Assembly: GCF_010731615.1 (NCBI RefSeq)
Contig: NZ_AP022618.1
Coordinates: forward strand, 1,922,001-1,986,000
DNA length: 64,000 nt
Source of the DNA: Mycolicibacterium insubricum
GTDB taxonomy: Bacteria; Actinomycetota; Actinomycetes; Mycobacteriales; Mycobacteriaceae
Direction: 5' to 3'
The notes under the pieces are model-generated. The model was not told the origin of the DNA and did no database searches. It was given only the letters and a program-made list of their open reading frames with translations. Numbering within the stretch: position 1 is the stretch's first letter; each line of letters begins with the position of its first letter. Below, in pieces: positions 1-64,000 of this stretch. The position numbers and the translations under genes are program-made.

Positions 1-49
1 GGTGCCGGGTCGTGCAAAGTGGTTGCCCGGGTCGGGGAACCGTGACGTG

Positions 50-80
50 TTGTGGCCGACCCGATAAGGGTGGGCCACAA
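50..80. other. Two-part inverted repeat (hairpin) before first gene
   Basis: Arms TTGTGGCC (50-57) and GGCCACAA (73-80) pair perfectly. An inner stem ACCC (59-62)/GGGT (68-71) closes a GATAA loop, with a single G facing G between the two stems. There is no T-tract after it, so it is a poor terminator. It lies directly before the ribosome binding site of the first gene and could be an operator or a leader hairpin; the upstream gene is outside the window. Confidence 0.45.
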
Positions 81-103
81 CGGAGATGAACCAGGGGAAC
101 CCC

Positions 104-379
104 GTGAACCGACGTATCACAACGCTGCTGGCCGCCGCGGCACTCGCCGCCGCTCCGCTGACCATCGCACCGATCATCAACGCGGCCACGGCGTCGGCGG
201 ATGTCTGCGCAAGCGCCGGGGGCCGGCACTTCTCCGCAGGCGGCTGCACCAACATCGCCGGCGACGTCGCCGTGGGTGCGGCGATCGCGGCCCAGCATGT
301 CCCGTACGTGCCCGGCGAGATCCCCTGCTACACCGTCGAAGGCGTTCCGTACTTCACCCCGCCCGGCCAACCCTGCTGA
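104..379 (+). CDS. Small secreted protein of unknown function
   Basis: A 91-residue protein of unknown function, probably exported. The N-terminus (MNRRITTLLAAAALAAAPLT) is a typical Sec signal peptide followed by an ATASA-type cleavage region. The mature part has four cysteines (near VCASAGG, GGCTN, IPCYT and the C-terminal QPC), which could form two disulfides. I chose the GTG at 104 because AGGGGAA sits 5 nt upstream. An in-frame ATG at 86 would add six residues but has no spaced binding site. No family recognised; small cysteine-containing exported proteins of this kind are common in mycobacteria. Confidence 0.7.
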   Translation: MNRRITTLLAAAALAAAPLTIAPIINAATASADVCASAGGRHFSAGGCTNIAGDVAVGAAIAAQHVPYVPGEIPCYTVEGVPYFTPPGQPC

Positions 380-481
380 CCAGCGGCGACTGCACACACC
401 GCGGCGCCACACCAGCTAACCTGCACCCGAGCGGCCCCGCGAGCGGACCCGCGGTGCCAACTGACAATCAGAGGAGAACGA

Positions 482-1906
482 ATGAGGTTCGGCAAGGCCA
501 TGGCGATTGGTATCGCCGCGGCGGTGGTCGCAGCGATCGCGGGCTGTGGCGGCAAATCCGAAGCGCCCACGGGCAGCTCGGCGGTGACGCCGCAGGAGAT
601 GCGCACGATCGCCAAAGAGGCATACGTGTACGGCTTCCCGATGGTGGACATGTACCGCATCGAGAACGCCTACGCGGTCAGCAAGGACAGCGGCCAGTAC
701 CTGGGCGACTGGAACCAGATCCACAGCATCGCCCGCGTTTTCACCCCGGCCGACACCACGGTGCAGACACCCAACTCCGATACGCCGTACTCGTTCCTGG
801 CAACCGACCTGCGGACCGAGCCGCTGGTGCTGACGGTGCCGCCGATCGAGCAGGGCCGGTACTTCTCGCTGCAGTTCATCGACAGCTACACCTACGTCTA
901 CGACCTAATCGGCAGCCGCACGACCGGCAATGGTGGTGGCACCTACCTGCTGGCCGGCCCCGGCTGGCAGGGCGAGAAACCCGCCGGCGTCGACAAGGTG
1001 ATCCGCACCGACACTGACTTCGGGCTGGTCCTGTACCGCACGCAGCTGTTCAACCCGGCCGACCTCGACAACGTCAAGAAGATCCAGGCCCAGTACAAGG
1101 TCGAGCCGCTCTCGACGTTCCAGAAGGCGCCGGCCCCAGCCCCTGCGCCCGCGGTCGACTTCATCACGCCGCTGACACCGGACGAGGAGAAGACGTCGCT
1201 GGACTTCTTCAAGGTCCTGGGCTTCACGCTGAAATACGCACCGGTGAAGCCGGAGGAGAAGGAGCTGCGGGATCGGTTCGCCAAGATCGGGATCGGACCC
1301 GACGGGGATTTCGATCTCGCCACGCTCAGCGACGAGCAGCGCAATGCCATCGAGGGCGGCATGGCTGATGCGTGGGCCGAGCTGCACACCTTCCAGACCG
1401 AGCAGATGCAGACCGGCAAGGTGACCTCCGGTCAGTTGTTCGGGTCCGCCGAGCAGTTGGGCGGCAACTACCTGTACCGGTTCGCCGGAGCGGTGATGGG
1501 CATCCTGGGACTGCCGGGCGCCGAAGCCATGTATATCCCGCTGACCAACGACTCGGCCGGCGCCAAACTCAACGGCGCGAACACCTACACGCTGACCTTC
1601 CCCGCTGGGCAGCTCCCGCCGGTGAAGGCGTTCTGGTCGGTCACCATGTACAAACTGCCGGAGATCCTGCTGGTCGAGAACCCGATCAACAGGTACCTGA
1701 TCAACTCGCCGATGCTGCCGGACCTGGTGCGCAACCCCGACGGCGGGATCACCCTCTACCTGCAGCACACCTCGCCGGGACCGGAGAAGGAATCCAACTG
1801 GCTGCCCACCCCGGCCGGCGACTTCGAGATGATCCTGCGGACCTACTGGCCCGAGCAGGCGATCAGCGACGGCAGCTGGACGCCACCGAAGGTATCGAAG
1901 AGCTAA
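482..1906 (+). CDS. DUF1254/DUF1214 domain lipoprotein
   Basis: A 474-residue predicted lipoprotein. The signal sequence ends in a lipobox AIAGC (Cys about residue 22), so it should be anchored on the outer face of the plasma membrane. The body matches the DUF1254 family in the N-terminal half (EAYVYGFPMVDMYR, then PNSDTPYSFLATDLR) and DUF1214 in the C-terminal half (WSVTMYKLPEILLVENPINRY, ending in a TYWPE motif). These proteins are widespread but their biochemical role is not established. A purine-rich AGAGGAGAACG precedes the ATG. The arylsulfatase follows about 140 nt downstream on the same strand, so the two may be co-transcribed. Confidence 0.85.
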   Translation: MRFGKAMAIGIAAAVVAAIAGCGGKSEAPTGSSAVTPQEMRTIAKEAYVYGFPMVDMYRIENAYAVSKDSGQYLGDWNQIHSIARVFTPADTTVQTPNSDTPYSFLATDLRTEPLVLTVPPIEQGRYFSLQFIDSYTYVYDLIGSRTTGNGGGTYLLAGPGWQGEKPAGVDKVIRTDTDFGLVLYRTQLFNPADLDNVKKIQAQYKVEPLSTFQKAPAPAPAPAVDFITPLTPDEEKTSLDFFKVLGFTLKYAPVKPEEKELRDRFAKIGIGPDGDFDLATLSDEQRNAIEGGMADAWAELHTFQTEQMQTGKVTSGQLFGSAEQLGGNYLYRFAGAVMGILGLPGAEAMYIPLTNDSAGAKLNGANTYTLTFPAGQLPPVKAFWSVTMYKLPEILLVENPINRYLINSPMLPDLVRNPDGGITLYLQHTSPGPEKESNWLPTPAGDFEMILRTYWPEQAISDGSWTPPKVSKS

Positions 1907-2047
1907 CCGACCGAAACCCACAGTGGCCCGGCCGGATTCGGGCGAGCCGGGAGTGGGAGGCGGCCAGATCGTGAAGGATAGAGACGCGCCGGAGAACACC
2001 GACGCGTGGAACACGGCCCGCCGGGGCCGCGGAGAGGACACCAGCAA

Positions 2048-4423
2048 ATGACAACGGGCCCACAGGTTTCCAGAACCCATCTGCCGATTCCGAGCGCGCC
2101 GCGAACGGGACTGGTCACCTACGACGCGAAGGATCCGGACACCCCGCATCCGCTGATCCGCGACATCCGGCCCCCGGAGGGCGCCCCGAACATCCTGGTG
2201 GTCCTGCTCGACGATGTCGGGTTCGGTGCGGCCAGCGCGTTCGGCGGGCCGTGCGCCACCCCGACCGCCGAACGGCTCGCGGCCGGCGGTCTGAAGTACA
2301 ACCGGTTCCACACCACCGCCTTGTGTTCACCCACGCGGCAGGCCCTGCTGACCGGGCGTAACCATCACTCGGCGGGGATGGGTGGGATCACCGAGATCGC
2401 CACCGGCCAGCCCGGCTACAACTCGGTGCTGCCCAACACCATGTCGCCGATCGCGCGGACCCTCAAGCTCAACGGGTACAACACCGCGCAGTTCGGCAAA
2501 TGCCATGAAGTGCCGGTGTGGCAGACCAGCCAGGTGGGGCCGTTCGACGCCTGGCCCAGCGCCGGTGGGGGTTTCGAGCACTTCTACGGCTTCATCGGCG
2601 GCGAAGCCAACCAGTGGTACCCCTCGCTGTACGAGGGGACCACCCCGATCGAGGTGGACCGCACCCCCGAGCAGGGCTACCACCTCACCGAGGACCTGGC
2701 GGACAAGGCGATCGCCTGGATCGGTCAGCAGAAGGCCCTCGCACCGGACAAGCCGTTCTTCACCTACTTCGCGCCAGGCGCCACCCACGCCCCGCACCAC
2801 GCACCCAAGGACTGGATCGACAAGTACCGCGGCAAGTTCGACGCCGGCTGGGATGCATTGCGGGAGCAGACCTTCGCCCGGCAGAAGGAACTCGGGGTGA
2901 TCCCGCAGGACGCCGAGCTGACGCCGCGGCCCGAGCAGATCCCGGCCTGGGACGACATGCCCGAGGAGCTCAAGCCCGTGCTGCGCCGGCAGATGGAGGT
3001 CTACGCAGGGTTCCTCGAGCACACCGACCACCACGTCGGCCGGGTCATCGACGCGCTGGACAAGCTCGGAATACTCGACGACACCTTGGTCTACTACATC
3101 GTCGGGGACAACGGCGCCTCCGCCGAGGGCACCTTCAACGGCACGTTCAACGAGATGCTGAACTTCAACGGGATGGCCGCGCTGGAGACACCCGAGTTCC
3201 TGATGGAACGCCTCGACGAGTTCGGCGGCCCGGACTCCTACAACCACTACGCGGTGGGCTGGGCGCACGCCATGTGCACCCCATACCAGTGGACCAAGCA
3301 GGTCGCCTCGCACTGGGGTGGCACCCGCAACGGCACGGTGGTGCACTGGCCCAACGGTTTCCAGTCCCGCGGCGAGCATCGTGATCAGTTCCATCACGTG
3401 ATCGACGTGGCGCCCACTTTGCTGGAGGCCGCCGGGATCCCGGAGCCGCTGTTCGTCAACGGGGTGCAGCAGGCGCCGATCGAGGGCACCAGCATGCTGT
3501 ACTCGTTCAACGACGGCGGGTCCGCCGACCGGCACGAGACCCAGTACTTCGAAATGTTCGGCAACCGCGGCATCTACCACAAGGGCTGGACCGCGGTGAC
3601 CAAGCACAAGACACCGTGGGTGCTCATGGGCGAGGACACCGTCGCATTCGATGACGACGTGTGGGAACTCTATGACACCACGGTCGACTGGACCCAGGCG
3701 AAGGATCTGTCGAAGGAGCAGCCGCAGCGTCTGCACCAATTGCAGCGACTGTGGCTGATCGAGGCGACGCGATTCAACGTCCTGCCGCTGGACGACAACC
3801 TCACGGTCAGGATGAATCCCGACCTGGCCGGACGCCCGACGCTGATCAAGGGGAACACGCAGGTGCTGTTCGCGGGGATGGGGCGGCTCTCGGAGAACTG
3901 CGTGCTCAACCTCAAGAACAAGTCGCACTCGGTGACCGCCGAGATCGACGTGCCCGAGGGCGGCGCCGAAGGCGTGATCGTCGCGCAGGGCGCCAACATC
4001 GGCGGCTGGTCGCTGTACGCCCACGGAGGCAAGCTCAAGTACTGCTACAACCTCGGTGGCCTGCAGCATTTCTTCGCCGAATCCGCCGAACCGCTGCCTT
4101 CCGGTGCGCATCAGGTGCGCATGGAATTCGCCTACGACGGGCCGGGTCTGGCTAAGGGCGGCACGGTGACCCTGTTCGTCGACGGCGCCGCGGTGGGTAC
4201 CGGGCAGGTGGCGGCAACGCTGACCAACGTGTACTCCGCCGACGACGGGCTCGACGTCGGTGCGGACACCGGTTCGGCGGTCTCACCCGACTACCGGCCA
4301 GGTGACAACCGCTTCACCGGCCGGGTGCGCGGCGTGCAACTGGCGATCGCCGAGGAATCTGACGCCGCCGGCCATCAGGTGGACCCCGCCGAGGCCGTGC
4401 GGATCGCCCTGGCCCGCCAGTAG
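2048..4423 (+). CDS. Arylsulfatase (AtsA/AtsD-like)
   Basis: A 791-residue type I sulfatase, predicted to hydrolyse sulfate esters. Visible features are the metal-binding NILVVLLDDVGFG near residues 48-60 and the sulfatase signature CSPTR (Cys93-Arg97) in which Cys is converted to formylglycine, followed by LLTGR and a GK-containing segment. The length is close to the mycobacterial AtsA/AtsD proteins (about 787). The C-terminal third (from about residue 600) is a beta-rich concanavalin-like region typical of the long bacterial sulfatases. I chose ATG 2048 because GGAGAGG lies about 10 nt upstream; an in-frame ATG at 2006 would add 14 residues. No formylglycine-generating enzyme is in the window. 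The substrate cannot be inferred. Confidence 0.9.
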   Translation: MTTGPQVSRTHLPIPSAPRTGLVTYDAKDPDTPHPLIRDIRPPEGAPNILVVLLDDVGFGAASAFGGPCATPTAERLAAGGLKYNRFHTTALCSPTRQALLTGRNHHSAGMGGITEIATGQPGYNSVLPNTMSPIARTLKLNGYNTAQFGKCHEVPVWQTSQVGPFDAWPSAGGGFEHFYGFIGGEANQWYPSLYEGTTPIEVDRTPEQGYHLTEDLADKAIAWIGQQKALAPDKPFFTYFAPGATHAPHHAPKDWIDKYRGKFDAGWDALREQTFARQKELGVIPQDAELTPRPEQIPAWDDMPEELKPVLRRQMEVYAGFLEHTDHHVGRVIDALDKLGILDDTLVYYIVGDNGASAEGTFNGTFNEMLNFNGMAALETPEFLMERLDEFGGPDSYNHYAVGWAHAMCTPYQWTKQVASHWGGTRNGTVVHWPNGFQSRGEHRDQFHHVIDVAPTLLEAAGIPEPLFVNGVQQAPIEGTSMLYSFNDGGSADRHETQYFEMFGNRGIYHKGWTAVTKHKTPWVLMGEDTVAFDDDVWELYDTTVDWTQAKDLSKEQPQRLHQLQRLWLIEATRFNVLPLDDNLTVRMNPDLAGRPTLIKGNTQVLFAGMGRLSENCVLNLKNKSHSVTAEIDVPEGGAEGVIVAQGANIGGWSLYAHGGKLKYCYNLGGLQHFFAESAEPLPSGAHQVRMEFAYDGPGLAKGGTVTLFVDGAAVGTGQVAATLTNVYSADDGLDVGADTGSAVSPDYRPGDNRFTGRVRGVQLAIAEESDAAGHQVDPAEAVRIALARQ

Positions 4424-4528
4424 CAGATCGGATTAAGGACCCCGTGTGCTGTAGCGGAACTTCGGTCGCGGCGTCGCCGGCGGGCGACGTGGCAAAGCGG
4501 ACTTTGGCGACCGCTCTGCTGTAATGGT

Positions 4529-4591
4529 GGAAGACACTCTTCCTCGACCGCGCCGGATGCGACGGCATACAGACGACACGGAAGACACTCT
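4529..4591 (+). repeat. Pair of 12-bp direct repeats
   Basis: GGAAGACACTCT occurs at 4529-4540 and again at 4580-4591, 51 bp apart start to start, in the 300-bp gap after the sulfatase. Nothing else is recognisable in 4424-4620; it shows no convincing gene and is less GC-rich than its surroundings. Confidence 0.5.
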
Positions 4592-4622
4592 AAATATGAC
4601 AGTTAGCTCCACAACAAAACAG

Positions 4623-4661
4623 CAGGTCAACCCACCCGGATCGGGTGGGTTGACCTGTTTT
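4623..4661. terminator. Strong bidirectional intrinsic terminator
   Basis: A perfect 16-bp stem (CAGGTCAACCCACCCG at 4623-4638, its complement at 4642-4657) closes on a GAT loop. TTTT follows on the plus strand, and AAAAC before it gives a T-run on the minus strand. It sits between the plus-strand sulfatase and the minus-strand GAP-like gene, so it can end transcription from both sides. Confidence 0.9.
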
Positions 4662-4727
4662 CGACACCGGCGTCAACGGGGAGCGGCCTACCCAAACCGG
4701 TGGCGGCCGTCGCCGAGTCCGTGGACA

Positions 4728-5411
4728 TCACCGGCGGGCGTGCAGCCCGTCGATCCCGTGATGGAGCACCATCGCACCGAGCACCAGCAGCAACACCGCC
4801 AGCAGCGCGGCGTTGTTGGCCTCCATCCAGGTTTTCAGCCGCGCCAGCGTCCGGTCGAGACGCTGTCCGAAGCCCGCGTAGGTGAGGATCGGGAGGGCGA
4901 CCGAGGCGGACGCCAGCATGACGAAGAAGGCCGTCGCGATCCAGACGCCGGCTCCGGGCAATCCGCTGGTGCCGATCGCCAGCCCGGCCGGAAGGCAGAT
5001 GAGCAGCACGTCGGGCCGCGCCAGCACAAGGACCACGGCGGTGATCGCCGCCCGGGGCGGCGTGATCGTTTCGAAGGACCGCATCCACCCGGGCGGATCG
5101 GTGTGCCGGCGGCGGGTCAGCCAGTGGTAGACACCGACCAGGATCAGGACGGTGCCGAGGATCACCCGCATCCAGGCCGCCCATTCCGGCGGCCCCTCGC
5201 GTTCGGTGGTGAGTGCTCCCGCACCGGCGGCGCTGAGTGCGGTCACCGCGGCCAACCCCGACACCCAGCCGGCGAGAAACGCCAGGCCGCTCCGTCGAGG
5301 TCTCGGCGCCTGCAAGACCAACACCGCCGGAATCACCGTGATCGGCGACAGTGCAACGACCAGCCCGAGCGGGACGAGGTCGGTGAGCACCGCGCTCCAG
5401 CTCTGCGCCAT
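4728..5411 (-). CDS. GAP/Sap-family integral membrane protein (LysE-like fold)
   Basis: A 227-residue membrane protein with about six transmembrane segments (roughly residues 11-32, 41-64, 75-96, 119-144, 153-178, 199-219). It resembles the mycobacterial GAP family (glycopeptidolipid/sulfolipid-addressing proteins), which belongs to the LysE-type transporter group and helps place glycolipids on the surface. The start MAQSWSAVL fits a hydrophobic N-terminus; longer in-frame extensions read into the divergent promoter region. The substrate is not predictable from sequence. It converges on the sulfatase through the shared terminator at 4623-4661. Confidence 0.8.
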   Translation of the reverse strand: MAQSWSAVLTDLVPLGLVVALSPITVIPAVLVLQAPRPRRSGLAFLAGWVSGLAAVTALSAAGAGALTTEREGPPEWAAWMRVILGTVLILVGVYHWLTRRRHTDPPGWMRSFETITPPRAAITAVVLVLARPDVLLICLPAGLAIGTSGLPGAGVWIATAFFVMLASASVALPILTYAGFGQRLDRTLARLKTWMEANNAALLAVLLLVLGAMVLHHGIDGLHARR

Positions 5412-5556
5412 GGGCAGCAACGTACCGGTCCGAGGGCGTCGCCGGGGGCCATTGACGTGCCGTCGGACGGGAACCCGGCACCTCGTGCGGCAACGGTCAT
5501 ACTGTCCGTACACACCGCACATTCCGTGCCTGCCGAACGTCGGATCGGAGATTTCC

Positions 5557-5982
5557 ATGGGACACGTCTGTCGCGCTCGGATCGGCGTCGTGGCCGTCGT
5601 CGCACTGCTACTGGCGACCATGACCGGCTGTTCCCGCCACGACGATTCGACCCAACCCAGCCCGGACGCCGCCCAGCATGCGGTGGCGCTGCTCGACGCG
5701 CTGGTGCGCGGCGACACCGGGGACGTGACCGCGGAGTTCGACTCGACCATGCGCGAATCGCTGTCAGCCGACCAGCTGGCCGTCTCCTGGGCGGGTTATC
5801 AGAGCATGCTGGGCGCCTACCAGTCCCACGGTGATCCGACGCAGGTCGCCCGCGGCGATCTGACGGTGGTCAGCGTGCCGTTGACGATGGCCAATGCGCC
5901 CGGCGAGTTCCGGGTGACGTTCCGGCCCGACGGCACCGTCGCCGGTCTGTGGCTGCTGAAGGCGGGCGTCCCGATTCCCTGA
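5557..5982 (+). CDS. Small lipoprotein, DUF3887-like
   Basis: A 141-residue predicted lipoprotein with a hydrophobic signal and lipobox TMTGC (Cys about residue 23). The mature part (ALLDALVRGDTGDVTAEFDSTMRESLSADQL) resembles DUF3887, an NTF2-like small alpha/beta domain often attached to secreted hydrolases. Its function is unknown. ATCGGAG lies 7 nt before the ATG at 5557. It is immediately upstream of the first of two Ser/Thr kinases, with a 49-nt gap that contains the kinase promoter, so it is probably a separate unit. Confidence 0.75.
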   Translation: MGHVCRARIGVVAVVALLLATMTGCSRHDDSTQPSPDAAQHAVALLDALVRGDTGDVTAEFDSTMRESLSADQLAVSWAGYQSMLGAYQSHGDPTQVARGDLTVVSVPLTMANAPGEFRVTFRPDGTVAGLWLLKAGVPIP

Positions 5983-6019
5983 TCCGTCCCTGCACCGGGG
6001 ACGCCGCGCGGCCCGCGGG

Positions 6020-6025
6020 TACCAT
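6020..6025 (+). promoter_or_regulatory. -10 box of leaderless kinase gene
   Basis: TACCAT followed by exactly 6 nt and then GTG at 6032. Transcription would start at or next to the start codon, giving a leaderless mRNA. The same TACCAT+6 arrangement is found before the paralogous kinase (7591-7596). Confidence 0.7.
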
Positions 6026-6031
6026 CGTCGG

Positions 6032-7537
6032 GTGCACCTGGGCGAAGGCGAGGAGTTTGCCGGCTTCACCGTGGTACGGCGACTGGGCGGCGGCGGCATG
6101 GGCGAGGTGTACCTGGCGCAGCATCCCCGGTTGCCCCGACTCGACGCACTGAAGGTGCTGAACCCCGAGATTTCCGCCGACGATGACTACCGGGTCCGGT
6201 TCCTCCGCGAGGCAGAGATGGCCGCCGGGCTGGGACATCCGCACATCGTCAGCGTGCACGACCGCGGCGAGACCGAGGACGGCACCCTCTGGGTGTCCAT
6301 GGAGTACGTCGAAGGCATCGACGCCGGGGCGTATCTGGCCCGCCACTATCCCGACGGGATGCCGCTGTGGATGGTCACCGAGATCACCCTGGCGATCGGT
6401 GCGGCGCTGGACTACGCGCACGGGCAGCGCCTGCTGCACCGCGACGTCAAACCGGCCAACATCCTGCTCGGGGACCTGGGCGAGGGCCAGTACCGGGTGG
6501 TGCTGACCGACTTCGGCATCGCCCGCGTCGAGGGCGAGGAACACCGGCTGACCGAAGCCAATATGACTGTCGGGACCGTCAACTACACCTCGCCGGAGCA
6601 GCTGACAGCCGACCACCTGGACGGCCGGTCCGACCAGTACTCACTGGCCGCGACCGCCTACCACCTGCTGACCGGCAAGCCGCTGTTCGCTGACTCGAAC
6701 GCCGCGGTCGTCATCGGCAGCCACCTGAGCGTCGAGCCGCCCCCGGTGTCCGAACAGCGTCCGGAACTGGCCGAACTGGATGAGGTGGTGGCTCGCGGCC
6801 TAGCCAAGGACCGGGACGCGCGGTATCCGAACTGCACGGCGTTCGCCCGGGCACTGTCCGGCCTGCCGGAGCAGAGCGGCGAATTCACCGTGGGGCGGGC
6901 CGTCGTCACGGCGTCCGGACCGATCCCCAGGACCACCGGTACCCAGGGCCGGCACCGGGCCGACGCCGACGAGGACGACGACGGCTACTGGGAGACTGCA
7001 GGATCCCAGCCGACGATGTTGGCACCGGCGGCGCAGGGCACGTCGAACAAGAGGCTGCTGTGGGCCATGCTGGTCGGCGTTCCGCTCATCGTGATCGCGA
7101 CCGTGCTGCTGGTGCTGGCTCTGCTGCCCGAGGGGCTCGGTACCGGCCGCTACCGGGGCGAGGCGACGTCGACGGCCGCGCCGACCGAGGCCCGGACACC
7201 GGTGCCGTCGACCGCGGCCCAGGCTCCGGTTCCACCGGCCGCCCCGACGACGGCGTCCGGTCGGCATCCCTGGACGGGGGTGGTGGCGGTCGAGTGCGGT
7301 GGCACCGAGCCGTGTGAACTGCAGCAACGCAACGCGCCCTACACCAGCGCTCCCCGGTTGCATCCCGAAGGCCTGCACAACGGCACCGTCGTCAGCCTCG
7401 CCTGCCACGTCGTCGGCGATGAGCGCAGCAACCCGGGCGACGGCAGCAGCCGGCTCTGGTACCGGCTGTCCAACGGCGCCTACGTGAACTCGGTGTACCT
7501 CGACAACGTCATCGCGACGGGGATGCAGCCGTGCTGA
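6032..7537 (+). CDS. Transmembrane Ser/Thr protein kinase (PknF-like), copy 1
   Basis: A 501-residue receptor-type Hanks kinase. The intracellular catalytic domain spans about residues 10-275, with a glycine loop [12 protein letters not shown], catalytic Lys41, HRD 136-138 (VKPAN follows) and DFG with Asp160. The activation segment carries several threonines (ANMTVGTVNYTSPEQ). After an acidic juxtamembrane linker comes one membrane segment (about 342-364), then a Thr/Pro-rich stalk and an extracellular domain of about 90 residues with four cysteines and the core QQRNAPYT...LWYRLSNGAYVNSVYLD, probably SH3-like. The second kinase is a tandem paralogue with the same layout. The GTG start is set by the leaderless -10 box. 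Ligand and substrates are unknown. Confidence 0.92.
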   Translation: MHLGEGEEFAGFTVVRRLGGGGMGEVYLAQHPRLPRLDALKVLNPEISADDDYRVRFLREAEMAAGLGHPHIVSVHDRGETEDGTLWVSMEYVEGIDAGAYLARHYPDGMPLWMVTEITLAIGAALDYAHGQRLLHRDVKPANILLGDLGEGQYRVVLTDFGIARVEGEEHRLTEANMTVGTVNYTSPEQLTADHLDGRSDQYSLAATAYHLLTGKPLFADSNAAVVIGSHLSVEPPPVSEQRPELAELDEVVARGLAKDRDARYPNCTAFARALSGLPEQSGEFTVGRAVVTASGPIPRTTGTQGRHRADADEDDDGYWETAGSQPTMLAPAAQGTSNKRLLWAMLVGVPLIVIATVLLVLALLPEGLGTGRYRGEATSTAAPTEARTPVPSTAAQAPVPPAAPTTASGRHPWTGVVAVECGGTEPCELQQRNAPYTSAPRLHPEGLHNGTVVSLACHVVGDERSNPGDGSSRLWYRLSNGAYVNSVYLDNVIATGMQPC

Positions 7538-7590
7538 TTGCACCCGGCGGCTGAACCGACCGCACGGTCCAGCCCGGCCGGGGTTGCCGA

Positions 7591-7596
7591 TACCAT
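7591..7596 (+). promoter_or_regulatory. -10 box of second leaderless kinase gene
   Basis: TACCAT, 6 nt spacer, ATG at 7603. No Shine-Dalgarno is visible. Spacing is identical to that of the first kinase, which shows the promoter was duplicated with the gene. Confidence 0.7.
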
Positions 7597-7602
7597 CCGG
7601 GA

Positions 7603-9162
7603 ATGCCATTGGGGGTTGATCAGCAGTTCGCCGGCTATACGGTGGTGCGCCGACTCGGTGCCGGCGGGATGGGCGAGGTGTACCTGGCGCAGCATCCGCG
7701 GTTGCCGCGCCGCGACGCGCTGAAGCTGCTGACCGCCGACGTGTCGGTGGACCCCAGCTTCCGGGAGCGCTTCCTGCAGGAGGCCGACCTCGCCTCGACG
7801 CTGTGGCACCCGCACATCGTCGGCGTGCACGACCGCGGCGAATGTGACGGACAACTGTGGATCTCGATGGACTACGTCGAGGGCGAGGACGCGTCGGGCG
7901 TACTGGCCGGCAGCTATCCCGACGGGATGCCCCCGGATATGGTCGCGACGATCGTCACCGGCGTGGCCTCAGCGCTGGACTACGCGCACTCCCAGGGGCT
8001 GCTGCACCGCGACGTCAAGCCCGCCAACATCCTGATCGGGGATGCCGCCGACCCGAGGCATCGGCGAATCCTGTTGACCGACTTCGGGATTGCCCGCGCG
8101 GTCGGCGAGGCCAGCGGGCTGACGGCGACGAACATGACGATCGGGACGGTCGACTACACCGCACCTGAGCAGCTGCTCGGCGAGGAGCTGGACGGGCGCG
8201 CCGACCAGTATGCGCTGGCGGTGACCGCCTACCAGCTGCTGTGCGGCCGGCCGCCGTTCCGCGACACCAACGCGGCAGTGGTCATCGGGCGCCACCTCAA
8301 CGCCGCGCCGCCGCCGCTGTCGAAGACCCGCCCACAGCTGGCCGCGCTGGATCCGGTGTTCGCCCGGGCGCTGGCCAAGAAACCGGCCGATCGCTACCCC
8401 AATTGCGGGGCGTTCGCCGCGGCACTGGCCGACGCGATCGCCGCGCCGGGCGAGGCACCCGTGGCACCGGAAGCGCCGGCGACGACGGTGCTGCCCAGAC
8501 CGTCGGACGAGGAACCCCCGGTGCTGGTGGCGCAGATCCCGGCCGCCGCGGCGCCGGAGCCGTCCGTCGTCGACCGGCTCACCCATCCACCGTCTTCGCC
8601 CGGCCCTGCCGCGCCGCCGAACTGGCAGCCGCCGCCCGGCGCCTACTTCGACGGGCGGCAATGGCAGACGGCCGCCCCGGCGTCCGGTTCGGGTAATCGG
8701 ACCCCGGTGCTGCTGGCGGTCGCCGTGGTGGCGTTGCTGGCGATCGCCGGGATCGTCGTGCTGATCGTGTCGCTGGGCGGCTCCTCGCAGGACACCGCCG
8801 ACCGCACCGCTGCGGCCCCGACCAGCAGCTACCGGTCGCCGACCTATGCGGCCCCGCCGGCGTATACCGCGCCCGCCACCACCGCGGCGCCGGCCGTCGG
8901 GCTGACCGGCCGGATCGTGGGCACCTGCGACGAGGGCGGTACCTGCGGACTCAAGCAGCGCAACGCGCCGTATACCGCCGCCGGCCGGCTGGTGCCGGGC
9001 GACCTGCAGGACGGCAACGTGGTGACGGTGTCCTGCTCGGTCAGCGGTGACCTGCGCAGCAACGAGGGCCACGGGTCCAGCAGCGTGTGGTACCGGCTGG
9101 CCAACGGTGCCTACGTGCCCTCGGTGTACCTCGACGGCGTGGGCTCGGTCCCGTCGTGCTGA
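7603..9162 (+). CDS. Transmembrane Ser/Thr protein kinase (PknF-like), copy 2
   Basis: A 519-residue paralogue of the preceding kinase. Landmarks are the glycine loop [12 protein letters not shown], Lys41, HRD 135-137 and DFG Asp160, with activation-loop threonines in [17 protein letters not shown] proline/alanine-rich linker with a short [18 protein letters not shown] segment precedes one membrane helix (about 367-391). The extracellular domain repeats the first kinase's four-cysteine pattern and KQRNAPYT...[16 protein letters not shown]. The stop overlaps the start of the M14-peptidase lipoprotein by 7 nt, so the two are translationally coupled. This suggests the kinase responds to, or is read together with, an envelope peptidase. 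Confidence 0.92.
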
Positions 9163-9968
9163 CCCGCCGTGCGACGGCGGTGGCGGCCGCGCTGGTGGTC
9201 GCGCTGGCCGGCTGCCACAGCAACGGGTCCGCCGAACCGACCGCCACCGAACCCGCGGCGACCGAGGCGACCCCGTCGTCACCGGTCCAACCCGCCCCGC
9301 CGGCGCAGGCGGCCAACGATGACGTCAACGCCTGGCGCCAGGTCGGCACCTCGGTGCAGGGTCGCCCGCTGCGCGCGCTGACCCTGGGCCACGGGCCGCG
9401 GAAGGTGCTGTTCATCGGCGGTATCCACGGCGACGAGGACGAGGGCGCCTACACCACCGCGCAGTTGCCGGCCGCCTTCCTCGCCGACGGACTGGCCGAC
9501 ACGGTCACCCTCACCATCTTGGAGGACGCCAACCCCGACGGCCGGGCCGCCGGTTCCCGCGGCAATGCCGACGGCGTCGACGTCAACCGCAACTTCCCGG
9601 CGAAGAACTTCGACACCGGCACCGCCGCATACGGCGGCAGCCCGCTCAGCCAGCCCGAATCCCGTGCGGTCAAGGCACTGATCGACGAGGTGAATCCGGC
9701 GCTGGTGGTCGTCTCGCACGCCTGGTCGGGCGACGAGTTCATCAACTTCGACGGGCCGGCGCGGGAGATCGCCGAACGGTTCAGCGCGGCAACCGGTCTC
9801 AAGGTGCAGGACTCGAGTTCGTTTGCGCCGACGCCGGGTTCGCTGGGCTCCTGGGCGGGGCGCGACCGTGGGATCGCGCTGCTGACCATCGAGATCCTCA
9901 AGGGCACCGACCCGCAGCGCGAATGGGAGCGGATCAAGACCGCGCTGCTGGCCGCCATCGCCGGATAG
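9156..9968 (+). CDS. M14 family zinc peptidase lipoprotein (murein-peptide-amidase-like)
   Basis: A 270-residue predicted lipoprotein (lipobox ALAGC, Cys20) followed by a Thr/Pro-rich spacer and a carboxypeptidase-like domain from about residue 58. Zinc ligands of the M14 family are visible as H91-x-x-E94 ([10 protein letters not shown]) and His188 (VVVSHAW). The substrate-binding Arg is in DVNRNFP (Arg145), and the catalytic Glu is probably in LLTIEILKG. MpaA-type M14 enzymes cleave peptidoglycan peptides, so an envelope substrate is likely but unproven. The GTG at 9156 overlaps the kinase stop. Spelled as a four-gene envelope group with the two kinases and the following minus-strand lipoprotein. 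Confidence 0.82.
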
Positions 9969-9987
9969 CAGCCGGATAGTCGCCGGG

Positions 9988-10506
9988 TCAGTGGCCGGCC
10001 GAGCCGGTCAGTTTCGCGCCGCCCGGATCGGTCAGCACGCAGATCACGTCGCTGGGAATCGGATTGTTGTCGGTGCGGTCCTGTTTGGAATCGATCAGGA
10101 ACGTCACGGCGTACCGGCCCGACGAGCCCTGACCGGTGAAGGTTCTCAGCCCGGCGTCGCATTCGGTGCGGGCGACATCGGCCAGCGCGGTGTTCACCCG
10201 CAGCCCGCCGCGGTGGAACACCTGCGCGGAATGCGGTGTCGCGCAGTCCACCACGGTCACATACACGACGCTGGGATCCTCCGGCGGTGGATCGGCCAGG
10301 CAGTCACCGGCCTGCAGATCGACCCACCGCGCCGGGCGCGCCGGCGCCGCGGTGGGGGAGACGACGGCCGCCTCGGTGGTCGTCGTCGCGGTGGCGCTCG
10401 TCGTCACGGTGTCCGCCGTCGTGGTGTCCGTCGGCGCCGGATGCGGTGCTCCACACCCGGACACCAGCAACGCGGCCAGCGGGATCGCGGTACTGCGCAG
10501 ACTCAT
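9988..10506 (-). CDS. Septum-formation-type lipoprotein
   Basis: A 172-residue predicted lipoprotein (lipobox LVSGC, Cys about 18), then a Thr-rich stalk and a C-terminal domain resembling Septum_form: GDCLADPP...VVDCATPHSAQVF, with further cysteines near TECDAGL and DVICVL. These domains occur in actinobacterial exported proteins; the role in septation is only annotation-level knowledge. The ATG overlaps the stop of the upstream 61-residue gene (ATGA), so the two are co-translated. It converges on the M14-peptidase gene with a 19-nt gap. Confidence 0.75.
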   Translation of the reverse strand: MSLRSTAIPLAALLVSGCGAPHPAPTDTTTADTVTTSATATTTTEAAVVSPTAAPARPARWVDLQAGDCLADPPPEDPSVVYVTVVDCATPHSAQVFHRGGLRVNTALADVARTECDAGLRTFTGQGSSGRYAVTFLIDSKQDRTDNNPIPSDVICVLTDPGGAKLTGSAGH

Positions 10507-10688
10507 TCGCCGCGCTCCCGCAGGAACGCCAGCAGCCCCGGATCACCGGACACGATGCGGTCGACCTCCTCGCCGCCGTCGCAGCGCAGCAGCGCGACCG
10601 TCACAGTCGATGCCGACCGGCCGACCACCTGCCAGTGGGCGCCGGAGTCCTCCCAGCGCCGCAGCACCGCCACCGGATCCTCATCCAT
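10503..10688 (-). CDS. Small conserved protein upstream of lipoprotein
   Basis: A 61-residue cytosolic protein starting MDEDPVAVLRRWEDSG and ending GLLAFLRERGE. The sequence is compact, with two likely helices around a beta hairpin (WQVVGRSASTVTVALLRCDGGEEVDRI). It is not recognised as a named family. Its stop overlaps the lipoprotein start by 4 nt, which is the main support that it is real. In-frame ATGs at 10697 and 10700 are alternative starts; none has a clear ribosome binding site. Confidence 0.65.
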   Translation of the reverse strand: MDEDPVAVLRRWEDSGAHWQVVGRSASTVTVALLRCDGGEEVDRIVSGDPGLLAFLRERGE

Positions 10689-10755
10689 ACCCACCATCAT
10701 GGCCCGCCGGGGCGGCGGGCATAGCATGGGTTTGCCAAATGAATAGGAGCACTTC

Positions 10756-11091
10756 ATGGAATCGGTATCGCTGAATTCCGTTGCCGACGAGCAACTGGGT
10801 CTCGCCCGCGAGGCCCACAGTGGCCGCGCCGCCCACACCGTGCATGGCGGGGTCGGGCATTTCCTGCGCCAGACGGTGATCGCGCTGACCGGGGGCACCG
10901 GCTTGGCCGAACACGAAAGCCCCGGTGAGGCCACCCTGCAGGTGCTGCGCGGCCGGGTGCGGCTGTCCGCCGGGGAGGACTCCGCCGAAGGTGTCGCGGG
11001 GGATCTGCTGATCATCCCCGATGCGCGGCACTCCCTCGACGCGCTGGAGGACTCCGCCGTCCTGCTGACGGTGCTGGCCGACCGCCCCTGA
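10756..11091 (+). CDS. Small cupin-domain protein
   Basis: A 111-residue single-domain cupin. The two cupin motifs are recognisable as HESPGEATLQVLRGRVRL and AGDLLIIPDARHSLDALEDS. The metal-binding His set is incomplete in motif 1 (one His, then Glu), so enzymatic activity is uncertain. AGGAG lies 7 nt before the ATG. It is probably a small stress or storage-type cupin; no partner gene is evident, because the next genes converge on it from the other strand. Confidence 0.8.
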   Translation: MESVSLNSVADEQLGLAREAHSGRAAHTVHGGVGHFLRQTVIALTGGTGLAEHESPGEATLQVLRGRVRLSAGEDSAEGVAGDLLIIPDARHSLDALEDSAVLLTVLADRP

Positions 11092-11109
11092 CCCACCGGC
11101 CGGCGCCGG

Positions 11110-12165
11110 TCAGTACCGGTGCCGGCCCAGGGAAAGCCCTCCGCGGCAGTGCGTTCCGTCGCGCAGCAGCGCGGCGGGCAGCATCTCGCTGGTCACCAGG
11201 CCGTGCTCGGCGGTGACGGCGTCGACGATGCCGAAGTGCTCGGCGATGCCGGCCGGGGTGTCGATGATGACTGTCGCGACCGGAACACGGCGGGTGAGCC
11301 GCAACAACCGGTCCCCGTGCGGCGGCTGGTCGCCGACGAACCCCCACACCCCGCGCAGCACCGTCGCGCCGGCCGCACCGGCGGACCGCAACCGCGCCAC
11401 CAGCGCGCGATGGATCGGCACGCCGTCGTGGCGGGCGTCCTCGTCGCTGTAGACGACGAGCTTCTGACGCAACTCCAGCCCGTCGGCGTCGGTGCCGGGC
11501 AACGCGTGCGGACGGGCCAGCAGCCGGCCGTCACGCTTGCACACCTGGACCCGTTCGATCAGCGGCCGGTCGGTGAGACCGCGCAGCTCGGCCACCGCGT
11601 CGCCGACCTGGCTGCGGCTGCCGATCGCCGTCACCAGCATCGGGACGTCGGTGTTCGCGCTGAAGAACCGGGCCCGATGCCGCGTCCCGGCGATCGTGCC
11701 GTCGACGCCGAGAAAACAGACGGCGCCCATGAAACCCAGTCGGTGCAGCACCGATGTCGCGGCGATGTGCGCCGGGACGCCGTCGGCGCGTTGGCGCCGG
11801 GTCAACAGCAGGGTCATCAGCACCGTCTCGGCGGCGGTGGCCGGCAGCTCGCCGTTGGTCGCCACCCGGGCCCGCTCGACGGTCAGCAGGCCGCGGGTCA
11901 CCCGGTCCGCGACCTCGCCGGCCAGTGCGGCGATGGTGGCGGCCTCGTCGACGGCGGTGAGCACGACGGGCAGGTCCTCGGAGCTGCTCAACAACTCGTC
12001 GGTGCGGATGACGTTGCGCGGCCCGAAGCTGGTGATGCCGCGCAGCGCCACGCTGGCGGCGACCCGGCGGCGCTCGAACAGCTCGAGGATCTCCTCGGTG
12101 AGGAACCGGCAGCCGTGCCGTTCCCGCTCGGCCAGATACGCACTGAGCTTGTGGATCTCGGTCAT
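11110..12165 (-). CDS. Tandem DUF190 protein, fluoride-channel neighbour
   Basis: A 351-residue soluble protein with two DUF190 repeats. The first covers about residues 1-105 (KLSAYLAERERHGCRFLTEEILELFERRRVAASVALRGITSFG), and a second spans about 205-330 (KLVVYSDEDARHDGVPIHRALVARLRSAGAAGATVLRGVWGFVG). Both show the RG(I/V)xxFG signature. DUF190 has a PII-like ferredoxin fold and is typically encoded beside CrcB, where a regulatory role in fluoride export is suspected. The ATG overlaps the crcB stop (ATGA). It is the last gene of a three-gene minus-strand operon. Confidence 0.8.
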   Translation of the reverse strand: MTEIHKLSAYLAERERHGCRFLTEEILELFERRRVAASVALRGITSFGPRNVIRTDELLSSSEDLPVVLTAVDEAATIAALAGEVADRVTRGLLTVERARVATNGELPATAAETVLMTLLLTRRQRADGVPAHIAATSVLHRLGFMGAVCFLGVDGTIAGTRHRARFFSANTDVPMLVTAIGSRSQVGDAVAELRGLTDRPLIERVQVCKRDGRLLARPHALPGTDADGLELRQKLVVYSDEDARHDGVPIHRALVARLRSAGAAGATVLRGVWGFVGDQPPHGDRLLRLTRRVPVATVIIDTPAGIAEHFGIVDAVTAEHGLVTSEMLPAALLRDGTHCRGGLSLGRHRY

Positions 12166-12542
12166 GACAGCCAGCCTGCCACCGCACTGCCCAGGGCCGC
12201 GGCCGCGACGCCGGCCAGTACCGACACCACGATATTGGCGACGGCGGGCCGGAACTGGCGCTCCTCGGCCAGCCGGTGGGTTTCATACATCCAGGTGGAG
12301 AACGTGGTGTAGGCCCCGACGAACGCTGTGCCGGCCAGAAACGCAGCGTCGTGGCCGAGGACGTTACTCAGTGTCAGGCCGCTGACCAGCCCCAGCAGGA
12401 TCGCGCCGGACAGGTTGACCACCAGGGTGCCCAGTGGAAACGATCCCGAAGCCCGGGCCGCCACTGCGCGGTCGACGACGAACCGCAGCACCGAGCCCAC
12501 GCCGCCGATCACCGCGACGCCCGTCCACAGCAGCACCGTCAT
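12162..12542 (-). CDS. crcB: Fluoride channel subunit CrcB (copy 1)
   Basis: A 126-residue membrane protein of the CrcB/Fluc fluoride channel family with four membrane helices. Characteristic motifs are [30 protein letters not shown] and a C-terminal small-residue helix. Fluc channels are dimers; when two crcB genes are adjacent they usually form a heterodimer with opposite subunit orientations. The start ATG overlaps the stop of the second crcB (ATGA), and its own stop overlaps the DUF190 start, so all three are translationally coupled. Confidence 0.9.
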
Positions 12543-12931
12543 ATCCGGGCCCGCCGAACCAGCGCGGTGGCGATGTGCACGGCGGCGAACCCGCAGACCA
12601 GGCTCGCCGTCAGATAGCCGGCGGCCAGCGGATACGCGTGGGCCTGCAGCATCCGCAGGATCTCCACCTGCATGGTGGAGAACGTCGTCAGCCCGCCGCA
12701 GAGCCCGGTGCCCAGCAGCGGTCGGCGGTAGGCAGATTGGGGGAGGCGCTCCAGCAGGCGGGTGCTGAAATAGCCCAGTAGGAACGCCCCGATGATGTTC
12801 ACCGCGAAGGTGCCCCAGGGCCAGCGGGTCGGGTCGGTGACGGCCAGCGCGGCGATACCGGCGCGCGCCAGGGTGCCGACGGCGCCGCCGGCGAACACCG
12901 CCGCCAGCTCGCGACCGTCGTGACCGAACAC
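12539..12931 (-). CDS. crcB: Fluoride channel subunit CrcB (copy 2)
   Basis: A 130-residue Fluc subunit, first gene of the crcB-crcB-DUF190 operon. Motifs: [40 protein letters not shown] chose the GTG at 12931 because a -10 box (CATACT, 12943-12938 on the minus strand) is followed by 6 nt and then GTG, a leaderless start, and because [17 protein letters not shown] agrees with the usual N-terminus. A leaderless transcript leaves no room for a fluoride riboswitch, so fluoride control, if any, is not by the crcB RNA motif. Confidence 0.9.
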
Positions 12932-13017
12932 CGAACGAGTATGCCCCGGGCGGACTCGCGCCGGCATCTCGCGGGTAGGCGGGGACAACCCCGCGGCGCA
13001 CGGGCACAATGGCGGCC

Positions 13018-14664
13018 ATGGCAGCCAACCCTCGCGCCGGCACCGCGGCCCGCCCCGAAGACCTCATCGATATCGCCGGGTTGGTGACGGCCTACTACGC
13101 GGTGATCCCCGACCCCGACGACGTCGCCCAGCAGGTGACCTTCGGCACCTCGGGGCACCGCGGCTCCAGCTTCGACGGCGCCTTCAACGAGGCGCACATT
13201 CTGGCCACCACCCAGGCGATCGTGGAGTATCGCACCGGGCGCGGCATCACCGGGCCGCTGTTTCTGGGCCGCGACACCCACGGACTGTCCGAACCGGCCT
13301 GGACCTCGGCGCTGGAGGTGCTGGCCGCCAACGACGTCGTGGTGATGATCGACGGCGCCGACCGGTACACGCCCACCCCGGCCGTCAGCCACGCCATCGT
13401 CGCGTTCAACCGCGGCCGCGATTCCGACCTGGCCGACGGGATCGTCGTCACCCCCTCGCACAATCCGCCCCGCGACGGCGGGTTCAAATACAACCCGCCC
13501 AACGGCGGCCCGGCCGACACCGACGCCACCTCGGCGATCGCCAAGCGCGCCAACGAGATTCTGCGCGACGGCCTGCGCGAGGTGAAACGGATCCCGCTGG
13601 CCCGGGCGCGCGCTCTGGCCCAGCGCCACGACTACCTCGACGCCTACGTCGCCGACCTGCCCAATGTCGTTGACCTGCAAGCGATCCGGGCCGAAGGGGT
13701 GCGGATCGGCGCCGATCCGCTCGGCGGGGCCAGCGTGGACTACTGGGCGGCGATCGCCGAACGGCACAACCTCGACCTCACGGTGGTCAATCCGCTGGTG
13801 GACGCCACCTGGCGGTTCATGACCCTGGACACCGACGGCAAGATCCGGATGGACTGCAGCTCACCCAACGCGATGGCCGGGCTGATCCACAAGCTGCAGG
13901 ACGGCGACGCCGACTATCAGATCGCCACCGGCAACGACGCCGACTCCGACCGGCACGGCATCGTCACCCCCGACGGCGGCCTGATGAACCCCAATCACTA
14001 TCTGGCCGTGGCGATCGACTACCTGTACTCGCACCGGCCGAACTGGGCGCCGGGAGTGGCCGTCGGAAAGACCGCCGTCAGCAGTTCCATCATCGACCGG
14101 GTGGTCGCGGGGATGGGGCGGCCCCTGCTGGAGGTGCCCGTCGGATTCAAATGGTTTGTCGACGGGCTGTCCACGGGCACAATCGGATTCGGTGGTGAGG
14201 AGTCCGCCGGCGCGTCGTTCCTGCGGACCGACGGCACGACGTGGACCACCGACAAGGACGGCATCATCCTGGCGCTGTTGGCCTCGGAGATCCTGGCGGT
14301 GACCGGCAAGACCCCGTCGCAGCGCTACACCGAGCTGACCGCGACCTACGGCGACCCGGCGTATGCCCGCATCGACGCCCCGGCCGACCGCGAGCAGAAG
14401 GCGCGCCTGTCGAAGCTGTCCGCCGAGCAGGTCGGCGCCACCGAGCTGGCCGGTGAGCCGATCACCGCCAAACTCACCGCGGCGCCGGGCAACGGCGCGC
14501 CGCTGGGCGGGCTGAAGGTCACCACCGAGAACGCGTGGTTCGCCGCCCGGCCGTCGGGAACCGAGGACGTGTACAAGATCTACGCCGAGTCGTTCCTGGG
14601 TGCCGACCATTTGGCCCGGGTGCAGGAGGCCGCGCGCGAGGTGGTCAATACAGTCATCGGGTGA
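13018..14664 (+). CDS. pgm: Phosphoglucomutase (alpha-D-glucose-phosphate specific)
   Basis: A 548-residue phosphohexomutase interconverting glucose-1-phosphate and glucose-6-phosphate, for glycogen, trehalose and cell-wall sugar supply. The active-site phosphoserine loop is [13 protein letters not shown], the Mg-binding loop is [10 protein letters not shown], the sugar-specificity loop [10 protein letters not shown], and the C-terminal phosphate-binding loop [18 protein letters not shown] place the start at ATG 13018 (MAANPRAG): CACAAT ends 7 nt before it (13005-13010), a leaderless pattern. ATG 13009 is the alternative. The stop overlaps the MFS gene start (GTGA). Confidence 0.95.
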
Positions 14665-15917
14665 GCACCGACACCCGCGACGAGCAGGCGCACAAGCTGC
14701 CCGCCGAGGTGTGGGTGCTGATCTCCGCCAATGCCGTCATCGCCCTCGGCTACGGCGTGGTGGCACCGGTGCTGCCCGACTACGCCCGGCACTTCGGCGT
14801 GTCGGTGAGCGCGGCGACGTTCATCATCACCGCGTTCGCCCTGATGCGGCTGATCTTCGCCCCCGCCGCCGGTGAGCTGGTCCAGCGGCTGGGGGAGCGC
14901 CACGTCTACGTCAGCGGCCTGCTCATCGTGGCGGCCTCGACAGCCGCGTGCGCCTTCGCCCACAACTACGGGCAGCTGCTGCTGTTCCGGGCGCTCGGCG
15001 GGATCGGCTCGACCATGTTCTTCATCTCCGCGCTCGGGCTGATGATCCGGGTCAGCCCGCCCGATGCCCGTGGCCGGGTGGCCGGCATGTTCTCCTCGGC
15101 GTTCCTGATCGGCTCGGTCGGCGGGCCGATGCTGGGCAGCCTGACGGCCGGGCTCGGGCTCTCTGCCCCGTTCCTGATCTACGGCGGCGCGCTGTTCATC
15201 GCGGCGACGGTGGTGTTCGTGGCGCTGCGGCACTCGTCGCTGGCCGAACCGGCGACCGAGGCAACCGCCACCGTCAGCATCGGGACGGTGCTGCACAGCG
15301 GCGCCTACCGCGCGGCGCTGCTGTCCAACTTCGCCACCGGATGGTCGGCCTTCGGACTGCGGGTGGCGCTGGTACCGCTGTTCGTCGTCGATGTGCTGGG
15401 CCGGGATACCCGCATCGCCGGGGTGGCGCTGGCGACGTTCGCCGTCGGCAACGTGGCCGCCGTCATCCCCAGCGGGCGGCTCTCGGACCGGGTGGGGCGG
15501 CGTGTGTTGCTGATCGTGGGCCTGGCCGCCGCCGGGCTGGCCACCGCGGCCGTCGGGCTGTCGAACGGACTGGTGTTCTTCCTGGTCACCGCCTTGCTGG
15601 CCGGTTTCGCCACCGGCATGTTCAGCTCACCCCAGCAGGCTGCCGTCGCCGACGTGATCGGCAACGAGGCCCGCGGCGGGACCGCCGTGGCGGCGTTCCA
15701 GATGTCGGCCGACCTCGGGTCGATCATCGGGACGTCGGCCGTCGGTCTGATCGCCCAGCACGCCTCGTTCTCCTGGGCGTTCGTGATCAGCGCCGCGATC
15801 CTGCTCACGGCGGCCGGTGGCTGGGTGCTGGCCCCGGAGACCCGCGGCCGCGCCGCCGTCCCGTCACACACCCCGGCCCGGCCGCTGGGCCCCGAGTGTG
15901 CCGGTGAGGTTCCCTGA
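14661..15917 (+). CDS. Major facilitator superfamily transporter
   Basis: A 418-residue MFS exporter with about 12 membrane helices. The N-domain has [14 protein letters not shown], typical of drug/proton antiporters, and the C-domain repeats a loop 2-type motif in [10 protein letters not shown] (about residues 272-281). The GTG at 14661 overlaps the phosphoglucomutase stop by 4 nt, so the pair is an operon with translational coupling. The substrate is unknown; the pairing with a sugar-phosphate enzyme may be only historical. Confidence 0.88.
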
Positions 15918-15926
15918 CCAGTCGTT

Positions 15927-15956
15927 TTGAAGCAACCCGTGGTTGTGGTGTAGTTT
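15927..15956 (+). promoter_or_regulatory. tRNA-Ala promoter
   Basis: TTGAAG (15927-15932), an 18-bp spacer and TAGTTT (15951-15956), 12 nt before the tRNA 5' end. Confidence 0.55.
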
Positions 15957-15968
15957 CGGTGATCGCAA

Positions 15969-16041
15969 GGGGCTATGGCGCAGTTGGTAGCGCACCACAC
16001 TGGCAGTGTGGGGGTCAGGGGTTCGAATCCCCTTAGCTCCA
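15969..16041 (+). tRNA. tRNA-Ala (anticodon GGC)
   Basis: A complete 73-nt cloverleaf. The acceptor stem GGGGCTA/TAGCTCC has one G-U pair, D stem GCGC/GCGC, anticodon stem CCACA/TGTGG with loop CTGGCAG (anticodon GGC), and T stem AGGGG/CCCCT with TTCGAAT loop. The discriminator base is A; CCA is not encoded. Its 3' end is repeated in inverted orientation at 20997-21029. Confidence 0.97.
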
Positions 16042-16062
16042 CAAGAATAACCGCAGTTCAAG

Positions 16063-16102
16063 CACCCTTTCCGGGAAAACCGGAGGGGTGTTTTCTGTTT
16101 TT
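16063..16102 (+). terminator. Intrinsic terminator after tRNA-Ala
   Basis: CACCC-TT-TCCGG / CCGGA-G-GGGTG forms a 10-bp stem with a small internal loop and a GAAAA loop, followed by TTTTCTGTTTTT. Confidence 0.8.
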
Positions 16103-16205
16103 AGCAACACCTCGACGTGGCTGGGTGGCTCGCCGCCTCGCCGAAATCGACGTGCGGGCTGTTCGGTTTGCGTTCGAGGCCGCCCGGGCGTCGATCTCGG
16201 TGAGC
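16091..16205. repeat. tRNA-proximal dispersed repeat, copy A
   Basis: The stretch CTGTTTTTAGCAACACCTCG, then GGGTGGCTCGCCGC, CCGAAATCGACG, TTGCGTTCGAG and GCCGCCCGGGCGTCGATCTC recurs in the same strand order at 20706-20970. The CCGAAATCGACG and CGTCGATCTCGG parts are near inverted repeats of each other, as in REP-like intergenic elements. The rest of 16206-16269 shows no gene. Confidence 0.65.
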
Positions 16206-16269
16206 TAGCCGCGGCGAAACATCCCAGCCGTCAATCTCGGCGAGTCCATCAGCCCACGCGGTATCCGCG

Positions 16270-16539
16270 TCACTGGCGCTCGGCGTGCCTTGCCGTCAGA
16301 CGAGCGCGAACGTCATCGGCGGCTGCGGTATCGCTCGGATCGGCGACCAGCGCATCGTAGGCGGTGGCGACTTCCTCGCGGAGCCACGTTTCGACGGCCC
16401 GGTCTCGGGCGAATGGTGCGCGTAGACCGTCGCGGATCACCTCGCTTTCGCTGGCGTAGGCGCCTGAGCGGACTCGCTCTCTCCGGGCGTCGGCCATGCC
16501 ATTGGGCAAAGTGATACTCAACTCTCGCGTCCTCCGCAT
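16270..16539 (-). CDS. ParD-like antitoxin, apparently orphan
   Basis: An 89-residue protein whose N-terminal half fits the ribbon-helix-helix antitoxins of ParDE systems: RELSITLPNGMADARRERVRSGAYASESEVIRDGLRAPFARD. The C-terminal half (TWLREEVATAYDALVADPSDTAAADDVRARL) is the helical tail that normally wraps the ParE toxin. A parE gene would be expected to overlap the 3' end; none is present in the 230 bp to the tRNA, so the toxin appears lost. Start taken at 16539 (MRRTREL); MAMRRTREL at 16545 is equally possible. Confidence 0.65.
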   Translation of the reverse strand: MRRTRELSITLPNGMADARRERVRSGAYASESEVIRDGLRAPFARDRAVETWLREEVATAYDALVADPSDTAAADDVRARLTARHAERQ

Positions 16540-16701
16540 GGCCATCCCATTCGGCGAAGTGGAACGGGCGGGTTTTTGCCGCAGCGGTACGTGACTTGTA
16601 GCTCGACACAGCCCGCATAGCCGAGCATTCACTCAGGTGCACGAACTGCCGTCGGTCTGGTGCTCGAGAATGCGCAGATCCGTCCGCACATCGTTGCGGG
16701 T

Positions 16702-17211
16702 CTAGGACAGGAGGCGCAGCGCGGTGGCGGCAGCGGCGACCACCACGGGTATTCCGAACATGGCTGCCAAGCCCTTCGGGCTCAATTGCTCTCGTACATG
16801 GAACATGTAGTCACCCCACCCTTCGGCTTGTTCGGTGCCGCGGACGACGATCCAGGACGGTCGCAACCAGCACACCAAGCCCCAGTCAATGATCACCAGG
16901 TCGATCAGGCAGAATGCGAAGAGCGTTGCGAACGCCATCCCGAACGCCTGTAAGAAGCCGGTGGCGTGAACCCCGTCGATCCAGGTGTACGTGGCGAGAA
17001 AGACCGCCAGGATCAGCGCGATCAGAAAGATAGCGGAGAAGATGGTCCCGCGGTGGCGCTCCGTGGCGGTGAATTCGGGCACCAGAGCTTTCACATCATC
17101 GGGGAGTCCATGAGAGAGTCCGGCCATGCCCCACCTGGCGCAGGCGAGCAGAGCTGCTGTGGGAATCAGCAGTAGTGGCAGTGCGACAACGGTGAAGTGG
17201 GCCAACCACAT
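16702..17211 (-). CDS. Four-helix membrane protein of unknown function
   Basis: A 169-residue integral membrane protein with hydrophobic segments at about residues 5-25, 57-77, 86-110 and 148-167. The loop between helices 1 and 2 has ARWGMAGLSHGLPDDVKALVPEF. No family recognised. The ATG at 17211 is supported by a leaderless promoter: TACGTT (17223-17218 on the minus strand), 6 nt, ATG. It lies in the accessory stretch between the tRNA and its remnant. The 160 bp between this gene and the ParD-like gene contains no other gene. Confidence 0.75.
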   Translation of the reverse strand: MWLAHFTVVALPLLLIPTAALLACARWGMAGLSHGLPDDVKALVPEFTATERHRGTIFSAIFLIALILAVFLATYTWIDGVHATGFLQAFGMAFATLFAFCLIDLVIIDWGLVCWLRPSWIVVRGTEQAEGWGDYMFHVREQLSPKGLAAMFGIPVVVAAAATALRLLS

Positions 17212-17435
17212 AGGGAGAACGTACCTTCGTGGTGACGTGGGCCGCTTGAAGCAATCGGAACAGCGTTGCCGATCGTCTCGTCACGCAGGCATTGCCGAAT
17301 GTTGTGAGGGTCACGGAGCGACCAACGGGCCTTCGCTGTGGTCGGCAGGTCCGTCAGTGGTCTGCCCGGCGATCATCGAGGTGCCGGGGTTCGGTAGGCC
17401 CCTCAACCTCCAGCTGTCCTCCTACACTGACAGCC

Positions 17436-18290
17436 ATGGCCGACGAGCTGAACTGGGACTTTGCTGTAGCACCGTCCTTCGCCGTTCCAGGAGTGGTGTC
17501 AGCGGTCGGTTACCGTTCGGTTGAAGGTGTGTACCGCGGGCTGCCGTCTTCGAGGTTGACTCTCATCGTCAGCCTCGATGACGGCCTACAGGTCAACGAC
17601 ATGCCTTCGGAACCCAGGCCCATCCCCGTCGTGCTGGCTGGCTTGCAGCTGCAGGCCAGTCGGGTTCGGAAGGGCCGCGGTCAAGGTGTCGTGCAATTGG
17701 CCGTACATCCGTTGGCTGCACGGGCACTGTTCGGCGTCCCGGCCGCGGAGCTCAATGCCGCGTCTCTCGATGCTGCAGCGGTGCTGGGTCGGCCGGTCTC
17801 CCGGCTGCACGAGCAGGTCACCGAGGCGAAGAACTGGCCACTTGCATTCGCCCGGGTTGCGCGTTACCTCCAGGGTGCGCGGCGTGCCGCCCCGGTCCGG
17901 CCCGAAGTGGCCTACGCCTGGAAGTTGTTGGCGCACAGTCATGGCCAGATCCCGGTCCGGGTCGTCGCGGGTCAGGTGGGGATAAGTCCGCGGCACCTGA
18001 CCACGTTGTTCCACCGCGAGGTCGGCCACACTCCCAAGACGGTGGCGATGCTGATGCGCTTCGAGTTCGCCACCCGACGGATCGCGGGTGCGGGGCGCAG
18101 TGGCGGACCGGCGGATCTGGCTCGGATCGCAATGGAGGCCGGGTACGCCGACCAGGCGCACCTGACCCGCCAGTTCGTCCGTTTTGCCGGTGTTTCGCCG
18201 ACGACCTGGTTGGCCGAGGAGTTCCGAAACGTTCAAGACAGCCTACGAACATACGGGTCAGGCTGGACCCATGACGACTACGGGCCATGA
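17436..18290 (+). CDS. AraC-family transcriptional regulator
   Basis: A 284-residue regulator. The C-terminal AraC DNA-binding domain has two helix-turn-helix units, around residues 195-225 (VRVVAGQVGISPRHLTTLFHREVG) and 245-275 (DLARIAMEAGYADQAHLTRQFVRFAGVSPTTW). The N-terminal 170 residues resemble the sensor region of actinobacterial AraC proteins rather than a classic cupin. ATG 17436 is set by TACACT (17423-17428) plus 7 nt, a leaderless start. It precedes the PPE gene by 84 nt and may control it. The divergent 224-bp gap to the membrane gene holds both promoters. Confidence 0.88.
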   Translation: MADELNWDFAVAPSFAVPGVVSAVGYRSVEGVYRGLPSSRLTLIVSLDDGLQVNDMPSEPRPIPVVLAGLQLQASRVRKGRGQGVVQLAVHPLAARALFGVPAAELNAASLDAAAVLGRPVSRLHEQVTEAKNWPLAFARVARYLQGARRAAPVRPEVAYAWKLLAHSHGQIPVRVVAGQVGISPRHLTTLFHREVGHTPKTVAMLMRFEFATRRIAGAGRSGGPADLARIAMEAGYADQAHLTRQFVRFAGVSPTTWLAEEFRNVQDSLRTYGSGWTHDDYGP

Positions 18291-18374
18291 GCACGCGATT
18301 CGAACGGCGAGGCCGTCGAACCCGTTGAATTCCCCTTGCCGCACGACGTTGCGGCGCCGGCATTCTCGGCAGCA

Positions 18375-19874
18375 ATGACCGCTCCGATCTGGATGGCATC
18401 TCCTCCGGAGGTGCATTCGGCGTTGCTCTCCACTGGACCGGGCCCGGGATCGTTGCTCGCAGCCGCGGCGGCATGGCAGTCGTTGAGCACCGAATACGCC
18501 TCGGCGGCTGACGAGTTGACAACCCTCCTCGGCGAAGTTCAGGCCGGCCCGTGGGAGGGGCCCAGCGCCGAGCAATACGTCGACGCACACGCGCCCTACC
18601 TGTCGTGGCTGGCAGAGACCAGTGCAAACAGCGCCATTACGGCGGCTCGGTACGGGACCGTCGCAGCGGCCTATGTCGCGGCGTTGGCGACCATGCCGTC
18701 ATTGCCCGAGTTGGCGGCGAATCACACGATTCACAGTGTGTTGGTCGGCACGAACTTCTTCGGGATCAATACAATCCCAATCGCACTCAACGAGGCCGAC
18801 TATGTGCGTATGTGGGTGCAGGCGTCCACCACAATGGAATTCTACCAAGGGGTTTCGGATGCTGCCGTGGCGGCGATGGCGCCCACGACCCCGTCTCCGC
18901 CGATAATGACGCCGGCCGGTGAGGTTTCTCGGACGGCCGCCGAGTCGTCGGCGCTCGCGGCTCAGGCTCTGGCTGTGGAATCCGGCGCGGCGCTGGACAG
19001 CAGCAACACCGTCTCCGATCAACTGACGACCTTCTTGCGCGACCCACTGGGCACCTTAATCCAGGTAATCGAGGATTTCATCCGCAATCCGGTGGCCGCG
19101 TTGGCTACGTGGCTGCCGTTGCTGCTGACACTCGGTGTGTTGGTTTACCTGGTGGTCTCGCAGGGATACTGGTTGGCTTGGGCGATGATAATCGCGACGC
19201 CGATCCTCGTGCCGCTACTCGTCATGGCAGTGCAGCAGTATCTGAATCCCGCGACTGATGAGGCGCCCGCCGATGCCGATGCCGATCGGCCGATCCGCGG
19301 CGACGCCGTGCGGGCAGACCGTCCCCAGCCGACGGCGGCGCTCGCGCCGGCACCCACTGGTTCCGGAAACTCCACCGGTTCTGGCCCTTCGACCTCAAGC
19401 TCGTCACCGGCGCCTTCACCGGCGGCCCCGGCGGCAACCACACCGCTCTTCCTGGTGTACGCGGCATCAGAGGAACCGCCGGCTAGTCGATTCGGACCGA
19501 CGCTCGATGAGGGCGGCAAGGCACCAGCTCCCGCCTCCGGATGCTCCGCGCCGGCAGCCACAGCGGCATCGGCTCGCTCTCGGGCTCGACGCAAACGTGG
19601 TGCACGAATGGAAGACCCAGCCCCACAGCACATGAACATCACCGTGGACGCCCATGTGGGCGAACCCGAGAGACCCCCAGGGCGCCAGAGCACTGCGTCG
19701 CTACGCGGCTCTGGGTCTCTCGGATCAGCCGGCACCATTCCCAAGACGATCACCACGGCAGGTCTTGTCTCGCGCGAAAACGCCGCCTTCGGTGCCGGTG
19801 CAGTGCCGTTGCTGCCAACCACGTGGGGTGCAGACCCCCATGAGAATGTTTCTCCGACCACACCTGATGACTGA
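18375..19874 (+). CDS. PPE family protein, PPW subgroup
   Basis: A 499-residue PPE protein. The N-terminal domain begins [19 protein letters not shown] and has the helix-turn WEG motif ([23 protein letters not shown]). A hydrophobic hairpin follows at about residues 220-285, then a Ser/Pro/Ala-rich linker. The C-terminus has [17 protein letters not shown] and PLLPTTW, matching the GFGT-like and PxxPxxW signatures of the PPW subgroup. PPE proteins are exported by ESX systems with PE partners, but no PE or ESX gene is near. The ATG is preceded by CATTCT and 8 nt; a TTG at 18336 would add 13 residues. The 3' end overlaps the next gene. Confidence 0.93.
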
Positions 19875-20619
19875 TCGGCACCTGACCTCTATGTTTGGGA
19901 ACATTCCGAAGCGCTATGCGACTTCGCCGCTGGACGCGCGAGCTCGCGCCGTCGCCGACCGACTGCACGCGCGTAGCCGCCGCCAGCTACTGCCCCCGGC
20001 GATGGTGCCATTGGTTGCTCGATCAGTCCGCAGCAAAATCGGTACCGGAAGTTGGGATTTCACCCAATCGCCGGATTCCCGGGAATGGCTCGCGGACAAG
20101 CTGGTCGCCTTGGATCCGGCCAAGGCTGCGCTGTGTTACCTGCTGTGCCGCGCGATCGGGGCCCGCCGAGTGGTCGAAGCGGGCACCTCGTACGGTGTGT
20201 CGACCATCTACCTGGCCGCTGCGGTGCGCGACAACATTGCCACCTTTGGGGGCAGCGGTCAGGTGATCGGGACCGAGCACGAAGCGGCGAAGGTCGTTGC
20301 GGCACAGCGCAACCTCACCGATGCCGGGCTGGCCGACCTGGTCGACGTGCGCGGTGGTGATCTGCGGGAGTCGTTGCGGAATGTCGGCGGCCCAGTCGAC
20401 TTCATGCTGATCGACATCTGGATTCCGATGGCGCTGCCCGCACTCGAGCGCGTACTACCCGCGCTGCGGCCGGGCGCCCTGGTGGTGTGCGACGAGGTGG
20501 TCCATGGACGTAAGGACTACCGGGACTACCTGTCGTTGGTTCGCGATCCGAGCGGCCCATTCCAGTCGGTCACGGTGCCGGGGCAGGGGGGTCTGGAGAT
20601 CTCGATGAAGCGGTTCTAA
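19867..20619 (+). CDS. Class I SAM-dependent methyltransferase (O-methyltransferase-like)
   Basis: A protein of about 250 residues. SAM-binding motif I is [19 protein letters not shown] (about residues 97-115); acidic loop VIGTEHE and motif [35 protein letters not shown] match catechol-O-methyltransferase-like enzymes. The start is uncertain: ATG 19867 overlaps the PPE stop (ATGACTGA), ATG 19840 lies inside the PPE gene, and ATG 19891 is downstream. The overlap makes co-translation with PPE likely. The substrate is unknown; lipid or secondary-metabolite methylation is only a guess. Confidence 0.82.
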
Positions 20620-20705
20620 GTCTCGATCAGCCGATGAGGGGCACGGGCGGCGGCCCCAAGGCGGACTCCCGCCCTCTCAAGCGCCCTCTCAAGCGGTCGG
20701 GGCGT

Positions 20706-20970
20706 TTGCTGTTTTCAGCAACACCTCGACGCGGCCGGGTGGCTCGCCGCGCGAGCGTCCACCTGGCGCACGAGTGGCCAGTGGTGTCCGCGTTTCCCCA
20801 GGACAGGGTCCGCGCAGGCGTACGTGGTGGAGCGCTCGCGCAGTAGGTGGCCGCTCGCCGCCCCGCCGGAATCGGCGCCAGGGCGGTTCCGGTTGCGTTC
20901 GAGCCGCCCGGGCGTCGACCTCGGTGTGCCTGCGGGTTCGGGAACGACCCTGGCGTCGATCTCGGTGAGC
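20706..20970. repeat. Dispersed repeat, copy B (interrupted)
   Basis: This region repeats copy A (16091-16205) in three pieces. 20706-20750 holds the TTGCTG-TTTT-CAGCAA hairpin and ACACCTCGACG...GGGTGGCTCGCCGC. About 20847-20930 holds CGCTCGCCGCC, TTGCGTTCGAG and GGGCGTCGACCTCGG. 20952-20970 is a further GGCGTCGATCTCGGTGAG unit. About 100 bp of unrelated sequence separates the first two pieces. The intergenic span 20620-21173 holds no convincing gene. Confidence 0.6.
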
Positions 20971-20996
20971 GCGGCGAGCAATGGGCCGGGCGACCA

Positions 20997-21029
20997 GTGG
21001 AGCTAAGGGGATTCGAACCCCTGACCCCC
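20997..21029 (-). pseudogene. Remnant of tRNA-Ala 3' end (possible att core)
   Basis: A 33-bp exact copy, on the minus strand, of 16010-16042: variable loop end, complete T arm, 3' acceptor strand and AC of tRNA-Ala. The 5' two thirds of the tRNA are missing, so it cannot be functional. Such 3'-end pieces are the usual core left by tRNA-targeting integrases, but here the orientation is inverted rather than direct. Confidence 0.85.
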
Positions 21030-21173
21030 GATAGTTTGGCGTCGGCTGGGCCACGGTCCTGGCATTCTGCTGGCAGGTTACTGCAGGTCAGCTCAAACAC
21101 CCGTGCCGGCCGTCCTCGCGGCGTAGCTTCGCCCGATCACGGCACGGTGCCGCGCCTGAGACGGGTGATCGCC

Positions 21174-21545
21174 ATGAAGCAGTCGTTGCTCGGATTCCTG
21201 TCTACGGCAACGGCATCAGCAGTGGTCGCCGTCGCGGTGATGATGCCGGCCGCACACGCCGGCACCGGGGCGGATACGTCGAATCTGGACCACATCATCG
21301 AGACGCTCTACGACGACGTCCAATCCCGCTGCACGCCGACTCTGACGCCGCACTTTCAGCGCATTGACTGGGATCCCGGGTATCCCTACGGCGGCGGCGG
21401 ATCCGGTCGGATCGTCGATGACGCCCCGAGCCTGGGTGGCCCGTTTCAGGTGTGGTGGAATCTGGGTCCCGATCCGCCGAACGGCTACCGCTCGGTTCCC
21501 GCTGAGCCCCAAGGGTATTGGGACATCAACCTCGAATTCTGCTGA
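21174..21545 (+). CDS. Small secreted protein of unknown function
   Basis: A 123-residue protein with a clear signal peptide (MKQSLLGFLSTATASAVVAV... ending PAAHA). The mature part contains a Gly-rich turn (YPYGGGGSGRIVDD) and a C-terminal WDINLEFC; two cysteines. No family recognised. A GTG at 21165 in the same frame is an alternative start. It lies just outside the tRNA remnant, 145 bp downstream. Confidence 0.65.
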   Translation: MKQSLLGFLSTATASAVVAVAVMMPAAHAGTGADTSNLDHIIETLYDDVQSRCTPTLTPHFQRIDWDPGYPYGGGGSGRIVDDAPSLGGPFQVWWNLGPDPPNGYRSVPAEPQGYWDINLEFC

Positions 21546-21576
21546 GCTCGCGGAATTTGCGCGTACCGTGAGAGTC

Positions 21577-21945
21577 ATGCTGGAACCACTCCCGAACATG
21601 CCCGACGGCGTCATCGGCCTGCGGGCCGTCGGCACCATTGAACCCGCCGACTACACCAGCGTCCTGGACCCGGCCGTCGATGCGCGGGCGGCCACCGGCG
21701 AGAAGGTCAACATGGTCTACCTCGTCGGCGACGAGTTCGACCACTACAGCCTCGGCGGACTGTGGGAGGACGCCAAACTGGGCCTGCGCGACCCGCGCGT
21801 GTGGGGCCGCGTCGCCGTCGTCACCAATCACGACTGGCTGCGGCGCTCGGTCGCGATCTTCCGCCCGATCATGGGCGGGCACGCCCGGTTGTTCGATGTC
21901 GATCAGCTCGACGAGGCCACCGCCTGGGCGGCCGGGCAGGACTGA
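21577..21945 (+). CDS. SpoIIAA-like (STAS-fold) protein
   Basis: A 122-residue protein resembling the SpoIIAA-like family: GVIGLRAVGTIEPADYTSVLDPAVDARAATGEKVNMVYLVGDEF, then GLRDPRVWGRVAVVTNHDWLRR and HARLFDVDQLDEATAWA. These STAS-like proteins are small cytosolic proteins of unknown biochemical role. ATG 21577 is fixed by TACCGT (21564-21569) and a 7-nt spacer, a leaderless start. It converges with the SDR gene, the stops being one base apart. Confidence 0.82.
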   Translation: MLEPLPNMPDGVIGLRAVGTIEPADYTSVLDPAVDARAATGEKVNMVYLVGDEFDHYSLGGLWEDAKLGLRDPRVWGRVAVVTNHDWLRRSVAIFRPIMGGHARLFDVDQLDEATAWAAGQD

Positions 21946-21946
21946 C

Positions 21947-22714
21947 TCAGTCCTTCAGCATTCCCCGCGGGATTCGCGGGGCCAGCTGCACCGACTCGGG
22001 CACCACGGAGGAGTTGGCGCGGGCCATCGTCACCAGCGAGACCAGGGTGGCGGCCACGTCGTCGAGCTCGGACATCTTCTTGGGCAGCTGGCCGTGGGCC
22101 GTCCACTGCACGAACAATTCGTCGAGCAGTTCGCGGTCGGCGCCGCGCAGGATCTCGGTGCCCTCGGTGGGACCTATGCCGACCCGGATGATCGCCATGT
22201 CCGGATGCTCGTTGCGCCAGGACCGCAGCACCTCGTCGAGCGCGGCCTTGCTGGCGTCGTAGGCGGCGACGCCGGCGCGCGGGCGGCCCACCATCTGGCT
22301 GGAGGCGACCAGGACGACACCGTCTTCGCTCAGGTGTTCGCGGGCGGCGCGCAGCACACTGCTGGCACCGATGGTGTTCACCGTGTACGCGTGCATCCAG
22401 GTCGCGGCCTCGGTGTCCTCGATATGGGCGAACGGCACGACGGTGCTGGTGAACACCACCGCGTCCAGGCCGCCGAGCGCCTCGACGACGGCGGGCACCA
22501 CCCGGTTGATCGCTGCGGTCTCCTCGACGTCGAGGTCGAAGGACACCCCGCCGATCTCGGCGGCCAGTTCGGTCAGCAATTCGGTGCGACGGGCGGCGAC
22601 GGCGACCTTCGCGCCGCGCGCGGCGGCGTTCTGGGCCACCGCGCGACCGATGCCCGAGGAGGCCCCCACAACCAGCAGCCGCAGTCCGTCGGCGTCGCGA
22701 ATTTCACCGGTCAT
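21947..22714 (-). CDS. Short-chain dehydrogenase/reductase
   Basis: A 255-residue SDR. The nucleotide-binding motif is GASSGIG (about residues 17-23), an AARR segment after beta-2 suggests NADP(H), and the catalytic Tyr-x-x-x-Lys is YDASK with a Ser in VASSQ. The N-terminus MTGEIRDADGLRLLVVGAS is chosen over a GTG four codons upstream because GAGTGAGGCC gives ribosome-binding potential. The start of this gene faces the LLM/hydrolase operon, which is on the same strand 45 bp upstream, so these three may be read together. Confidence 0.88.
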   Translation of the reverse strand: MTGEIRDADGLRLLVVGASSGIGRAVAQNAAARGAKVAVAARRTELLTELAAEIGGVSFDLDVEETAAINRVVPAVVEALGGLDAVVFTSTVVPFAHIEDTEAATWMHAYTVNTIGASSVLRAAREHLSEDGVVLVASSQMVGRPRAGVAAYDASKAALDEVLRSWRNEHPDMAIIRVGIGPTEGTEILRGADRELLDELFVQWTAHGQLPKKMSELDDVAATLVSLVTMARANSSVVPESVQLAPRIPRGMLKD

Positions 22715-22759
22715 CGTTGGCCTCACTCTCGAAATGGCTGTCCGTGCTCTTAGGGCACC

Positions 22760-23695
22760 CTACGGGCTGTCGTTTCCAGCTGTGCCGGGGTCCGGCGTTT
22801 CCAGGTAGTCCAGCACCGCGGCGCACACCGCCTCGGGCGCGTCGAGCTGCAGAAAATGCCCCGCACCGTCGATCACCCGCACTCGGCTGCCGGCCGGCAG
22901 GTCCGCCGCCAGCCCGTCGGAGTAGCCGACCTGAATCGCCCCGTCCTGGGCACCCTGCAGATACAGGATCGGGATCCGCGGGGCGCCGAAGCGGTGGGCA
23001 TGCAGTTCGGCGTAACGCGGGTCGGGCCGGCGGTTGCGGACCATCGCCCGGTAGTAGCCCACCGCCGCCCGGCGGTGCACCGGGCTGGGCAGCGCGGCCA
23101 GGGCGTTGGCGACGTCGATATCGTCGGCGCCGGCATCGGTCCCCGGCGGGCCCCAGTCACGCCAAAGCCGCGGGATCACCCGCCCCAGGGTCCGTTCGGG
23201 CAGGCCCGGCAGCTGGAAGTACTGGATATACCAGCTCATCCGCAGCTGACGCAGCCCCATCATCAGCCCGTTCGCGATGCCGTTGCGGAACGCCCGGATC
23301 GTAGCCATCGGCGGGACCGACATCGAAACACACGCCGCGAAAGGGAAATTCGGCGTCGCCGCCAGTGCGTTGGTGGTAATGGCACCCCAGTCGTGGCCGA
23401 TCAGGACGGCGTCGGCGGGACTGCCGAAATGCCGGTGCACGGCCAGCGCGTCGTACATCAGCGCGCCGATCCCGTAGTCGGCGTCGGCGGGCACCCCGGT
23501 GGGCGCGTAGCCGCGGGTAAACGGGGCGATCACCCGGAAACCGCGATCGGCCAGCCGCGGCGCCAGTAGCCGCCAGCCCCATGCGCTGTCGGGGAACCCG
23601 TGCAGACACAGCGCCAACCGGCCATCGGGCGGGCCCCAGGCCAGCGCCCGCACGCTCAGCTGCGGCAGATCGAGCGTCAGTTCGTCCACGGACAC
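22760..23695 (-). CDS. Alpha/beta hydrolase, epoxide-hydrolase-like
   Basis: A 311-residue alpha/beta hydrolase. The oxyanion-hole motif is HGFPDS (32-37). The nucleophile elbow is GHDWGA with Asp102 rather than Ser, which is the pattern of epoxide hydrolases and haloalkane dehalogenases. The catalytic His is in GAGHFLQLDAP near the C-terminus. An epoxide or ester substrate cannot be chosen by sequence. It starts 6 nt after the stop of the upstream LLM oxidoreductase gene, so the two form an operon. Confidence 0.87.
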   Translation of the reverse strand: MSVDELTLDLPQLSVRALAWGPPDGRLALCLHGFPDSAWGWRLLAPRLADRGFRVIAPFTRGYAPTGVPADADYGIGALMYDALAVHRHFGSPADAVLIGHDWGAITTNALAATPNFPFAACVSMSVPPMATIRAFRNGIANGLMMGLRQLRMSWYIQYFQLPGLPERTLGRVIPRLWRDWGPPGTDAGADDIDVANALAALPSPVHRRAAVGYYRAMVRNRRPDPRYAELHAHRFGAPRIPILYLQGAQDGAIQVGYSDGLAADLPAGSRVRVIDGAGHFLQLDAPEAVCAAVLDYLETPDPGTAGNDSP

Positions 23696-23701
23696 CGCCG
23701 G

Positions 23702-24553
23702 TCAGAGTTCCAGCGCCGCGAGCTTTCCGGCCAGGTGCGCGATGTAGCCGGGGATCTCCTCCTCGGGCTTGTCCGGGAAGCCGTAGAGCACCTCGGTGAC
23801 TCCGAGTTCCTTCCAGTGCGCCAGTTTCTCCGGGTCGGGGCGGTAGTCCAGCGCGACGATGGTCGGGGCGCCCTCGCGGCCCTGCGCCGCCCAGGCGTCC
23901 TGCAGGCGTTTGACCGGCTCGTCGAGGTTGAAGTCGCGCGGAGTGGTGATCCAGCCGTCGGCGTACCGGGCGATCCACGCGCAGGTCTTCTCCGTCGCCC
24001 CCGCGCCCACGAGCACCGGGATATGGGACTGCGCGGGCTTGGGCCACGCCCACGACGGCCCGAAGTCGACGAACTCGCCGCGGTACTCGGCCTCCTCCTG
24101 CGTCCACAGCGCGTTCATGGCCTCCAGGTACTCCCGCAGCACGGTGCGACGGCGGCCGGCCGGCACATGGTGGTCGGCCAGTTCGTCGGTGTTCCAGCCG
24201 AATCCGACGCCGAGGGTGACCCGCCCGCCGGACAGGTGATCGAGGGTGGCCAGCGTCTTGGCCAGGGTGATCGGGTCGTGCTCGACGGGCAGCGCCACCG
24301 CGGTGGCCAGCCGGATGCGAGAGGTCACCGCCGCGGCGGTGGCCAGCGCCACCCACGGATCGAGGGTCCGCATGTACCGGTCGTCGGGCAGCGAGGAATC
24401 CCCGGTGGTGGGATGTGCGGCCTCGCGCTTGACCGGGATGTGGGTGTGCTCGGGCACGTAGAACGAGGAGAACCCGTTGGTCTCGGCCAGTGTCGCGGCC
24501 GCGGCCGGGGTGATCCCGCGGTCACTGGTGAACAGGACAAGCCCAAAATCCAT
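23702..24553 (-). CDS. LLM class F420-dependent oxidoreductase
   Basis: A 283-residue luciferase-like TIM-barrel protein. Signature segments are MDFGLVLFTSDRGITP, FSSFYVPEHTHIP, LDHLSGGRVTLGVGFGW and YADGWITTPRDF. The mycobacterial members mostly use F420. TLDHLSGGR and GVGFGW are typical of the TIGR03619-type subgroup. It begins a two- or three-gene minus-strand operon with the epoxide-hydrolase-like gene, and lies divergent to the Rieske oxygenase with a 306-bp control region between. Confidence 0.88.
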   Translation of the reverse strand: MDFGLVLFTSDRGITPAAAATLAETNGFSSFYVPEHTHIPVKREAAHPTTGDSSLPDDRYMRTLDPWVALATAAAVTSRIRLATAVALPVEHDPITLAKTLATLDHLSGGRVTLGVGFGWNTDELADHHVPAGRRRTVLREYLEAMNALWTQEEAEYRGEFVDFGPSWAWPKPAQSHIPVLVGAGATEKTCAWIARYADGWITTPRDFNLDEPVKRLQDAWAAQGREGAPTIVALDYRPDPEKLAHWKELGVTEVLYGFPDKPEEEIPGYIAHLAGKLAALEL

Positions 24554-24633
24554 CTCAGCTCATTTCTCGGTCGAGTCGCGGTGCGTCCACATCGGTGAAC
24601 CGGGTCGCGCAGCGCATACCGCCCGGCCTGATT

Positions 24634-24822
24634 CTGGACACTAGTCCAGGATAGGATGTCGTGGTCACGGTAACAAGACGGACCGGAGAAACCCTGCATT
24701 ACCTGCAGAGATCCTCGTGTCACGAGACGATCGCAGAAGTTGGGCGCGTTTGGATGCCGTGTTGAGTGGACAGATTTTCATACAGTTGTCCATGTTTGCG
24801 GCTAGCATCCGACGTGGACAAC
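24634..24822. promoter_or_regulatory. Divergent control region with repeated TGGACA half-sites
   Basis: The gap between the LLM gene and the Rieske gene holds several inverted repeats. CTGGAC-ACTA-GTCCAG is at 24634-24649. CTCGTG-T-CACGAG is at 24714-24726. GTTGTCCA (24785-24792) pairs with TGGACAAC (24815-24822), and a further TGGACA is at 24767-24772. A -10-like TAGCAT lies at 24803-24808, so the last pair brackets a promoter for the Rieske gene. This is the layout of a repressor-controlled promoter; the regulator is not identified. Confidence 0.5.
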
Positions 24823-24859
24823 CACGCGCACGCCCCGCGTTGGCAGAAAGGTTCACCCC

Positions 24860-25855
24860 ATGCCGAAACCGCCACTGTCGATGAAACCGACGGGCTGGTT
24901 CCAGGTCGCATGGTCCGACGAGATCGCCATCGGCGGGGTCCACACGATGACCTACTTCGGCCAGGACCTGGTGGCCTGGCGGTCCGAGTCCGGGGCGCTG
25001 ACCGTGATGAACGCCTACTGCGAACACCTCGGCGCCCACCTCGGCCACGGCGGCACCGTGATCGGCGAGGTACTGCAGTGCCCGTTCCACGGCTGGCAGT
25101 GGAATTGCGAGGGCCGCAATGTCTGCATCCCGTACGAGGACCGGCCCAACCGGGGCCGCCGGATCACCACCTACCCGGTCCTCGAACGCAACGCCTCGGT
25201 CTACATCTGGCACGACGAGGCGGGCCGCGCACCGTTTTTCGACGCCCCCGACGTGTTCGCCGGCTTCGAGGACGGCTCCTGCGCCGACGACTACTACCCG
25301 CAGCAGCGGCTGTTCGAACCGGCGAAGTCCATGCACCCGCAGTACGTGCTGGAAAACGGGGTCGACGTCGCCCACTTCAAATACGTGCACGGCACCCCGA
25401 TCAACCCGATCTTCACCCGCCACGACTTCGCCGAGCCGGTGTCCTTCGTCGACTTCACCATCACGTTCACCGGTGACGACGGCCAGCGGATCGAGGATGT
25501 GACCAGCGGGGTGCAGGCCATCAACGGCGGACTCGGCATCGCCGTCACCAAGAGCTGGGGGATGATCGACAACCGCACCATCTCCTGCATCACCCCGGTC
25601 GACGAGTTCGTCTCCGACGTCCGGTTCAGCGTCTACATCGGCCGCCCGCGCGCCGAGGTCCGCAATCCCGAACGCGCCGCGGTCAAGGCCGAGGAATTCG
25701 GCGCAGAGATCATCCGCCAGTTCCGCCAGGACATCGAAATCTGGTCGTACCAGCGCTATTCGGACCCGCCGGCGCTGACCCAGTCCGAAAACGCCGGGTT
25801 CACCGCTATCCGCAGCTGGGCCAAGCAGTTCTATCCCGACCATCAGCCGGCGTGA
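24860..25855 (+). CDS. Rieske non-heme iron oxygenase, KshA-like
   Basis: A 331-residue terminal oxygenase subunit. The Rieske [2Fe-2S] ligands are C54-x-H56 and C74-x-x-H77 (NAYCEHLGAHLGHG... LQCPFHGW). The mononuclear iron site is in ENGVDVAHFKYVHGTP. The size and motifs fit the KshA-type oxygenases that hydroxylate steroids or related ring compounds, which need a separate reductase; none is present here. GAAAGG lies 9 nt before the ATG. The next gene is a DapB-like dehydrogenase 33 nt downstream, likely co-transcribed. Confidence 0.9.
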   Translation: MPKPPLSMKPTGWFQVAWSDEIAIGGVHTMTYFGQDLVAWRSESGALTVMNAYCEHLGAHLGHGGTVIGEVLQCPFHGWQWNCEGRNVCIPYEDRPNRGRRITTYPVLERNASVYIWHDEAGRAPFFDAPDVFAGFEDGSCADDYYPQQRLFEPAKSMHPQYVLENGVDVAHFKYVHGTPINPIFTRHDFAEPVSFVDFTITFTGDDGQRIEDVTSGVQAINGGLGIAVTKSWGMIDNRTISCITPVDEFVSDVRFSVYIGRPRAEVRNPERAAVKAEEFGAEIIRQFRQDIEIWSYQRYSDPPALTQSENAGFTAIRSWAKQFYPDHQPA

Positions 25856-25888
25856 TCCGGCGCGAACTTTTCGAGAAAGGCCACCGCA

Positions 25889-26968
25889 ATGAGCAAACCG
25901 ATCCGGGTGTTCCAGGTCGCCACCGGCAATCTGGGTTCGGAGATGATCAAACGGATCGCCGGCGACCCGGATCTGGAACTCGTCGGCGTGCACTGCTACA
26001 CGCCGGAGAAGATCGGCCGGGACAGCGGTGAACTGGTCGGGTTGGCGCCCAACGGCGTCCGGGCCACCGGAACCGTCGAGGAGATCATCGCCGCCAAGCC
26101 CGACGTGCTGACCTTCCACGGCGTCTTCCCCGACGAGGACCTCTACGTGGCGGTGCTCGAAGCCGGCATCAACATCGTCACCACCGCGGACTGGATCACC
26201 GGCTGGCACCGCGACCACAACCACCCGCACCCGTCCGGGCGGCCGGTGTCGGACCTGCTCACCGAGGCGTGCCGCAAGGGAGGATCCACCTTCTACGGCA
26301 CCGGCATGAACCCCGGCCTCAACCAGATCCTGGGCGTCGTGTGCTCGGCCGACGTCGCCGAGATCGAGAACGTCACCACCATCGAATCCGTCGACGTCTC
26401 CTGCCATCACTCCCGCGACACCTGGGTCGAGGTCGGCTACGGACAGCCCGTCGACGACCCGGAGATCCCCGGCAAGCTGGAGAAGTTCACCCGGGTGTTC
26501 GCCGACAGCGTGCTGATGATGGCCGACGCGTTCGACCTGGAACTCGACGAGGTGCGATTCGAGTACGAACTGGGCGCCTGCACCCGCGACGTCGACCTGG
26601 GCTGGTACACCCTGCCCAAGGGCTCGCTCGGCGGCAACTACATCAAGTACCGGGGCATGGTCGACGGCGTCGCGCGGGTGGAAACCCACCTGGAGTGGCA
26701 GATGACCCCGCACACCGATCCCAGCTGGAACATCAAGGGCTGCTACATCACCCGGATCACCGGCGACCCGTGCATCTACAACAAGCACATGGTGTTCCCC
26801 AAGGCGGGCGTGGATCTCTCGGACCCCGCCGCATTCGCCTCGATCGGGATGACCGTCACCGGAATGCCCGCGCTGTACGCCATCCCGTCGGTGGTGGCCG
26901 CAGCTCCCGGCATCATCACCAGCAACGACCTGCCGTTGCGCGGGTTCGCCGGACGTTTCAAGCGCTGA
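25889..26968 (+). CDS. DapB/amine-dehydrogenase-like NAD(P)H oxidoreductase
   Basis: A 359-residue two-domain oxidoreductase. The Rossmann N-domain starts IRVFQVATGNLGSEMIKRIAGDPDLELVGVHCY; the body has GTGMNPGLNQILGVV, typical of a mycobacterial family annotated as dihydrodipicolinate-reductase or NAD(P)H-dependent amine dehydrogenase-like. It is not the lysine-pathway DapB (too long and lacking its usual motifs). GAGAAAGG precedes the ATG. A second member of the family is at 54557-55606, also directly after an oxygenase gene. The reaction is unknown. Confidence 0.8.
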   Translation: MSKPIRVFQVATGNLGSEMIKRIAGDPDLELVGVHCYTPEKIGRDSGELVGLAPNGVRATGTVEEIIAAKPDVLTFHGVFPDEDLYVAVLEAGINIVTTADWITGWHRDHNHPHPSGRPVSDLLTEACRKGGSTFYGTGMNPGLNQILGVVCSADVAEIENVTTIESVDVSCHHSRDTWVEVGYGQPVDDPEIPGKLEKFTRVFADSVLMMADAFDLELDEVRFEYELGACTRDVDLGWYTLPKGSLGGNYIKYRGMVDGVARVETHLEWQMTPHTDPSWNIKGCYITRITGDPCIYNKHMVFPKAGVDLSDPAAFASIGMTVTGMPALYAIPSVVAAAPGIITSNDLPLRGFAGRFKR

Positions 26969-27027
26969 GCACGGCGGCGCTCGGGGTGGGTGCGCCCTGA
27001 TCGGTGGCGCGGTCCACAATGGAGTCC

Positions 27028-27050
27028 GCGTCTCGGAGCCGCCGGGACGC
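27028..27050 (+). other. Leader hairpin before purU
   Basis: GCGTCTCGG (27028-27036) pairs with CCGGGACGC (27042-27050), one G-U, around an AGCCG loop. It sits just 5' of the GGAGAGGG ribosome binding region of purU. A -10-like CACAAT is at 27015-27020, so the hairpin would be at the very 5' end of the mRNA. Confidence 0.4.
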
Positions 27051-27063
27051 TGGAGAGGGCCAG

Positions 27064-27930
27064 ATGCCGAACACCGACGCCGATATCGGTCGGCTGCTGC
27101 TGCGCTGCCCGGACCGGCCGGGGATCGTCGCGGCGGTCAGCACCTTCCTGACCCGCTGGGGGGCGAATATCGTCTCACTGGATCAGCACTCCACCGAGGC
27201 CGAGGGCGGAACGTTCCTGCAGCGCACCATCTTCCACCTTCCGGGGCTGGCGGCGGCGCTGGATCCGATGGACGCCGAGTTCGCCGCGACGGTCGGTGCG
27301 GAGTTCGAGATCGACCACCGGTTCACCGATGCGGCCAAACCCAAGAGAGTGGCCATCATGGCCTCCAAGACCGACCACTGCCTGCTGGACCTGTTGTGGC
27401 GCAACCGGCGCGGCGAACTCGACATGTCGGTGGTGATGGTGATCTCCAACCACCCCGACCTGGCCGATCAGGTCCGCCCGTTCGGCGTGCCGTTCGTGCA
27501 TATTCCGGCCACCCGGGACACCCGCGCCGAAGCCGAGCGCCGGCAGCTCGAATTACTGCGCGGAAACGTGGATCTGGTGGTGCTGGCCCGCTACATGCAG
27601 ATCATCACCCCGGATTTCCTTGCGCAGATCGGCTGCCCGCTGATCAACATCCACCACTCGTTCCTGCCGGCGTTCATCGGCGCGGCGCCGTACCACCAGG
27701 CCAAGGAACGCGGGGTGAAACTGGTCGGGGCGACCGCACACTACGTCACCGAGGTGCTCGACGACGGGCCGATCATCGAGCAGGACGTGGTGCGGGTCAA
27801 CCACAACCACACCGTGCCCGACCTGGTGCGCCTGGGCGCCGACGTCGAACGCGCGGTGCTCTCCCGCGCGGTGCTGTGGCACTGCCAGGACCGCATCGTG
27901 CGCCACCACAACCAGACCGTGGTGTTCTGA
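27064..27930 (+). CDS. purU: Formyltetrahydrofolate deformylase
   Basis: A 288-residue enzyme that hydrolyses 10-formyl-THF to THF and formate, balancing one-carbon pools and feeding formate to purine synthesis. An N-terminal ACT domain (about residues 8-85, CPDRPGIVAAVSTFLTRWGANIVSLDQ) is followed by the formyltransferase-like catalytic domain. The active site includes LINIHHSFLPAFIGA (Asn-x-His) and the Asp of VLDDGPIIEQD. GAGAGGG lies 6 nt before ATG 27064. It converges with the rhlE gene. Confidence 0.95.
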   Translation: MPNTDADIGRLLLRCPDRPGIVAAVSTFLTRWGANIVSLDQHSTEAEGGTFLQRTIFHLPGLAAALDPMDAEFAATVGAEFEIDHRFTDAAKPKRVAIMASKTDHCLLDLLWRNRRGELDMSVVMVISNHPDLADQVRPFGVPFVHIPATRDTRAEAERRQLELLRGNVDLVVLARYMQIITPDFLAQIGCPLINIHHSFLPAFIGAAPYHQAKERGVKLVGATAHYVTEVLDDGPIIEQDVVRVNHNHTVPDLVRLGADVERAVLSRAVLWHCQDRIVRHHNQTVVF

Positions 27931-27959
27931 TCCCGGCATCTCCGTTGATTCAGACCTGA

Positions 27960-28005
27960 CGCCGAGATTTCGGCGGCGAAATCAGCCTGCGTTCTGAGCA
28001 AACGC
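27960..28005. other. Convergent intergenic region with two small hairpins
   Basis: Between purU and rhlE stops: CGCCGA-GATT-TCGGCG (27960-27975) and GCGTT-CTGAGCA-AACGC (27989-28005). Neither has a T-tract; they may be weak or factor-assisted terminators. Confidence 0.35.
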
Positions 28006-28011
28006 GAAGGG

Positions 28012-29463
28012 TCAGGCCGACGGGGCCTGACGGCGGGTGGCGCGGCGGCGCTGCTGGTTGTTCTGCCCGGTGCGCGCCTGCCCGGTGGGGGCTTGCCCGC
28101 CGCGGTTCTGGCCGGCCGAGGCCGACGCAGACGAAGTGCTGTGGCCGCCGGTGCGGGCCTGTCCGCCGGAGCGGGCCGGCGAACCACCGCGACCACGGCC
28201 GCCCTGGCCGCGGGCCTGTCCACCCTGGCGGGCCTGTCCGCCCTGCGGGCGCGACGGCCGCTTGGCCGGACGCTGCGGGGCCGGGGCGACGGGAGCGGGT
28301 GCCCGGTGGGGGGCGAGCTCGCCAACCAGGTCCAGAACCGCCGGTGAGGTGGACGAGACCTGTTGCGGCGCAACGCTGATACCCGCCTTGCGGAGCAGCT
28401 GCTGAGTGTCGCGGCGCTGCTCGGGCAGCACCACCGTCACCACGTCGCCGGTGTTCCCGGCGCGCGCGGTGCGCCCGGACCGGTGCAGATATGCCTTGTG
28501 CTCCATGGGCGGATCCACATGCACGACGAGTTCCACGTCGTCGACGTGCACGCCACGGGCGGCGATGTCGGTGGCCACCAGCACCCGGGCGTCGCCGTTG
28601 CTGAACGCGGCCAGGTTGCGGTCGCGGGCCGGCTGGGACAGGTTGCCGTGCAGATCCACCGACGGCACACCGGCCTCGGTCAGCTGCTTGGCCAGTTTCT
28701 TGGCCTGATGCTTGGTGCGCAGGAACAGGATCCGGCGGCCGGTCCCGGACGCCAGGTGGTGCACCAACTTTCGCTTGTCCTCGGTTCCGGAGACGTGGAA
28801 GACGTGGTGGGTCATCGCGGCCACGGGGGAGTGCGCCTCGTCGACCGAGTGCAGCACCTCGTCGCGCAGGAACCGGGTGACCAGCTTGTCCACCCCGTTG
28901 TCCAGGGTCGCGGAGAACAGCAGACGCTGCCCGCCGGCCGGGGTGGCCGTCAAGATGCGCGTCACTCCGGGCAGGAAGCCGAGGTCGGCCATGTGGTCGG
29001 CCTCATCGATGACGGTGATCTCGACGGCGTCCAGGCTGATCAGACGCTGGCGCATCAGATCCTCCAGGCGGCCCGGGCAGGCCACCACGATGTCGGCACC
29101 CGCGCGCAGCGCGGTGACCTGGCGGCTCTGTGCGACGCCGCCGAAGATGGTGGTCACGGTCAGGCCCGCGGCCTTTGCCAACGGTGCGATCGTCGCGGTG
29201 ATCTGGGTGGCCAGCTCCCGGGTGGGGGCGAGCACCAGGCCGCGCGGACCCTTGCCGCGCCGAGCCCCGGCCAGGCGGCTGACCAGGGGAATGCTGAAGG
29301 CCAGCGTCTTGCCGCTGCCGGTCTTGCCGCGGCCCAGCACGTCGCGGCCGGCGAGCGTGTCGGGCAGGGTGTCGACCTGGATGGGGAAGGGTTCGGTGAT
29401 TCCGTTGGCGGCCAGCGCGCTGACCAGCGCGGCGGGCACACCGAGTTCGGTGAAGGTTGTCAT
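28012..29463 (-). CDS. rhlE: DEAD-box RNA helicase RhlE-type
   Basis: A 483-residue ATP-dependent RNA helicase. It shows the Q motif (TFTELGVPAALVSALAANGI...PFPIQ), motif I GKTGSGKT, PTRELA, VIDEADHM (DEAD), SAT, and HRSGRTAR (motif VI). The C-terminal 100 residues form a low-complexity Arg/Gly/Gln-rich tail (repeats of GGQAR), an RNA-binding and condensate-prone region. I start at ATG 29463 (MTTFTELG): GGAAAGA lies 7 nt upstream. The frame stays open to 29589, so a 42-residue extension is possible but looks non-conserved. A structured 5' leader and a leaderless mini-ORF precede it. Confidence 0.93.
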   Translation of the reverse strand: MTTFTELGVPAALVSALAANGITEPFPIQVDTLPDTLAGRDVLGRGKTGSGKTLAFSIPLVSRLAGARRGKGPRGLVLAPTRELATQITATIAPLAKAAGLTVTTIFGGVAQSRQVTALRAGADIVVACPGRLEDLMRQRLISLDAVEITVIDEADHMADLGFLPGVTRILTATPAGGQRLLFSATLDNGVDKLVTRFLRDEVLHSVDEAHSPVAAMTHHVFHVSGTEDKRKLVHHLASGTGRRILFLRTKHQAKKLAKQLTEAGVPSVDLHGNLSQPARDRNLAAFSNGDARVLVATDIAARGVHVDDVELVVHVDPPMEHKAYLHRSGRTARAGNTGDVVTVVLPEQRRDTQQLLRKAGISVAPQQVSSTSPAVLDLVGELAPHRAPAPVAPAPQRPAKRPSRPQGGQARQGGQARGQGGRGRGGSPARSGGQARTGGHSTSSASASAGQNRGGQAPTGQARTGQNNQQRRRATRRQAPSA

Positions 29464-29520
29464 TGGGATCTTTCCGAGCGTGGGTGCCCGACGGCGTATC
29501 GGCCGGTTGCGGACACAGAT

Positions 29521-29599
29521 GGCGAGATTGCCGGTGGGCAATATCGTTCGCCGTAAGAAGAGCTTGTGCGGGATTGCACGCATCGCCATCAGGGGCGAT
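29521..29599 (-). promoter_or_regulatory. Structured 5' leader of rhlE
   Basis: The region between the mini-ORF and the helicase start contains a bulged hairpin: outer stem GGCGA/TCGCC (29521-29525, 29548-29552) and inner stem ATTGCC-GGTG-GGCAAT (29527-29542). A second hairpin is ATCGCC-ATCAGG-GGCGAT (29582-29599). With a start site near 29646 the leader is about 180 nt, long for this genome. Such leaders precede cold-responsive helicase mRNAs in other bacteria. Confidence 0.45.
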
Positions 29600-29646
29600 T
29601 AGCGTTCCACGACGCACTGGCTGTACGGCCGAAACCGAGCCAGCAT
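29599..29646 (-). CDS. Leaderless mini-ORF upstream of rhlE (15 codons)
   Basis: On the minus strand TAGGGT (29659-29654) is followed by exactly 7 nt and an ATG, which opens a 15-codon frame MLARFRPYSQCVVER ending in TAA at 29599. The -10-to-ATG spacing equals that of confirmed-looking leaderless genes in this window. The peptide itself is unlikely to be the product of interest; its translation could control the downstream leader. No homology evidence. Confidence 0.4.
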   Translation of the reverse strand: MLARFRPYSQCVVER

Positions 29647-29745
29647 TGCACCCACCCTATCCCACCGGGACCGTATAGGTCTCCTCGAGCGCGCACACGG
29701 CCATGGTGACCTTGCGCACGTTGGGCCGGAACCGGGCCGGGGCTG

Positions 29746-30708
29746 TCAGTCCCGGTGGCCGACCAGCGCCGGCATCGGGGCGTCGTACGGCCCGTTCCAC
29801 GAGTCCGCGGTCTGCACCGCCCAGAACAGGGCGAACTCGGTGATGAGCAGAACTTCAAGCCACAGCAGCCAGTGCTCCCACTGGGGATGGTGGTAGTGCA
29901 CCCAGCCGGTCAGGGCCAGGGTCACGGTCATCACGGCGGCGATGACGGCATAGAACACGGCAAACCAGCCGCGCGTGTGGCAGTGGCAGGAGTGTTGCGC
30001 CGAGTAGCAGGCGTAGAGCACGACGACGGCGATGATCCCGGCGAACATGGCAATGGCGGCCGCACCGTGCGCGTCGGTCGCAAACGACGCGCGGTCGGCG
30101 AAGAACCACACCACACCGACGACCAGAGTTGCGGCGACGGCCACCGGCACCACCAACTGCGCCCAGCGCAGCACGAACTCGATGATCCGGGCCAGCGCAT
30201 CCGGTTCGGTATCGTCGGAGGCCGCGAGTTCGGCCGCGGACTGCGGCGGCGGGACGGCAGCGGCGCGGACGGCCGCGAACACCAGTAGGCCCAGCGCCGC
30301 GCCGATCAGCACCGCCCCGATGTTGTTGTCCACCGCTGCCCAGGGCTCCCCGACGGTCGGCAACCACTCGCCGCAGGCAGCCCCGCCCGCGGGCGGGGTG
30401 GTCGGGACCAGTGCCACCACCAGGGCCAGGAAGCCGGAGAAGTTCAGCAGGATGTCCTCGGTCCGGTTCATCCCCTTGTAGGCGATCAGGCAGACGCCGG
30501 TGGCACACAGCGCGCCGATGAACACCGCGTGGGCGTGGGTGTAGTAGAACGCGCTGATCGACGGCTGCCAGCACCACTGCGCCGCCTTCGCGGTCAGGGT
30601 GACCGAGGCGAACAGCGCGGCGACCACCGCGACCAGGATCAGCCGGACGTAGCGGTAGGTGGCCAGCGGATAGCCGACCTTGCGGGCCTTCTCGGTGTTG
30701 TCGGGCAC
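29746..30708 (-). CDS. Conserved multi-pass membrane protein
   Basis: A 320-residue membrane protein with about eight helices, including LILVAVVAALFASVTLTAKA, AVFIGALCATGVCLIAY, FSGFLALVVALVP, IGAVLIGAALGLLVFAAVRA, LVVPVAVAATLVVGVVWFF, IAMFAGIIAVVVLYACY, WFAVFYAVIAAVMTVTLALTGW and HWLLWLEVLLITEFALFWAVQ. A histidine/cysteine-rich loop (SAQHSCHCHTRGW) could bind metal. The family is not recognised beyond being common in actinobacteria. The start GTG 30708 has CATGAT and a 6-nt spacer upstream (leaderless). The 99 bp after its stop (29647-29745) contain the mini-ORF promoter only. Confidence 0.75.
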   Translation of the reverse strand: MPDNTEKARKVGYPLATYRYVRLILVAVVAALFASVTLTAKAAQWCWQPSISAFYYTHAHAVFIGALCATGVCLIAYKGMNRTEDILLNFSGFLALVVALVPTTPPAGGAACGEWLPTVGEPWAAVDNNIGAVLIGAALGLLVFAAVRAAAVPPPQSAAELAASDDTEPDALARIIEFVLRWAQLVVPVAVAATLVVGVVWFFADRASFATDAHGAAAIAMFAGIIAVVVLYACYSAQHSCHCHTRGWFAVFYAVIAAVMTVTLALTGWVHYHHPQWEHWLLWLEVLLITEFALFWAVQTADSWNGPYDAPMPALVGHRD

Positions 30709-30748
30709 CGGTCAATCATGCGGCTCGGGCGGGCCCCTGCGTGCCGGT

Positions 30749-30952
30749 TCAGCAGCAGCGGGCACCCGGGTCGGCGTCGGCGGCGGCGTGCCGCATGCGC
30801 CAGTACTGTGCCTCGGAACACACCGGTTCACCCGGATGTGCCCGGCGCCGGTGTTCGAGGTAACGCTGGTAGTGGTTGTCGCCCATCAATGATGCGGTGT
30901 ACCAACCGATTCCCGCGCCGATTCGCCGTGCGCGCGCCAGTAGTCCTGCCAC
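30749..30952 (-). CDS. YbdD/YjiX-family small protein (CstA partner)
   Basis: A 67-residue protein of the YbdD/YjiX family (DUF466): ARARRIGAGIGWYTASLMGDNHYQRYLEHRRRAHPGEPVCSE, ending GARCC as is typical. In enterobacteria it is encoded with CstA/BtsT-type pyruvate or peptide transporters and is needed with them. The GTG at 30952 lies 67 bp inside the cstA 3' end and has a strong AAGGAGGT about 8-10 nt upstream. The alternative ATG 30886 overlaps the cstA stop but would delete the conserved N-terminal helix. Confidence 0.85.
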   Translation of the reverse strand: MAGLLARARRIGAGIGWYTASLMGDNHYQRYLEHRRRAHPGEPVCSEAQYWRMRHAAADADPGARCC

Positions 30953-33192
30953 TGCCTCGTCACCTCCTTCTCGGCCTCGGTGGGGATCAGTCCGGACGGG
31001 GCGAACAGCCGCGAGGGAACCGGGTCGTCCTCGGACAGCGGGTGGCCGGTCCCGCGCACCGACCGCACCGCGGCGACGACACCGGCGAGCACCACCACCA
31101 AAACCAGCGTGGCGAACAGGATCGACAGGCTGCCCTGGATGAAGGTGTTGCGGATCACCGCGTCGATCTGGCCGGGTGACTTGGCGGCCCCGAACTGCGA
31201 CGCCCCCGCCTCGCGAGCCTCACGGTAGAGCGAATGCTGTTTCCAGTAGCCCAGTTTCGGGTCGGCGGAGAAAATCTTCTGCCAGGACGCCGTCATCGTC
31301 ACGGTCAGGTCCCAGGCCAGCGGCAGCCCGGGAATCCAGGCCCAGCGCAGCAGCCCGCGTTTGATCACCACCACGGTGGCCACCGTCAGCGCGATGGCGG
31401 CCAGCAGCTGGTTGGCGATGCCGAACAACGGGAACAGGGTGTTGATCCCGCCCAGTGGGTCGCCGACGCCCATCAGCAGGATGGAGCCCCAGGCAGCCAC
31501 CACCGCCAGGCTGCACGCCCAGGCGCCGATGCGCCAGCTCGGGTCGCGCAACCGGCGCAGCGGGCCGCCCAGGTTGGCCAACCCGTCCGATGTCATGAAC
31601 CGGGCCACCCGGGTGCCGGCGTCGACGGTGGTCAGGATGAACAGCGCCTCGAACATGATCGCGAAGTGGTACCAGAACGCCTTCATCGACGTGCCGCCGA
31701 AGACCTGGTGCAACACCTCGGACATGCCCAGCGCCAGCGTCGGTGCTCCGCCGGTGCGCGACACGATCGACTCCTCGCCGACCCCCTCGGCGGCCTCGGT
31801 GATCTGCTCGGCGGTGATCGGCGACCCCCCCAGCCCGAGGTTGTTGACGTAATCGGCCGCGGTGGCCGCCGTCGGGCCGGTCGCCGCGCCCGGGGCGTTG
31901 ATGGCGAAGTACAGGTGCTGGTTGAGGATGGCCGCGGTGATCAGCGCCATGATCGCCACGAACGATTCGGTCAGCATGCCGCCGTAGCCGATCAGCCGCA
32001 TCTGGCTTTCCTTCTCCAGCAGCTTGGGCGTGGTGCCCGAGGAGATCAGCGAGTGAAAGCCCGACAGTGCACCGCAGGCGATGGTGATGAACAGGAACGG
32101 AAACAGCGACCCGGCGAACACCGGACCGTCACCGCGGGTGGCGAAATCGGAGACCGCCGGGGCTGCCATCACCGGGCGCGCCAGGACGATCCCGGCGGCC
32201 AGCAGGGCGATGGTGCCGACCTTCATGAACGTCGACAGGTAGTCGCGCGGGGCCAGCAGCAGCCACACCGGCAGCACCGAGGCGGCCAGCCCGTAGCCGA
32301 TGATGCACCAGCTCAACGTCATCTTGGACAGGGTGAACCAGTCTGCGCCCCAAGATGTTTCGGCGACCCAACCACCGGCGACCACCGCGAGCAGCAGCAG
32401 CCCGACGCCGATGACCGACACCTCCGACACCCGCCCGGGCCGCAGGAACCGCAGATAGCAGCCCATGAACACGGCGATGGGGATGGTCATGGCGATGGAG
32501 AAGACGCCCCACGGGCTTTCGGCCAGGGCGTTGACGACGACCAGGGCCAGGACCGCCAGCAGGATCACCATGATGGTCAGCACCGCCACGATCGCGGCGG
32601 TTCCGCCGACCGGGCCCAGTTCGTCGCGGGCCATCTGGCCCAGTGAGCGGCCGCGGCGGCGCACCGAGATGGTCAGCACCAGGTAGTCCTGGACGCAACC
32701 GGCGACCACCGCGCCGATGATGATCCAGATGGTTCCGGGCAGGTAGCCCATCTGCATGGCCAGTACCGGGCCGACCAGGGGGCCGGCGCCGGCGATCGCG
32801 GCGAAGTGATGGCCGAACAGCACCCGGCGGTCGGTCGGCAGGTAGTCGGTGCCGTTCTCGTGGATCTCGGCCGGGGTGGCGCGGTCGTCGCGCGGTTTGA
32901 CGATGCGGGATTCGACGAGCCGGGCGTAGAACCGGTAGCCGATCACGTACGTGCAGATCGCGGCGGCCACGAACCAGACGGCGTTGACGGTTTCGCCGCG
33001 GCTCAGCGCGATCAGCGTCCAGGCCAGCGCCCCGATCAGCGCGATGACCGCGAACACGACGCGGTGCCCGACGCTGATCGGGGAGCGGTCGATGATCGCC
33101 ACCGGCGGCAGCGCGGGGTCGGTGCGGATGCGGGTGATCTCGCCGGGAGTTCCCGTCAATTGCTCCGGCAGTGCGGCCGACGGTGTTGCCAC
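30886..33192 (-). CDS. cstA: Carbon starvation protein CstA
   Basis: A 768-residue membrane transporter of the CstA family with some 16-18 helices. Signature regions are HHFAAIAGAGPLVGPVLAMQMGYLPG, ISSGTTPKLLEKESQMRLIGYGGMLTESFVA and IMFEALFILTTVDAGTRVARFM. CstA proteins import peptides or pyruvate during carbon limitation. GGAGGACCAGACCC precedes the GTG start at 33192. The 3' end overlaps the ybdD-like gene. Its 174-bp upstream region is shared with a divergent SDR gene. Confidence 0.94.
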   Translation of the reverse strand: MATPSAALPEQLTGTPGEITRIRTDPALPPVAIIDRSPISVGHRVVFAVIALIGALAWTLIALSRGETVNAVWFVAAAICTYVIGYRFYARLVESRIVKPRDDRATPAEIHENGTDYLPTDRRVLFGHHFAAIAGAGPLVGPVLAMQMGYLPGTIWIIIGAVVAGCVQDYLVLTISVRRRGRSLGQMARDELGPVGGTAAIVAVLTIMVILLAVLALVVVNALAESPWGVFSIAMTIPIAVFMGCYLRFLRPGRVSEVSVIGVGLLLLAVVAGGWVAETSWGADWFTLSKMTLSWCIIGYGLAASVLPVWLLLAPRDYLSTFMKVGTIALLAAGIVLARPVMAAPAVSDFATRGDGPVFAGSLFPFLFITIACGALSGFHSLISSGTTPKLLEKESQMRLIGYGGMLTESFVAIMALITAAILNQHLYFAINAPGAATGPTAATAADYVNNLGLGGSPITAEQITEAAEGVGEESIVSRTGGAPTLALGMSEVLHQVFGGTSMKAFWYHFAIMFEALFILTTVDAGTRVARFMTSDGLANLGGPLRRLRDPSWRIGAWACSLAVVAAWGSILLMGVGDPLGGINTLFPLFGIANQLLAAIALTVATVVVIKRGLLRWAWIPGLPLAWDLTVTMTASWQKIFSADPKLGYWKQHSLYREAREAGASQFGAAKSPGQIDAVIRNTFIQGSLSILFATLVLVVVLAGVVAAVRSVRGTGHPLSEDDPVPSRLFAPSGLIPTEAEKEVTRQWQDYWRAHGESARESVGTPHH

Positions 33193-33366
33193 GGGTCTGG
33201 TCCTCCGAGGTGTGCGATCGCAAAAGGTCAGTTGATCTTGTCACCGACCGTCCAGGCGCACCCGCCCTACTGAGAACCGGATACTCAATTCTGAGCCCCT
33301 GTGCCACGAGCGTTACATTGACGCGGTATTTTGTCAGTCACATCCCATCCTCGGAAGAAGGTGCAC

Positions 33367-34125
33367 ATGGAAATCAACGGCAAGAAGGCCATCGTCATCG
33401 GCGGCGCGTCCGGCATGGGCCGGGCGTCGGCCGAACTGCTGGCGGCCAAGGGCGCGTCGGTGGCGGTGCTGGACCGCGAGAACTCCGACGGCAAGGCGGT
33501 CGCCGAGGGTTTGGGCGGCACCTTCTACCCGGTCGACGTCACCGACTTCGAGGGCACTGAGGCGATCATCAATCAGGCCGTCGCCGACCTGGGTGGTCTG
33601 CACGTCGTCGTCACCACCGCCGGTGGCGGTATCGCGGAGAAGACGCTGGGCAAGAACGGGCCGCACAGCCTGGACAGCTTCCGGTCCACCATCGACCTGA
33701 ACCTGGTGGCGACCTTCAACATCAGCCGGATTTCCGCAGCTCACATGGCGAACAACGAGCCGGAGGACGAGGAGCGCGGCGTCATCATCAACACCGCTTC
33801 GATCGCCGCCTTCGAAGGCCAGATCGGCCAGGTCGCCTACACCGCGGCCAAGGCCGGCATCGCCGGCATGTGCCTGACCATGGCCCGCGACCTCGGGTCG
33901 GTCGGCATCCGGGTGCTCGGCATCGCGCCCAGCCTGTTCGCCACCGGCCTGACCCAGGGCATTCCCGACGAGTTCGCCAAGCAGCTGACCAAGGACGCCG
34001 CCTTCCCGAAGCGGCTGGGCCGGCCCGAGGAGTACGCCAAGCTGGTGGCGGCGATCGTGGACAACCCGATGCTCAACGGGCAGTGCCTGCGTCTGGACGC
34101 GGGCCAGCGGTTCGCGCCGCGCTGA
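33367..34125 (+). CDS. SDR, type II 3-hydroxyacyl-CoA dehydrogenase-like
   Basis: A 252-residue short-chain dehydrogenase. [19 protein letters not shown] is the NAD-binding motif (Asp after beta-2, LDREN, suggests NAD). The catalytic Ser and Tyr-x-x-x-Lys are [23 protein letters not shown]. This arrangement resembles 17-beta-HSD10/type II 3-hydroxyacyl-CoA dehydrogenases of fatty-acid or sterol side-chain oxidation. GAAGGTG precedes the ATG; a -10-like TATTTT is at 33327-33332. It lies upstream of fadE22 but a terminator-like hairpin and a new promoter separate them. Confidence 0.88.
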
Positions 34126-34137
34126 TCCGACGGCCCG

Positions 34138-34164
34138 GGCCCGGCCGGAATCACCGGCCGGGCC
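34138..34164 (+). terminator. Terminator-like hairpin after SDR
   Basis: GGCCCGGCCGG (34138-34148) pairs perfectly with CCGGCCGGGCC (34154-34164) around AATCA. There is no T-run, as is common in high-GC actinobacteria. Confidence 0.65.
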
Positions 34165-34177
34165 TCGGCAAAATAAG

Positions 34178-34183
34178 TACACT
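34178..34183 (+). promoter_or_regulatory. -10 box of fadE22 operon
   Basis: TACACT, about 60 nt before the fadE22 start and just after the hairpin at 34138-34164. It would begin the fadE22-GntR transcript with a leader that carries an AGGTGG ribosome binding site. Confidence 0.5.
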
Positions 34184-34245
34184 CATTGCCGAGAGAGCAG
34201 CCAACTGCGACCGCGCCGACCGACCCTGAGACAGGTGGATTCCGA

Positions 34246-36411
34246 ATGGGCATTGCACTGACCGACGACCACCGCGAGCTCGCCTCGGTCGCGCGTGACT
34301 TCCTGACCGCGCAGCAGGCCCGCGCCGGCGCACGCGCGCTGCTGGAGGCCCCGTCGGAGGCACTGCCCGCGTTCTGGCCGGCGCTGGCCGATCTCGGCTG
34401 GCTGGGTCTGCACCTACCCGAGTCCTACGGCGGGTCCGGATTCGGCCTGCCCGAACTGGTGGTGGTCGTCGAGGAACTCGGCCGCGCCGTCGCGCCGGGG
34501 CCGTTCGTCCCGACGGTCGCCACATCCGCCGCCATCGACGCGTGCGGCACCCCCGATCAGCGGGATCGCCTGCTGCCCGGGCTGATCGACGGCACCCGCA
34601 CGGCCGGTATCGGCTTCGACACCGCGATCACCGTGGCCGACGGGGTGGCCGACGGCGACGCCGGCCTGGTGCTGGGCGCCGCACTGGCCGATGTGCTGCT
34701 GCTGACCGCCGGCGACGACGTGTTGGTCCTGGAACGACACCGCGCCGGGGTGTCGGTGGAGATTCCCGAGAACCTGGATCCGTCGCGCCGCTGCGGCCGG
34801 GTCCGGTTGACCGGCGTCGCCGTCACCGACGACGACATCCTGGTCGGCGGCCGGGACACGGCGCTGGCGCTGGCCCGCACCTTGATCGCCGCCGAAGCCG
34901 TCGGCGGCGCGTCGGACTGCGTGACCGCGGCCGTCGACTACGCGAAGGTGCGCGAACAGTTCGGCCGCACCATCGCCACCTTCCAGGCGATCAAGCATCA
35001 CTGCGCGAACATGCTGGTGGCCGCCGAATCCGCCATCGCCGTGGTGTGGGACGCGGCCCGCGCCGCCGCCGACTCCGGCCCGGAGTTCCAGCTGATGGCC
35101 GCCGCCGCCGCCGCCGAAGCGCTGCCGGCCTACGCCAAAAACGCCGAGCTCAACATCCAGGTGCACGGCGGTATCGGCTACACATGGGAGCACGACGCGC
35201 ATCTGCACTGGCGGCGCGCCCTGGCGGTGCGCGGGCTGTTCGGCGGCGACGGCCCGGCCGGCGACGTGTTCGACCTGACCGCCGCCGGGGTGCAGCGGGC
35301 CAACAGCCTGGACCTGCCCGCCGCCGCCGAGGCGCTGCGCCACGGTGTGCGGGCCGACCTGGCGCACATCGCGCAGGCGACCGGTTCGGCGATCATGGAC
35401 AAGCTGATCGGCACCGGTTACGTCATGCCGCACTGGCCCAAGCCTTTCGGCCGTGCCGCCGATGCCGTCGAGCAACTGGTCATCGAGGAGGAATTCCGCG
35501 CGGCCGGGGTCAAACGACCGGACTACGGCATCACCGGCTGGGTGATCCTCACCCTGATCCAGCACGGAACCCCTTCGCAGATCGACCGATTCGTGGACAA
35601 GGCGCTGCGCAAGGACGAGATCTGGTGCCAGCTGTTCTCCGAGCCGGACGCCGGATCGGACGCCGCGGCGATCAAGACCCGCGCCGTGCGGGTCGACGGT
35701 GGCTGGAAGATCAACGGGCAGAAGGTGTGGACGTCCGGCGCGCACTACTGCCGCCGTGGCCTGGCCACCGTCCGTACCGACCCGGACGCGGGCAAGCACG
35801 CCGGCATCACGACCGTCATCATCGACATGAAGTCGCCCGGCGTCGAGGTCCGGCCGCTGCGGATGCTCAGCGGCGGAGCCGAATTCAACGAGGTCTTCTT
35901 CAACGACGTGTTCGTGCCCGACGAGGACGTGGTCGGCGAACCCAACAGCGGCTGGACCGTGGCCCGGGCCACCCTGGGCAATGAGCGGGTGAGCATCGGT
36001 GGTGGCGCGGGCATCGCCGGGGTCGACCCGAGGGCGCTGGTCTCGGTGGTCGCCGAGCACGGGCATCGGTTGGCCGGGGCGAAGATTCGCACCGGCAACT
36101 TCATCGCCGACGATCACGCGATGCGGTTGCTGAACCTGCGCCGCGCGGTGCGCAGCATCGAGGGCACCGGACCCGGCCCGGAGGGCAATATCACCAAGCT
36201 CAAGCTCGCCGAGCACATGGGTGAGTGCGGGGCGATCTGGTCGGCGCTGATGGGACCGGAGATGGCCGTCACCGATGGACCCGCGGCCCCGGCCATCCAG
36301 CTGACCATGGGCGCCCGGGCGATGGCCATCGCCGGTGGTACCTCGGAGGTGACCCGCAATCAGATCGCCGAGCGGATCCTGGGCATGCCGCGAGACCCGC
36401 TGATCAAGTGA
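34246..36411 (+). CDS. fadE22: FadE22-type double acyl-CoA dehydrogenase
   Basis: A 721-residue protein made of two complete acyl-CoA dehydrogenase units. The first spans about residues 1-350, with YGGSGFGLPE and HGGIGYTWEHDAHLHWRRA; the second spans about 370-721, with FSEPDAGSDAAAIKTRA, KINGQKVWTSGAH and GGTSEVTRNQIAERILGMPRDP. The length equals that remembered for M. tuberculosis FadE22. Mycobacterial fused FadE proteins act like alpha2beta2 complexes in sterol or branched-lipid oxidation, so one half may be structural. ATG 34246 is preceded by AGGTGG. The stop overlaps the GntR start (GTGA). Confidence 0.93.
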   Translation: MGIALTDDHRELASVARDFLTAQQARAGARALLEAPSEALPAFWPALADLGWLGLHLPESYGGSGFGLPELVVVVEELGRAVAPGPFVPTVATSAAIDACGTPDQRDRLLPGLIDGTRTAGIGFDTAITVADGVADGDAGLVLGAALADVLLLTAGDDVLVLERHRAGVSVEIPENLDPSRRCGRVRLTGVAVTDDDILVGGRDTALALARTLIAAEAVGGASDCVTAAVDYAKVREQFGRTIATFQAIKHHCANMLVAAESAIAVVWDAARAAADSGPEFQLMAAAAAAEALPAYAKNAELNIQVHGGIGYTWEHDAHLHWRRALAVRGLFGGDGPAGDVFDLTAAGVQRANSLDLPAAAEALRHGVRADLAHIAQATGSAIMDKLIGTGYVMPHWPKPFGRAADAVEQLVIEEEFRAAGVKRPDYGITGWVILTLIQHGTPSQIDRFVDKALRKDEIWCQLFSEPDAGSDAAAIKTRAVRVDGGWKINGQKVWTSGAHYCRRGLATVRTDPDAGKHAGITTVIIDMKSPGVEVRPLRMLSGGAEFNEVFFNDVFVPDEDVVGEPNSGWTVARATLGNERVSIGGGAGIAGVDPRALVSVVAEHGHRLAGAKIRTGNFIADDHAMRLLNLRRAVRSIEGTGPGPEGNITKLKLAEHMGECGAIWSALMGPEMAVTDGPAAPAIQLTMGARAMAIAGGTSEVTRNQIAERILGMPRDPLIK

Positions 36412-37799
36412 GCCTGGCCGCCGAGATCGCCCGCGGTATCGAGGCCGAGGTGATCGCGACCGGCTGGCCGGTGGGCGCCTCGCTCGGTTCGGAGGCGGCG
36501 CTGCAGCAGCGCTACGGGGTGAGCCGCTCGGTGCTGCGCGAGGCGGTGCGCCTCGTCGAGCATCACCAGGTGGCCCGGATGCGCCGCGGTCCCGGCGGCG
36601 GGCTGATCGTCACCGAGCCCGACGCCCGCCCGGCCACCCGCGCGGTGGTCAGCTACCTGGCGTACGCCGGCACCACCCTCGACGAGGTGCTCGGTGCCCG
36701 ACGGCTGCTGGAGCCGCTGGCCTCGGGCCTGGCCGCCGAGCGCATCGACGAAGCCGGGATCAGAAGCCTGCGGGCCTTGCTGGCCTCCGACCGCTCCGGT
36801 CCGGTGCACGACGACATCCATGTGGTGCTGGCCGAGCTGACCGGCAATCCGGTGCTGGCGTTGTTCACCGATGTGCTCAGCCGGATGACAGTGCGCTACG
36901 CCGCGGCCGCGGAATCCGGGGCGGCGGCCGGCCGACGGGCGCTGGCCGCGATGGCCGCCGATCACGACGACATCATCGCGGCGGTGACCGCCGGGGACCG
37001 GGTGAAAGCCACCACCGTGACCAGCCGGCACCTGGACACCGTCGCCGGCCTGCTGGCCGGGCGCAGCCCGGGGGCGCCGCGGCGGACGATCGCCCCCTCT
37101 GGAGCCGGCGACAAGCGGGCCGAGACGCTGGCCGCCACCATCTCCGAAGACATCGTCGGCGCCGGCTGGGTACCGGGTGCGGTGGTGGGCGCCGAGGCGG
37201 ACCTACTGGATCGGTACGGGGTCAGCCGATCGGTGCTGCGCGAGGCGATCCGGATCCTGGAGTTCCACACGGTGGCCCGGATGCGCCGGGGACCGGGCGG
37301 CGGTCTGGTGGTGACCGCACCGGAGCCGCAGGCGAGTATCGACACCGTGGCGCTGTATCTGGAGTACCGCCGGCCCAGCCGGGAGGACCTGCAGGTGGTC
37401 CGCGACGCCATCGAGATCGACGCGGTGGCCACCGTGGCCGCCGGTGTCGCGGCTGGGGATCTCGTACTGCCAGCCCTGGGACCGGGCACGGTGGCCTCGG
37501 CGGTGCACACCGCCGCCCACGATCCGCAGCACACCGACGCCGCCGAGGCGAACTTCCACACCGGGATGGCCGAATTGGCCGGGAACAGCGTGCTCACCCT
37601 GTTTCTGCGGATCCTTGTCGAACTCTTCCGCCGGCACTGGGCGGCTCAGGGGGACCAGCCGGTCCCCGGACCCGAGGACGCCGCCCAGGTCGACCTGGCC
37701 CACGCCAAGATCCTGGAGGCGGTCGTCGCCGGCGACGACGGGCTGGCCCGGCACCGGTCCCGGCGCCACCTCGAGGCGTTATCTTCCTGGTGGCTCTAA
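36408..37799 (+). CDS. Tandem GntR/FadR-family regulator
   Basis: A 463-residue protein with two GntR-FadR units in one chain. The winged helix of unit 1 is near residues 22-75 (LQQRYGVSRSVLREAVRLVEHHQVARMRRGPGGGLIV), and that of unit 2 near 262-315 (LLDRYGVSRSVLREAIRILEFHTVARMRRGPGGGLVV). Each is followed by a helical FCD-type ligand domain; the second contains HTGMAELAGN. It could bind DNA as a one-chain pseudo-dimer. GTG 36408 overlaps the fadE22 stop, so it probably controls the fadE22 operon in response to an acyl-CoA. An Rv3060c-like arrangement. Confidence 0.9.
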   Translation: MSLAAEIARGIEAEVIATGWPVGASLGSEAALQQRYGVSRSVLREAVRLVEHHQVARMRRGPGGGLIVTEPDARPATRAVVSYLAYAGTTLDEVLGARRLLEPLASGLAAERIDEAGIRSLRALLASDRSGPVHDDIHVVLAELTGNPVLALFTDVLSRMTVRYAAAAESGAAAGRRALAAMAADHDDIIAAVTAGDRVKATTVTSRHLDTVAGLLAGRSPGAPRRTIAPSGAGDKRAETLAATISEDIVGAGWVPGAVVGAEADLLDRYGVSRSVLREAIRILEFHTVARMRRGPGGGLVVTAPEPQASIDTVALYLEYRRPSREDLQVVRDAIEIDAVATVAAGVAAGDLVLPALGPGTVASAVHTAAHDPQHTDAAEANFHTGMAELAGNSVLTLFLRILVELFRRHWAAQGDQPVPGPEDAAQVDLAHAKILEAVVAGDDGLARHRSRRHLEALSSWWL

Positions 37800-37818
37800 C
37801 ACTGATGAGGGGAAATCG

Positions 37819-38688
37819 ATGGGTGTCTACGCGGTAACCGGTTCGGCGTCGGGGATGGGTGCGCAGGTCGCCGGCAGGCTGACGGCCGCCGGGCACACCG
37901 TGATCGGCGTGGATCTGCGCGACGCCGACGTCGTCGCCGATCTTTCCACGCCCGCGGGCCGGGTCACCGCGATCGCCGGGGTGCTGGCCGCCTGCGGCGG
38001 CCGGCTGGACGGGGCGGTGCTGGCCGCCGGTGTCGGACCCACACCGGGTGCCGGGCGGGCCCGGCTGATCTTCGAGATCAACTACGCCGGTGTGGTGGAA
38101 TTGCTGACGGCATGGCGGCCGGCGCTGGCCGCGGCAGCGGTCGAGGCTCCGGTGAAAGTCGTTGTGGTGGCCAGTAATTCAACGACCACCGTGCCGATGG
38201 TGCCGCGGCGGGCCATCCGGGCGCTGCTGGCCGGGGACGCCGAGAAGGCGGCCGGGGTGATGCGCTGGTACGGGCCGGCGGCGCCGTCGCTGGCGTATGC
38301 CGCATCCAAGATCGCGGTGTCGCGCTGGGTGCGCCGCACCGCGGTGACCGACCCCTGGGTGGGTGCGGGCATCCGGCTCAATGCCATCGCACCGGGCGCG
38401 ATCTTGACCCCGCTGCTGGAGAAGCAGCTGGCGACCCCGAGCGAGGCCCGGGCCATCCGGGCTTTCCCGGTACCCGTCGGCGACTTCGGCGATCCCGGGC
38501 AACTCGCCGACTGGATGCTGTTCATGCTCTCGGACGCCGCCGACTTCCTGTGCGGCAGCGTCATTTTCGTCGACGGTGGCTCGGACGCCTATCTGCGGGC
38601 CAACTCCTGGCCCAAGGCGGTTCCGGCTGTCGGCGTGCCGGGCTATCTGTGGAAATTCTTGCGGCACCGCATGCGCGGCTCGTCGTAG
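37819..38688 (+). CDS. Short-chain dehydrogenase/reductase
   Basis: A 289-residue SDR. VTGSASGMGAQVAGRL is the nucleotide-binding motif (VDLRDADVVADLS suggests NAD). The catalytic Tyr-x-x-x-Lys is YAASK, with Ser in VVASNS. The insertion between them (RRAIRALLAGDAEKAAGVMRWYG) is typical of 3-alpha-HSD/coniferyl-alcohol dehydrogenase-like SDRs. GAGGGGAA lies 6 nt before the ATG. It begins 19 nt after the GntR gene, so it belongs to the fadE22-GntR-SDR operon. Confidence 0.88.
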   Translation: MGVYAVTGSASGMGAQVAGRLTAAGHTVIGVDLRDADVVADLSTPAGRVTAIAGVLAACGGRLDGAVLAAGVGPTPGAGRARLIFEINYAGVVELLTAWRPALAAAAVEAPVKVVVVASNSTTTVPMVPRRAIRALLAGDAEKAAGVMRWYGPAAPSLAYAASKIAVSRWVRRTAVTDPWVGAGIRLNAIAPGAILTPLLEKQLATPSEARAIRAFPVPVGDFGDPGQLADWMLFMLSDAADFLCGSVIFVDGGSDAYLRANSWPKAVPAVGVPGYLWKFLRHRMRGSS

Positions 38689-38713
38689 CCCGACGCGTAG
38701 CCGACAGCGACGC

Positions 38714-38836
38714 TCACTTGCGCGGGCAGGTGCACCACTGCTGCAGCGGCACCTTGGCCCGCACCTCGTCGACATGCAGGCCGCAGCCGTCCCAGGTGGT
38801 CTTGCCGCATTTGGGGCAGGTGACGGGGTAACACAT
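38714..38836 (-). CDS. Small Cys-rich (zinc-ribbon-like) protein
   Basis: A 40-residue protein MCYPVTCPKCGKTTWDGCGL... ending WCTCPRK, with six cysteines including CPKC, so a zinc or iron site is likely. AGGAG lies 8 nt before ATG 38836. An in-frame ATG at 38890 has a leaderless -10 box (TATATT, 38902-38897, 6-nt spacer) and would give a 58-residue Arg/Pro-rich N-terminal extension; both starts may be used. The -10 box overlaps the operator at 38899-38916 shared with the sulfite/sulfur exporter, placing this protein in the same regulon. Confidence 0.75.
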   Translation of the reverse strand: MCYPVTCPKCGKTTWDGCGLHVDEVRAKVPLQQWCTCPRK

Positions 38837-38898
38837 CGTCGGGCTCCTCGGGTTCGTCGGTCGCTCGCGGCGAGGCCGCCGCGAAACCATGTCGCCAA

Positions 38899-38916
38899 TA
38901 TACCCCGTTGGGTATA
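38899..38916. promoter_or_regulatory. CsoR/CstR-type operator O1 (divergent)
   Basis: TATACCC-CGTT-GGGTATA, a perfect inverted repeat. It overlaps the minus-strand -10 (TATATT) of the Cys-rich protein and abuts a plus-strand -10 (TACAGT, 38915-38920) for the exporter. Confidence 0.8.
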
Positions 38917-38930
38917 CAGTGGGTGGTGAA

Positions 38931-38948
38931 CATACCCTGCCGGGTATG
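38931..38948. promoter_or_regulatory. CsoR/CstR-type operator O2
   Basis: CATACCC-TGCC-GGGTATG, a perfect inverted repeat centred 32 bp (three helical turns) from O1, downstream of the exporter promoter. Confidence 0.8.
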
Positions 38949-38966
38949 CGCCGAGGGAGGTTGTCG

Positions 38967-38993
38967 ATGAGCACGGGACCGGTGTCGTCGTGA
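38967..38993 (+). CDS. Eight-codon ORF preceding the exporter gene
   Basis: ATG AGC ... TGA encodes MSTGPVSS. A strong GAGGGAGG lies 6-7 nt upstream, and the stop overlaps the GTG start of the exporter by two bases. It may be a translational-coupling leader or the stump of a deleted gene. Confidence 0.4.
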   Translation: MSTGPVSS

Positions 38994-39847
38994 TCTGGTT
39001 GGCCGTCGCACTGTCGGTGCTGGTCGGGGTGAGCCTCGGCCTGCTCGGCGGTGGCGGCGCGATCCTGATGGTGCCGCTGCTGGTCTACGTCGCCGGGCAG
39101 TCGCCCAACGACGCGATCGCGACGTCGCTGCTGGTCGTCGGCGTGACCAGCGTTGTCGCCGTGATCAGCTACGCGCGGGCCGGTCAGGTCCGGTGGAAGG
39201 TCGCGGCGATCTTCGGCGTCGCGGCGATGGCCGGCGCATACGCCGGTGGCCTGCTGTCGCACTACATCCCCGGCTCGGTGCTGCTGGTGATGTTCGCGGT
39301 GGTGATGATCGGTGCGGGAGTAGCCATGCTGAGGCCGCGCACGGCCGCCGCCGAGGACCATCCGCTGCGCCCGGTCCGGGCGGTGATGCTCGGTGCGGTG
39401 GTCGGTGTGATCAGCGGCCTGGTGGGCGCCGGCGGGGGATTCCTGCTGGTCCCCGCGTTGGCGCTGCTGGCGGGGCTGCCGATGCAGTCCGCGGTGGGCA
39501 CCTCGCTGTTGATCATCGCCATGCAGTCGTTCGCCGGGCTGGGTGGCCACCTGGCGTCGGTCGGGATCGACTGGCCGGTGGCCGGGATGATCACCGCCGC
39601 GGCGGTGATCGGTGCGCTGATCGGCGCTCCGCTGGCCGAGCGGATCCCGCCGGAGCGGCTGCGGTCCCTGTTCGGCTGGTTCGTGCTGCTGATGGCCGCG
39701 TTCGTGCTGGGCGCCGAGGTGCATCCGGCGCTGGGCCTGGGCATCGCCGCCCTGACGGTGGCGGCCATGGCCGCTCAGCTGGTGTGTGCCCGCACCGGAC
39801 ACTGCCCGCTGCGTCGCTGGCTGGGCGGCGGGGTGGTCGCGACGTGA
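38990..39847 (+). CDS. TauE/SafE-family sulfite/sulfur anion exporter
   Basis: A 285-residue membrane protein with about eight helices and the two-fold repeat of the TauE/SafE family: GLLGGGGAILMVPLLVYVAG...ATSLLVVGVTS in the first half and GLVGAGGGFLLVPALALLAGLPMQSAVGTSLLIIAMQS in the second. The family exports sulfite, sulfoacetate or related sulfur compounds. The C-terminal VCARTGHCPLRR has two cysteines. The GTG start at 38990 is coupled to the eight-codon ORF. It is followed by its CstR-like repressor gene. Confidence 0.9.
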   Translation: MIWLAVALSVLVGVSLGLLGGGGAILMVPLLVYVAGQSPNDAIATSLLVVGVTSVVAVISYARAGQVRWKVAAIFGVAAMAGAYAGGLLSHYIPGSVLLVMFAVVMIGAGVAMLRPRTAAAEDHPLRPVRAVMLGAVVGVISGLVGAGGGFLLVPALALLAGLPMQSAVGTSLLIIAMQSFAGLGGHLASVGIDWPVAGMITAAAVIGALIGAPLAERIPPERLRSLFGWFVLLMAAFVLGAEVHPALGLGIAALTVAAMAAQLVCARTGHCPLRRWLGGGVVAT

Positions 39848-39855
39848 GGCGCACA

Positions 39856-39873
39856 GATACCCCCGTGGGTACA
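39856..39873. promoter_or_regulatory. CsoR/CstR-type operator O3
   Basis: GATACCC-CCGT-GGGTACA between exporter and repressor genes. Its right arm overlaps a -10-like TACACT (39870-39875), indicating an autoregulated internal promoter. Confidence 0.7.
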
Positions 39874-39877
39874 CTGA

Positions 39878-40180
<303 letters not shown>

Positions 40181-40183
40181 GAG

Positions 40184-41662
40184 CTACAGCGGCCGCAACC
40201 TCAGCGGCATGCCGTCGACCGGCACCGCCATCCCGCCGTAGTCGTAGGTGGGCCGGTACCCCGGATGCGGTAGTTCCAGCCGGTAGCGGCTCAGCAGCCG
40301 GTGCATGACGGTCTTGATCTCGAACTGGCCGAACACCATGCCGATGCACTTGTGCGCGCCGCCGCCGAACGGCGCGAACGCATACCGGTGCCGCTTGTGT
40401 TCGCTGCGTGGTGCGGCGAACCGCTCCGGGTCGAACCGCTCCGGGTCGGTCCATAGTTCCGGCAGCCGATGGTTGATCCCCGGCCAGGTGACCACGTCGG
40501 TACCGGCCGGGATGAAGTGGCCCATGACCTCGGTGTCGCGCACCGCCTGCCGGAAGTTGAACGGCAGCGGGGTCTGCATCCGCAGCGACTCGTTGATCAC
40601 CAGGTCGTAGGTCTCCAGCTGTTCCAGCGTGTCGATGTCCAGCGGTGCGTCGCCGATGTGGGCCGATTCGTCGCGGCAGCGCTGCTGCCACTCGGGGTTG
40701 GCGGCCAGGTGGTAGGCCATCGTGGTCAGCGTCGAGGTGGTGGTGTCGTGCGCCGCCATCATCAGGAAGATCATGTGCGCGATGACCTGCTCGTCGGTGA
40801 AGCTGCGCCCCTCCTCGTCCTGGGCGTGGCACAGCACGCTGAACATGTCGTTGCTGGCCGACCGGCGTTTCTCGGCGATCCGGCCGGCGAAATAGTCCTC
40901 CAGGACCTTGCGGGCCCGGATGCCGCGCCACCAGGTCAGCGGCGGCACCGGCTTGCGGACGATCGCGTTGCCGGCCCGGGTGACCATGGTGAACGCCTCG
41001 TTGATGGTCGTCACCAGCTTGTGGTCGGTGCCGGCCGGATGACCCATGAAGACCTCGGAGGCGATGTCCAGCGTCAGTTTCTTGAACGCCGGGTAGCTCA
41101 GGAAGCGCGGATCGTCGGCGACCCAGTCGTCGGCCAGCACCCGCGTCGACACCGAGTCGATATGCGGGATGTAGCCGGCCAGCCGGGGCCGGGTGAACGC
41201 CTCCTGCATGATCCGCCGGTGGTAGAGGTGTTCGTCGAAATCGAGCAGCATCAGGCCGCCGTCCAGGAACGGTCCGATGACCGGATCCCAGCCGCGCTGC
41301 GAGAAGTCCTTGTTGCGGTTGGTGAACACCGCCTGGGTTGCGTCGGGCCCCAGCAGCATCACCGACGACAGTGCGGGGGACTTCGCGTAGTAGACCGGGC
41401 CGTGCTTGCGGTAGATCTCCAGCACGAAATCCGGGCCGCCGCGGAAGATCTCGATCATGTGGCCGAGGATGGGCAGCCCCGAGTCGCCGACCACGGGCTT
41501 GAGGCCGCTGCCGGGTGGCGGCTCGGCCAGCACGATCTGATCCCAGTCTTTCTCCCGGAGCCGCTTGTCCACCGCCGCCATGCCGGGGATGTTCACCGGT
41601 GTCGGCTTGAGACGTCGCTTGGCCCGATCGAACAGGTAGTGCGGGGTGCTGATGGTGGCCAA
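40184..41662 (-). CDS. cyp136: Cytochrome P450 CYP136
   Basis: A 492-residue P450. The I-helix oxygen-binding motif is MAAHDTTTST, the ExxR is INESLRM, and the heme-binding loop is FAPFGGGAHKCIG. N-terminal segments such as LAEPPPGSGLKPVVGDSGLPILGHMIE match mycobacterial CYP136 closely, and the length equals it when translation starts at the TTG at 41662, which has GGAG 6 nt upstream. The substrate is not known. It is divergent to a TetR gene, with a perfect 20-bp palindrome between. Confidence 0.92.
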   Translation of the reverse strand: MATISTPHYLFDRAKRRLKPTPVNIPGMAAVDKRLREKDWDQIVLAEPPPGSGLKPVVGDSGLPILGHMIEIFRGGPDFVLEIYRKHGPVYYAKSPALSSVMLLGPDATQAVFTNRNKDFSQRGWDPVIGPFLDGGLMLLDFDEHLYHRRIMQEAFTRPRLAGYIPHIDSVSTRVLADDWVADDPRFLSYPAFKKLTLDIASEVFMGHPAGTDHKLVTTINEAFTMVTRAGNAIVRKPVPPLTWWRGIRARKVLEDYFAGRIAEKRRSASNDMFSVLCHAQDEEGRSFTDEQVIAHMIFLMMAAHDTTTSTLTTMAYHLAANPEWQQRCRDESAHIGDAPLDIDTLEQLETYDLVINESLRMQTPLPFNFRQAVRDTEVMGHFIPAGTDVVTWPGINHRLPELWTDPERFDPERFAAPRSEHKRHRYAFAPFGGGAHKCIGMVFGQFEIKTVMHRLLSRYRLELPHPGYRPTYDYGGMAVPVDGMPLRLRPL

Positions 41663-41743
41663 CGTCGCTCCTCGAGGTAGGGCGGGCGGACGGCCCACGC
41701 CACGGAACGTGGCGCGGATCACTCACAGATATCGTGCCGGGCG

Positions 41744-41763
41744 AACTTGACAGCTGTCAAGTT
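41744..41763. promoter_or_regulatory. TetR operator between cyp136 and its regulator
   Basis: AACTTGACAG (41744-41753) followed directly by CTGTCAAGTT (41754-41763), a perfect 20-bp palindrome. It includes a TTGACA -35-like element on each strand. Confidence 0.8.
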
Positions 41764-41797
41764 TTTTTCCGGCGCGTCGTGAGGCATCGTTGACCGG

Positions 41798-42490
41798 ATG
41801 GACGAAGATCAGGGTTCCCACGTGGTGACCGAGCCGCGTAGCCGCGGTGACCGGCAACGCGAGGCGATCGTGGCCGCCGTCCGGGAGTTGCTGCAGGAAA
41901 AGGAGTTCGCCGATCTGTCGGTGAGCACCATCAGCGACCGCGCCGGGGTCGCCCGTTCGGGCTTCTACTTCTACTTCGACTCCAAATACGCCGTGCTGGC
42001 CCAGATTCTGGCGGAAGCCACCGCCGAGTTGCAGCGGCTGACCGAATCCTTCGCCCCCCGAGGTGCCGACGAGTCACCGGCGGAATTTGCCCGCCGCATG
42101 GTGGCCAGCGCCGCGCTCGCCTTCGCCCACAACGACCCGGTGGTGACCGCGTGCCGGCGTGCCCGGGAAACCGACGCCGAGATCCGGGAGATCCTGGACG
42201 GTCAGATCGACGTCCTGGTCGGTCAGATCGTCGCGTTGGTCCGCGCGGAGGTGCAGGACGGCACCGCCCGCCCGATCAGTGACGACCTGGAGGCGCTGAT
42301 CCGGGTGTTGAGTGCGACTTCGTCGTTCATGTTGTCCGGTGACCCCACGTTCATCGGCCCGGAGCGCAACCGTGATGGCGCGCTGGCCGTGTTGGAACGA
42401 CTGTGGCTGTATTCGCTCTGGGGTGGCGGCGCCGAACCGTTACCGCCGGTATCGCCAACACCGCTTCCGCCGGTATCGTCAACGGGATGA
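41798..42490 (+). CDS. TetR-family regulator (cyp136-linked)
   Basis: A 230-residue TetR protein. The DNA-binding helix-turn-helix is at about residues 30-65 (FADLSVSTISDRAGVARSGFYFYFDSKYAVLAQIL). The C-terminal tail is Pro-rich with a short repeat (PLPPVSPTPLPPVSS). ATG 41798 has CATCGT and a 7-nt spacer upstream (leaderless). It is divergent from cyp136 across the 20-bp palindrome and overlaps the following SDR gene (ATGA), so it likely represses both itself with the SDR and cyp136. Confidence 0.9.
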   Translation: MDEDQGSHVVTEPRSRGDRQREAIVAAVRELLQEKEFADLSVSTISDRAGVARSGFYFYFDSKYAVLAQILAEATAELQRLTESFAPRGADESPAEFARRMVASAALAFAHNDPVVTACRRARETDAEIREILDGQIDVLVGQIVALVRAEVQDGTARPISDDLEALIRVLSATSSFMLSGDPTFIGPERNRDGALAVLERLWLYSLWGGGAEPLPPVSPTPLPPVSSTG

Positions 42491-43335
42491 GCAAATCTTT
42501 CGCCGGCCAACGTTGCCTGGTGACCGGCGCCGCCAGCGGAATCGGACGGGCCGTGGCCCTGCAACTGGCCCGGGACGGCGCCGAGCTGTATCTGACCGAT
42601 CGCGATCCCGACGGGCTGGCCGCCACCGCCGCCGACGCCCGCGCACTGGGTGCCTCGGTGCCGCAGGCCCGCGCCCTCGACATCTCCGATTACGACGCCG
42701 TCGCCAACTTCGGTGCCGATATCCACACCCAGCACGGATCGATGGACCTGCTGTTCAACATCGCCGGGGTGTCGGCCTGGGGCACCGTCGACCAGCTCAC
42801 CCACCGGCAGTGGCGGTCCATGGTCGACATCAACCTGATGGGCCCGATCCACGTCATCGAGACGTTCATCCCGCCGATGATGGCCGCCGGCCGCGGTGGA
42901 CAACTGGTCAACGTCTCCTCAGCCGCCGGCCTGGTGGCGCTGCCCTGGCATGCCGCCTACAGCGCCAGCAAATACGGACTGCTCGGGGTTTCCGAGGTGC
43001 TGCGCTTCGACCTGGCCCGGCACCGCATCGGGGTGTCGGTGGTGGTCCCCGGCGCGGTGCGCACCGGGCTGGTCAAGACCGTCGAGATCGCCGGCGTCGA
43101 CCGCGATGACCCGAAGGTCGACCGCTGGGTGCAGCGGTTCGGCGGACACGCCATCTCCCCGGAACGCGCGGCCGAAAAGACCCTCGCGGGTGTGGCGCGC
43201 AACCGCTTTCTCATCTACACCTCGCCCGACATCTGGGCGCTGTACGCCTTCAAACGGTGGGCGTGGTTCCCGTACAGCTTCACCATGAAGCGCGTGAACG
43301 TGTTGTTCTCCCGGGCGCTGCGGCCGCGCGGCTGA
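42487..43335 (+). CDS. Short-chain dehydrogenase/reductase (cyp136 operon)
   Basis: A 282-residue SDR with GAASGIGRAVALQLARDGA (NAD(P) binding; LTDRD after beta-2), NVSSAAG and YSASK as catalytic motifs. The C-terminal tail (LYAFKRWAWFPYSFTMKRVNVLFSRAL) is amphipathic and may touch membrane. ATG 42487 overlaps the TetR stop by 4 nt. Genomic pairing with CYP136 and a TetR suggests the SDR oxidises the hydroxylated product; that is inference. Confidence 0.9.
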   Translation: MSKSFAGQRCLVTGAASGIGRAVALQLARDGAELYLTDRDPDGLAATAADARALGASVPQARALDISDYDAVANFGADIHTQHGSMDLLFNIAGVSAWGTVDQLTHRQWRSMVDINLMGPIHVIETFIPPMMAAGRGGQLVNVSSAAGLVALPWHAAYSASKYGLLGVSEVLRFDLARHRIGVSVVVPGAVRTGLVKTVEIAGVDRDDPKVDRWVQRFGGHAISPERAAEKTLAGVARNRFLIYTSPDIWALYAFKRWAWFPYSFTMKRVNVLFSRALRPRG

Positions 43336-43413
43336 GGCCGGTTTCCCGCATTGGCGTACCGGTTGGGCGCCCCACCCTGGCAGTATTTGAGTTTGTCGCA
43401 GTGATCAGCCGCA

Positions 43414-43432
43414 GGCGACGCAGTGCGTCGCC
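43414..43432. promoter_or_regulatory. 19-bp palindrome upstream of FHA-ABC gene
   Basis: GGCGACGCA-G-TGCGTCGCC, perfect 9-bp arms, 20 nt before the probable ATG of the FHA-ABC transporter. Operator or 5' hairpin. Confidence 0.5.
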
Positions 43433-43452
43433 CGACAGACGGGACTACGGGG

Positions 43453-46400
43453 ATGGTCGATGTGGGGGCCGCGGCGCCGCTCACCGTGCGCATGGGGTCG
43501 GCGATCCATACCTTCCCCGCGGGCCGCGAGGTCCTGGTGGGCCGCAACCCGGCCTGTGACATCCGCATCGACGCCGCTCAGGACCTGATCTCGCGCACCC
43601 ACCTGGTGCTGCACACCGAGGGCGCCGACTGGGTTGCCGAGGATCGCAGCAGCAACGGCATCTTCGTCGACGGCAACCGGGTGTCACGGGTCCCGATCAC
43701 CGACGACGTCGCCATCGCTCTCGGCGCCCCCGACGGCCCGCGCCTGACCTTCCAGCTCAGCACCACCATCATCCGACTCGCCGACGTGCACGCGCTGGGA
43801 TGCGCCCAGACCGGGCCCCGGTCCGGACCCGTGGGCCCGCCGCCGCAACCGCCGGCACCCCCGCGACCCGCGCCGATGGCGCCCCGACCGATGCCCCCGC
43901 AGCCCGGTGTCCCTATCGGGCCGGGGGACATGCGCACCCCGGTGCCCGTCGACAACGACACCGTGTCCCGGATGACCAACGTGGTCAAGCGGGTGTTGCC
44001 GCAGCGCCCGGCCGGCCCGCCGCCGGGAGCGGTGGTGATCGGGCGCGCCGAGGACAGCGGCGTCGTCGTCGTCGATGCGCTGGCCTCCCGCCTGCACGCC
44101 TTCCTGGTGCGGACCCCCGCCGGCGTCGAAATCCGGGACAACTCCAGCAACGGCACGTTCGTCAACGGTGCGCGGATCATGACCGCCCTGCTGACCCCCG
44201 GTGACGTCGTCACCATCGGTAACACCGACCTCACCTTCAACGGGACCACCCTGGTGCCCCGGGAGGCCGCGCCACACACCGCCGGGGTCGCCGCATACCG
44301 GGTCGGCCTGACCGTGGAGGACGACAAGGCACTGCTGCAGGACGTGTCGTTCCAGGCCCGGCCGGGCACCCTGACCGCGGTGATCGGCCCGTCGGGAGCG
44401 GGCAAATCCACGCTCATCCGGGTGCTCGGCGGCGGTGACCACCCCACCACCGGCTGGGTCAGCTTCGACGGGCACGACGTGCACGCCGAGTACGCCTCGC
44501 TGCGCTCCCGCATCGGCGTGGTGCCGCAGGACGACGTCGTGCACCGCCAGCTGACCGTGCAGCGCGCCCTGCAGTACGCCGCCGAACTGCGGCTGCCACC
44601 GGACACCAGTCGCGACGACCGGGACCGGGTCATCGCCGACGTGCTGGCCGAGCTGGAACTCACCGAGCATCGCGACACCCGCATCGACAAGCTGTCCGGC
44701 GGTCAGCGCAAACGGGTGTCGGTGGCGATGGAGCTGCTGACCGGGCCCTCGCTGCTGATCCTCGATGAGCCCACCTCCGGACTGGACCCGGCGCTGGACC
44801 GCCATGTGATGGCGATGTTGCGCCGACTGGCTGACGCCGGCCGGGTGGTCGTCGTCGTCACCCACTCGCTGACCTACCTCAACGTGTGCGACCAGGTGCT
44901 GCTGCTGGCCCCGGGCGGCAAGACCGCCTACGCCGGCGCGCCGGGCGCCGTCGCGGCCGCCATCGGCACCTCGGACTGGGCCGACATCTTCGCCTGGATC
45001 TCCACCGATCCCGACGGCGCGCACTCGGCGTTCCTGGCCCGCTCCGGCTACACCACGCCGCCCGAGCCCGCGCTGACCGGCGGCCCGATGGGATCCCCGG
45101 CCGCTACCAGCCTGCGCCGCCAGCTCTCCACGGTGGCGCGGCGCCAGTTCCGGCTGATGCTGGCTGACCGGGCGTACTTCGTCTTCCTGGCCCTGCTGCC
45201 GTTCGTGCTGGGTTCGCTGGCGCTGGTGGTGCCCGGCCACACCGGCCTGGGCCGGGCCTCGTCGAGCAGTTCGTCGCCGCAGCAGGCCGCGCAGCTGTTG
45301 ATCCTGCTCAACATCGCGGTGGTGTTCATGGGCACCGCGCTGACCATCCGGGACCTGGTGGGCGAGCGGGCGATCTTCCGGCGGGAACAGGCCGTCGGGC
45401 TGTCCGCCTCGGCGTATCTGGCTGCCAAGTTCGTGGTCTACGCGTTGGCGGCGGCGATCCAGACGGCGGTGCTGCTGGTGATCGTGGTGGCCGGCCAGGG
45501 CGGCCCGACCCAGGGGGCGGTGCTGCTCGGCAGCCCGGTACTGGAGCTGTACGTGGCGCTGACGGCGACCGCCATCGCGTCGGCGGTGCTGGGTCTGCTG
45601 CTGTCCTCGCTGGCCAGATCCACCGAGCAGATCCTGCCGATGCTGGTGGTCACCATCATGCTGTCGATCGTCTTCGCCGGCGGCATGATCCCGGTGACCG
45701 GGCGTATCGGGCTGACCCAGCTGTCCTGGTTGCTGCCGGCCCGCTGGGGCTATGCGGCGACCGCCTCGACGATCGACCTACTCAAGGCCTCGCCGCTGGA
45801 GACCAATAAGGACCAGCTGTGGTTCCACGAGGCGCGCTGGTGGCTGCTGGACATGGCTGCACTGGTGGTGCTCACACTGGCCTACGGCGCTGCGCTGCGC
45901 TGGCGGCTGCGGTTGCCGCGGCTGCGTGCGACGGTCGCGCGCCCGGTGCCCGGGGCTGCCGCACCGGGTGCCCCCACCGACACCGGACCCCGACCGGCCG
46001 CGGCGGCGGGCAAGGAGCGTTCCGCCGTGCGCTGGGCAGCGGTCATCGGCATCGTCGCGGTGATCGCGCTGGTGCTGACCGGGCTGTCGGTGATCACCCG
46101 CGACAGCGGCACCCGCAAGGTCAGCGTCGGCGCGTCGTGGGAGTCCGACGACGACAAGCCGGCCAAACAGCCGGTGGCCGAGGACCAGCTGGCGGGCCTG
46201 CTGATGTCGCCGTCGGCCCTGGGTTCGGAGATGTCCTCGTCGCCGATGGGAAAGGCCACGCCGGCCCGGTTCGACAAGCCGCGCACGACGGCCATCACAC
46301 CGCCGGACTGCACCAGTGCCGTGGAGGTGGCCAGTGCTTCGGTCTACACCGCCGATTCCGGCTTCACCGCGCTGGCCGGCCAGACCGTGATCGACCCCAC

Positions 46401-46734
46401 CGAACCCAACCGCATGGTCGAGGAGGCGATGGTGGCGTTCCCGGATGCCGACGCCGCCGGCTCCTTCGAGGACGACCTGGGTTCGTCCTGGCGGCACTGC
46501 GACCACTCGGTGGCGACGTTCCCCGGCGCCGACGGGGCGCCGGTGTCGGTCAGCATCGGTGGCTACGAGAGTGTCGACGACCGCACGACGATCCTGTTGT
46601 CGATGCCCGGGCGGATCTGCCAGCGCGCGATGCAGGCCGTCTCCAACGTCGTCATCGATGTCCGCAGCTGCGCGCCGGAACCGGGCAAACAGGCCGCCGA
46701 GATCGTCAAGCGGATTTCCAACAACATCCGGTAG
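43453..46734 (+). CDS. FHA-FHA-ABC transporter fused to a PknH-type sensor domain
   Basis: A 1093-residue fusion. FHA1 spans about residues 10-100 (GR30-31, SRTH, SSNGIFVDG); a Pro-rich linker leads to FHA2 at about 195-275 (GRAEDS, NSSNGTFVNG). The ABC ATPase spans about 285-510, with Walker A GPSGAGKST, LSGGQRKR and LLILDEPTSGLD. An ABC2-type membrane domain with six helices covers about 570-815. Up to here it mirrors Rv1747 (865 residues), a PknF substrate. A further membrane helix (about 861-881) and a C-terminal extracellular domain (about 912-1093) follow, with conserved PPDCTSAV, AVVAFP-like VAFPDADAA, WRHC, RICQRAM and VIDVRSC, matching the PknH sensor fold. ATG 43453 chosen; GTG 43423 possible. 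Confidence 0.9.
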   Translation: MVDVGAAAPLTVRMGSAIHTFPAGREVLVGRNPACDIRIDAAQDLISRTHLVLHTEGADWVAEDRSSNGIFVDGNRVSRVPITDDVAIALGAPDGPRLTFQLSTTIIRLADVHALGCAQTGPRSGPVGPPPQPPAPPRPAPMAPRPMPPQPGVPIGPGDMRTPVPVDNDTVSRMTNVVKRVLPQRPAGPPPGAVVIGRAEDSGVVVVDALASRLHAFLVRTPAGVEIRDNSSNGTFVNGARIMTALLTPGDVVTIGNTDLTFNGTTLVPREAAPHTAGVAAYRVGLTVEDDKALLQDVSFQARPGTLTAVIGPSGAGKSTLIRVLGGGDHPTTGWVSFDGHDVHAEYASLRSRIGVVPQDDVVHRQLTVQRALQYAAELRLPPDTSRDDRDRVIADVLAELELTEHRDTRIDKLSGGQRKRVSVAMELLTGPSLLILDEPTSGLDPALDRHVMAMLRRLADAGRVVVVVTHSLTYLNVCDQVLLLAPGGKTAYAGAPGAVAAAIGTSDWADIFAWISTDPDGAHSAFLARSGYTTPPEPALTGGPMGSPAATSLRRQLSTVARRQFRLMLADRAYFVFLALLPFVLGSLALVVPGHTGLGRASSSSSSPQQAAQLLILLNIAVVFMGTALTIRDLVGERAIFRREQAVGLSASAYLAAKFVVYALAAAIQTAVLLVIVVAGQGGPTQGAVLLGSPVLELYVALTATAIASAVLGLLLSSLARSTEQILPMLVVTIMLSIVFAGGMIPVTGRIGLTQLSWLLPARWGYAATASTIDLLKASPLETNKDQLWFHEARWWLLDMAALVVLTLAYGAALRWRLRLPRLRATVARPVPGAAAPGAPTDTGPRPAAAAGKERSAVRWAAVIGIVAVIALVLTGLSVITRDSGTRKVSVGASWESDDDKPAKQPVAEDQLAGLLMSPSALGSEMSSSPMGKATPARFDKPRTTAITPPDCTSAVEVASASVYTADSGFTALAGQTVIDPTEPNRMVEEAMVAFPDADAAGSFEDDLGSSWRHCDHSVATFPGADGAPVSVSIGGYESVDDRTTILLSMPGRICQRAMQAVSNVVIDVRSCAPEPGKQAAEIVKRISNNIR

Positions 46735-46796
46735 GCGCTGGAGGTCGGGCGGTGTGACAGAGAGTAATCGCGGAGCGCCACTTGGCTTTTCGGTCA

Positions 46797-47978
46797 TCAG
46801 CGCGATCCCCAGTGCCAGGGTGGCGCGTCCAGCAGACCCTGACCGCGGATCAGTGTCTCGCCCAGGTCCTTGTACAGCTCGAGTTCTACGGCGTCGCTGT
46901 CGCCGGACGGGTCACCGACCGCACCCAGGGCATCGCGCAGTGCGGCCGAATGCGTCACCACCACAACCTGGGTGGACCGCGACGCGGCGACGATCAACCG
47001 GCCCAACGGCGCCAGCAGCTCCGGGTGCAGACTGGTCTCCGGCTCGTTGAGCACCATCAGCGACGGCGGCTCGGGACTCAGCAGGGCGGCCGACCACAAC
47101 AGGAAACGCAGTGTGCCGTCGGACAGTTCGGCCCCGCGCAGCGGGCGCAGCAGACCCGGCTGGGACAGCGCGACGTCGAACAACCCCTCCCGCACGGTGA
47201 CCGCCACCGTGGCACCGGCGAAGGCATCGGCCACGGCGTCGGCCAGACGGTCCGCACCGGTGGATTCGATGATGGTCTGCAGCGCGGCGGCCAGGTCGCG
47301 ACCGTCGTCGGCCAGCACCGGGGTGCGGGTACCCACCTGCGGCAGTCGGGCGGGGGCATCGGCGTCGGCGCGGAAACCGTCGTAGAACCGCCACCCGCGC
47401 AACCGGTCGCGCACCGCGGCGAGTTCGGGCAGTGCCGCGGGCTGGGCGTATTCGGCCAGCACGCTGCGATAGCTGGGCAGGCCCTGGGTCAGTTTCGCGA
47501 ACTCGCCCGAGTCGTCGCGGGCCGCGGCATACGGGCCGTCGCGGTGCACCAGGGTGCCGGCCGGGCGCAGCGCCGGCCCGGCGAACACCGCCTCCCGCTT
47601 GATCTCCGGGTCACGGCTGAACTCCGAATTGTGGCCGGCATAGACCGGCAGGCCGAGATCGATCAGATAGCCGAAGTCGTCGGCGGAAAACCCCAGGGCC
47701 AGCGACACCGGCTCGCTGCGGGCGGTGCCCTGCACCCGGCCGGTACTGCGCGCCGCACCGAGGGTCTCCGGGCCGGCCCACAGCGCCGAGCCCAGCCCGC
47801 CCTCGCGGGCCAGTGACCCGATCACCTCGCCGCGGCCGCAGTCGGCGAGCAGGCGCAGCGCCCGGTAGGTGCTCGACTTACCGGATCCGTTGGCACCGGT
47901 GATCACGGTCAGCCCGCGCAGCGGCAGCACCAGGTCGCGCAGCGAACGGTAGCCGCGGATGGCGACGGTGGAGAGCAT
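46797..47978 (-). CDS. AAA family ATPase (SMC/RecF-like, AAA_21)
   Basis: A 393-residue predicted ATPase. N-terminal VAIRGYRSLRDLVLPLRGLTVITGANGSGKSSTYRALRLLA includes Walker A. The ABC-like signature is AELSDGTLRFLLW, and the Walker B region is SLMVLNEPETSLHPELLAPLGRLI, followed by VVVTHSAAL. Such stand-alone AAA_21 proteins often act in DNA repair or defence but this one has no nuclease partner. ATG 47978 has a leaderless promoter: TAGGGT (47990-47985), 6 nt, ATG. It converges with the FHA-ABC gene. Confidence 0.88.
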   Translation of the reverse strand: MLSTVAIRGYRSLRDLVLPLRGLTVITGANGSGKSSTYRALRLLADCGRGEVIGSLAREGGLGSALWAGPETLGAARSTGRVQGTARSEPVSLALGFSADDFGYLIDLGLPVYAGHNSEFSRDPEIKREAVFAGPALRPAGTLVHRDGPYAAARDDSGEFAKLTQGLPSYRSVLAEYAQPAALPELAAVRDRLRGWRFYDGFRADADAPARLPQVGTRTPVLADDGRDLAAALQTIIESTGADRLADAVADAFAGATVAVTVREGLFDVALSQPGLLRPLRGAELSDGTLRFLLWSAALLSPEPPSLMVLNEPETSLHPELLAPLGRLIVAASRSTQVVVVTHSAALRDALGAVGDPSGDSDAVELELYKDLGETLIRGQGLLDAPPWHWGSR

Positions 47979-48036
47979 GCCCCGACCCTAGACACCGGGA
48001 CCGACAGCCGGCGGTGGCCGCCGGCGCTGCGGTCGG

Positions 48037-48597
48037 TCAGTGGCCGCAGAGCTTGGTCGCGACCGACTGCCAGGCCCGGATCTGTTCGTCCAGGGTGTGC
48101 CCGGCGTCCAGGCGGGCCTGGATGTAGTCGGCGTCGAACAGTGCGGTGAGGGCGTCGGCCTGGGCGTCCAGGTCGCCGGTGGTGCCGGCCGCGGCGAGCA
48201 GGATGCGGATGTGGGTGCGCAGGACGGAATCCGGTGGATTGTCCGGCGGCCGAGGACCGCGGGTGAGGCTGCTGAGCAGGTCGTGGTGACGGTGGGCGAA
48301 CCGGATCCGGTGCTCGCCGAAGGCACACAGCCGGGCCGGCGGTGGGGCGCCGGGGCCCAGGGGCGGCGGGCCGAACAGGAAGGCCTGCTGACTGGCCTGT
48401 TCGTCCTCGTCGAGCAACACGGCCATCAGCTCGGCGCGGCTGCCGAACCGGCGGAACAACGTGCCCTTGCCGACGCCCGCAGTGGTGGCGACGTCGTCCA
48501 TGGTGACGTTGGCCGCGCCGTGCTCGGCGATCAACCGGCGTGCGGCGTCGAGTAGCCGGGTGCGGTTGCGGGCGGCATCAACGCGTTCCGGCACCAT
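48037..48597 (-). CDS. TetR-family regulator
   Basis: A 186-residue TetR protein. The helix-turn-helix is at about residues 25-65 (HGAANVTMDDVATTAGVGKGTLFRRFGSRAELM). MVPERVDAARNRTRLLDAA is the usual start; TAGACT lies 8 nt before the ATG at 48597 (48611-48606), giving a near-leaderless transcript. The divergent neighbour is an NADPH-FMN reductase gene, and a 20-bp palindrome lies between, so it most likely represses that gene and itself. Confidence 0.9.
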   Translation of the reverse strand: MVPERVDAARNRTRLLDAARRLIAEHGAANVTMDDVATTAGVGKGTLFRRFGSRAELMAVLLDEDEQASQQAFLFGPPPLGPGAPPPARLCAFGEHRIRFAHRHHDLLSSLTRGPRPPDNPPDSVLRTHIRILLAAAGTTGDLDAQADALTALFDADYIQARLDAGHTLDEQIRAWQSVATKLCGH

Positions 48598-48626
48598 GGT
48601 GCGGAAGTCTAGCCCGGCCGGAAATA

Positions 48627-48646
48627 AACCGGACCGGAGTCCGGTT
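48627..48646. promoter_or_regulatory. TetR operator, FMN reductase promoter
   Basis: AACCGGAC (48627-48634), CGGA, GTCCGGTT (48639-48646), perfect 8-bp arms, in the 109-bp divergent gap. Confidence 0.75.
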
Positions 48647-48706
48647 ATTCTCGGCGAAATGCCGGGGAGCCTTCCGGCCGGGACCGTCACTGAAGGGCGT
48701 ACGACC

Positions 48707-49276
48707 ATGACGAACACTCACATCCTGATCCTGCTGGGCAGCCTGCGGGCGGCTTCGGTGAACCGCCAGCTGGCCGAGGTGGCCGTCGGCGGCGCCCCGG
48801 AGCGGGCGGGCGTCGCGGTCTACGGCGACGGGCCGGGCGGGGCAGGTCTGGGGGAGGTGCCGTTCTACAACGAGGATCTCGACGTCGACGAGCATCGGCC
48901 CGCGGCAGCCGTGGCGCTGCGCGCGGCGGTCGAGGCCGCCGACGCCGTCCTGATCGTCACCCCCGAATACAACGGTGGGGTTCCGGCGACGGTGAAGAAC
49001 GCCATCGACTGGCTGTCGCGGCCCTACGGCGACAGCGCGCTCAAAGGCAAGCCGGCCGCGGTGATCGGCACCGCGCTGGGCCGTTTCGGCGGAGTGTGGG
49101 CGCATGACGAGGTCCGCAAGTCGCTCGGCATCGCCGGGGCCCGGGTCGTCGAATCGGTGACCCTGTCGCTGCCGGCCAAGCAGCTCGACGGCCGGCACCC
49201 GGGGGACGTCGACACCGTCGCCGCCGCGGTCCGCGAAGCCGTCGAGGCGCTGGCCGGCGCGGTGACCCCCGACTGA
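48707..49276 (+). CDS. NADPH-dependent FMN reductase family protein
   Basis: A 189-residue flavodoxin-fold reductase. The phosphate-binding loop is LLGSLRAASVNRQLAEVA, and the flavin-binding TPEYNGGVPATVKNAIDWLSRP is the family hallmark. These proteins are FMN-dependent NADPH:quinone or azo reductases. GAAGGGCG precedes ATG 48707. It is controlled by the divergent TetR. In the M. tuberculosis order it is the gene next to nrdH (recalled as Rv3054c). Confidence 0.9.
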   Translation: MTNTHILILLGSLRAASVNRQLAEVAVGGAPERAGVAVYGDGPGGAGLGEVPFYNEDLDVDEHRPAAAVALRAAVEAADAVLIVTPEYNGGVPATVKNAIDWLSRPYGDSALKGKPAAVIGTALGRFGGVWAHDEVRKSLGIAGARVVESVTLSLPAKQLDGRHPGDVDTVAAAVREAVEALAGAVTPD

Positions 49277-49461
49277 ATCGACTTTGCTGGCGCAACCGGG
49301 CTCCGGTGCCGGGCGGGTTTGTCGGTGGTCACTGCTAGACAGAGAGTGGGCGACGGCAACCGGAACACCGGGCTCGGCGCGTTGTGATCGGCGACACGCC
49401 GGAGACGGGGCCGAAAAACCCGCGGGAGGTGCTTACGACCTGGGAATTTCACGAATGTTGT

Positions 49462-49509
49462 TCAGAACATCTTGTATCTCTTCGCTTTGTCGGCCACTAG
49501 GTGTAGTGT
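49462..49509 (+). promoter_or_regulatory. Pair of NrdR boxes, nrdHIE promoter
   Basis: Box 1 TCAGAACATCTTGTAT (49462-49477) and box 2 CCACTAGGTGTAGTGT (49494-49509) start 32 bp apart, three helical turns. They match the two boxes before nrdF2. The right end of box 2 (TAGTGT, 49504-49509) can serve as the -10 element, so NrdR binding would block RNA polymerase. The rest of 49277-49461 shows no gene. Confidence 0.75.
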
Positions 49510-49514
49510 TCGAG

Positions 49515-49690
49515 ACGCCAACAGGCCGCAAGTGTCCAACACCGGAAAGTCCGTCGAATCCGATCCCTCACCCGCGGGTGAGCAGCGGAAATCACGGACC
49601 GGTGTGCAGGGGATTCGGGGGTCGGGAGGCCCGTGGACCGGCTCTCGGCCGACCCGCATGAATACCTGTACCAGTTTCGCTGAGGGGAGC
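49515..49690 (+). other. Long nrdH leader with palindrome
   Basis: About 180 nt lie between the predicted start and nrdH. CTCACCCG/CGGGTGAG (49567-49582) is a perfect palindrome and several G/C stems are possible around it. Some stretches (GGAAAGTCCGTCGAATCCG, and GAATACCTG near the 3' end) faintly resemble cobalamin riboswitch boxes, but the match is incomplete. Confidence 0.35.
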
Positions 49691-49699
49691 CTGCCGAAC

Positions 49700-49951
<252 letters not shown>

Positions 49952-50022
49952 CCACCGGCCAGCACGTCCGGTGGGGCCGCACCGTCCCCGCCGGCACCAG
50001 CCGATCAACCCGGGAGAAAACC

Positions 50023-50469
50023 ATGGCGCACCTCGTCTACTTCTCCAGCGTGTCGGAGAACACCCACCGATTCGTCGAGAAGCTGGAACTGCCGGCCACC
50101 CGGATCCCGCTGCACGGCCGCATCGAGGTCGACGAGCCCTACGTGCTGGTCCTGCCGACCTACGGCGGAGGCCGGGCCAACGGCCCGGATCCCGACGCCG
50201 GGGGATACGTCCCCAAGCAGGTCATCGCGTTTTTGAACAATGAACACAACCGGTCGCTGATCCGGGGCGTCATCGCCGCGGGCAACACCAACTTCGGAGC
50301 CGAATTCGGCTACGCCGGCGATGTGGTCGCCCGCAAATGCGGCGTCCCCTACCTCTATCGATTCGAACTCATGGGAACCGTGGACGACGTCTTCGCCGTC
50401 CGCGCGGGACTGGAAGAATTCTGGAAGGAACTCCCGTGTCACCAACCGTCACAGCTGCAGAGCCGGTAA
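50023..50469 (+). CDS. nrdI: Flavodoxin-like NrdI, RNR cofactor maturation
   Basis: A 148-residue flavodoxin needed to assemble the manganese-tyrosyl radical cofactor of NrdF. Motifs: [15 protein letters not shown] (FMN phosphate loop), [21 protein letters not shown]. The last 34 bp overlap nrdE, so translation is coupled. Confidence 0.96.
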
Positions 50470-52604
50470 CCACCAGCGTGCACGCCCTCCCGGGCGAAAC
50501 GGATTATCACGCGCTCAACGCGATGCTGAATCTGTACGACGCCGACGGCAAGATTCAGTTCGACAAGGACGTCCTCGCCGCCCGCGAGTACTTCCTGCAG
50601 CACGTGAACCAGAACACCGTCTTCTTCCACAATCAGGACGAGAAGCTCGACTACCTGATCACCCACGACTACTACGAGCGCGAGGTGCTCGACCAGTACA
50701 GCCGCAACTTCGTCAAGACGCTGACCGACCGGGCGTATGCCAAGAAGTTCCGGTTCCCGACCTTCCTGGGCGCGTTCAAGTACTACACCAGCTACACGCT
50801 GAAGACCTTCGACGGCAAGCGTTACCTGGAGCGCTTCGAGGACCGTGTGGTCATGGTGGCGCTGACCCTGGCGTCGGGGGACACCTCGCTGGCCGAGAAG
50901 CTGGTCGACGAGATCATCGACGGCCGGTTCCAGCCGGCCACCCCGACGTTCCTCAACTCGGGCAAGAAGCAGCGCGGTGAGCCGGTGAGCTGCTTCCTGC
51001 TGCGCATCGAGGACAACATGGAGTCGATTGGCCGTTCCATCAACTCGGCCCTGCAGCTGTCCAAGCGCGGTGGTGGAGTTGCGTTGCTGCTGACCAACAT
51101 TCGCGAGCACGGTGCGCCGATCAAGAACATCGAGAACCAGAGCTCCGGTGTCATCCCGATCATGAAGCTGCTGGAGGATTCGTTCTCCTACGCCAACCAG
51201 CTCGGCGCGCGTCAGGGTGCCGGCGCGGTGTACCTGCACGCGCACCACCCGGATATCTACCGCTTCCTGGACACCAAGCGGGAGAACGCCGACGAGAAGA
51301 TCCGGATCAAGACGCTGAGCCTGGGCGTGGTGATCCCGGACATCACCTTCGAGCTGGCGAAGAACAACGAGGACATGTACCTGTTCTCGCCGTACGACGT
51401 CGAGAAGGTCTACGGGGTGCCGTTCGCCGACATCTCGGTGACCGAGAAGTACCACGAGATGGTCAACGACGCGCGGATCCGCAAGACCAAGATCAAGGCC
51501 CGCGAGTTCTTCCAGACCCTGGCCGAGCTGCAGTTCGAGTCCGGCTACCCGTACATCATGTACGAGGACACGGTGAACCGGGCCAACCCGATCAAGGGCA
51601 AGATCACCCACTCCAACCTGTGCTCGGAGATCCTGCAGGTCTCCACGCCGTCGGTGTTCAACGAGGACCTGTCCTACGCGCACGTGGGAAAGGACATCTC
51701 GTGCAACCTGGGCTCGCTGAACATCGCCAAGGCGATGGACTCACCGGACTTCGCCCAGACCATTGAGGTGGCCATCCGGGCGCTGACCGCGGTGAGCGAC
51801 CAGACCCACATCGCCTCGGTGCCCTCGATCGAGAAGGGCAACAACGATTCGCACGCCATCGGCCTGGGGCAGATGAACCTGCACGGCTACCTGGCGCGGG
51901 AGCGGATCTTCTACGGCTCCGAAGAGGGTGTGGACTTCACCAACATCTACTTCTACACCGTGCTGTACCACGCGCTGCGGGCGTCGAATCGTATTGCGCT
52001 GGAACGCGGCCACAAGTTCAAGGGCTTCGAGGAGTCCAAGTACGCGACCGGTGAGTTCTTCGACAAGTACACCGACCAGGTCTGGGAGCCGGCGACGGAG
52101 AAGGTGCGAAAGATCTTCGCCGACGCCGAGATCCACATCCCGACGCAGGAGGACTGGCGCAAGCTGAAGGAGTCGGTGGCCGCGCACGGTATCTACAACC
52201 AGAACCTGCAGGCCGTCCCGCCGACCGGGTCGATCTCTTACATCAACCACTCCACCAGCTCGATCCACCCGGTGGCATCCAAGATCGAGATCCGCAAGGA
52301 AGGCAAGATCGGTCGCGTCTACTACCCGGCTCCGTACCTGACCAACGACAACCTGGAGTACTACCAGGACGCGTACGAGATCGGCTACGAGAAGATCATC
52401 GACACCTACGCCGCGGCCACCCAGCACGTGGACCAGGGGCTGAGCCTGACGCTGTTCTTCAAGGACACCGCCAACACCCGCGAGGTCAACAAAGCGCAGA
52501 TCTACGCCTGGCGCAAGGGAATCAAGACGCTCTACTACATCCGGCTGCGTCAGATGGCCCTGGAGGGAACTGAGGTGGAGGGCTGCGTCAGCTGCATGTT
52601 GTAG
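50436..52604 (+). CDS. nrdE: Class Ib ribonucleotide reductase large subunit
   Basis: The 722-residue catalytic subunit (R1E) that reduces ribonucleoside diphosphates. It contains [47 protein letters not shown] (catalytic loop Asn-x-Cys-x-Glu) and [12 protein letters not shown]. The C-terminal EGCVSCML gives the redox-active CxxC that NrdH reduces. Like class Ib enzymes it lacks the N-terminal ATP cone. GTG 50436 has GGAAGGAA upstream; it lies inside nrdI. An intrinsic terminator follows the stop. Confidence 0.97.
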
Positions 52605-52619
52605 TGTCACAATAGATTT

Positions 52620-52651
52620 CGCGGGCCAGAGGAGAAATCTTCTGGCCCGCG
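52620..52651 (+). terminator. Intrinsic terminator after nrdE
   Basis: CGCGGGCCAGA (52620-52630) pairs perfectly with TCTGGCCCGCG (52641-52651) over a 10-nt loop; GTCTGTTTC follows. Confidence 0.85.
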
Positions 52652-52667
52652 GTCTGTTTCGAGGAGG

Positions 52668-53285
52668 CTAACCCTCGGAGTCGCGCCCGGTCGGTGTCCG
52701 GGCCGACCGGAGCCCGGCCACCAGCCGTGACAGGGCGGTCCCGGCATCGGCGCGCACCGCGGTCCGGTCCTCGGCGGTGGCGATCAGCAGCGCTGTGTCG
52801 TTGACCAACATCAGCAGGATCATCGCCAGCGGCCGGGTCGGCTGGTCGTCGATCACGCCCGCCTCGATGGCGTCGCGGATGCGCGCTTCGATCGGCGCCA
52901 GCCCGCGCGCCTGTTCGGCCCGAAGCCAGCGGGTCGGGCCGAACAACGCCGGCCCGTCGACGAGCAACGCCTGGATGTCGGGCGCGGCCGCGACGACGTC
53001 GAGGAAGCCCAGGAGCACGTGCTGGAGGTCGGTCAGCGGGTCGCCCGAGGTGAGCTGCGCGCCGGACAGCGACGAGGACAGCTGCTGTTGCACCTCGTCG
53101 AAGACCGCGAGGAACAACTCCTCGCGGTTGGGGAAGTGGGCGTAGAACGCCCCCCGGGTACCGACTCCGGCGGCCGTGACGATGTCCGACGTGCTGGTGG
53201 CAAAGAACCCGCGCTCGGCCCACAGCTCCCGGGCCGCGGCCACGATCGCCGCGCGTGTGGCTAGGGCCTGTTGCTGACGGTTCAC
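52668..53285 (-). CDS. TetR-family regulator, divergent from P450
   Basis: A 205-residue TetR protein. The helix-turn-helix is at about residues 22-62 (WAERGFFATSTSDIVTAAGVGTRGAFYAHFPNREELFLAV). GTG 53285 is leaderless: TACCGT (53298-53293 on the minus strand), 7 nt, GTG. The -10 box is embedded in the GTTAC-G-GTAAC palindrome also used by the divergent P450 promoter. It therefore probably represses itself and the P450 operon together. A TetR also lies between nrdE and nrdF2 in M. tuberculosis as recalled (Rv3050c). Confidence 0.92.
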   Translation of the reverse strand: MNRQQQALATRAAIVAAARELWAERGFFATSTSDIVTAAGVGTRGAFYAHFPNREELFLAVFDEVQQQLSSSLSGAQLTSGDPLTDLQHVLLGFLDVVAAAPDIQALLVDGPALFGPTRWLRAEQARGLAPIEARIRDAIEAGVIDDQPTRPLAMILLMLVNDTALLIATAEDRTAVRADAGTALSRLVAGLRSARTPTGRDSEG

Positions 53286-53289
53286 GGCT

Positions 53290-53300
53290 GTTACGGTAAC
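53290..53300. promoter_or_regulatory. Shared divergent -10 element within a palindrome
   Basis: GTTAC-G-GTAAC. The plus strand reads TACGGT (53292-53297), 7 nt, ATG 53305; the minus strand reads TACCGT (53298-53293), 7 nt, GTG 53285. The two -10 boxes share five base pairs and the two start codons are exactly symmetrical about 53295. Confidence 0.7.
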
Positions 53301-53304
53301 TCAC

Positions 53305-54564
53305 ATGCAGACTGCATCTGAAATCATGGCAGCCCCGGATGCCGGATCGGGTGATGACGACAGAGCGTGGCAGCTTTTTGAGACCTTCAACCTGCTGTGC
53401 GGCTTCGGGCAGCCCGCGCCCTATCCGGCCTATGCCGCCCTACGGTCGGAATCGCCGGTGCACGCCGGACTGCCCCATCTGGGTATGCCGGGGAACTCGG
53501 CCGACGCCGCGCCGGTGTTCAGCGTCTACGGCTACGACGCCGCCGTGGCGGCGCTGCGCGACACCGACACGTTCAGTAGCATCGCCTACCACGACATGAT
53601 CGGAAAGGTCATGGGGCGCTCGGTGATCGAAATGGACCCGCCCGAACACCGCGAGTACCGGCACCTGCTGCAGCCGTCGCTGGGGCCGAAGACGATGGAC
53701 ACCTGGCAGTCGCGGTTCGTGACGCCACTGCTGACCACGATGACCACCGAGCTGCGTCCCGCCGGACGGGCCGATCTGGTCCGCGGCTTCCTGTTCGACT
53801 TTCCCATGCGGACCTTCGCCGCCATCCTCGGATTGCCCGACGATCAGCGTGCCGAATTCCACTACACCGCAATCAAACTCGTTGCACAGTCCTATGACAT
53901 CGACAAAGGCCGGGCGAGTGCGGATCGGTTGGGTGAGATGTTCGCCTCGGTGCTCGAAGAACGGCGCCGCCACCCGACCGACGACCTGATCTCGGTCCTT
54001 GTGCACGCCGAGCATGACGGCAAACGGTTGACCGACGAGGAGATCTACTCGTTCCTGCGCCTGCTGCTGCCGGCCGGAGCCGAGACCACCTACCGTTCCT
54101 CGTCGTCGCTGTTGGTGGCGCTGCTGTCGGACGCCGACCAACTCGACGCGGTCCGTGCGGATCCGGCCGCCCTGAGCGCCGCGGTCAACGAAGCGGTCCG
54201 TTGGGAGACGCCGCTGCAGTTCGTCCCCCGACGGGCCACCCGCGACACCGAACTGGGGGGAGTGGCCATCCCGGCCGGCGCGACCGTCCAGGTGGTGATC
54301 GGCGCGGCCAACCACGACCCGGTGCGGTGGGAGGACCCGGAGCGCTTCGACCTGCGTCGCCCGTACCGGTCCGCGCTGGCCTTCGGCCACGGCGTCCACA
54401 TGTGCATCGGCATGCACCTGTCGAAGCTGGAGACCGAGGATCTCGTTCGGGCGCTGCTGGATTCGCTGCCGGGACTGCGTCTGGATCCCGACTGCCCGCC
54501 GCCGACGATAGAAGGCACGTTGATGCGCTCCCCGGCGCGACTGAACGTGGTGTGGGATGTCTGA
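53305..54564 (+). CDS. Cytochrome P450
   Basis: A 419-residue bacterial P450. The I-helix motif is LLPAGAETTYRSS, the ExxR is VNEAVRWE, and the heme-binding loop is FGHGVHMCIGMHL. DPPEHREYRHLLQPSLGPK and GFLFDFPMRTFAAILGLP are typical of soluble class I P450s, which need ferredoxin partners; none is encoded here. No CYP number can be assigned safely. ATG 53305 is leaderless (shared promoter with TetR). The last 8 bp overlap the following DapB-like gene. Confidence 0.92.
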   Translation: MQTASEIMAAPDAGSGDDDRAWQLFETFNLLCGFGQPAPYPAYAALRSESPVHAGLPHLGMPGNSADAAPVFSVYGYDAAVAALRDTDTFSSIAYHDMIGKVMGRSVIEMDPPEHREYRHLLQPSLGPKTMDTWQSRFVTPLLTTMTTELRPAGRADLVRGFLFDFPMRTFAAILGLPDDQRAEFHYTAIKLVAQSYDIDKGRASADRLGEMFASVLEERRRHPTDDLISVLVHAEHDGKRLTDEEIYSFLRLLLPAGAETTYRSSSSLLVALLSDADQLDAVRADPAALSAAVNEAVRWETPLQFVPRRATRDTELGGVAIPAGATVQVVIGAANHDPVRWEDPERFDLRRPYRSALAFGHGVHMCIGMHLSKLETEDLVRALLDSLPGLRLDPDCPPPTIEGTLMRSPARLNVVWDV

Positions 54565-55606
54565 GGCGACGGGCCCGATCCGGGTCGCGCAATGGACCAG
54601 CGGCATCGTCGGGGCGAGCGCGATCCGCGCGATACTCGACGATCCGCGGCTGCAGCTGGTCGCGGTGTACAGCCACAGTCCGCAGAAACGCGGGGTCGAC
54701 GCGGGTGTCCTCGCCGGTCGGGATCCGGTCGGCGTCACGGCAACCGACGACATCGAGGCGATCCTGGCGGCCGAGCCCGATTGCGTCGTCTACATGCCGC
54801 ACTGGCCCGACATCGCGGAGCTGGAGCGACTCCTGCGCAGCGGAGTCAACGTCGTCACCACCGCGCGGCTGGTCAACGGCCAGTACTACCCCGACGACGC
54901 CGGCGCACGATTGTCGGCCGCCGCACAGGAGGGTGCGGCCACGCTGGTCGGAACCGGGATGAATCCGATGCACGTCCCCACGGTGGCGCTGGCCGCAACC
55001 GCGATGTGCCGCCACGTCAGCCGGATCAGCGTCACCGAGTCCATGGATTGTTTCCTCTACGGCAACGCGGCCACCTGGTCCGGGTACGGGTTCGGCGGAC
55101 CGCCGGACACCGAGGCGATCAAAACCACCCTGCTGGCCACCGAACCCGATTACGCCGAGGCCGTCTCGTCGATGGCGCGTGCCATCGGCGTCGAGATCGA
55201 CGGGATCGACCTGAACGTGGAATGTGCCGTCGCGCTCACCGACCGGGACCTGGGCTTCCTCCAGATCCCGGCCGGTTCGGTGGCCGGGATCGACGCGACC
55301 TGGACCGCTACGCGCGCCGGGACGCCGGTGGCAGACCTGCGCACGACCTGGACCCTGGGCACGATCCTGGGTCACCGGCAGGAGCCGGAATGGAAGCTGG
55401 CCAACGGCTACCTGGTGAGCATCACCGGGGACCCCAACGTCCGGCTCAAGCTGTCGTTCGCGCCGGCGGATTTCGAGTCGTTCGACATCGGCACCACCAC
55501 CGCGATGCCGGCCGTCAACGCGATCCCCGGGGTGGTGTCCGCGCCCCCGGGTGTCTTCACGCCGCTGGACCTGCCGCTGGTGACCGGCCGCGCTGCTGGA
55601 CGGTAG
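54557..55606 (+). CDS. DapB/amine-dehydrogenase-like NAD(P)H oxidoreductase
   Basis: A 349-residue relative of the protein at 25889-26968. It has a Rossmann start IRVAQWTSGIVGASAIRAILDDPRLQLVAVYSHSPQKRGVDAG, then GTGMNPMHVPTVALAATAMC, and a C-terminal ITGDPNVRLKLSF...AMPAVNAIPGVVSAPPGVFTPLDLP shared with the paralogue. The overlap with the P450 gene means they are co-translated, again directly behind an oxygenase. Reaction unknown; a dehydrogenase step after hydroxylation is a plausible inference. Confidence 0.82.
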   Translation: MSEATGPIRVAQWTSGIVGASAIRAILDDPRLQLVAVYSHSPQKRGVDAGVLAGRDPVGVTATDDIEAILAAEPDCVVYMPHWPDIAELERLLRSGVNVVTTARLVNGQYYPDDAGARLSAAAQEGAATLVGTGMNPMHVPTVALAATAMCRHVSRISVTESMDCFLYGNAATWSGYGFGGPPDTEAIKTTLLATEPDYAEAVSSMARAIGVEIDGIDLNVECAVALTDRDLGFLQIPAGSVAGIDATWTATRAGTPVADLRTTWTLGTILGHRQEPEWKLANGYLVSITGDPNVRLKLSFAPADFESFDIGTTTAMPAVNAIPGVVSAPPGVFTPLDLPLVTGRAAGR

Positions 55607-55696
55607 CGCAACCCGATGGCTGACGATCTCATCCTCGCGCCGATCGAATCCGATCGGTTGCGCTGACAGCGTGCGGACGACTGGGCAGTCCGGGAG

Positions 55697-56461
55697 TTAT
55701 CCGACCGACATGCCACCGTCGATCGAAATGGTGGCGCCGGTGATGAATCTGCTCGCGTCGGAGGCCAGGAAAACCGCGAGACTGCCGACCTCCTCGGGTT
55801 CACCGTAGCGACCCGTCGGGATCGCCGCCTCGAACTGCTTCACCGCTTCCTGAGGAGCCCCCGGTGCCGCGCCTTCCTCGATGGCGCGCATCATCCTGGT
55901 GTTGATGGGGGACGGGTGGATGGTGTTCACTCGCACCCCGTTGTCGGCGCATTCGAGTACCGCAGACCGCATCAGACCGACCAGTCCGTGTTTCGTGGCG
56001 ACGTAGGCCGACAGGCCGGGAAATCCGTGCAGACCGGCGATGGAGGAGGTGACGATGATGCTGCCGCCACCGGATGCGGCCATGGCGGGAATGCCGTGCC
56101 GCAGAGAGGAATAAACCCCGCGAAGGTTGACGGCGATCACCCGGTCGAAGACGTCCATCGGGTAGTCGACGATCGGGCTGACCACTCCTTCGATGCCGGC
56201 GTTCGCGAACAGCACGTCGAGGCGGCCGTGCTCGGTGACGGTGCGCTGCACGAAACCGCGCACCTGTTCGTCGTCGGTGACATCGGCGGCGATGTAGGAC
56301 ACCGCTCCGCCGATCTCGCGCGCCGCGGCCTCAAGCGCAGGCTCGGAGAGATCGACCAGCACGACGGTGGCCCCCTCCTGCACGTACAGCCTCGCCGTTG
56401 CCACGCCGATACCGCCGGCGCCACCGGTGATGATGGCGACCTTGCCGTCCAATGTGCCCAT
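55697..56461 (-). CDS. Short-chain dehydrogenase/reductase
   Basis: A 254-residue classical SDR. The NAD-binding motif is ITGGAGGIGVATARLYVQEGA with VDLS after beta-2 (NAD preferred). Catalytic residues are in TSSIAGLHGFPGLSAYVATKHG. The C-terminus FLASDASRFITGATISIDGGMSVG is standard. It converges with the DapB-like gene. The 185 bp upstream (56462-56646) contains no gene. Confidence 0.9.
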   Translation of the reverse strand: MGTLDGKVAIITGGAGGIGVATARLYVQEGATVVLVDLSEPALEAAAREIGGAVSYIAADVTDDEQVRGFVQRTVTEHGRLDVLFANAGIEGVVSPIVDYPMDVFDRVIAVNLRGVYSSLRHGIPAMAASGGGSIIVTSSIAGLHGFPGLSAYVATKHGLVGLMRSAVLECADNGVRVNTIHPSPINTRMMRAIEEGAAPGAPQEAVKQFEAAIPTGRYGEPEEVGSLAVFLASDASRFITGATISIDGGMSVG

Positions 56462-56646
56462 CTGTCCGCCCGCCTATTCGTCGATGGTCGTGCGCCCCGG
56501 ACGGGTGCGGCTGCCGCGTTTCCAGGCCACCGACCGTGTGATGAACTGAACTGTCCCATGTTGAGGCACCGTGCGGGCGCAATTCGCTCCCCGGCCAGAG
56601 AACACCGAGCGGCTTCCCCGCCTCGCCCCAGTGGCGGTTACGGCGG

Positions 56647-56946
56647 CTACTCGGCCCCGGGCAGACTCTGGATACGCCGGCCCACCCGCGCCAGTGCCTC
56701 GTCGAGAACCTCGACCTTCTCGTTGCGCTTCTCATTGGCGGGTTCGGCCGCGCCGCGCGCTCCCTCGGCCTCCACGCGGGCGGCGCCCTGACGCCGCAGC
56801 AGGCTGAAGTTCTTTTCCCTCGCCGTTCGGAGTCGGTGCTGCAGATCCTTCAACTGGTGCTCGTCCATCCGGGCCAGCGCCTCGGGATGGCTCTGGGAGA
56901 CCAGCGAGTCTTCTTCTGCGGTCAGGTTCACGTTGTGGTTGCTCAC
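56647..56946 (-). CDS. Small helical protein of unknown function
   Basis: A protein of about 99 residues, mostly charged helix: EALARMDEHQLKDLQHRLRTAREKNFSLLRRQGAARVEAEGARG...NEKRNEKVEVLDEALARVGRRI. A coiled coil is likely. I start at GTG 56946 (MSNHNVNLTAEEDSLVSQ), with TATGAA and a 6-nt spacer before it; the true start is uncertain because the frame is open further upstream. No family recognised. Confidence 0.65.
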   Translation of the reverse strand: MSNHNVNLTAEEDSLVSQSHPEALARMDEHQLKDLQHRLRTAREKNFSLLRRQGAARVEAEGARGAAEPANEKRNEKVEVLDEALARVGRRIQSLPGAE

Positions 56947-57132
56947 CGGATGTTCATACCGCACAAAGCAGCGCGCCGCGCCGATGTCCACCGATCGGTC
57001 GAGGCAAGTTCCACCACCGGTTCCGCCCATCGGGGGGATCCGCGCGGCGGCAATGTACGGGACAGTTCTCGCTGTCAGTAGTACCGCCTCGAACGCCTGT
57101 CCAGAACGAGGCACTTCACATCAGGAGACACC

Positions 57133-57591
57133 ATGAAAAACGCCGTCGCCCAGATCGCGGTCGTCGGAGCAGGGATCGCCGCCGCACTGTCCGGCAGTGC
57201 GCTCGCCCACGCCGGGACCATGCCGGTCACCCACCCCGGTGAGCCGACCATCGCGATGACGATCACCAACCACACCGACAAGGTTCAGTACCTGATCAAC
57301 GACGGGACCAGTCCCAATGGTCAGTGGGTCGACGCACCCGAGAAACTGCTGGCGCCCGGGGCGAGTGAGACGGTGACTGCTGTTGCACCGCAGGGAAACT
57401 CACTGGACATGCACGTCGCCTACCGGGTCGGCCTTGGCGGCCCTACCGCCTCCTACGAGGTCAGCAACTCCAAGTCCAACACCAATGTCGCCAATACCGG
57501 CGTCACCGGATTCCTGGCGAAGAACTACTGGATCAACCACAATTTCAGCAGCCGTTACCCGAACACCAACGTCGTCTTCGACCTGTGGTGA
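57133..57591 (+). CDS. Secreted small beta-rich protein (aegerolysin-like?)
   Basis: A 152-residue protein with a signal peptide (MKNAVAQIAVVGAGIAAALSGSALAHA). The mature part is beta-rich: TIAMTITNHTDKVQYLINDGTSPNGQWVDAPEKLLAPGASETVTAV, then YWINHNFSSRYPNTNVVFDLW. The N-(H/S)-T...G-W...P...I/L-x-P-G order resembles aegerolysin or ET79-type small secreted proteins, but I cannot confirm the family. AGGAGA lies 6 nt before the ATG. No cysteines in the mature chain. Its upstream region has the hairpin GACAG-TTCTCG-CTGTC (57061-57076). Confidence 0.7.
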   Translation: MKNAVAQIAVVGAGIAAALSGSALAHAGTMPVTHPGEPTIAMTITNHTDKVQYLINDGTSPNGQWVDAPEKLLAPGASETVTAVAPQGNSLDMHVAYRVGLGGPTASYEVSNSKSNTNVANTGVTGFLAKNYWINHNFSSRYPNTNVVFDLW

Positions 57592-57624
57592 TTGCTCCGA
57601 CCGGAGCGGCCGTGCGCGACAGAG

Positions 57625-58011
57625 TCAGCGCTCGCGAGCCTGATCGGCGCGCACGGCCTTGAGGCGTCGCTGCTCGCGCAGCACCTCCTGGTAGCTCTCC
57701 CGCTCGGCGGCCAGCCAGTCCGGCTTCTCCGCCAGCAGCGCATCGATCTGCTCGGTGGTCAGCGCCTGCTCCACGCCGCCGCGGGCCAGACCCGAGATCG
57801 ACACGCCCAGCTTCGCCGCCACCAGGTTCTTCGGGTGCGGACCGTTGCGGCGCAGATCGACCAGCCACTGCGGCGGGTCGGCCGCCAGCGCGGCGAGCTC
57901 GGCGCGGGTGATCGGAGTCTGCTGGAACTCGGCGGGCGTCGCCGGCAGGTACACGTCCAGCTTCTTCGCCGCGGTGGCGGGTTTCATGGACTGCGCGTTG
58001 GGCCTGCTCAT
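57625..58011 (-). CDS. DUF5997 family protein
   Basis: A 128-residue cytosolic protein recognised as DUF5997-type: MKPATAAKKLDVYLPATPAEFQQTPITRAELAALAADPPQWLVDLRRNGPHPKNLVAAKLGVSISGLARGGVEQALTTEQIDALL. The segment NLVAAKLGVSISGLARGG looks like a helix-turn-helix. ATG 58011 is leaderless: TAGGCT (58023-58018 minus strand), 6 nt, ATG. It is divergently coupled to a LysR-effector-domain protein that lacks its own DNA-binding part. Confidence 0.82.
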   Translation of the reverse strand: MSRPNAQSMKPATAAKKLDVYLPATPAEFQQTPITRAELAALAADPPQWLVDLRRNGPHPKNLVAAKLGVSISGLARGGVEQALTTEQIDALLAEKPDWLAAERESYQEVLREQRRLKAVRADQARER

Positions 58012-58017
58012 GCGACC

Positions 58018-58033
58018 AGCCTATCGATAACCT
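58018..58033. promoter_or_regulatory. Symmetric divergent leaderless promoters
   Basis: Minus -10 TAGGCT (58023-58018) and plus -10 TAACCT (58028-58033) flank a TATCGATA palindrome (58022-58029). Each has a 6-nt spacer to its start codon (58011 and 58040), so the whole unit is symmetric about 58025.5. Confidence 0.65.
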
Positions 58034-58039
58034 TTCGAG

Positions 58040-58753
58040 GTGACCCCGCACAACCTGACCCTCGGGTACGTCCCCGGCGCGACGCCGGCGAAGTGGGCCC
58101 GCACCTGGGCGCAGCGTCACCGCGAGATTCCGCTGCAGTTGCAGACCGTCGTCGCCGCCGATGCCGCCGACGCGGTGCGATCCGGAGCCTTCGACCTGGC
58201 CCTGCTGCGGCTGCCGACCGACACAACCGGTCTGGCCGTCATCGAGCTGTACCGGGAGGCGACGGTGGCCGTCGTCCCGACCGATCACCTGCTCACCGCC
58301 GCGGACACGGTCAGCGCCGCAGATCTCGACGGCGAGCCACGGCTCATCCCGCTCGACGACGTCCTCGACTGGCCCGAGGCGCCCGGCGTACCCGTTGACC
58401 ACCGGCCGGAAACCACCAAGGACGCAACAGAACTCGTCGCGGCCGGAATGGGCGTGCTGATCGTCCCGCAGTCACTGGCCCGGCTGTATCACCGCAAGGA
58501 TCTGGTCTACCGGCCGATCGCCGATGCGCCGGTCTGCCCCGTCGTACTCGCCTTCGCCGACGGCCCGCAGTCCGCGGCGGTCGAGGAGTTCATCGGCATC
58601 GTCCGGGGCCGCAAACCCGGCTCGTCGCGCGGCCCGGCCGAGCCGGCGCCGAAGCGCACCGCGCGGGAGAAAACACTGGCCAAGCAGGCAGCTCGCGCCG
58701 CGGCGGGGAGGTCCGCGCGCAAACCGGGCGGAACCGCGCGCGGCAAGCACTGA
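58040..58753 (+). CDS. LysR effector-binding domain protein without HTH
   Basis: A 237-residue protein that is only the substrate-binding half of a LysR regulator: LTLGYVPGATPAKWARTWAQRHREIPLQLQTVVAADAADAVRSGAFDLALLRLP, then VVPTDHLLTAADTVSAADLDGEPRLI and AAGMGVLIVPQSLARLYHRKDLVYRPIAD. The normal N-terminal winged helix is absent, and the C-terminal 45 residues are a basic Lys/Arg/Ala tail that may bind DNA. GTG 58040 is leaderless. Divergent partner: DUF5997. Confidence 0.85.
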   Translation: MTPHNLTLGYVPGATPAKWARTWAQRHREIPLQLQTVVAADAADAVRSGAFDLALLRLPTDTTGLAVIELYREATVAVVPTDHLLTAADTVSAADLDGEPRLIPLDDVLDWPEAPGVPVDHRPETTKDATELVAAGMGVLIVPQSLARLYHRKDLVYRPIADAPVCPVVLAFADGPQSAAVEEFIGIVRGRKPGSSRGPAEPAPKRTAREKTLAKQAARAAAGRSARKPGGTARGKH

Positions 58754-58771
58754 GGCCGCGCGCGCCCGGCG

Positions 58772-59674
58772 TCAGTGCCGAGTGCTGGGGGAGGTTTCGG
58801 TCCCCGAAGACTGTGCGTGCTCGGCGGCACCGAAGGCGGCCACGGCGACGGCGGAGACGACGGCGCCGATGAAGGCCAGTGCGACCAGCCAGCCCATGCC
58901 CGGGCGGGCGGTGTCGCCGAGCAGCAGGATGCCGACCACGCCGGGTACCACGGTTTCGCCGACCACCAGCGCCGCCGCGGCGCCGTTGACCGAACCGACC
59001 TGCAGGGCCACCGTGAACAGGTAGAACCCGCTCGCGCCGGCCAGGACGACGGTGTAGGCGGCGGGATCACGGAGCAGCACCGGAAGGCTCAACGGGTCGA
59101 TCCCGTCGGTGATCCGAACCGCAATCGCCATGGCCCCGAACAGGATTCCCGCCGACAACCCGGCCGGAATGGCCGACCCGGCGCCGAGCACCCGGACCAA
59201 CCCGATCCCGGCGATCAGCACGACGACCGAGGCGACCAGCACGCCCCAGTGCAGCGACGGGGCGACCGCCGTGTCGCCGAGCGGTCCGGCGGTGGCCGCC
59301 AGCACGCACAGGGACAGCAGGACACCGCCGATGGCCAGCCAGTCCCGTCGGTGCAACCGGACCCCGAGCAACACCGTTCCGAGCACCGCGGTGACCACCA
59401 GATTGGCGCTCATGATCGTTTGGGACAGAAACAACGGGATCAACCGCGCGGACACCAGTGACCCGGCGAAACCGATCACGTCCAGTGCCATACCCGCGAT
59501 GAAGGCCGGAGTCAGTGCGGCGCTGATCGTCGACCGCAACGACGGGCCGTGATCACCGGCATCGGCGGTGGTGGCTTCCCGCGCCCCGTAGCCCTGCAGC
59601 GCCGAGGCGGTTCCGTAGCCGAAGCAAGCCAGCAACGCGGCGACGACGCCGATCAGCATGGGTGACCGCCGCAT
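58772..59674 (-). CDS. DMT/EamA-type transporter
   Basis: A membrane protein of about 300 residues with 9-10 helices (LIGVVAALLACFGYGTASALQ, LTPAFIAGMALDVIGFAGSLVSA, IMSANLVVTAVLGTVLLGV, and so on), fitting the drug/metabolite transporter superfamily as multidrug resistance-like EamA proteins in actinobacteria. Two starts are possible: ATG 59674 (MRRSPMLIG) or ATG 59659 (MLIGVV). A TATACT -10 lies at 59694-59689; its 6-nt-spaced ATG opens a nine-codon upstream ORF rather than this gene. Substrate unknown. Confidence 0.82.
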   Translation of the reverse strand: MRRSPMLIGVVAALLACFGYGTASALQGYGAREATTADAGDHGPSLRSTISAALTPAFIAGMALDVIGFAGSLVSARLIPLFLSQTIMSANLVVTAVLGTVLLGVRLHRRDWLAIGGVLLSLCVLAATAGPLGDTAVAPSLHWGVLVASVVVLIAGIGLVRVLGAGSAIPAGLSAGILFGAMAIAVRITDGIDPLSLPVLLRDPAAYTVVLAGASGFYLFTVALQVGSVNGAAAALVVGETVVPGVVGILLLGDTARPGMGWLVALAFIGAVVSAVAVAAFGAAEHAQSSGTETSPSTRH

Positions 59675-59682
59675 CGTGACAT
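59653..59682 (-). CDS. Leaderless nine-codon upstream ORF (MSRCGGHPC)
   Basis: On the minus strand TATACT (59694-59689), then 6 nt, then ATG: the frame reads MSRCGGHPC and stops (TGA) at 59653, overlapping the MLIGVV start of the transporter. Two of nine codons are Cys. Leaderless Cys-containing upstream ORFs that act as attenuators are known in mycobacteria. Whether this one is translated is not known. Confidence 0.4.
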   Translation of the reverse strand: MSRCGGHPC

Positions 59683-59767
59683 CGGCCGAGTATAGGAACC
59701 GATGCTGTCAGCAGACTTCGCGCACCACGACCTGCCGGGTGAGGACGGCCGCACTTAGGCTGACGGA

Positions 59768-60781
59768 GTGCATTTGTTGTTCAGCTACGGCACGCTGCGC
59801 GATCCCGGTGTGCAGGCGGCCGTCTTCGGCCGCGCGGTGGCGTGCACGGACGACGCGCTGCCCGGGTTTCGGGTCGACCAGGTCGCCATCACCGATCCGG
59901 ACGTGCTGGCCGCCAGCGGCCTGGACCGCCACCCCATCCTGCGGCCCGGCTCGCCCGACGACGTGGTGACCGGTGCCCGTCTGGAACTCGACGACGACGA
60001 ACTCGCCGCCGCCGACCGCTACGAGGTCGACGACTACACGCGGATCTCGGTCACCCTGGCCTCCGGCCGCGCGGCCTGGGCGTACGTCGCCGCCGACGAT
60101 GCCGAGGCCGTCCGGGTCCAGCGGTTGCTCGACGCGCAACGCCGGGCGGAGGAGCTCTTCGACGAGATCGTCCGGCGCGGCCTGATCCGGCCCGGCATCG
60201 GCGAACGGGCGCTGGCCGACGAGATCCGCGACCTGGCCGCCGAACAGTTCGCTGTGCGAAGGCACTGGCACAAGCGCATCGTGCGGTCGGGGGAGAACAC
60301 CCTGACGACCGCTCGGGACAACCCCGAGGACCGGGTGATCGGCGACGACGACATCGTCTTCCTCGACCTCGGCCCGATCTTCGAAGAATGGGAAGCCGAC
60401 TTCGGCCGCACCTACGTCCTCGGCGACGACCCCCGCAAACATGCCCTGCGCGACGACCTGCCCAGGATCTGGGCGGCGGCGCGGGCGCACTTCGACGCCC
60501 GCCCCGAGATCACCGGCGAGCAGCTGCACGAGCACGTGGTGGGCCTCAGTCGTGACGCCGGCTGGGCATTCGGCGGCGCCATCGCCGGGCACCTGGTGGG
60601 AGAGTTCCCGCACGAGAAGATCCCCGGCAACGAGGTCGACTCCTATGCCGCACCCGGGTCGGTCCGCCCCATGCGCCGAAATGACCAGTCCGGCAGGAGA
60701 TGTCACTGGATCCTCGAGGTGCACCTGGTCGATCCCGCCGGTGGGTTCGGCGGTTTCCACGAGCAACTGCTCGATCTGTAG
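59768..60781 (+). CDS. Gamma-glutamylcyclotransferase-M24 peptidase fusion
   Basis: A 337-residue two-domain protein. Residues 1-110 are a gamma-glutamylcyclotransferase-like (GGCT/AIG2) domain with the FSYGTLRDP substrate loop and RYEVDDYTRISVTL. Residues about 118-337 are an M24-type (aminopeptidase P-like) metallopeptidase domain with the likely metal ligands in DLGPIFEEWEADFG, GHLVGEFPHE, HWILEVHLVD and GFGGFHEQLL. M24 domains of this kind usually occur alone in actinobacteria. GTG 59768 is leaderless: TAGGCT (59756-59761), 6 nt. Glutathione-free mycobacteria suggest the substrate is another gamma-glutamyl compound. Confidence 0.83.
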   Translation: MHLLFSYGTLRDPGVQAAVFGRAVACTDDALPGFRVDQVAITDPDVLAASGLDRHPILRPGSPDDVVTGARLELDDDELAAADRYEVDDYTRISVTLASGRAAWAYVAADDAEAVRVQRLLDAQRRAEELFDEIVRRGLIRPGIGERALADEIRDLAAEQFAVRRHWHKRIVRSGENTLTTARDNPEDRVIGDDDIVFLDLGPIFEEWEADFGRTYVLGDDPRKHALRDDLPRIWAAARAHFDARPEITGEQLHEHVVGLSRDAGWAFGGAIAGHLVGEFPHEKIPGNEVDSYAAPGSVRPMRRNDQSGRRCHWILEVHLVDPAGGFGGFHEQLLDL

Positions 60782-60823
60782 GGCTGCCGCGGGATCCATC
60801 GCTCGTTGCTGTGGCCGGCGCAC

Positions 60824-62053
60824 TCAGGTCGTCACGTGCCGCGCGGATTCGCCGATGGTGGCCTCGTCCGTGAGCAGCATCCGCATGAATGCGGCGTTCT
60901 CCCGGGCACCACGGGTTGCGGCGCGCCAGCGTCCACCCGGCAGCTGCGCGAGTGCCGAGCGCACCAGGTTCACCGGTAGCCGCAGCATCGGATACCACGG
61001 GATCAACGACGGGCGGGTGCCGAGCTGACGCATGGCCCGCCGACCCAGAAATGCCGTCGAGACGGAGCGGTGCTGGGATTGTGCGATGCGTCGGCGCAGC
61101 GTCGGTAGGTGATCGAAGTTCCAGCTCAACGGGTCGGAGATCATGGGCCTTGCCAGGATCGGGCTGGTTTCGTCCCGGACGGCCAGCACCTGCGAGGTCT
61201 GCGCCAGGATGCGCACGCCGTCGAGGTACCCGGTGGGCAGCAGGTCGTCGGCGACGCCCATCAGCGTGCCGACCCACCGGCAGTGCAGGGCGACCGCCGA
61301 ATACTTCCGCGGATTGAGCGCCATACCCATGCCGAGACCGGCCGCCGTCGGTGCAATCAGAGCCCCGACCAGGGTGGCCGCCATATCGGTCTGGTTGACC
61401 GGCAGTCCGAACGCGCCCGGATCCCAATCCTCCATCGCCGAAACGTGACGGCGGACCATGCTGTGGATCAGCCGCACCCGCAGCGTCGACCGGTAGCCGA
61501 TGCCACCGGGCCGCAGTCCCCCGGGCGTCATGACGTCCAGAGCCCACTGTGAGGTTTCGGCGAAGCGCCGATTGGAGCCCTTCTCCAAAGCTCCGGTGCG
61601 CAGCAGGGTCTGGTTGAAGCCGGAGAACAGATACCCGCCGAACAGTGCGACGTCCCGCGCTATGGCCAGCCCGTCGGATCCGCCGCTGCGCAGCGCCGCA
61701 GCGCCCAGGTCGATCCGGTCGAAGTCGACCCAATCCGGGACGGTCTCCACCGCGTCGAAGAACTCGCGCAGCGGCGCAGGGGCATCGGCCACCTGCGAAA
61801 TACCGTGCTCCAAGGCTCGTTCGAACATTTCCCGGGCTTCGGGCGGGGCGTCGGTGTGCATCCAGGCGACCAGGTCGTCCATCGGTGCATCGCCGACTGT
61901 CAGCAGTTCGCCGTAGCGGCGGAACTGCTCAGCACCCAGGGTGGGCAGCCGCAGCAGTCTCGCGATCGCTTCGACGCCCGCGGGTGCCGATCGCGGTCCG
62001 GCGGGGTGCCGGCTGGGGATGGGCGTTGGTCGGGTTTCGGCCGTGATGGGCAT
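60824..62053 (-). CDS. DUF2236 (MpaB-family oxygenase-like) protein
   Basis: A 409-residue protein of the DUF2236/latex clearing protein-like group: DWVDFDRIDLGAAALRSGG, LFGGYLFSGFNQTLLRTGAL, LRVRLIHSMVRRHV and GLPVNQTDMAATLVGALIAP. The conserved His and Arg (IHSMVRRH) may ligate a b-type heme in Lcp-like enzymes. GGGAGG lies 8-9 nt before ATG 62053. It is divergent to a TetR gene, across an 18-bp imperfect palindrome. Substrate not predictable. Confidence 0.85.
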   Translation of the reverse strand: MPITAETRPTPIPSRHPAGPRSAPAGVEAIARLLRLPTLGAEQFRRYGELLTVGDAPMDDLVAWMHTDAPPEAREMFERALEHGISQVADAPAPLREFFDAVETVPDWVDFDRIDLGAAALRSGGSDGLAIARDVALFGGYLFSGFNQTLLRTGALEKGSNRRFAETSQWALDVMTPGGLRPGGIGYRSTLRVRLIHSMVRRHVSAMEDWDPGAFGLPVNQTDMAATLVGALIAPTAAGLGMGMALNPRKYSAVALHCRWVGTLMGVADDLLPTGYLDGVRILAQTSQVLAVRDETSPILARPMISDPLSWNFDHLPTLRRRIAQSQHRSVSTAFLGRRAMRQLGTRPSLIPWYPMLRLPVNLVRSALAQLPGGRWRAATRGARENAAFMRMLLTDEATIGESARHVTT

Positions 62054-62075
62054 GGTGCCGGCCTCCCGTGCTGGA

Positions 62076-62093
62076 TGACAACGTACGTAGTCA
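62076..62093. promoter_or_regulatory. TetR operator between DUF2236 gene and its regulator
   Basis: TGACA-ACGT-ACGT-AGTCA: an 18-bp palindrome with one mismatched pair, 23 bp before the DUF2236 start codon. Confidence 0.7.
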
Positions 62094-62176
62094 AAAAATA
62101 GGCCGTCGAAATCGCGCCGTCAATGGTCCCAGGTCACGCGGGTCGCTGTCGTGCGTCGCCGGGTACAGTGCAGAGC

Positions 62177-62926
62177 GTGCGTGTTGCGGTGCGATCGAAG
62201 CCCCGGCTCGACGGTGAGCCCACCGCCGAGGGGAAGGTCGACGCCCGCACCGAGCGTTGGCGCGAACACCGCAAGAAGGTCCGGTCCGAGATCGTCGACG
62301 CGGCCTTCCGCGCCATCGACCGATGCGGCCCCAACGTCAGTGTCCGGGAGATCGCCGAAGAGGCCGGGACCGCCAAGCCGAAGATCTACCGCCACTTCAC
62401 CGACAAGTCGGACCTGTTCCAGGCCGTGGGGGAGCGGCTGCGCGACATGCTGTGGGCGCAGATCTACCCCGCCGTCGACGTCGCCAACGACCCGGCCGCC
62501 GACGTCGTGCGCGGAATGATGGAGGCCTACGTCTCGCTGGTCGACGAACATCCCAACGTGCTGCGCTTCGTGTTGGCCGGCCGTTTTCCCGATCAGGCCG
62601 AGGCGGCCAAGCGCGCCGTCAACGAGGGCCGCGACATCACTCTGGCGATGGCCGAGCTGTTCAACAACGAGCTGCTCGACCTGCAGCTGGACCACGACAC
62701 GCTGGAGCTGGCCGCGTTCGCGACGTTCGGCACCGCGTCCTCGGCGACCGACTGGTGGCTGGGCCCGGAACCCGACAGTGAGCGGCGGATGCCCAAGGAG
62801 CAGTTCGTCGCTCACCTCACCACCATCATGCTGGGCGCGATCACCGGTACCACCGCCGTGCTCGGCGTCCGGATCGACCCCGATCTGCCGATTCACCAGG
62901 CCGTCCGCCGTTCCCCGGAGCCCTGA
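62177..62926 (+). CDS. TetR-family regulator
   Basis: A 249-residue TetR protein. The N-terminal arm (SKPRLDGEPTAEGKVDARTERWREHRKKVRSEI) leads into the helix-turn-helix at about residues 58-92 (CGPNVSVREIAEEAGTAKPKIYRHFTDKSDLFQAV). The C-terminal domain carries LRFVLAGRFPDQAEAAKRAV. GTG 62177 is leaderless: TACAGT (62164-62169), 7 nt. It is divergent from the DUF2236 gene and most likely its repressor through the operator at 62076-62093. Confidence 0.9.
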   Translation: MRVAVRSKPRLDGEPTAEGKVDARTERWREHRKKVRSEIVDAAFRAIDRCGPNVSVREIAEEAGTAKPKIYRHFTDKSDLFQAVGERLRDMLWAQIYPAVDVANDPAADVVRGMMEAYVSLVDEHPNVLRFVLAGRFPDQAEAAKRAVNEGRDITLAMAELFNNELLDLQLDHDTLELAAFATFGTASSATDWWLGPEPDSERRMPKEQFVAHLTTIMLGAITGTTAVLGVRIDPDLPIHQAVRRSPEP

Positions 62927-62953
62927 CCCGACGCGGCGAAAAAATTCGTCGCG

Positions 62954-63001
62954 ACACAACGTCTTGTGTTGCAGCTAGTTGTCGGACACCAGTTGTAGTG
63001 T
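62954..63001 (+). promoter_or_regulatory. Pair of NrdR boxes, nrdF2 promoter
   Basis: Box 1 ACACAACGTCTTGTGT (62954-62969) and box 2 ACACCAGTTGTAGTGT (62986-63001) start 32 bp apart, as in nrdHIE. The TAGTGT end of box 2 can be the -10 box. Confidence 0.82.
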
Positions 63002-63050
63002 TGTGACCACGGTGCTCGCCGCAGCGCCCGGCCGCCGTCAACCGCACTGA

Positions 63051-64000
<950 letters not shown>

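Follow-up and report, generated by a model that had tools for sequence, protein, structure and literature searches.

A mycobacterial FHA-ABC exporter of the Rv1747 kind with a seventh membrane helix and a C-terminal PknH_C domain

Gene and domain layout

The window, a stretch of 64,000 nucleotides from Mycolicibacterium insubricum (NZ_AP022618.1, positions 1,922,001 to 1,986,000), contains an uninterrupted open reading frame at 43423-46734 on the forward strand, which from the ATG at 43453 encodes 1093 amino acids. The start residue is the same as in P0001, a database relative that is 94% identical. An SDR gene and an AAA gene, as identified with Pfam, are the immediate neighbours. The features are as follows:

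43453..46734, + strand: whole gene, FHA-FHA-ABC exporter-TM7-PknH_C, 1093 aa
43468..43767, + strand: FHA domain 1, residues ~6-105 (Pfam FHA in two stretches, own profile, model)
43768..43992, + strand: proline-rich disordered linker between the FHA domains, residues ~106-180 (pLDDT <50 at 105-185)
43993..44274, + strand: FHA domain 2, residues ~181-274 (Pfam best stretch 204-266 in the 1103-aa form, own profile)
44278..45045, + strand: ABC nucleotide-binding domain with intact Walker A, LSGGQ, Walker B and H-loop (Pfam ABC_tran, own profile)
45106..45933, + strand: ABC2 membrane domain, six helices (Pfam ABC2_membrane, own profile, hydropathy, AlphaFold model)
46012..46095, + strand: seventh membrane helix, residues ~854-881 (hydropathy, AlphaFold model)
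46174..46731, + strand: PknH_C domain, residues 908-1093, with four conserved cysteines (PF14032; 4ESQ; model pLDDT 94.8)
46797..47978, - strand: neighbouring convergent AAA_21 ATPase gene (Pfam; 80% identical to the gene flanking the fusion at locus L039)

The order of two FHA domains, ABC domain and ABC2 membrane domain is that of an Rv1747-type exporter. Both FHA domains have the GR, SRxH and NG motifs, and the catalytic motifs of the ABC domain are intact. An earlier reading of this DNA, made from the letters alone (the sequence-only reading), had proposed a complete FHA-FHA-ABC-membrane unit followed by a seventh helix; Pfam bears out the former, and hydropathy and the AlphaFold model the latter. 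A threonine in the disordered linker (motif SRMTN) is common to 12 of the 16 other fusions in our alignment A1, the remaining four being without that stretch.

In the whole-protein AlphaFold model, a monomer with a pTM of 0.52, the PknH_C block has mean pLDDT values of 85-96, and pLDDT falls below 50 in the linkers at 105-185, 821-857 and 889-903. Since low-confidence linkers flank TM7 on both sides, the model suggests a PknH_C held on a flexible tether and not docked against the membrane domain, which at this pTM is a hint only. With seven predicted helices, the domain would lie on the extracytoplasmic side. GC3 is even along the gene at ~0.92 (0.921, 0.925 and 0.917) and gives no sign of a recent insertion of PknH_C.

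The C-terminal domain belongs to the PknH sensor family

The C-terminal domain matches PF14032 over residues 908-1090 of the 1093-aa form with an E-value of 1.7e-26 and 93.7 bits, against a curated cut-off of 27. The motifs PPDC, WRHC, CQRA and VIDVRSC contain Cys 953, 1016, 1056 and 1073; all four are invariant in the 27 aligned fusions described below and align with four cysteines of the PknH sensor structure 4ESQ, in a pattern predicted to form two disulfides. Structure comparison with 4ESQ recovers the PknH sensor fold. The sequence-only reading had assigned the domain to this family, and profile, cysteines and fold concur. No LprG/LppX chain is present among the 50 structural matches listed for the PknH_C model.

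The genome has 11 PknH_C matches, that of the fusion included, and three of its proteins are PknH-type kinases with an outer PknH_C. The fusion itself shows that PknH_C is not solely a kinase part. Other arrangements were seen along the way. One 926-aa protein of the same genome has three tandem PknH_C domains without a kinase and a hydrophobic stretch near its N-terminus (L001:4052-6829; G000:C1:2488051-2490828). At L002:3672-6401, a 910-aa ORF with a mechanically chosen start codon has a kinase domain from residue 347 followed by PknH_C; its neighbours are another PknH_C kinase and a gene for a solo PknH_C.

A second transporter without PknH_C

The genome encodes two Rv1747-type transporters. 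The second FHA-FHA-ABC-membrane protein (L037:4227-6908, 894 aa) is without PknH_C and is 51% identical to the fusion over 885 columns. A tree built from 46 ABC-membrane parts places it with L079-L081, far from the fusions. Among the four members of this clade only L079 has a kinase ORF, directly upstream; the fetched stretches of L037, L080 and L081 have none. An M. botniense entry that NCBI names Rv1747 (P0069) matches the fusion at 69% identity across roughly half of the region used as query and is nearer to it than L037 is, so database names cannot tell which copy is the Rv1747 orthologue.

Distribution of the fusion

Using a profile of the membrane part plus PknH_C, with three candidates scored per genome and ordered by E-value, we found a full-span match of at least 565 bits in 27 of 396 sampled genomes of the genus, including our own. 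The next matches listed reach at most 484 bits and mostly end after the membrane part. In 25 of these 27 the reading frame also includes the first FHA domain; the exceptions are L040, at the end of a contig, and L044, where the sequence contains N letters. Together with the PknH_C E-value of 1.7e-26, the presence of the same fusion in 26 other genomes rules out an assembly error or chance. The sequence-only reading had suggested looking for the fusion in other mycobacteria; it is there, and it is commoner than that reading had supposed.

Beyond the genus sample, our genome was the sole match at an E-value of 1e-150 in a family sample of 251 genomes from 31 genera. A search of 61 relatives found four with the fusion, our own included and the other three already within the 27; it was absent from the 24 genomes among these 61 that belong to the same order outside the genus. 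In a protein-database search with residues 545-1103 (the C-terminal part alone was too narrow a query and returned one cluster), PF14032 is carried by 59 among the best 120 of 2833 relatives. Named relatives include M. brumae, M. iranicum, M. setense, M. mucogenicum, M. koreense and M. thermoresistibile, as well as M. avium subsp. hominissuis and M. abscessus. The architecture is thus already in public databases, some fusions being named 'sensor domain-containing protein' by NCBI. Five fusion loci are plasmid-borne (M. alvei, M. adipatum, M. branderi, strain CBMA 213 and strain P1-18). A literature search, with most subscription journals outside its coverage, found no study of this architecture or its setting. 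The protein is a real and conserved, apparently uncharacterised variant of a known exporter kind.

Origin and divergence

In the tree of ABC-membrane parts the fusions fall into two clades of 23 and four members, on starred branches, with fusion-free groups between them. Constraining the fusions to a single clade costs 14.6 log units (p 0.0785). In a PknH_C tree of 86 rows all 27 fusions group together (80/87, unstarred), apart from the kinase and solo domains included; two extra rows in this group are duplicates of genes already included. Both trees would accommodate a single ancient fusion followed by losses. Two independent origins are a possible alternative: the ABC-membrane tree separates the two sets, but the single-clade test gives a p-value of 0.0785 and the PknH_C tree places the fusions together.

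Between the window's fusion and P0001, 44 of the 61 differing columns lie in the 189 residues of PknH_C and one in the 270 residues of the membrane domain. The dN/dS of PknH_C is below 1 in all 12 close pairs (0.12-0.56; the pairs share loci), and in each of the 12 it exceeds the values of the ABC and membrane domains. Judged by these ratios, the PknH_C domain is kept, yet faster-changing.

For one pair of loci, L047 and L058, DNA identity drops from 100% to 81-85% at about bp 2600, just before PknH_C, and dS rises from 0.013 in the membrane domain to 0.62 in PknH_C. Along the gene, the 81-85% block spans positions ~2600-3200, over PknH_C, and follows 1200 bp at 98.5-100%. This is the signature of a block exchange of PknH_C, in a single pair that makes no rule: the same two genes also show weaker mosaicism further upstream and within the ABC part, and in several other pairs the dS of PknH_C is about that of the remaining gene.

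Gene neighbourhood of the fusion loci

We examined flanks of at most 5 kb on either side of the 27 fusion genes and set them against the surroundings of 19 fusion-free paralogues, whose flanks are shorter (2.3-5.1 kb). Because the fusion loci share ancestry, the counts are not independent. An LprG/LppX-family gene, the commonest linked gene, is found within 5 kb in 18/27 fusion loci versus 0/19 fusion-free ones. In 14 of these 18 it directly follows the fusion in the same orientation, with a spacing of -55 to 171 bp; the other four are 2.3 kb downstream (L049), 4.5 kb upstream and divergent (L052), and 4.4 kb upstream (L062 and L063, which belong to the small fusion clade). Pfam PF07161 confirmed the family on two proteins, and the others were assigned with a profile built from those two. 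An LppX_LprAFG lipoprotein is also annotated near the fusion in three of four plasmid records; three of the four records are our loci L043 and L049 (both with the annotation) and L061 (without it).

Within the same 5 kb we found DUF4189 genes (17/27 vs 0/19), FHA ORFs (17/27 vs 1/19, the one being a split piece of the anchor gene itself at L072; the FHA ORF of L046 runs off the end of its stretch), solo PknH_C genes (15/27 vs 0/19), Zn metallopeptidase genes (15/27 vs 0/19; 17 when overlapping frames are allowed), kinases with a periplasmic-binding-protein outer part (10/27 vs 0/19) and DUF7373 genes (10/27 vs 0/19). These module families were confirmed by Pfam on example proteins, including three of the kinases. 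In one subclade of six loci a solo PknH_C gene lies downstream at 12-13 bp in five, and LprG is within 5 kb in none of the six.

Two further observations concern the surroundings. At L048:1283-3055, ~2.6 kb upstream of the fusion, there is a type VII secretion gene, EccD, and the same family is present in six loci of the subclade to which L048 belongs. ORFs of ~300-360 aa directly upstream of three fusions (L041:9452-10405, L042:8972-9880 and L053:2870-3943) have no Pfam match at E 0.001.

The window's own locus has none of the seven families (LprG/LppX, DUF4189, FHA, solo PknH_C, Zn metallopeptidase, kinase, DUF7373) within 5 kb of the fusion; the transporter here has no LprG/LppX gene beside it. 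Its closest relative among the 27 fusions, L039, which matches a Mycolicibacterium brumae entry without a difference over 940 aa, has both LprG and DUF4189 genes. In the window the AAA_21 gene lies downstream of the fusion and is convergent with it; at L039 it lies upstream and is divergent. Since it stands on opposite sides, the fusion site has been rearranged. The simplest explanation is that the lipoprotein gene was lost from the window's locus. The two LprG-family genes elsewhere in the genome, at C1:118104 and C1:2478641, share 24-33% and 34-39% identity with the 18 that are linked to fusions, so neither looks like the lost partner, relocated.

Kinases

The sequence-only reading had suggested testing phosphorylation by two kinases at 6-9 kb of the window. 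Pfam confirms that both exist, ~35 kb from the fusion, to which none of the computed comparisons ties them. In its kinase part the first (6032-7537) shares 62% identity, over 273 residues, with the kinase encoded just upstream of L079's fusion-free transporter. The two genes are in tandem (6032-7537 and 7603-9162), and each product has one strong hydrophobic peak and a similar cysteine-containing tail, without a Pfam match, that ends in WYRLxNGAYVxSVYLD. No kinase gene adjoins the window's fusion copy. PknQ-like kinase genes are present in 10 of the 27 fusion loci, although that of L044 is a mere fragment where its stretch ends. Three examples, with an outer periplasmic-binding-protein domain (PF01497) as in PknQ, are at L043:770-2830, L048:9667-11670 and L052:10726-12783. 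With kinase genes in these 10 loci, kinase input to the fusion is plausible.

Proposed function and alternatives

To our knowledge, little is understood of how mycobacterial inner-membrane exporters pass their lipids on. We tentatively favour a phospho-regulated exporter of the Rv1747 kind, probably of a glycolipid or other acylated lipid, whose PknH_C domain binds the lipid and hands it over or meters it. Kinases would set the clustering or activity of the exporter through the FHA domains and the disordered linker, as extrapolated from Rv1747, and the membrane domains would carry the lipid to the outer leaflet. There the flexibly tethered PknH_C may take it into its cleft and either pass it to a periplasmic carrier or, by its occupancy, switch the pump. 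The LprG/LppX-type lipoprotein gene next to the fusion would supply this carrier in many relatives; the partner gene is missing from this genome's locus. Architecture, fold, conservation and gene linkage are observed directly, whereas substrate, binding and hand-over are inferred. A lipid export relay is the simplest reading because an Rv1747-like pump with PknH_C so often has an LprG-type gene downstream. The solo PknH_C gene that stands downstream in five of the six loci of one subclade, and the dN/dS of PknH_C below 1, also speak for it. Counting against it are the window copy without partners, the low identity of this genome's two LprG-family genes to the fusion-linked ones, and the four linked genes that lie 2.3-4.5 kb away.

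It is also possible, if rather doubtful, that PknH_C is a sensor, as the sequence-only reading proposed: an outside ligand would bind it and, via TM7, alter transport or clustering, while kinases use the FHA domains to act from the inner side. PknH-type kinases, including the three in this genome, have PknH_C as their outer part, and the NCBI name given to some fusions accords with such a role. Kinase genes lie near the fusion in 10/27 loci, and because the three tested have periplasmic-binding-protein outer domains, signal modules are part of the fusion's setting. However, the low-confidence linkers on either side of TM7 (821-857 and 889-903) oppose stiff coupling, as far as a monomer model with a pTM of 0.52 can tell, and the gene most often linked to the fusion encodes a lipid carrier. 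Most of the weight that lipid hand-on leaves falls to this sensing role, and the two would merge if the sensed ligand were the exported lipid.

A structural role, in which PknH_C forms rings like those of the envelope protein TiME and extends the exporter into a conduit through the envelope, is improbable: 4ESQ is a closer match to the domain than TiME, and an ABC dimer offers two copies, not a ring. It is very improbable that the window's copy is a relic, the pump of an often plasmid-borne module kept without its partners and with little present function in this genome; the absence of all seven module families, where L039 has LprG and DUF4189, the rearranged site and the five plasmid-borne loci could be read this way, but 1093 codons are open, the catalytic motifs are intact, GC3 is even at ~0.92 and the 94%-identical relative is likewise full length.

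To return to lipid export and hand-over, the finding of a PknH_C-exporter fusion beside a lipid-carrier gene in many relatives names a candidate ligand class, acylated glycolipids, for a domain of which no ligand is known according to the available text of a review of the field. An unlikely but broader possibility is that PknH_C is a shared periplasmic ligand-binding currency, such that a lipid monitored by kinases is also bound by the exporter and passed to an LprG-type carrier, with block exchange of the domain between alleles altering recognition. If true, one fold would couple lipid export to kinase control of the envelope. What makes the system of interest is the linkage to lipid-carrier genes and an end domain that changes fast and is sometimes exchanged.

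Comparison with known systems

Rv1747 is a substrate of PknF (in the accessible text of PMC3908365), its clustering is said to be driven by phosphorylation (likewise PMC8573418), and its loss lowers PIM levels, for which a role as PIM exporter has been proposed (likewise PMC5549992). An Rv1747-type exporter ends after the membrane domain, whereas the fusion continues with TM7 and PknH_C. The Rv1747-type operon pairs the transporter with a pknF-type kinase gene; the fusion locus is without it, as is L037.

The PknQ-MupFHA pair of an M. ulcerans plasmid, in which PknQ binds and phosphorylates the neighbouring FHA protein, has a kinase with a periplasmic-binding domain near an FHA gene, as do several fusion loci; an exporter fusion is not mentioned for it in the accessible part of that report (PMC4238996).

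In PknH receptor kinases the sensor domain (4ESQ, PF14032) is attached to a Ser/Thr kinase; here it is attached to an exporter. TiME (Rv3705c; 7CU8/7CU9) shares the fold of PknH_C with weak sequence similarity (18% identity) and, unlike the fusion-borne domain, is a free-standing, tube-forming envelope protein.

In the LprG-Rv1410 pair, as far as the available text of PMC4709180 goes, LprG binds PIM, LAM and TAG and transfers TAG between membranes, and the transporter gene adjoins an LprG-family lipoprotein gene, as in many fusion loci. Rv1410 is an MFS protein, whereas the fusion is an ABC exporter that carries PknH_C.
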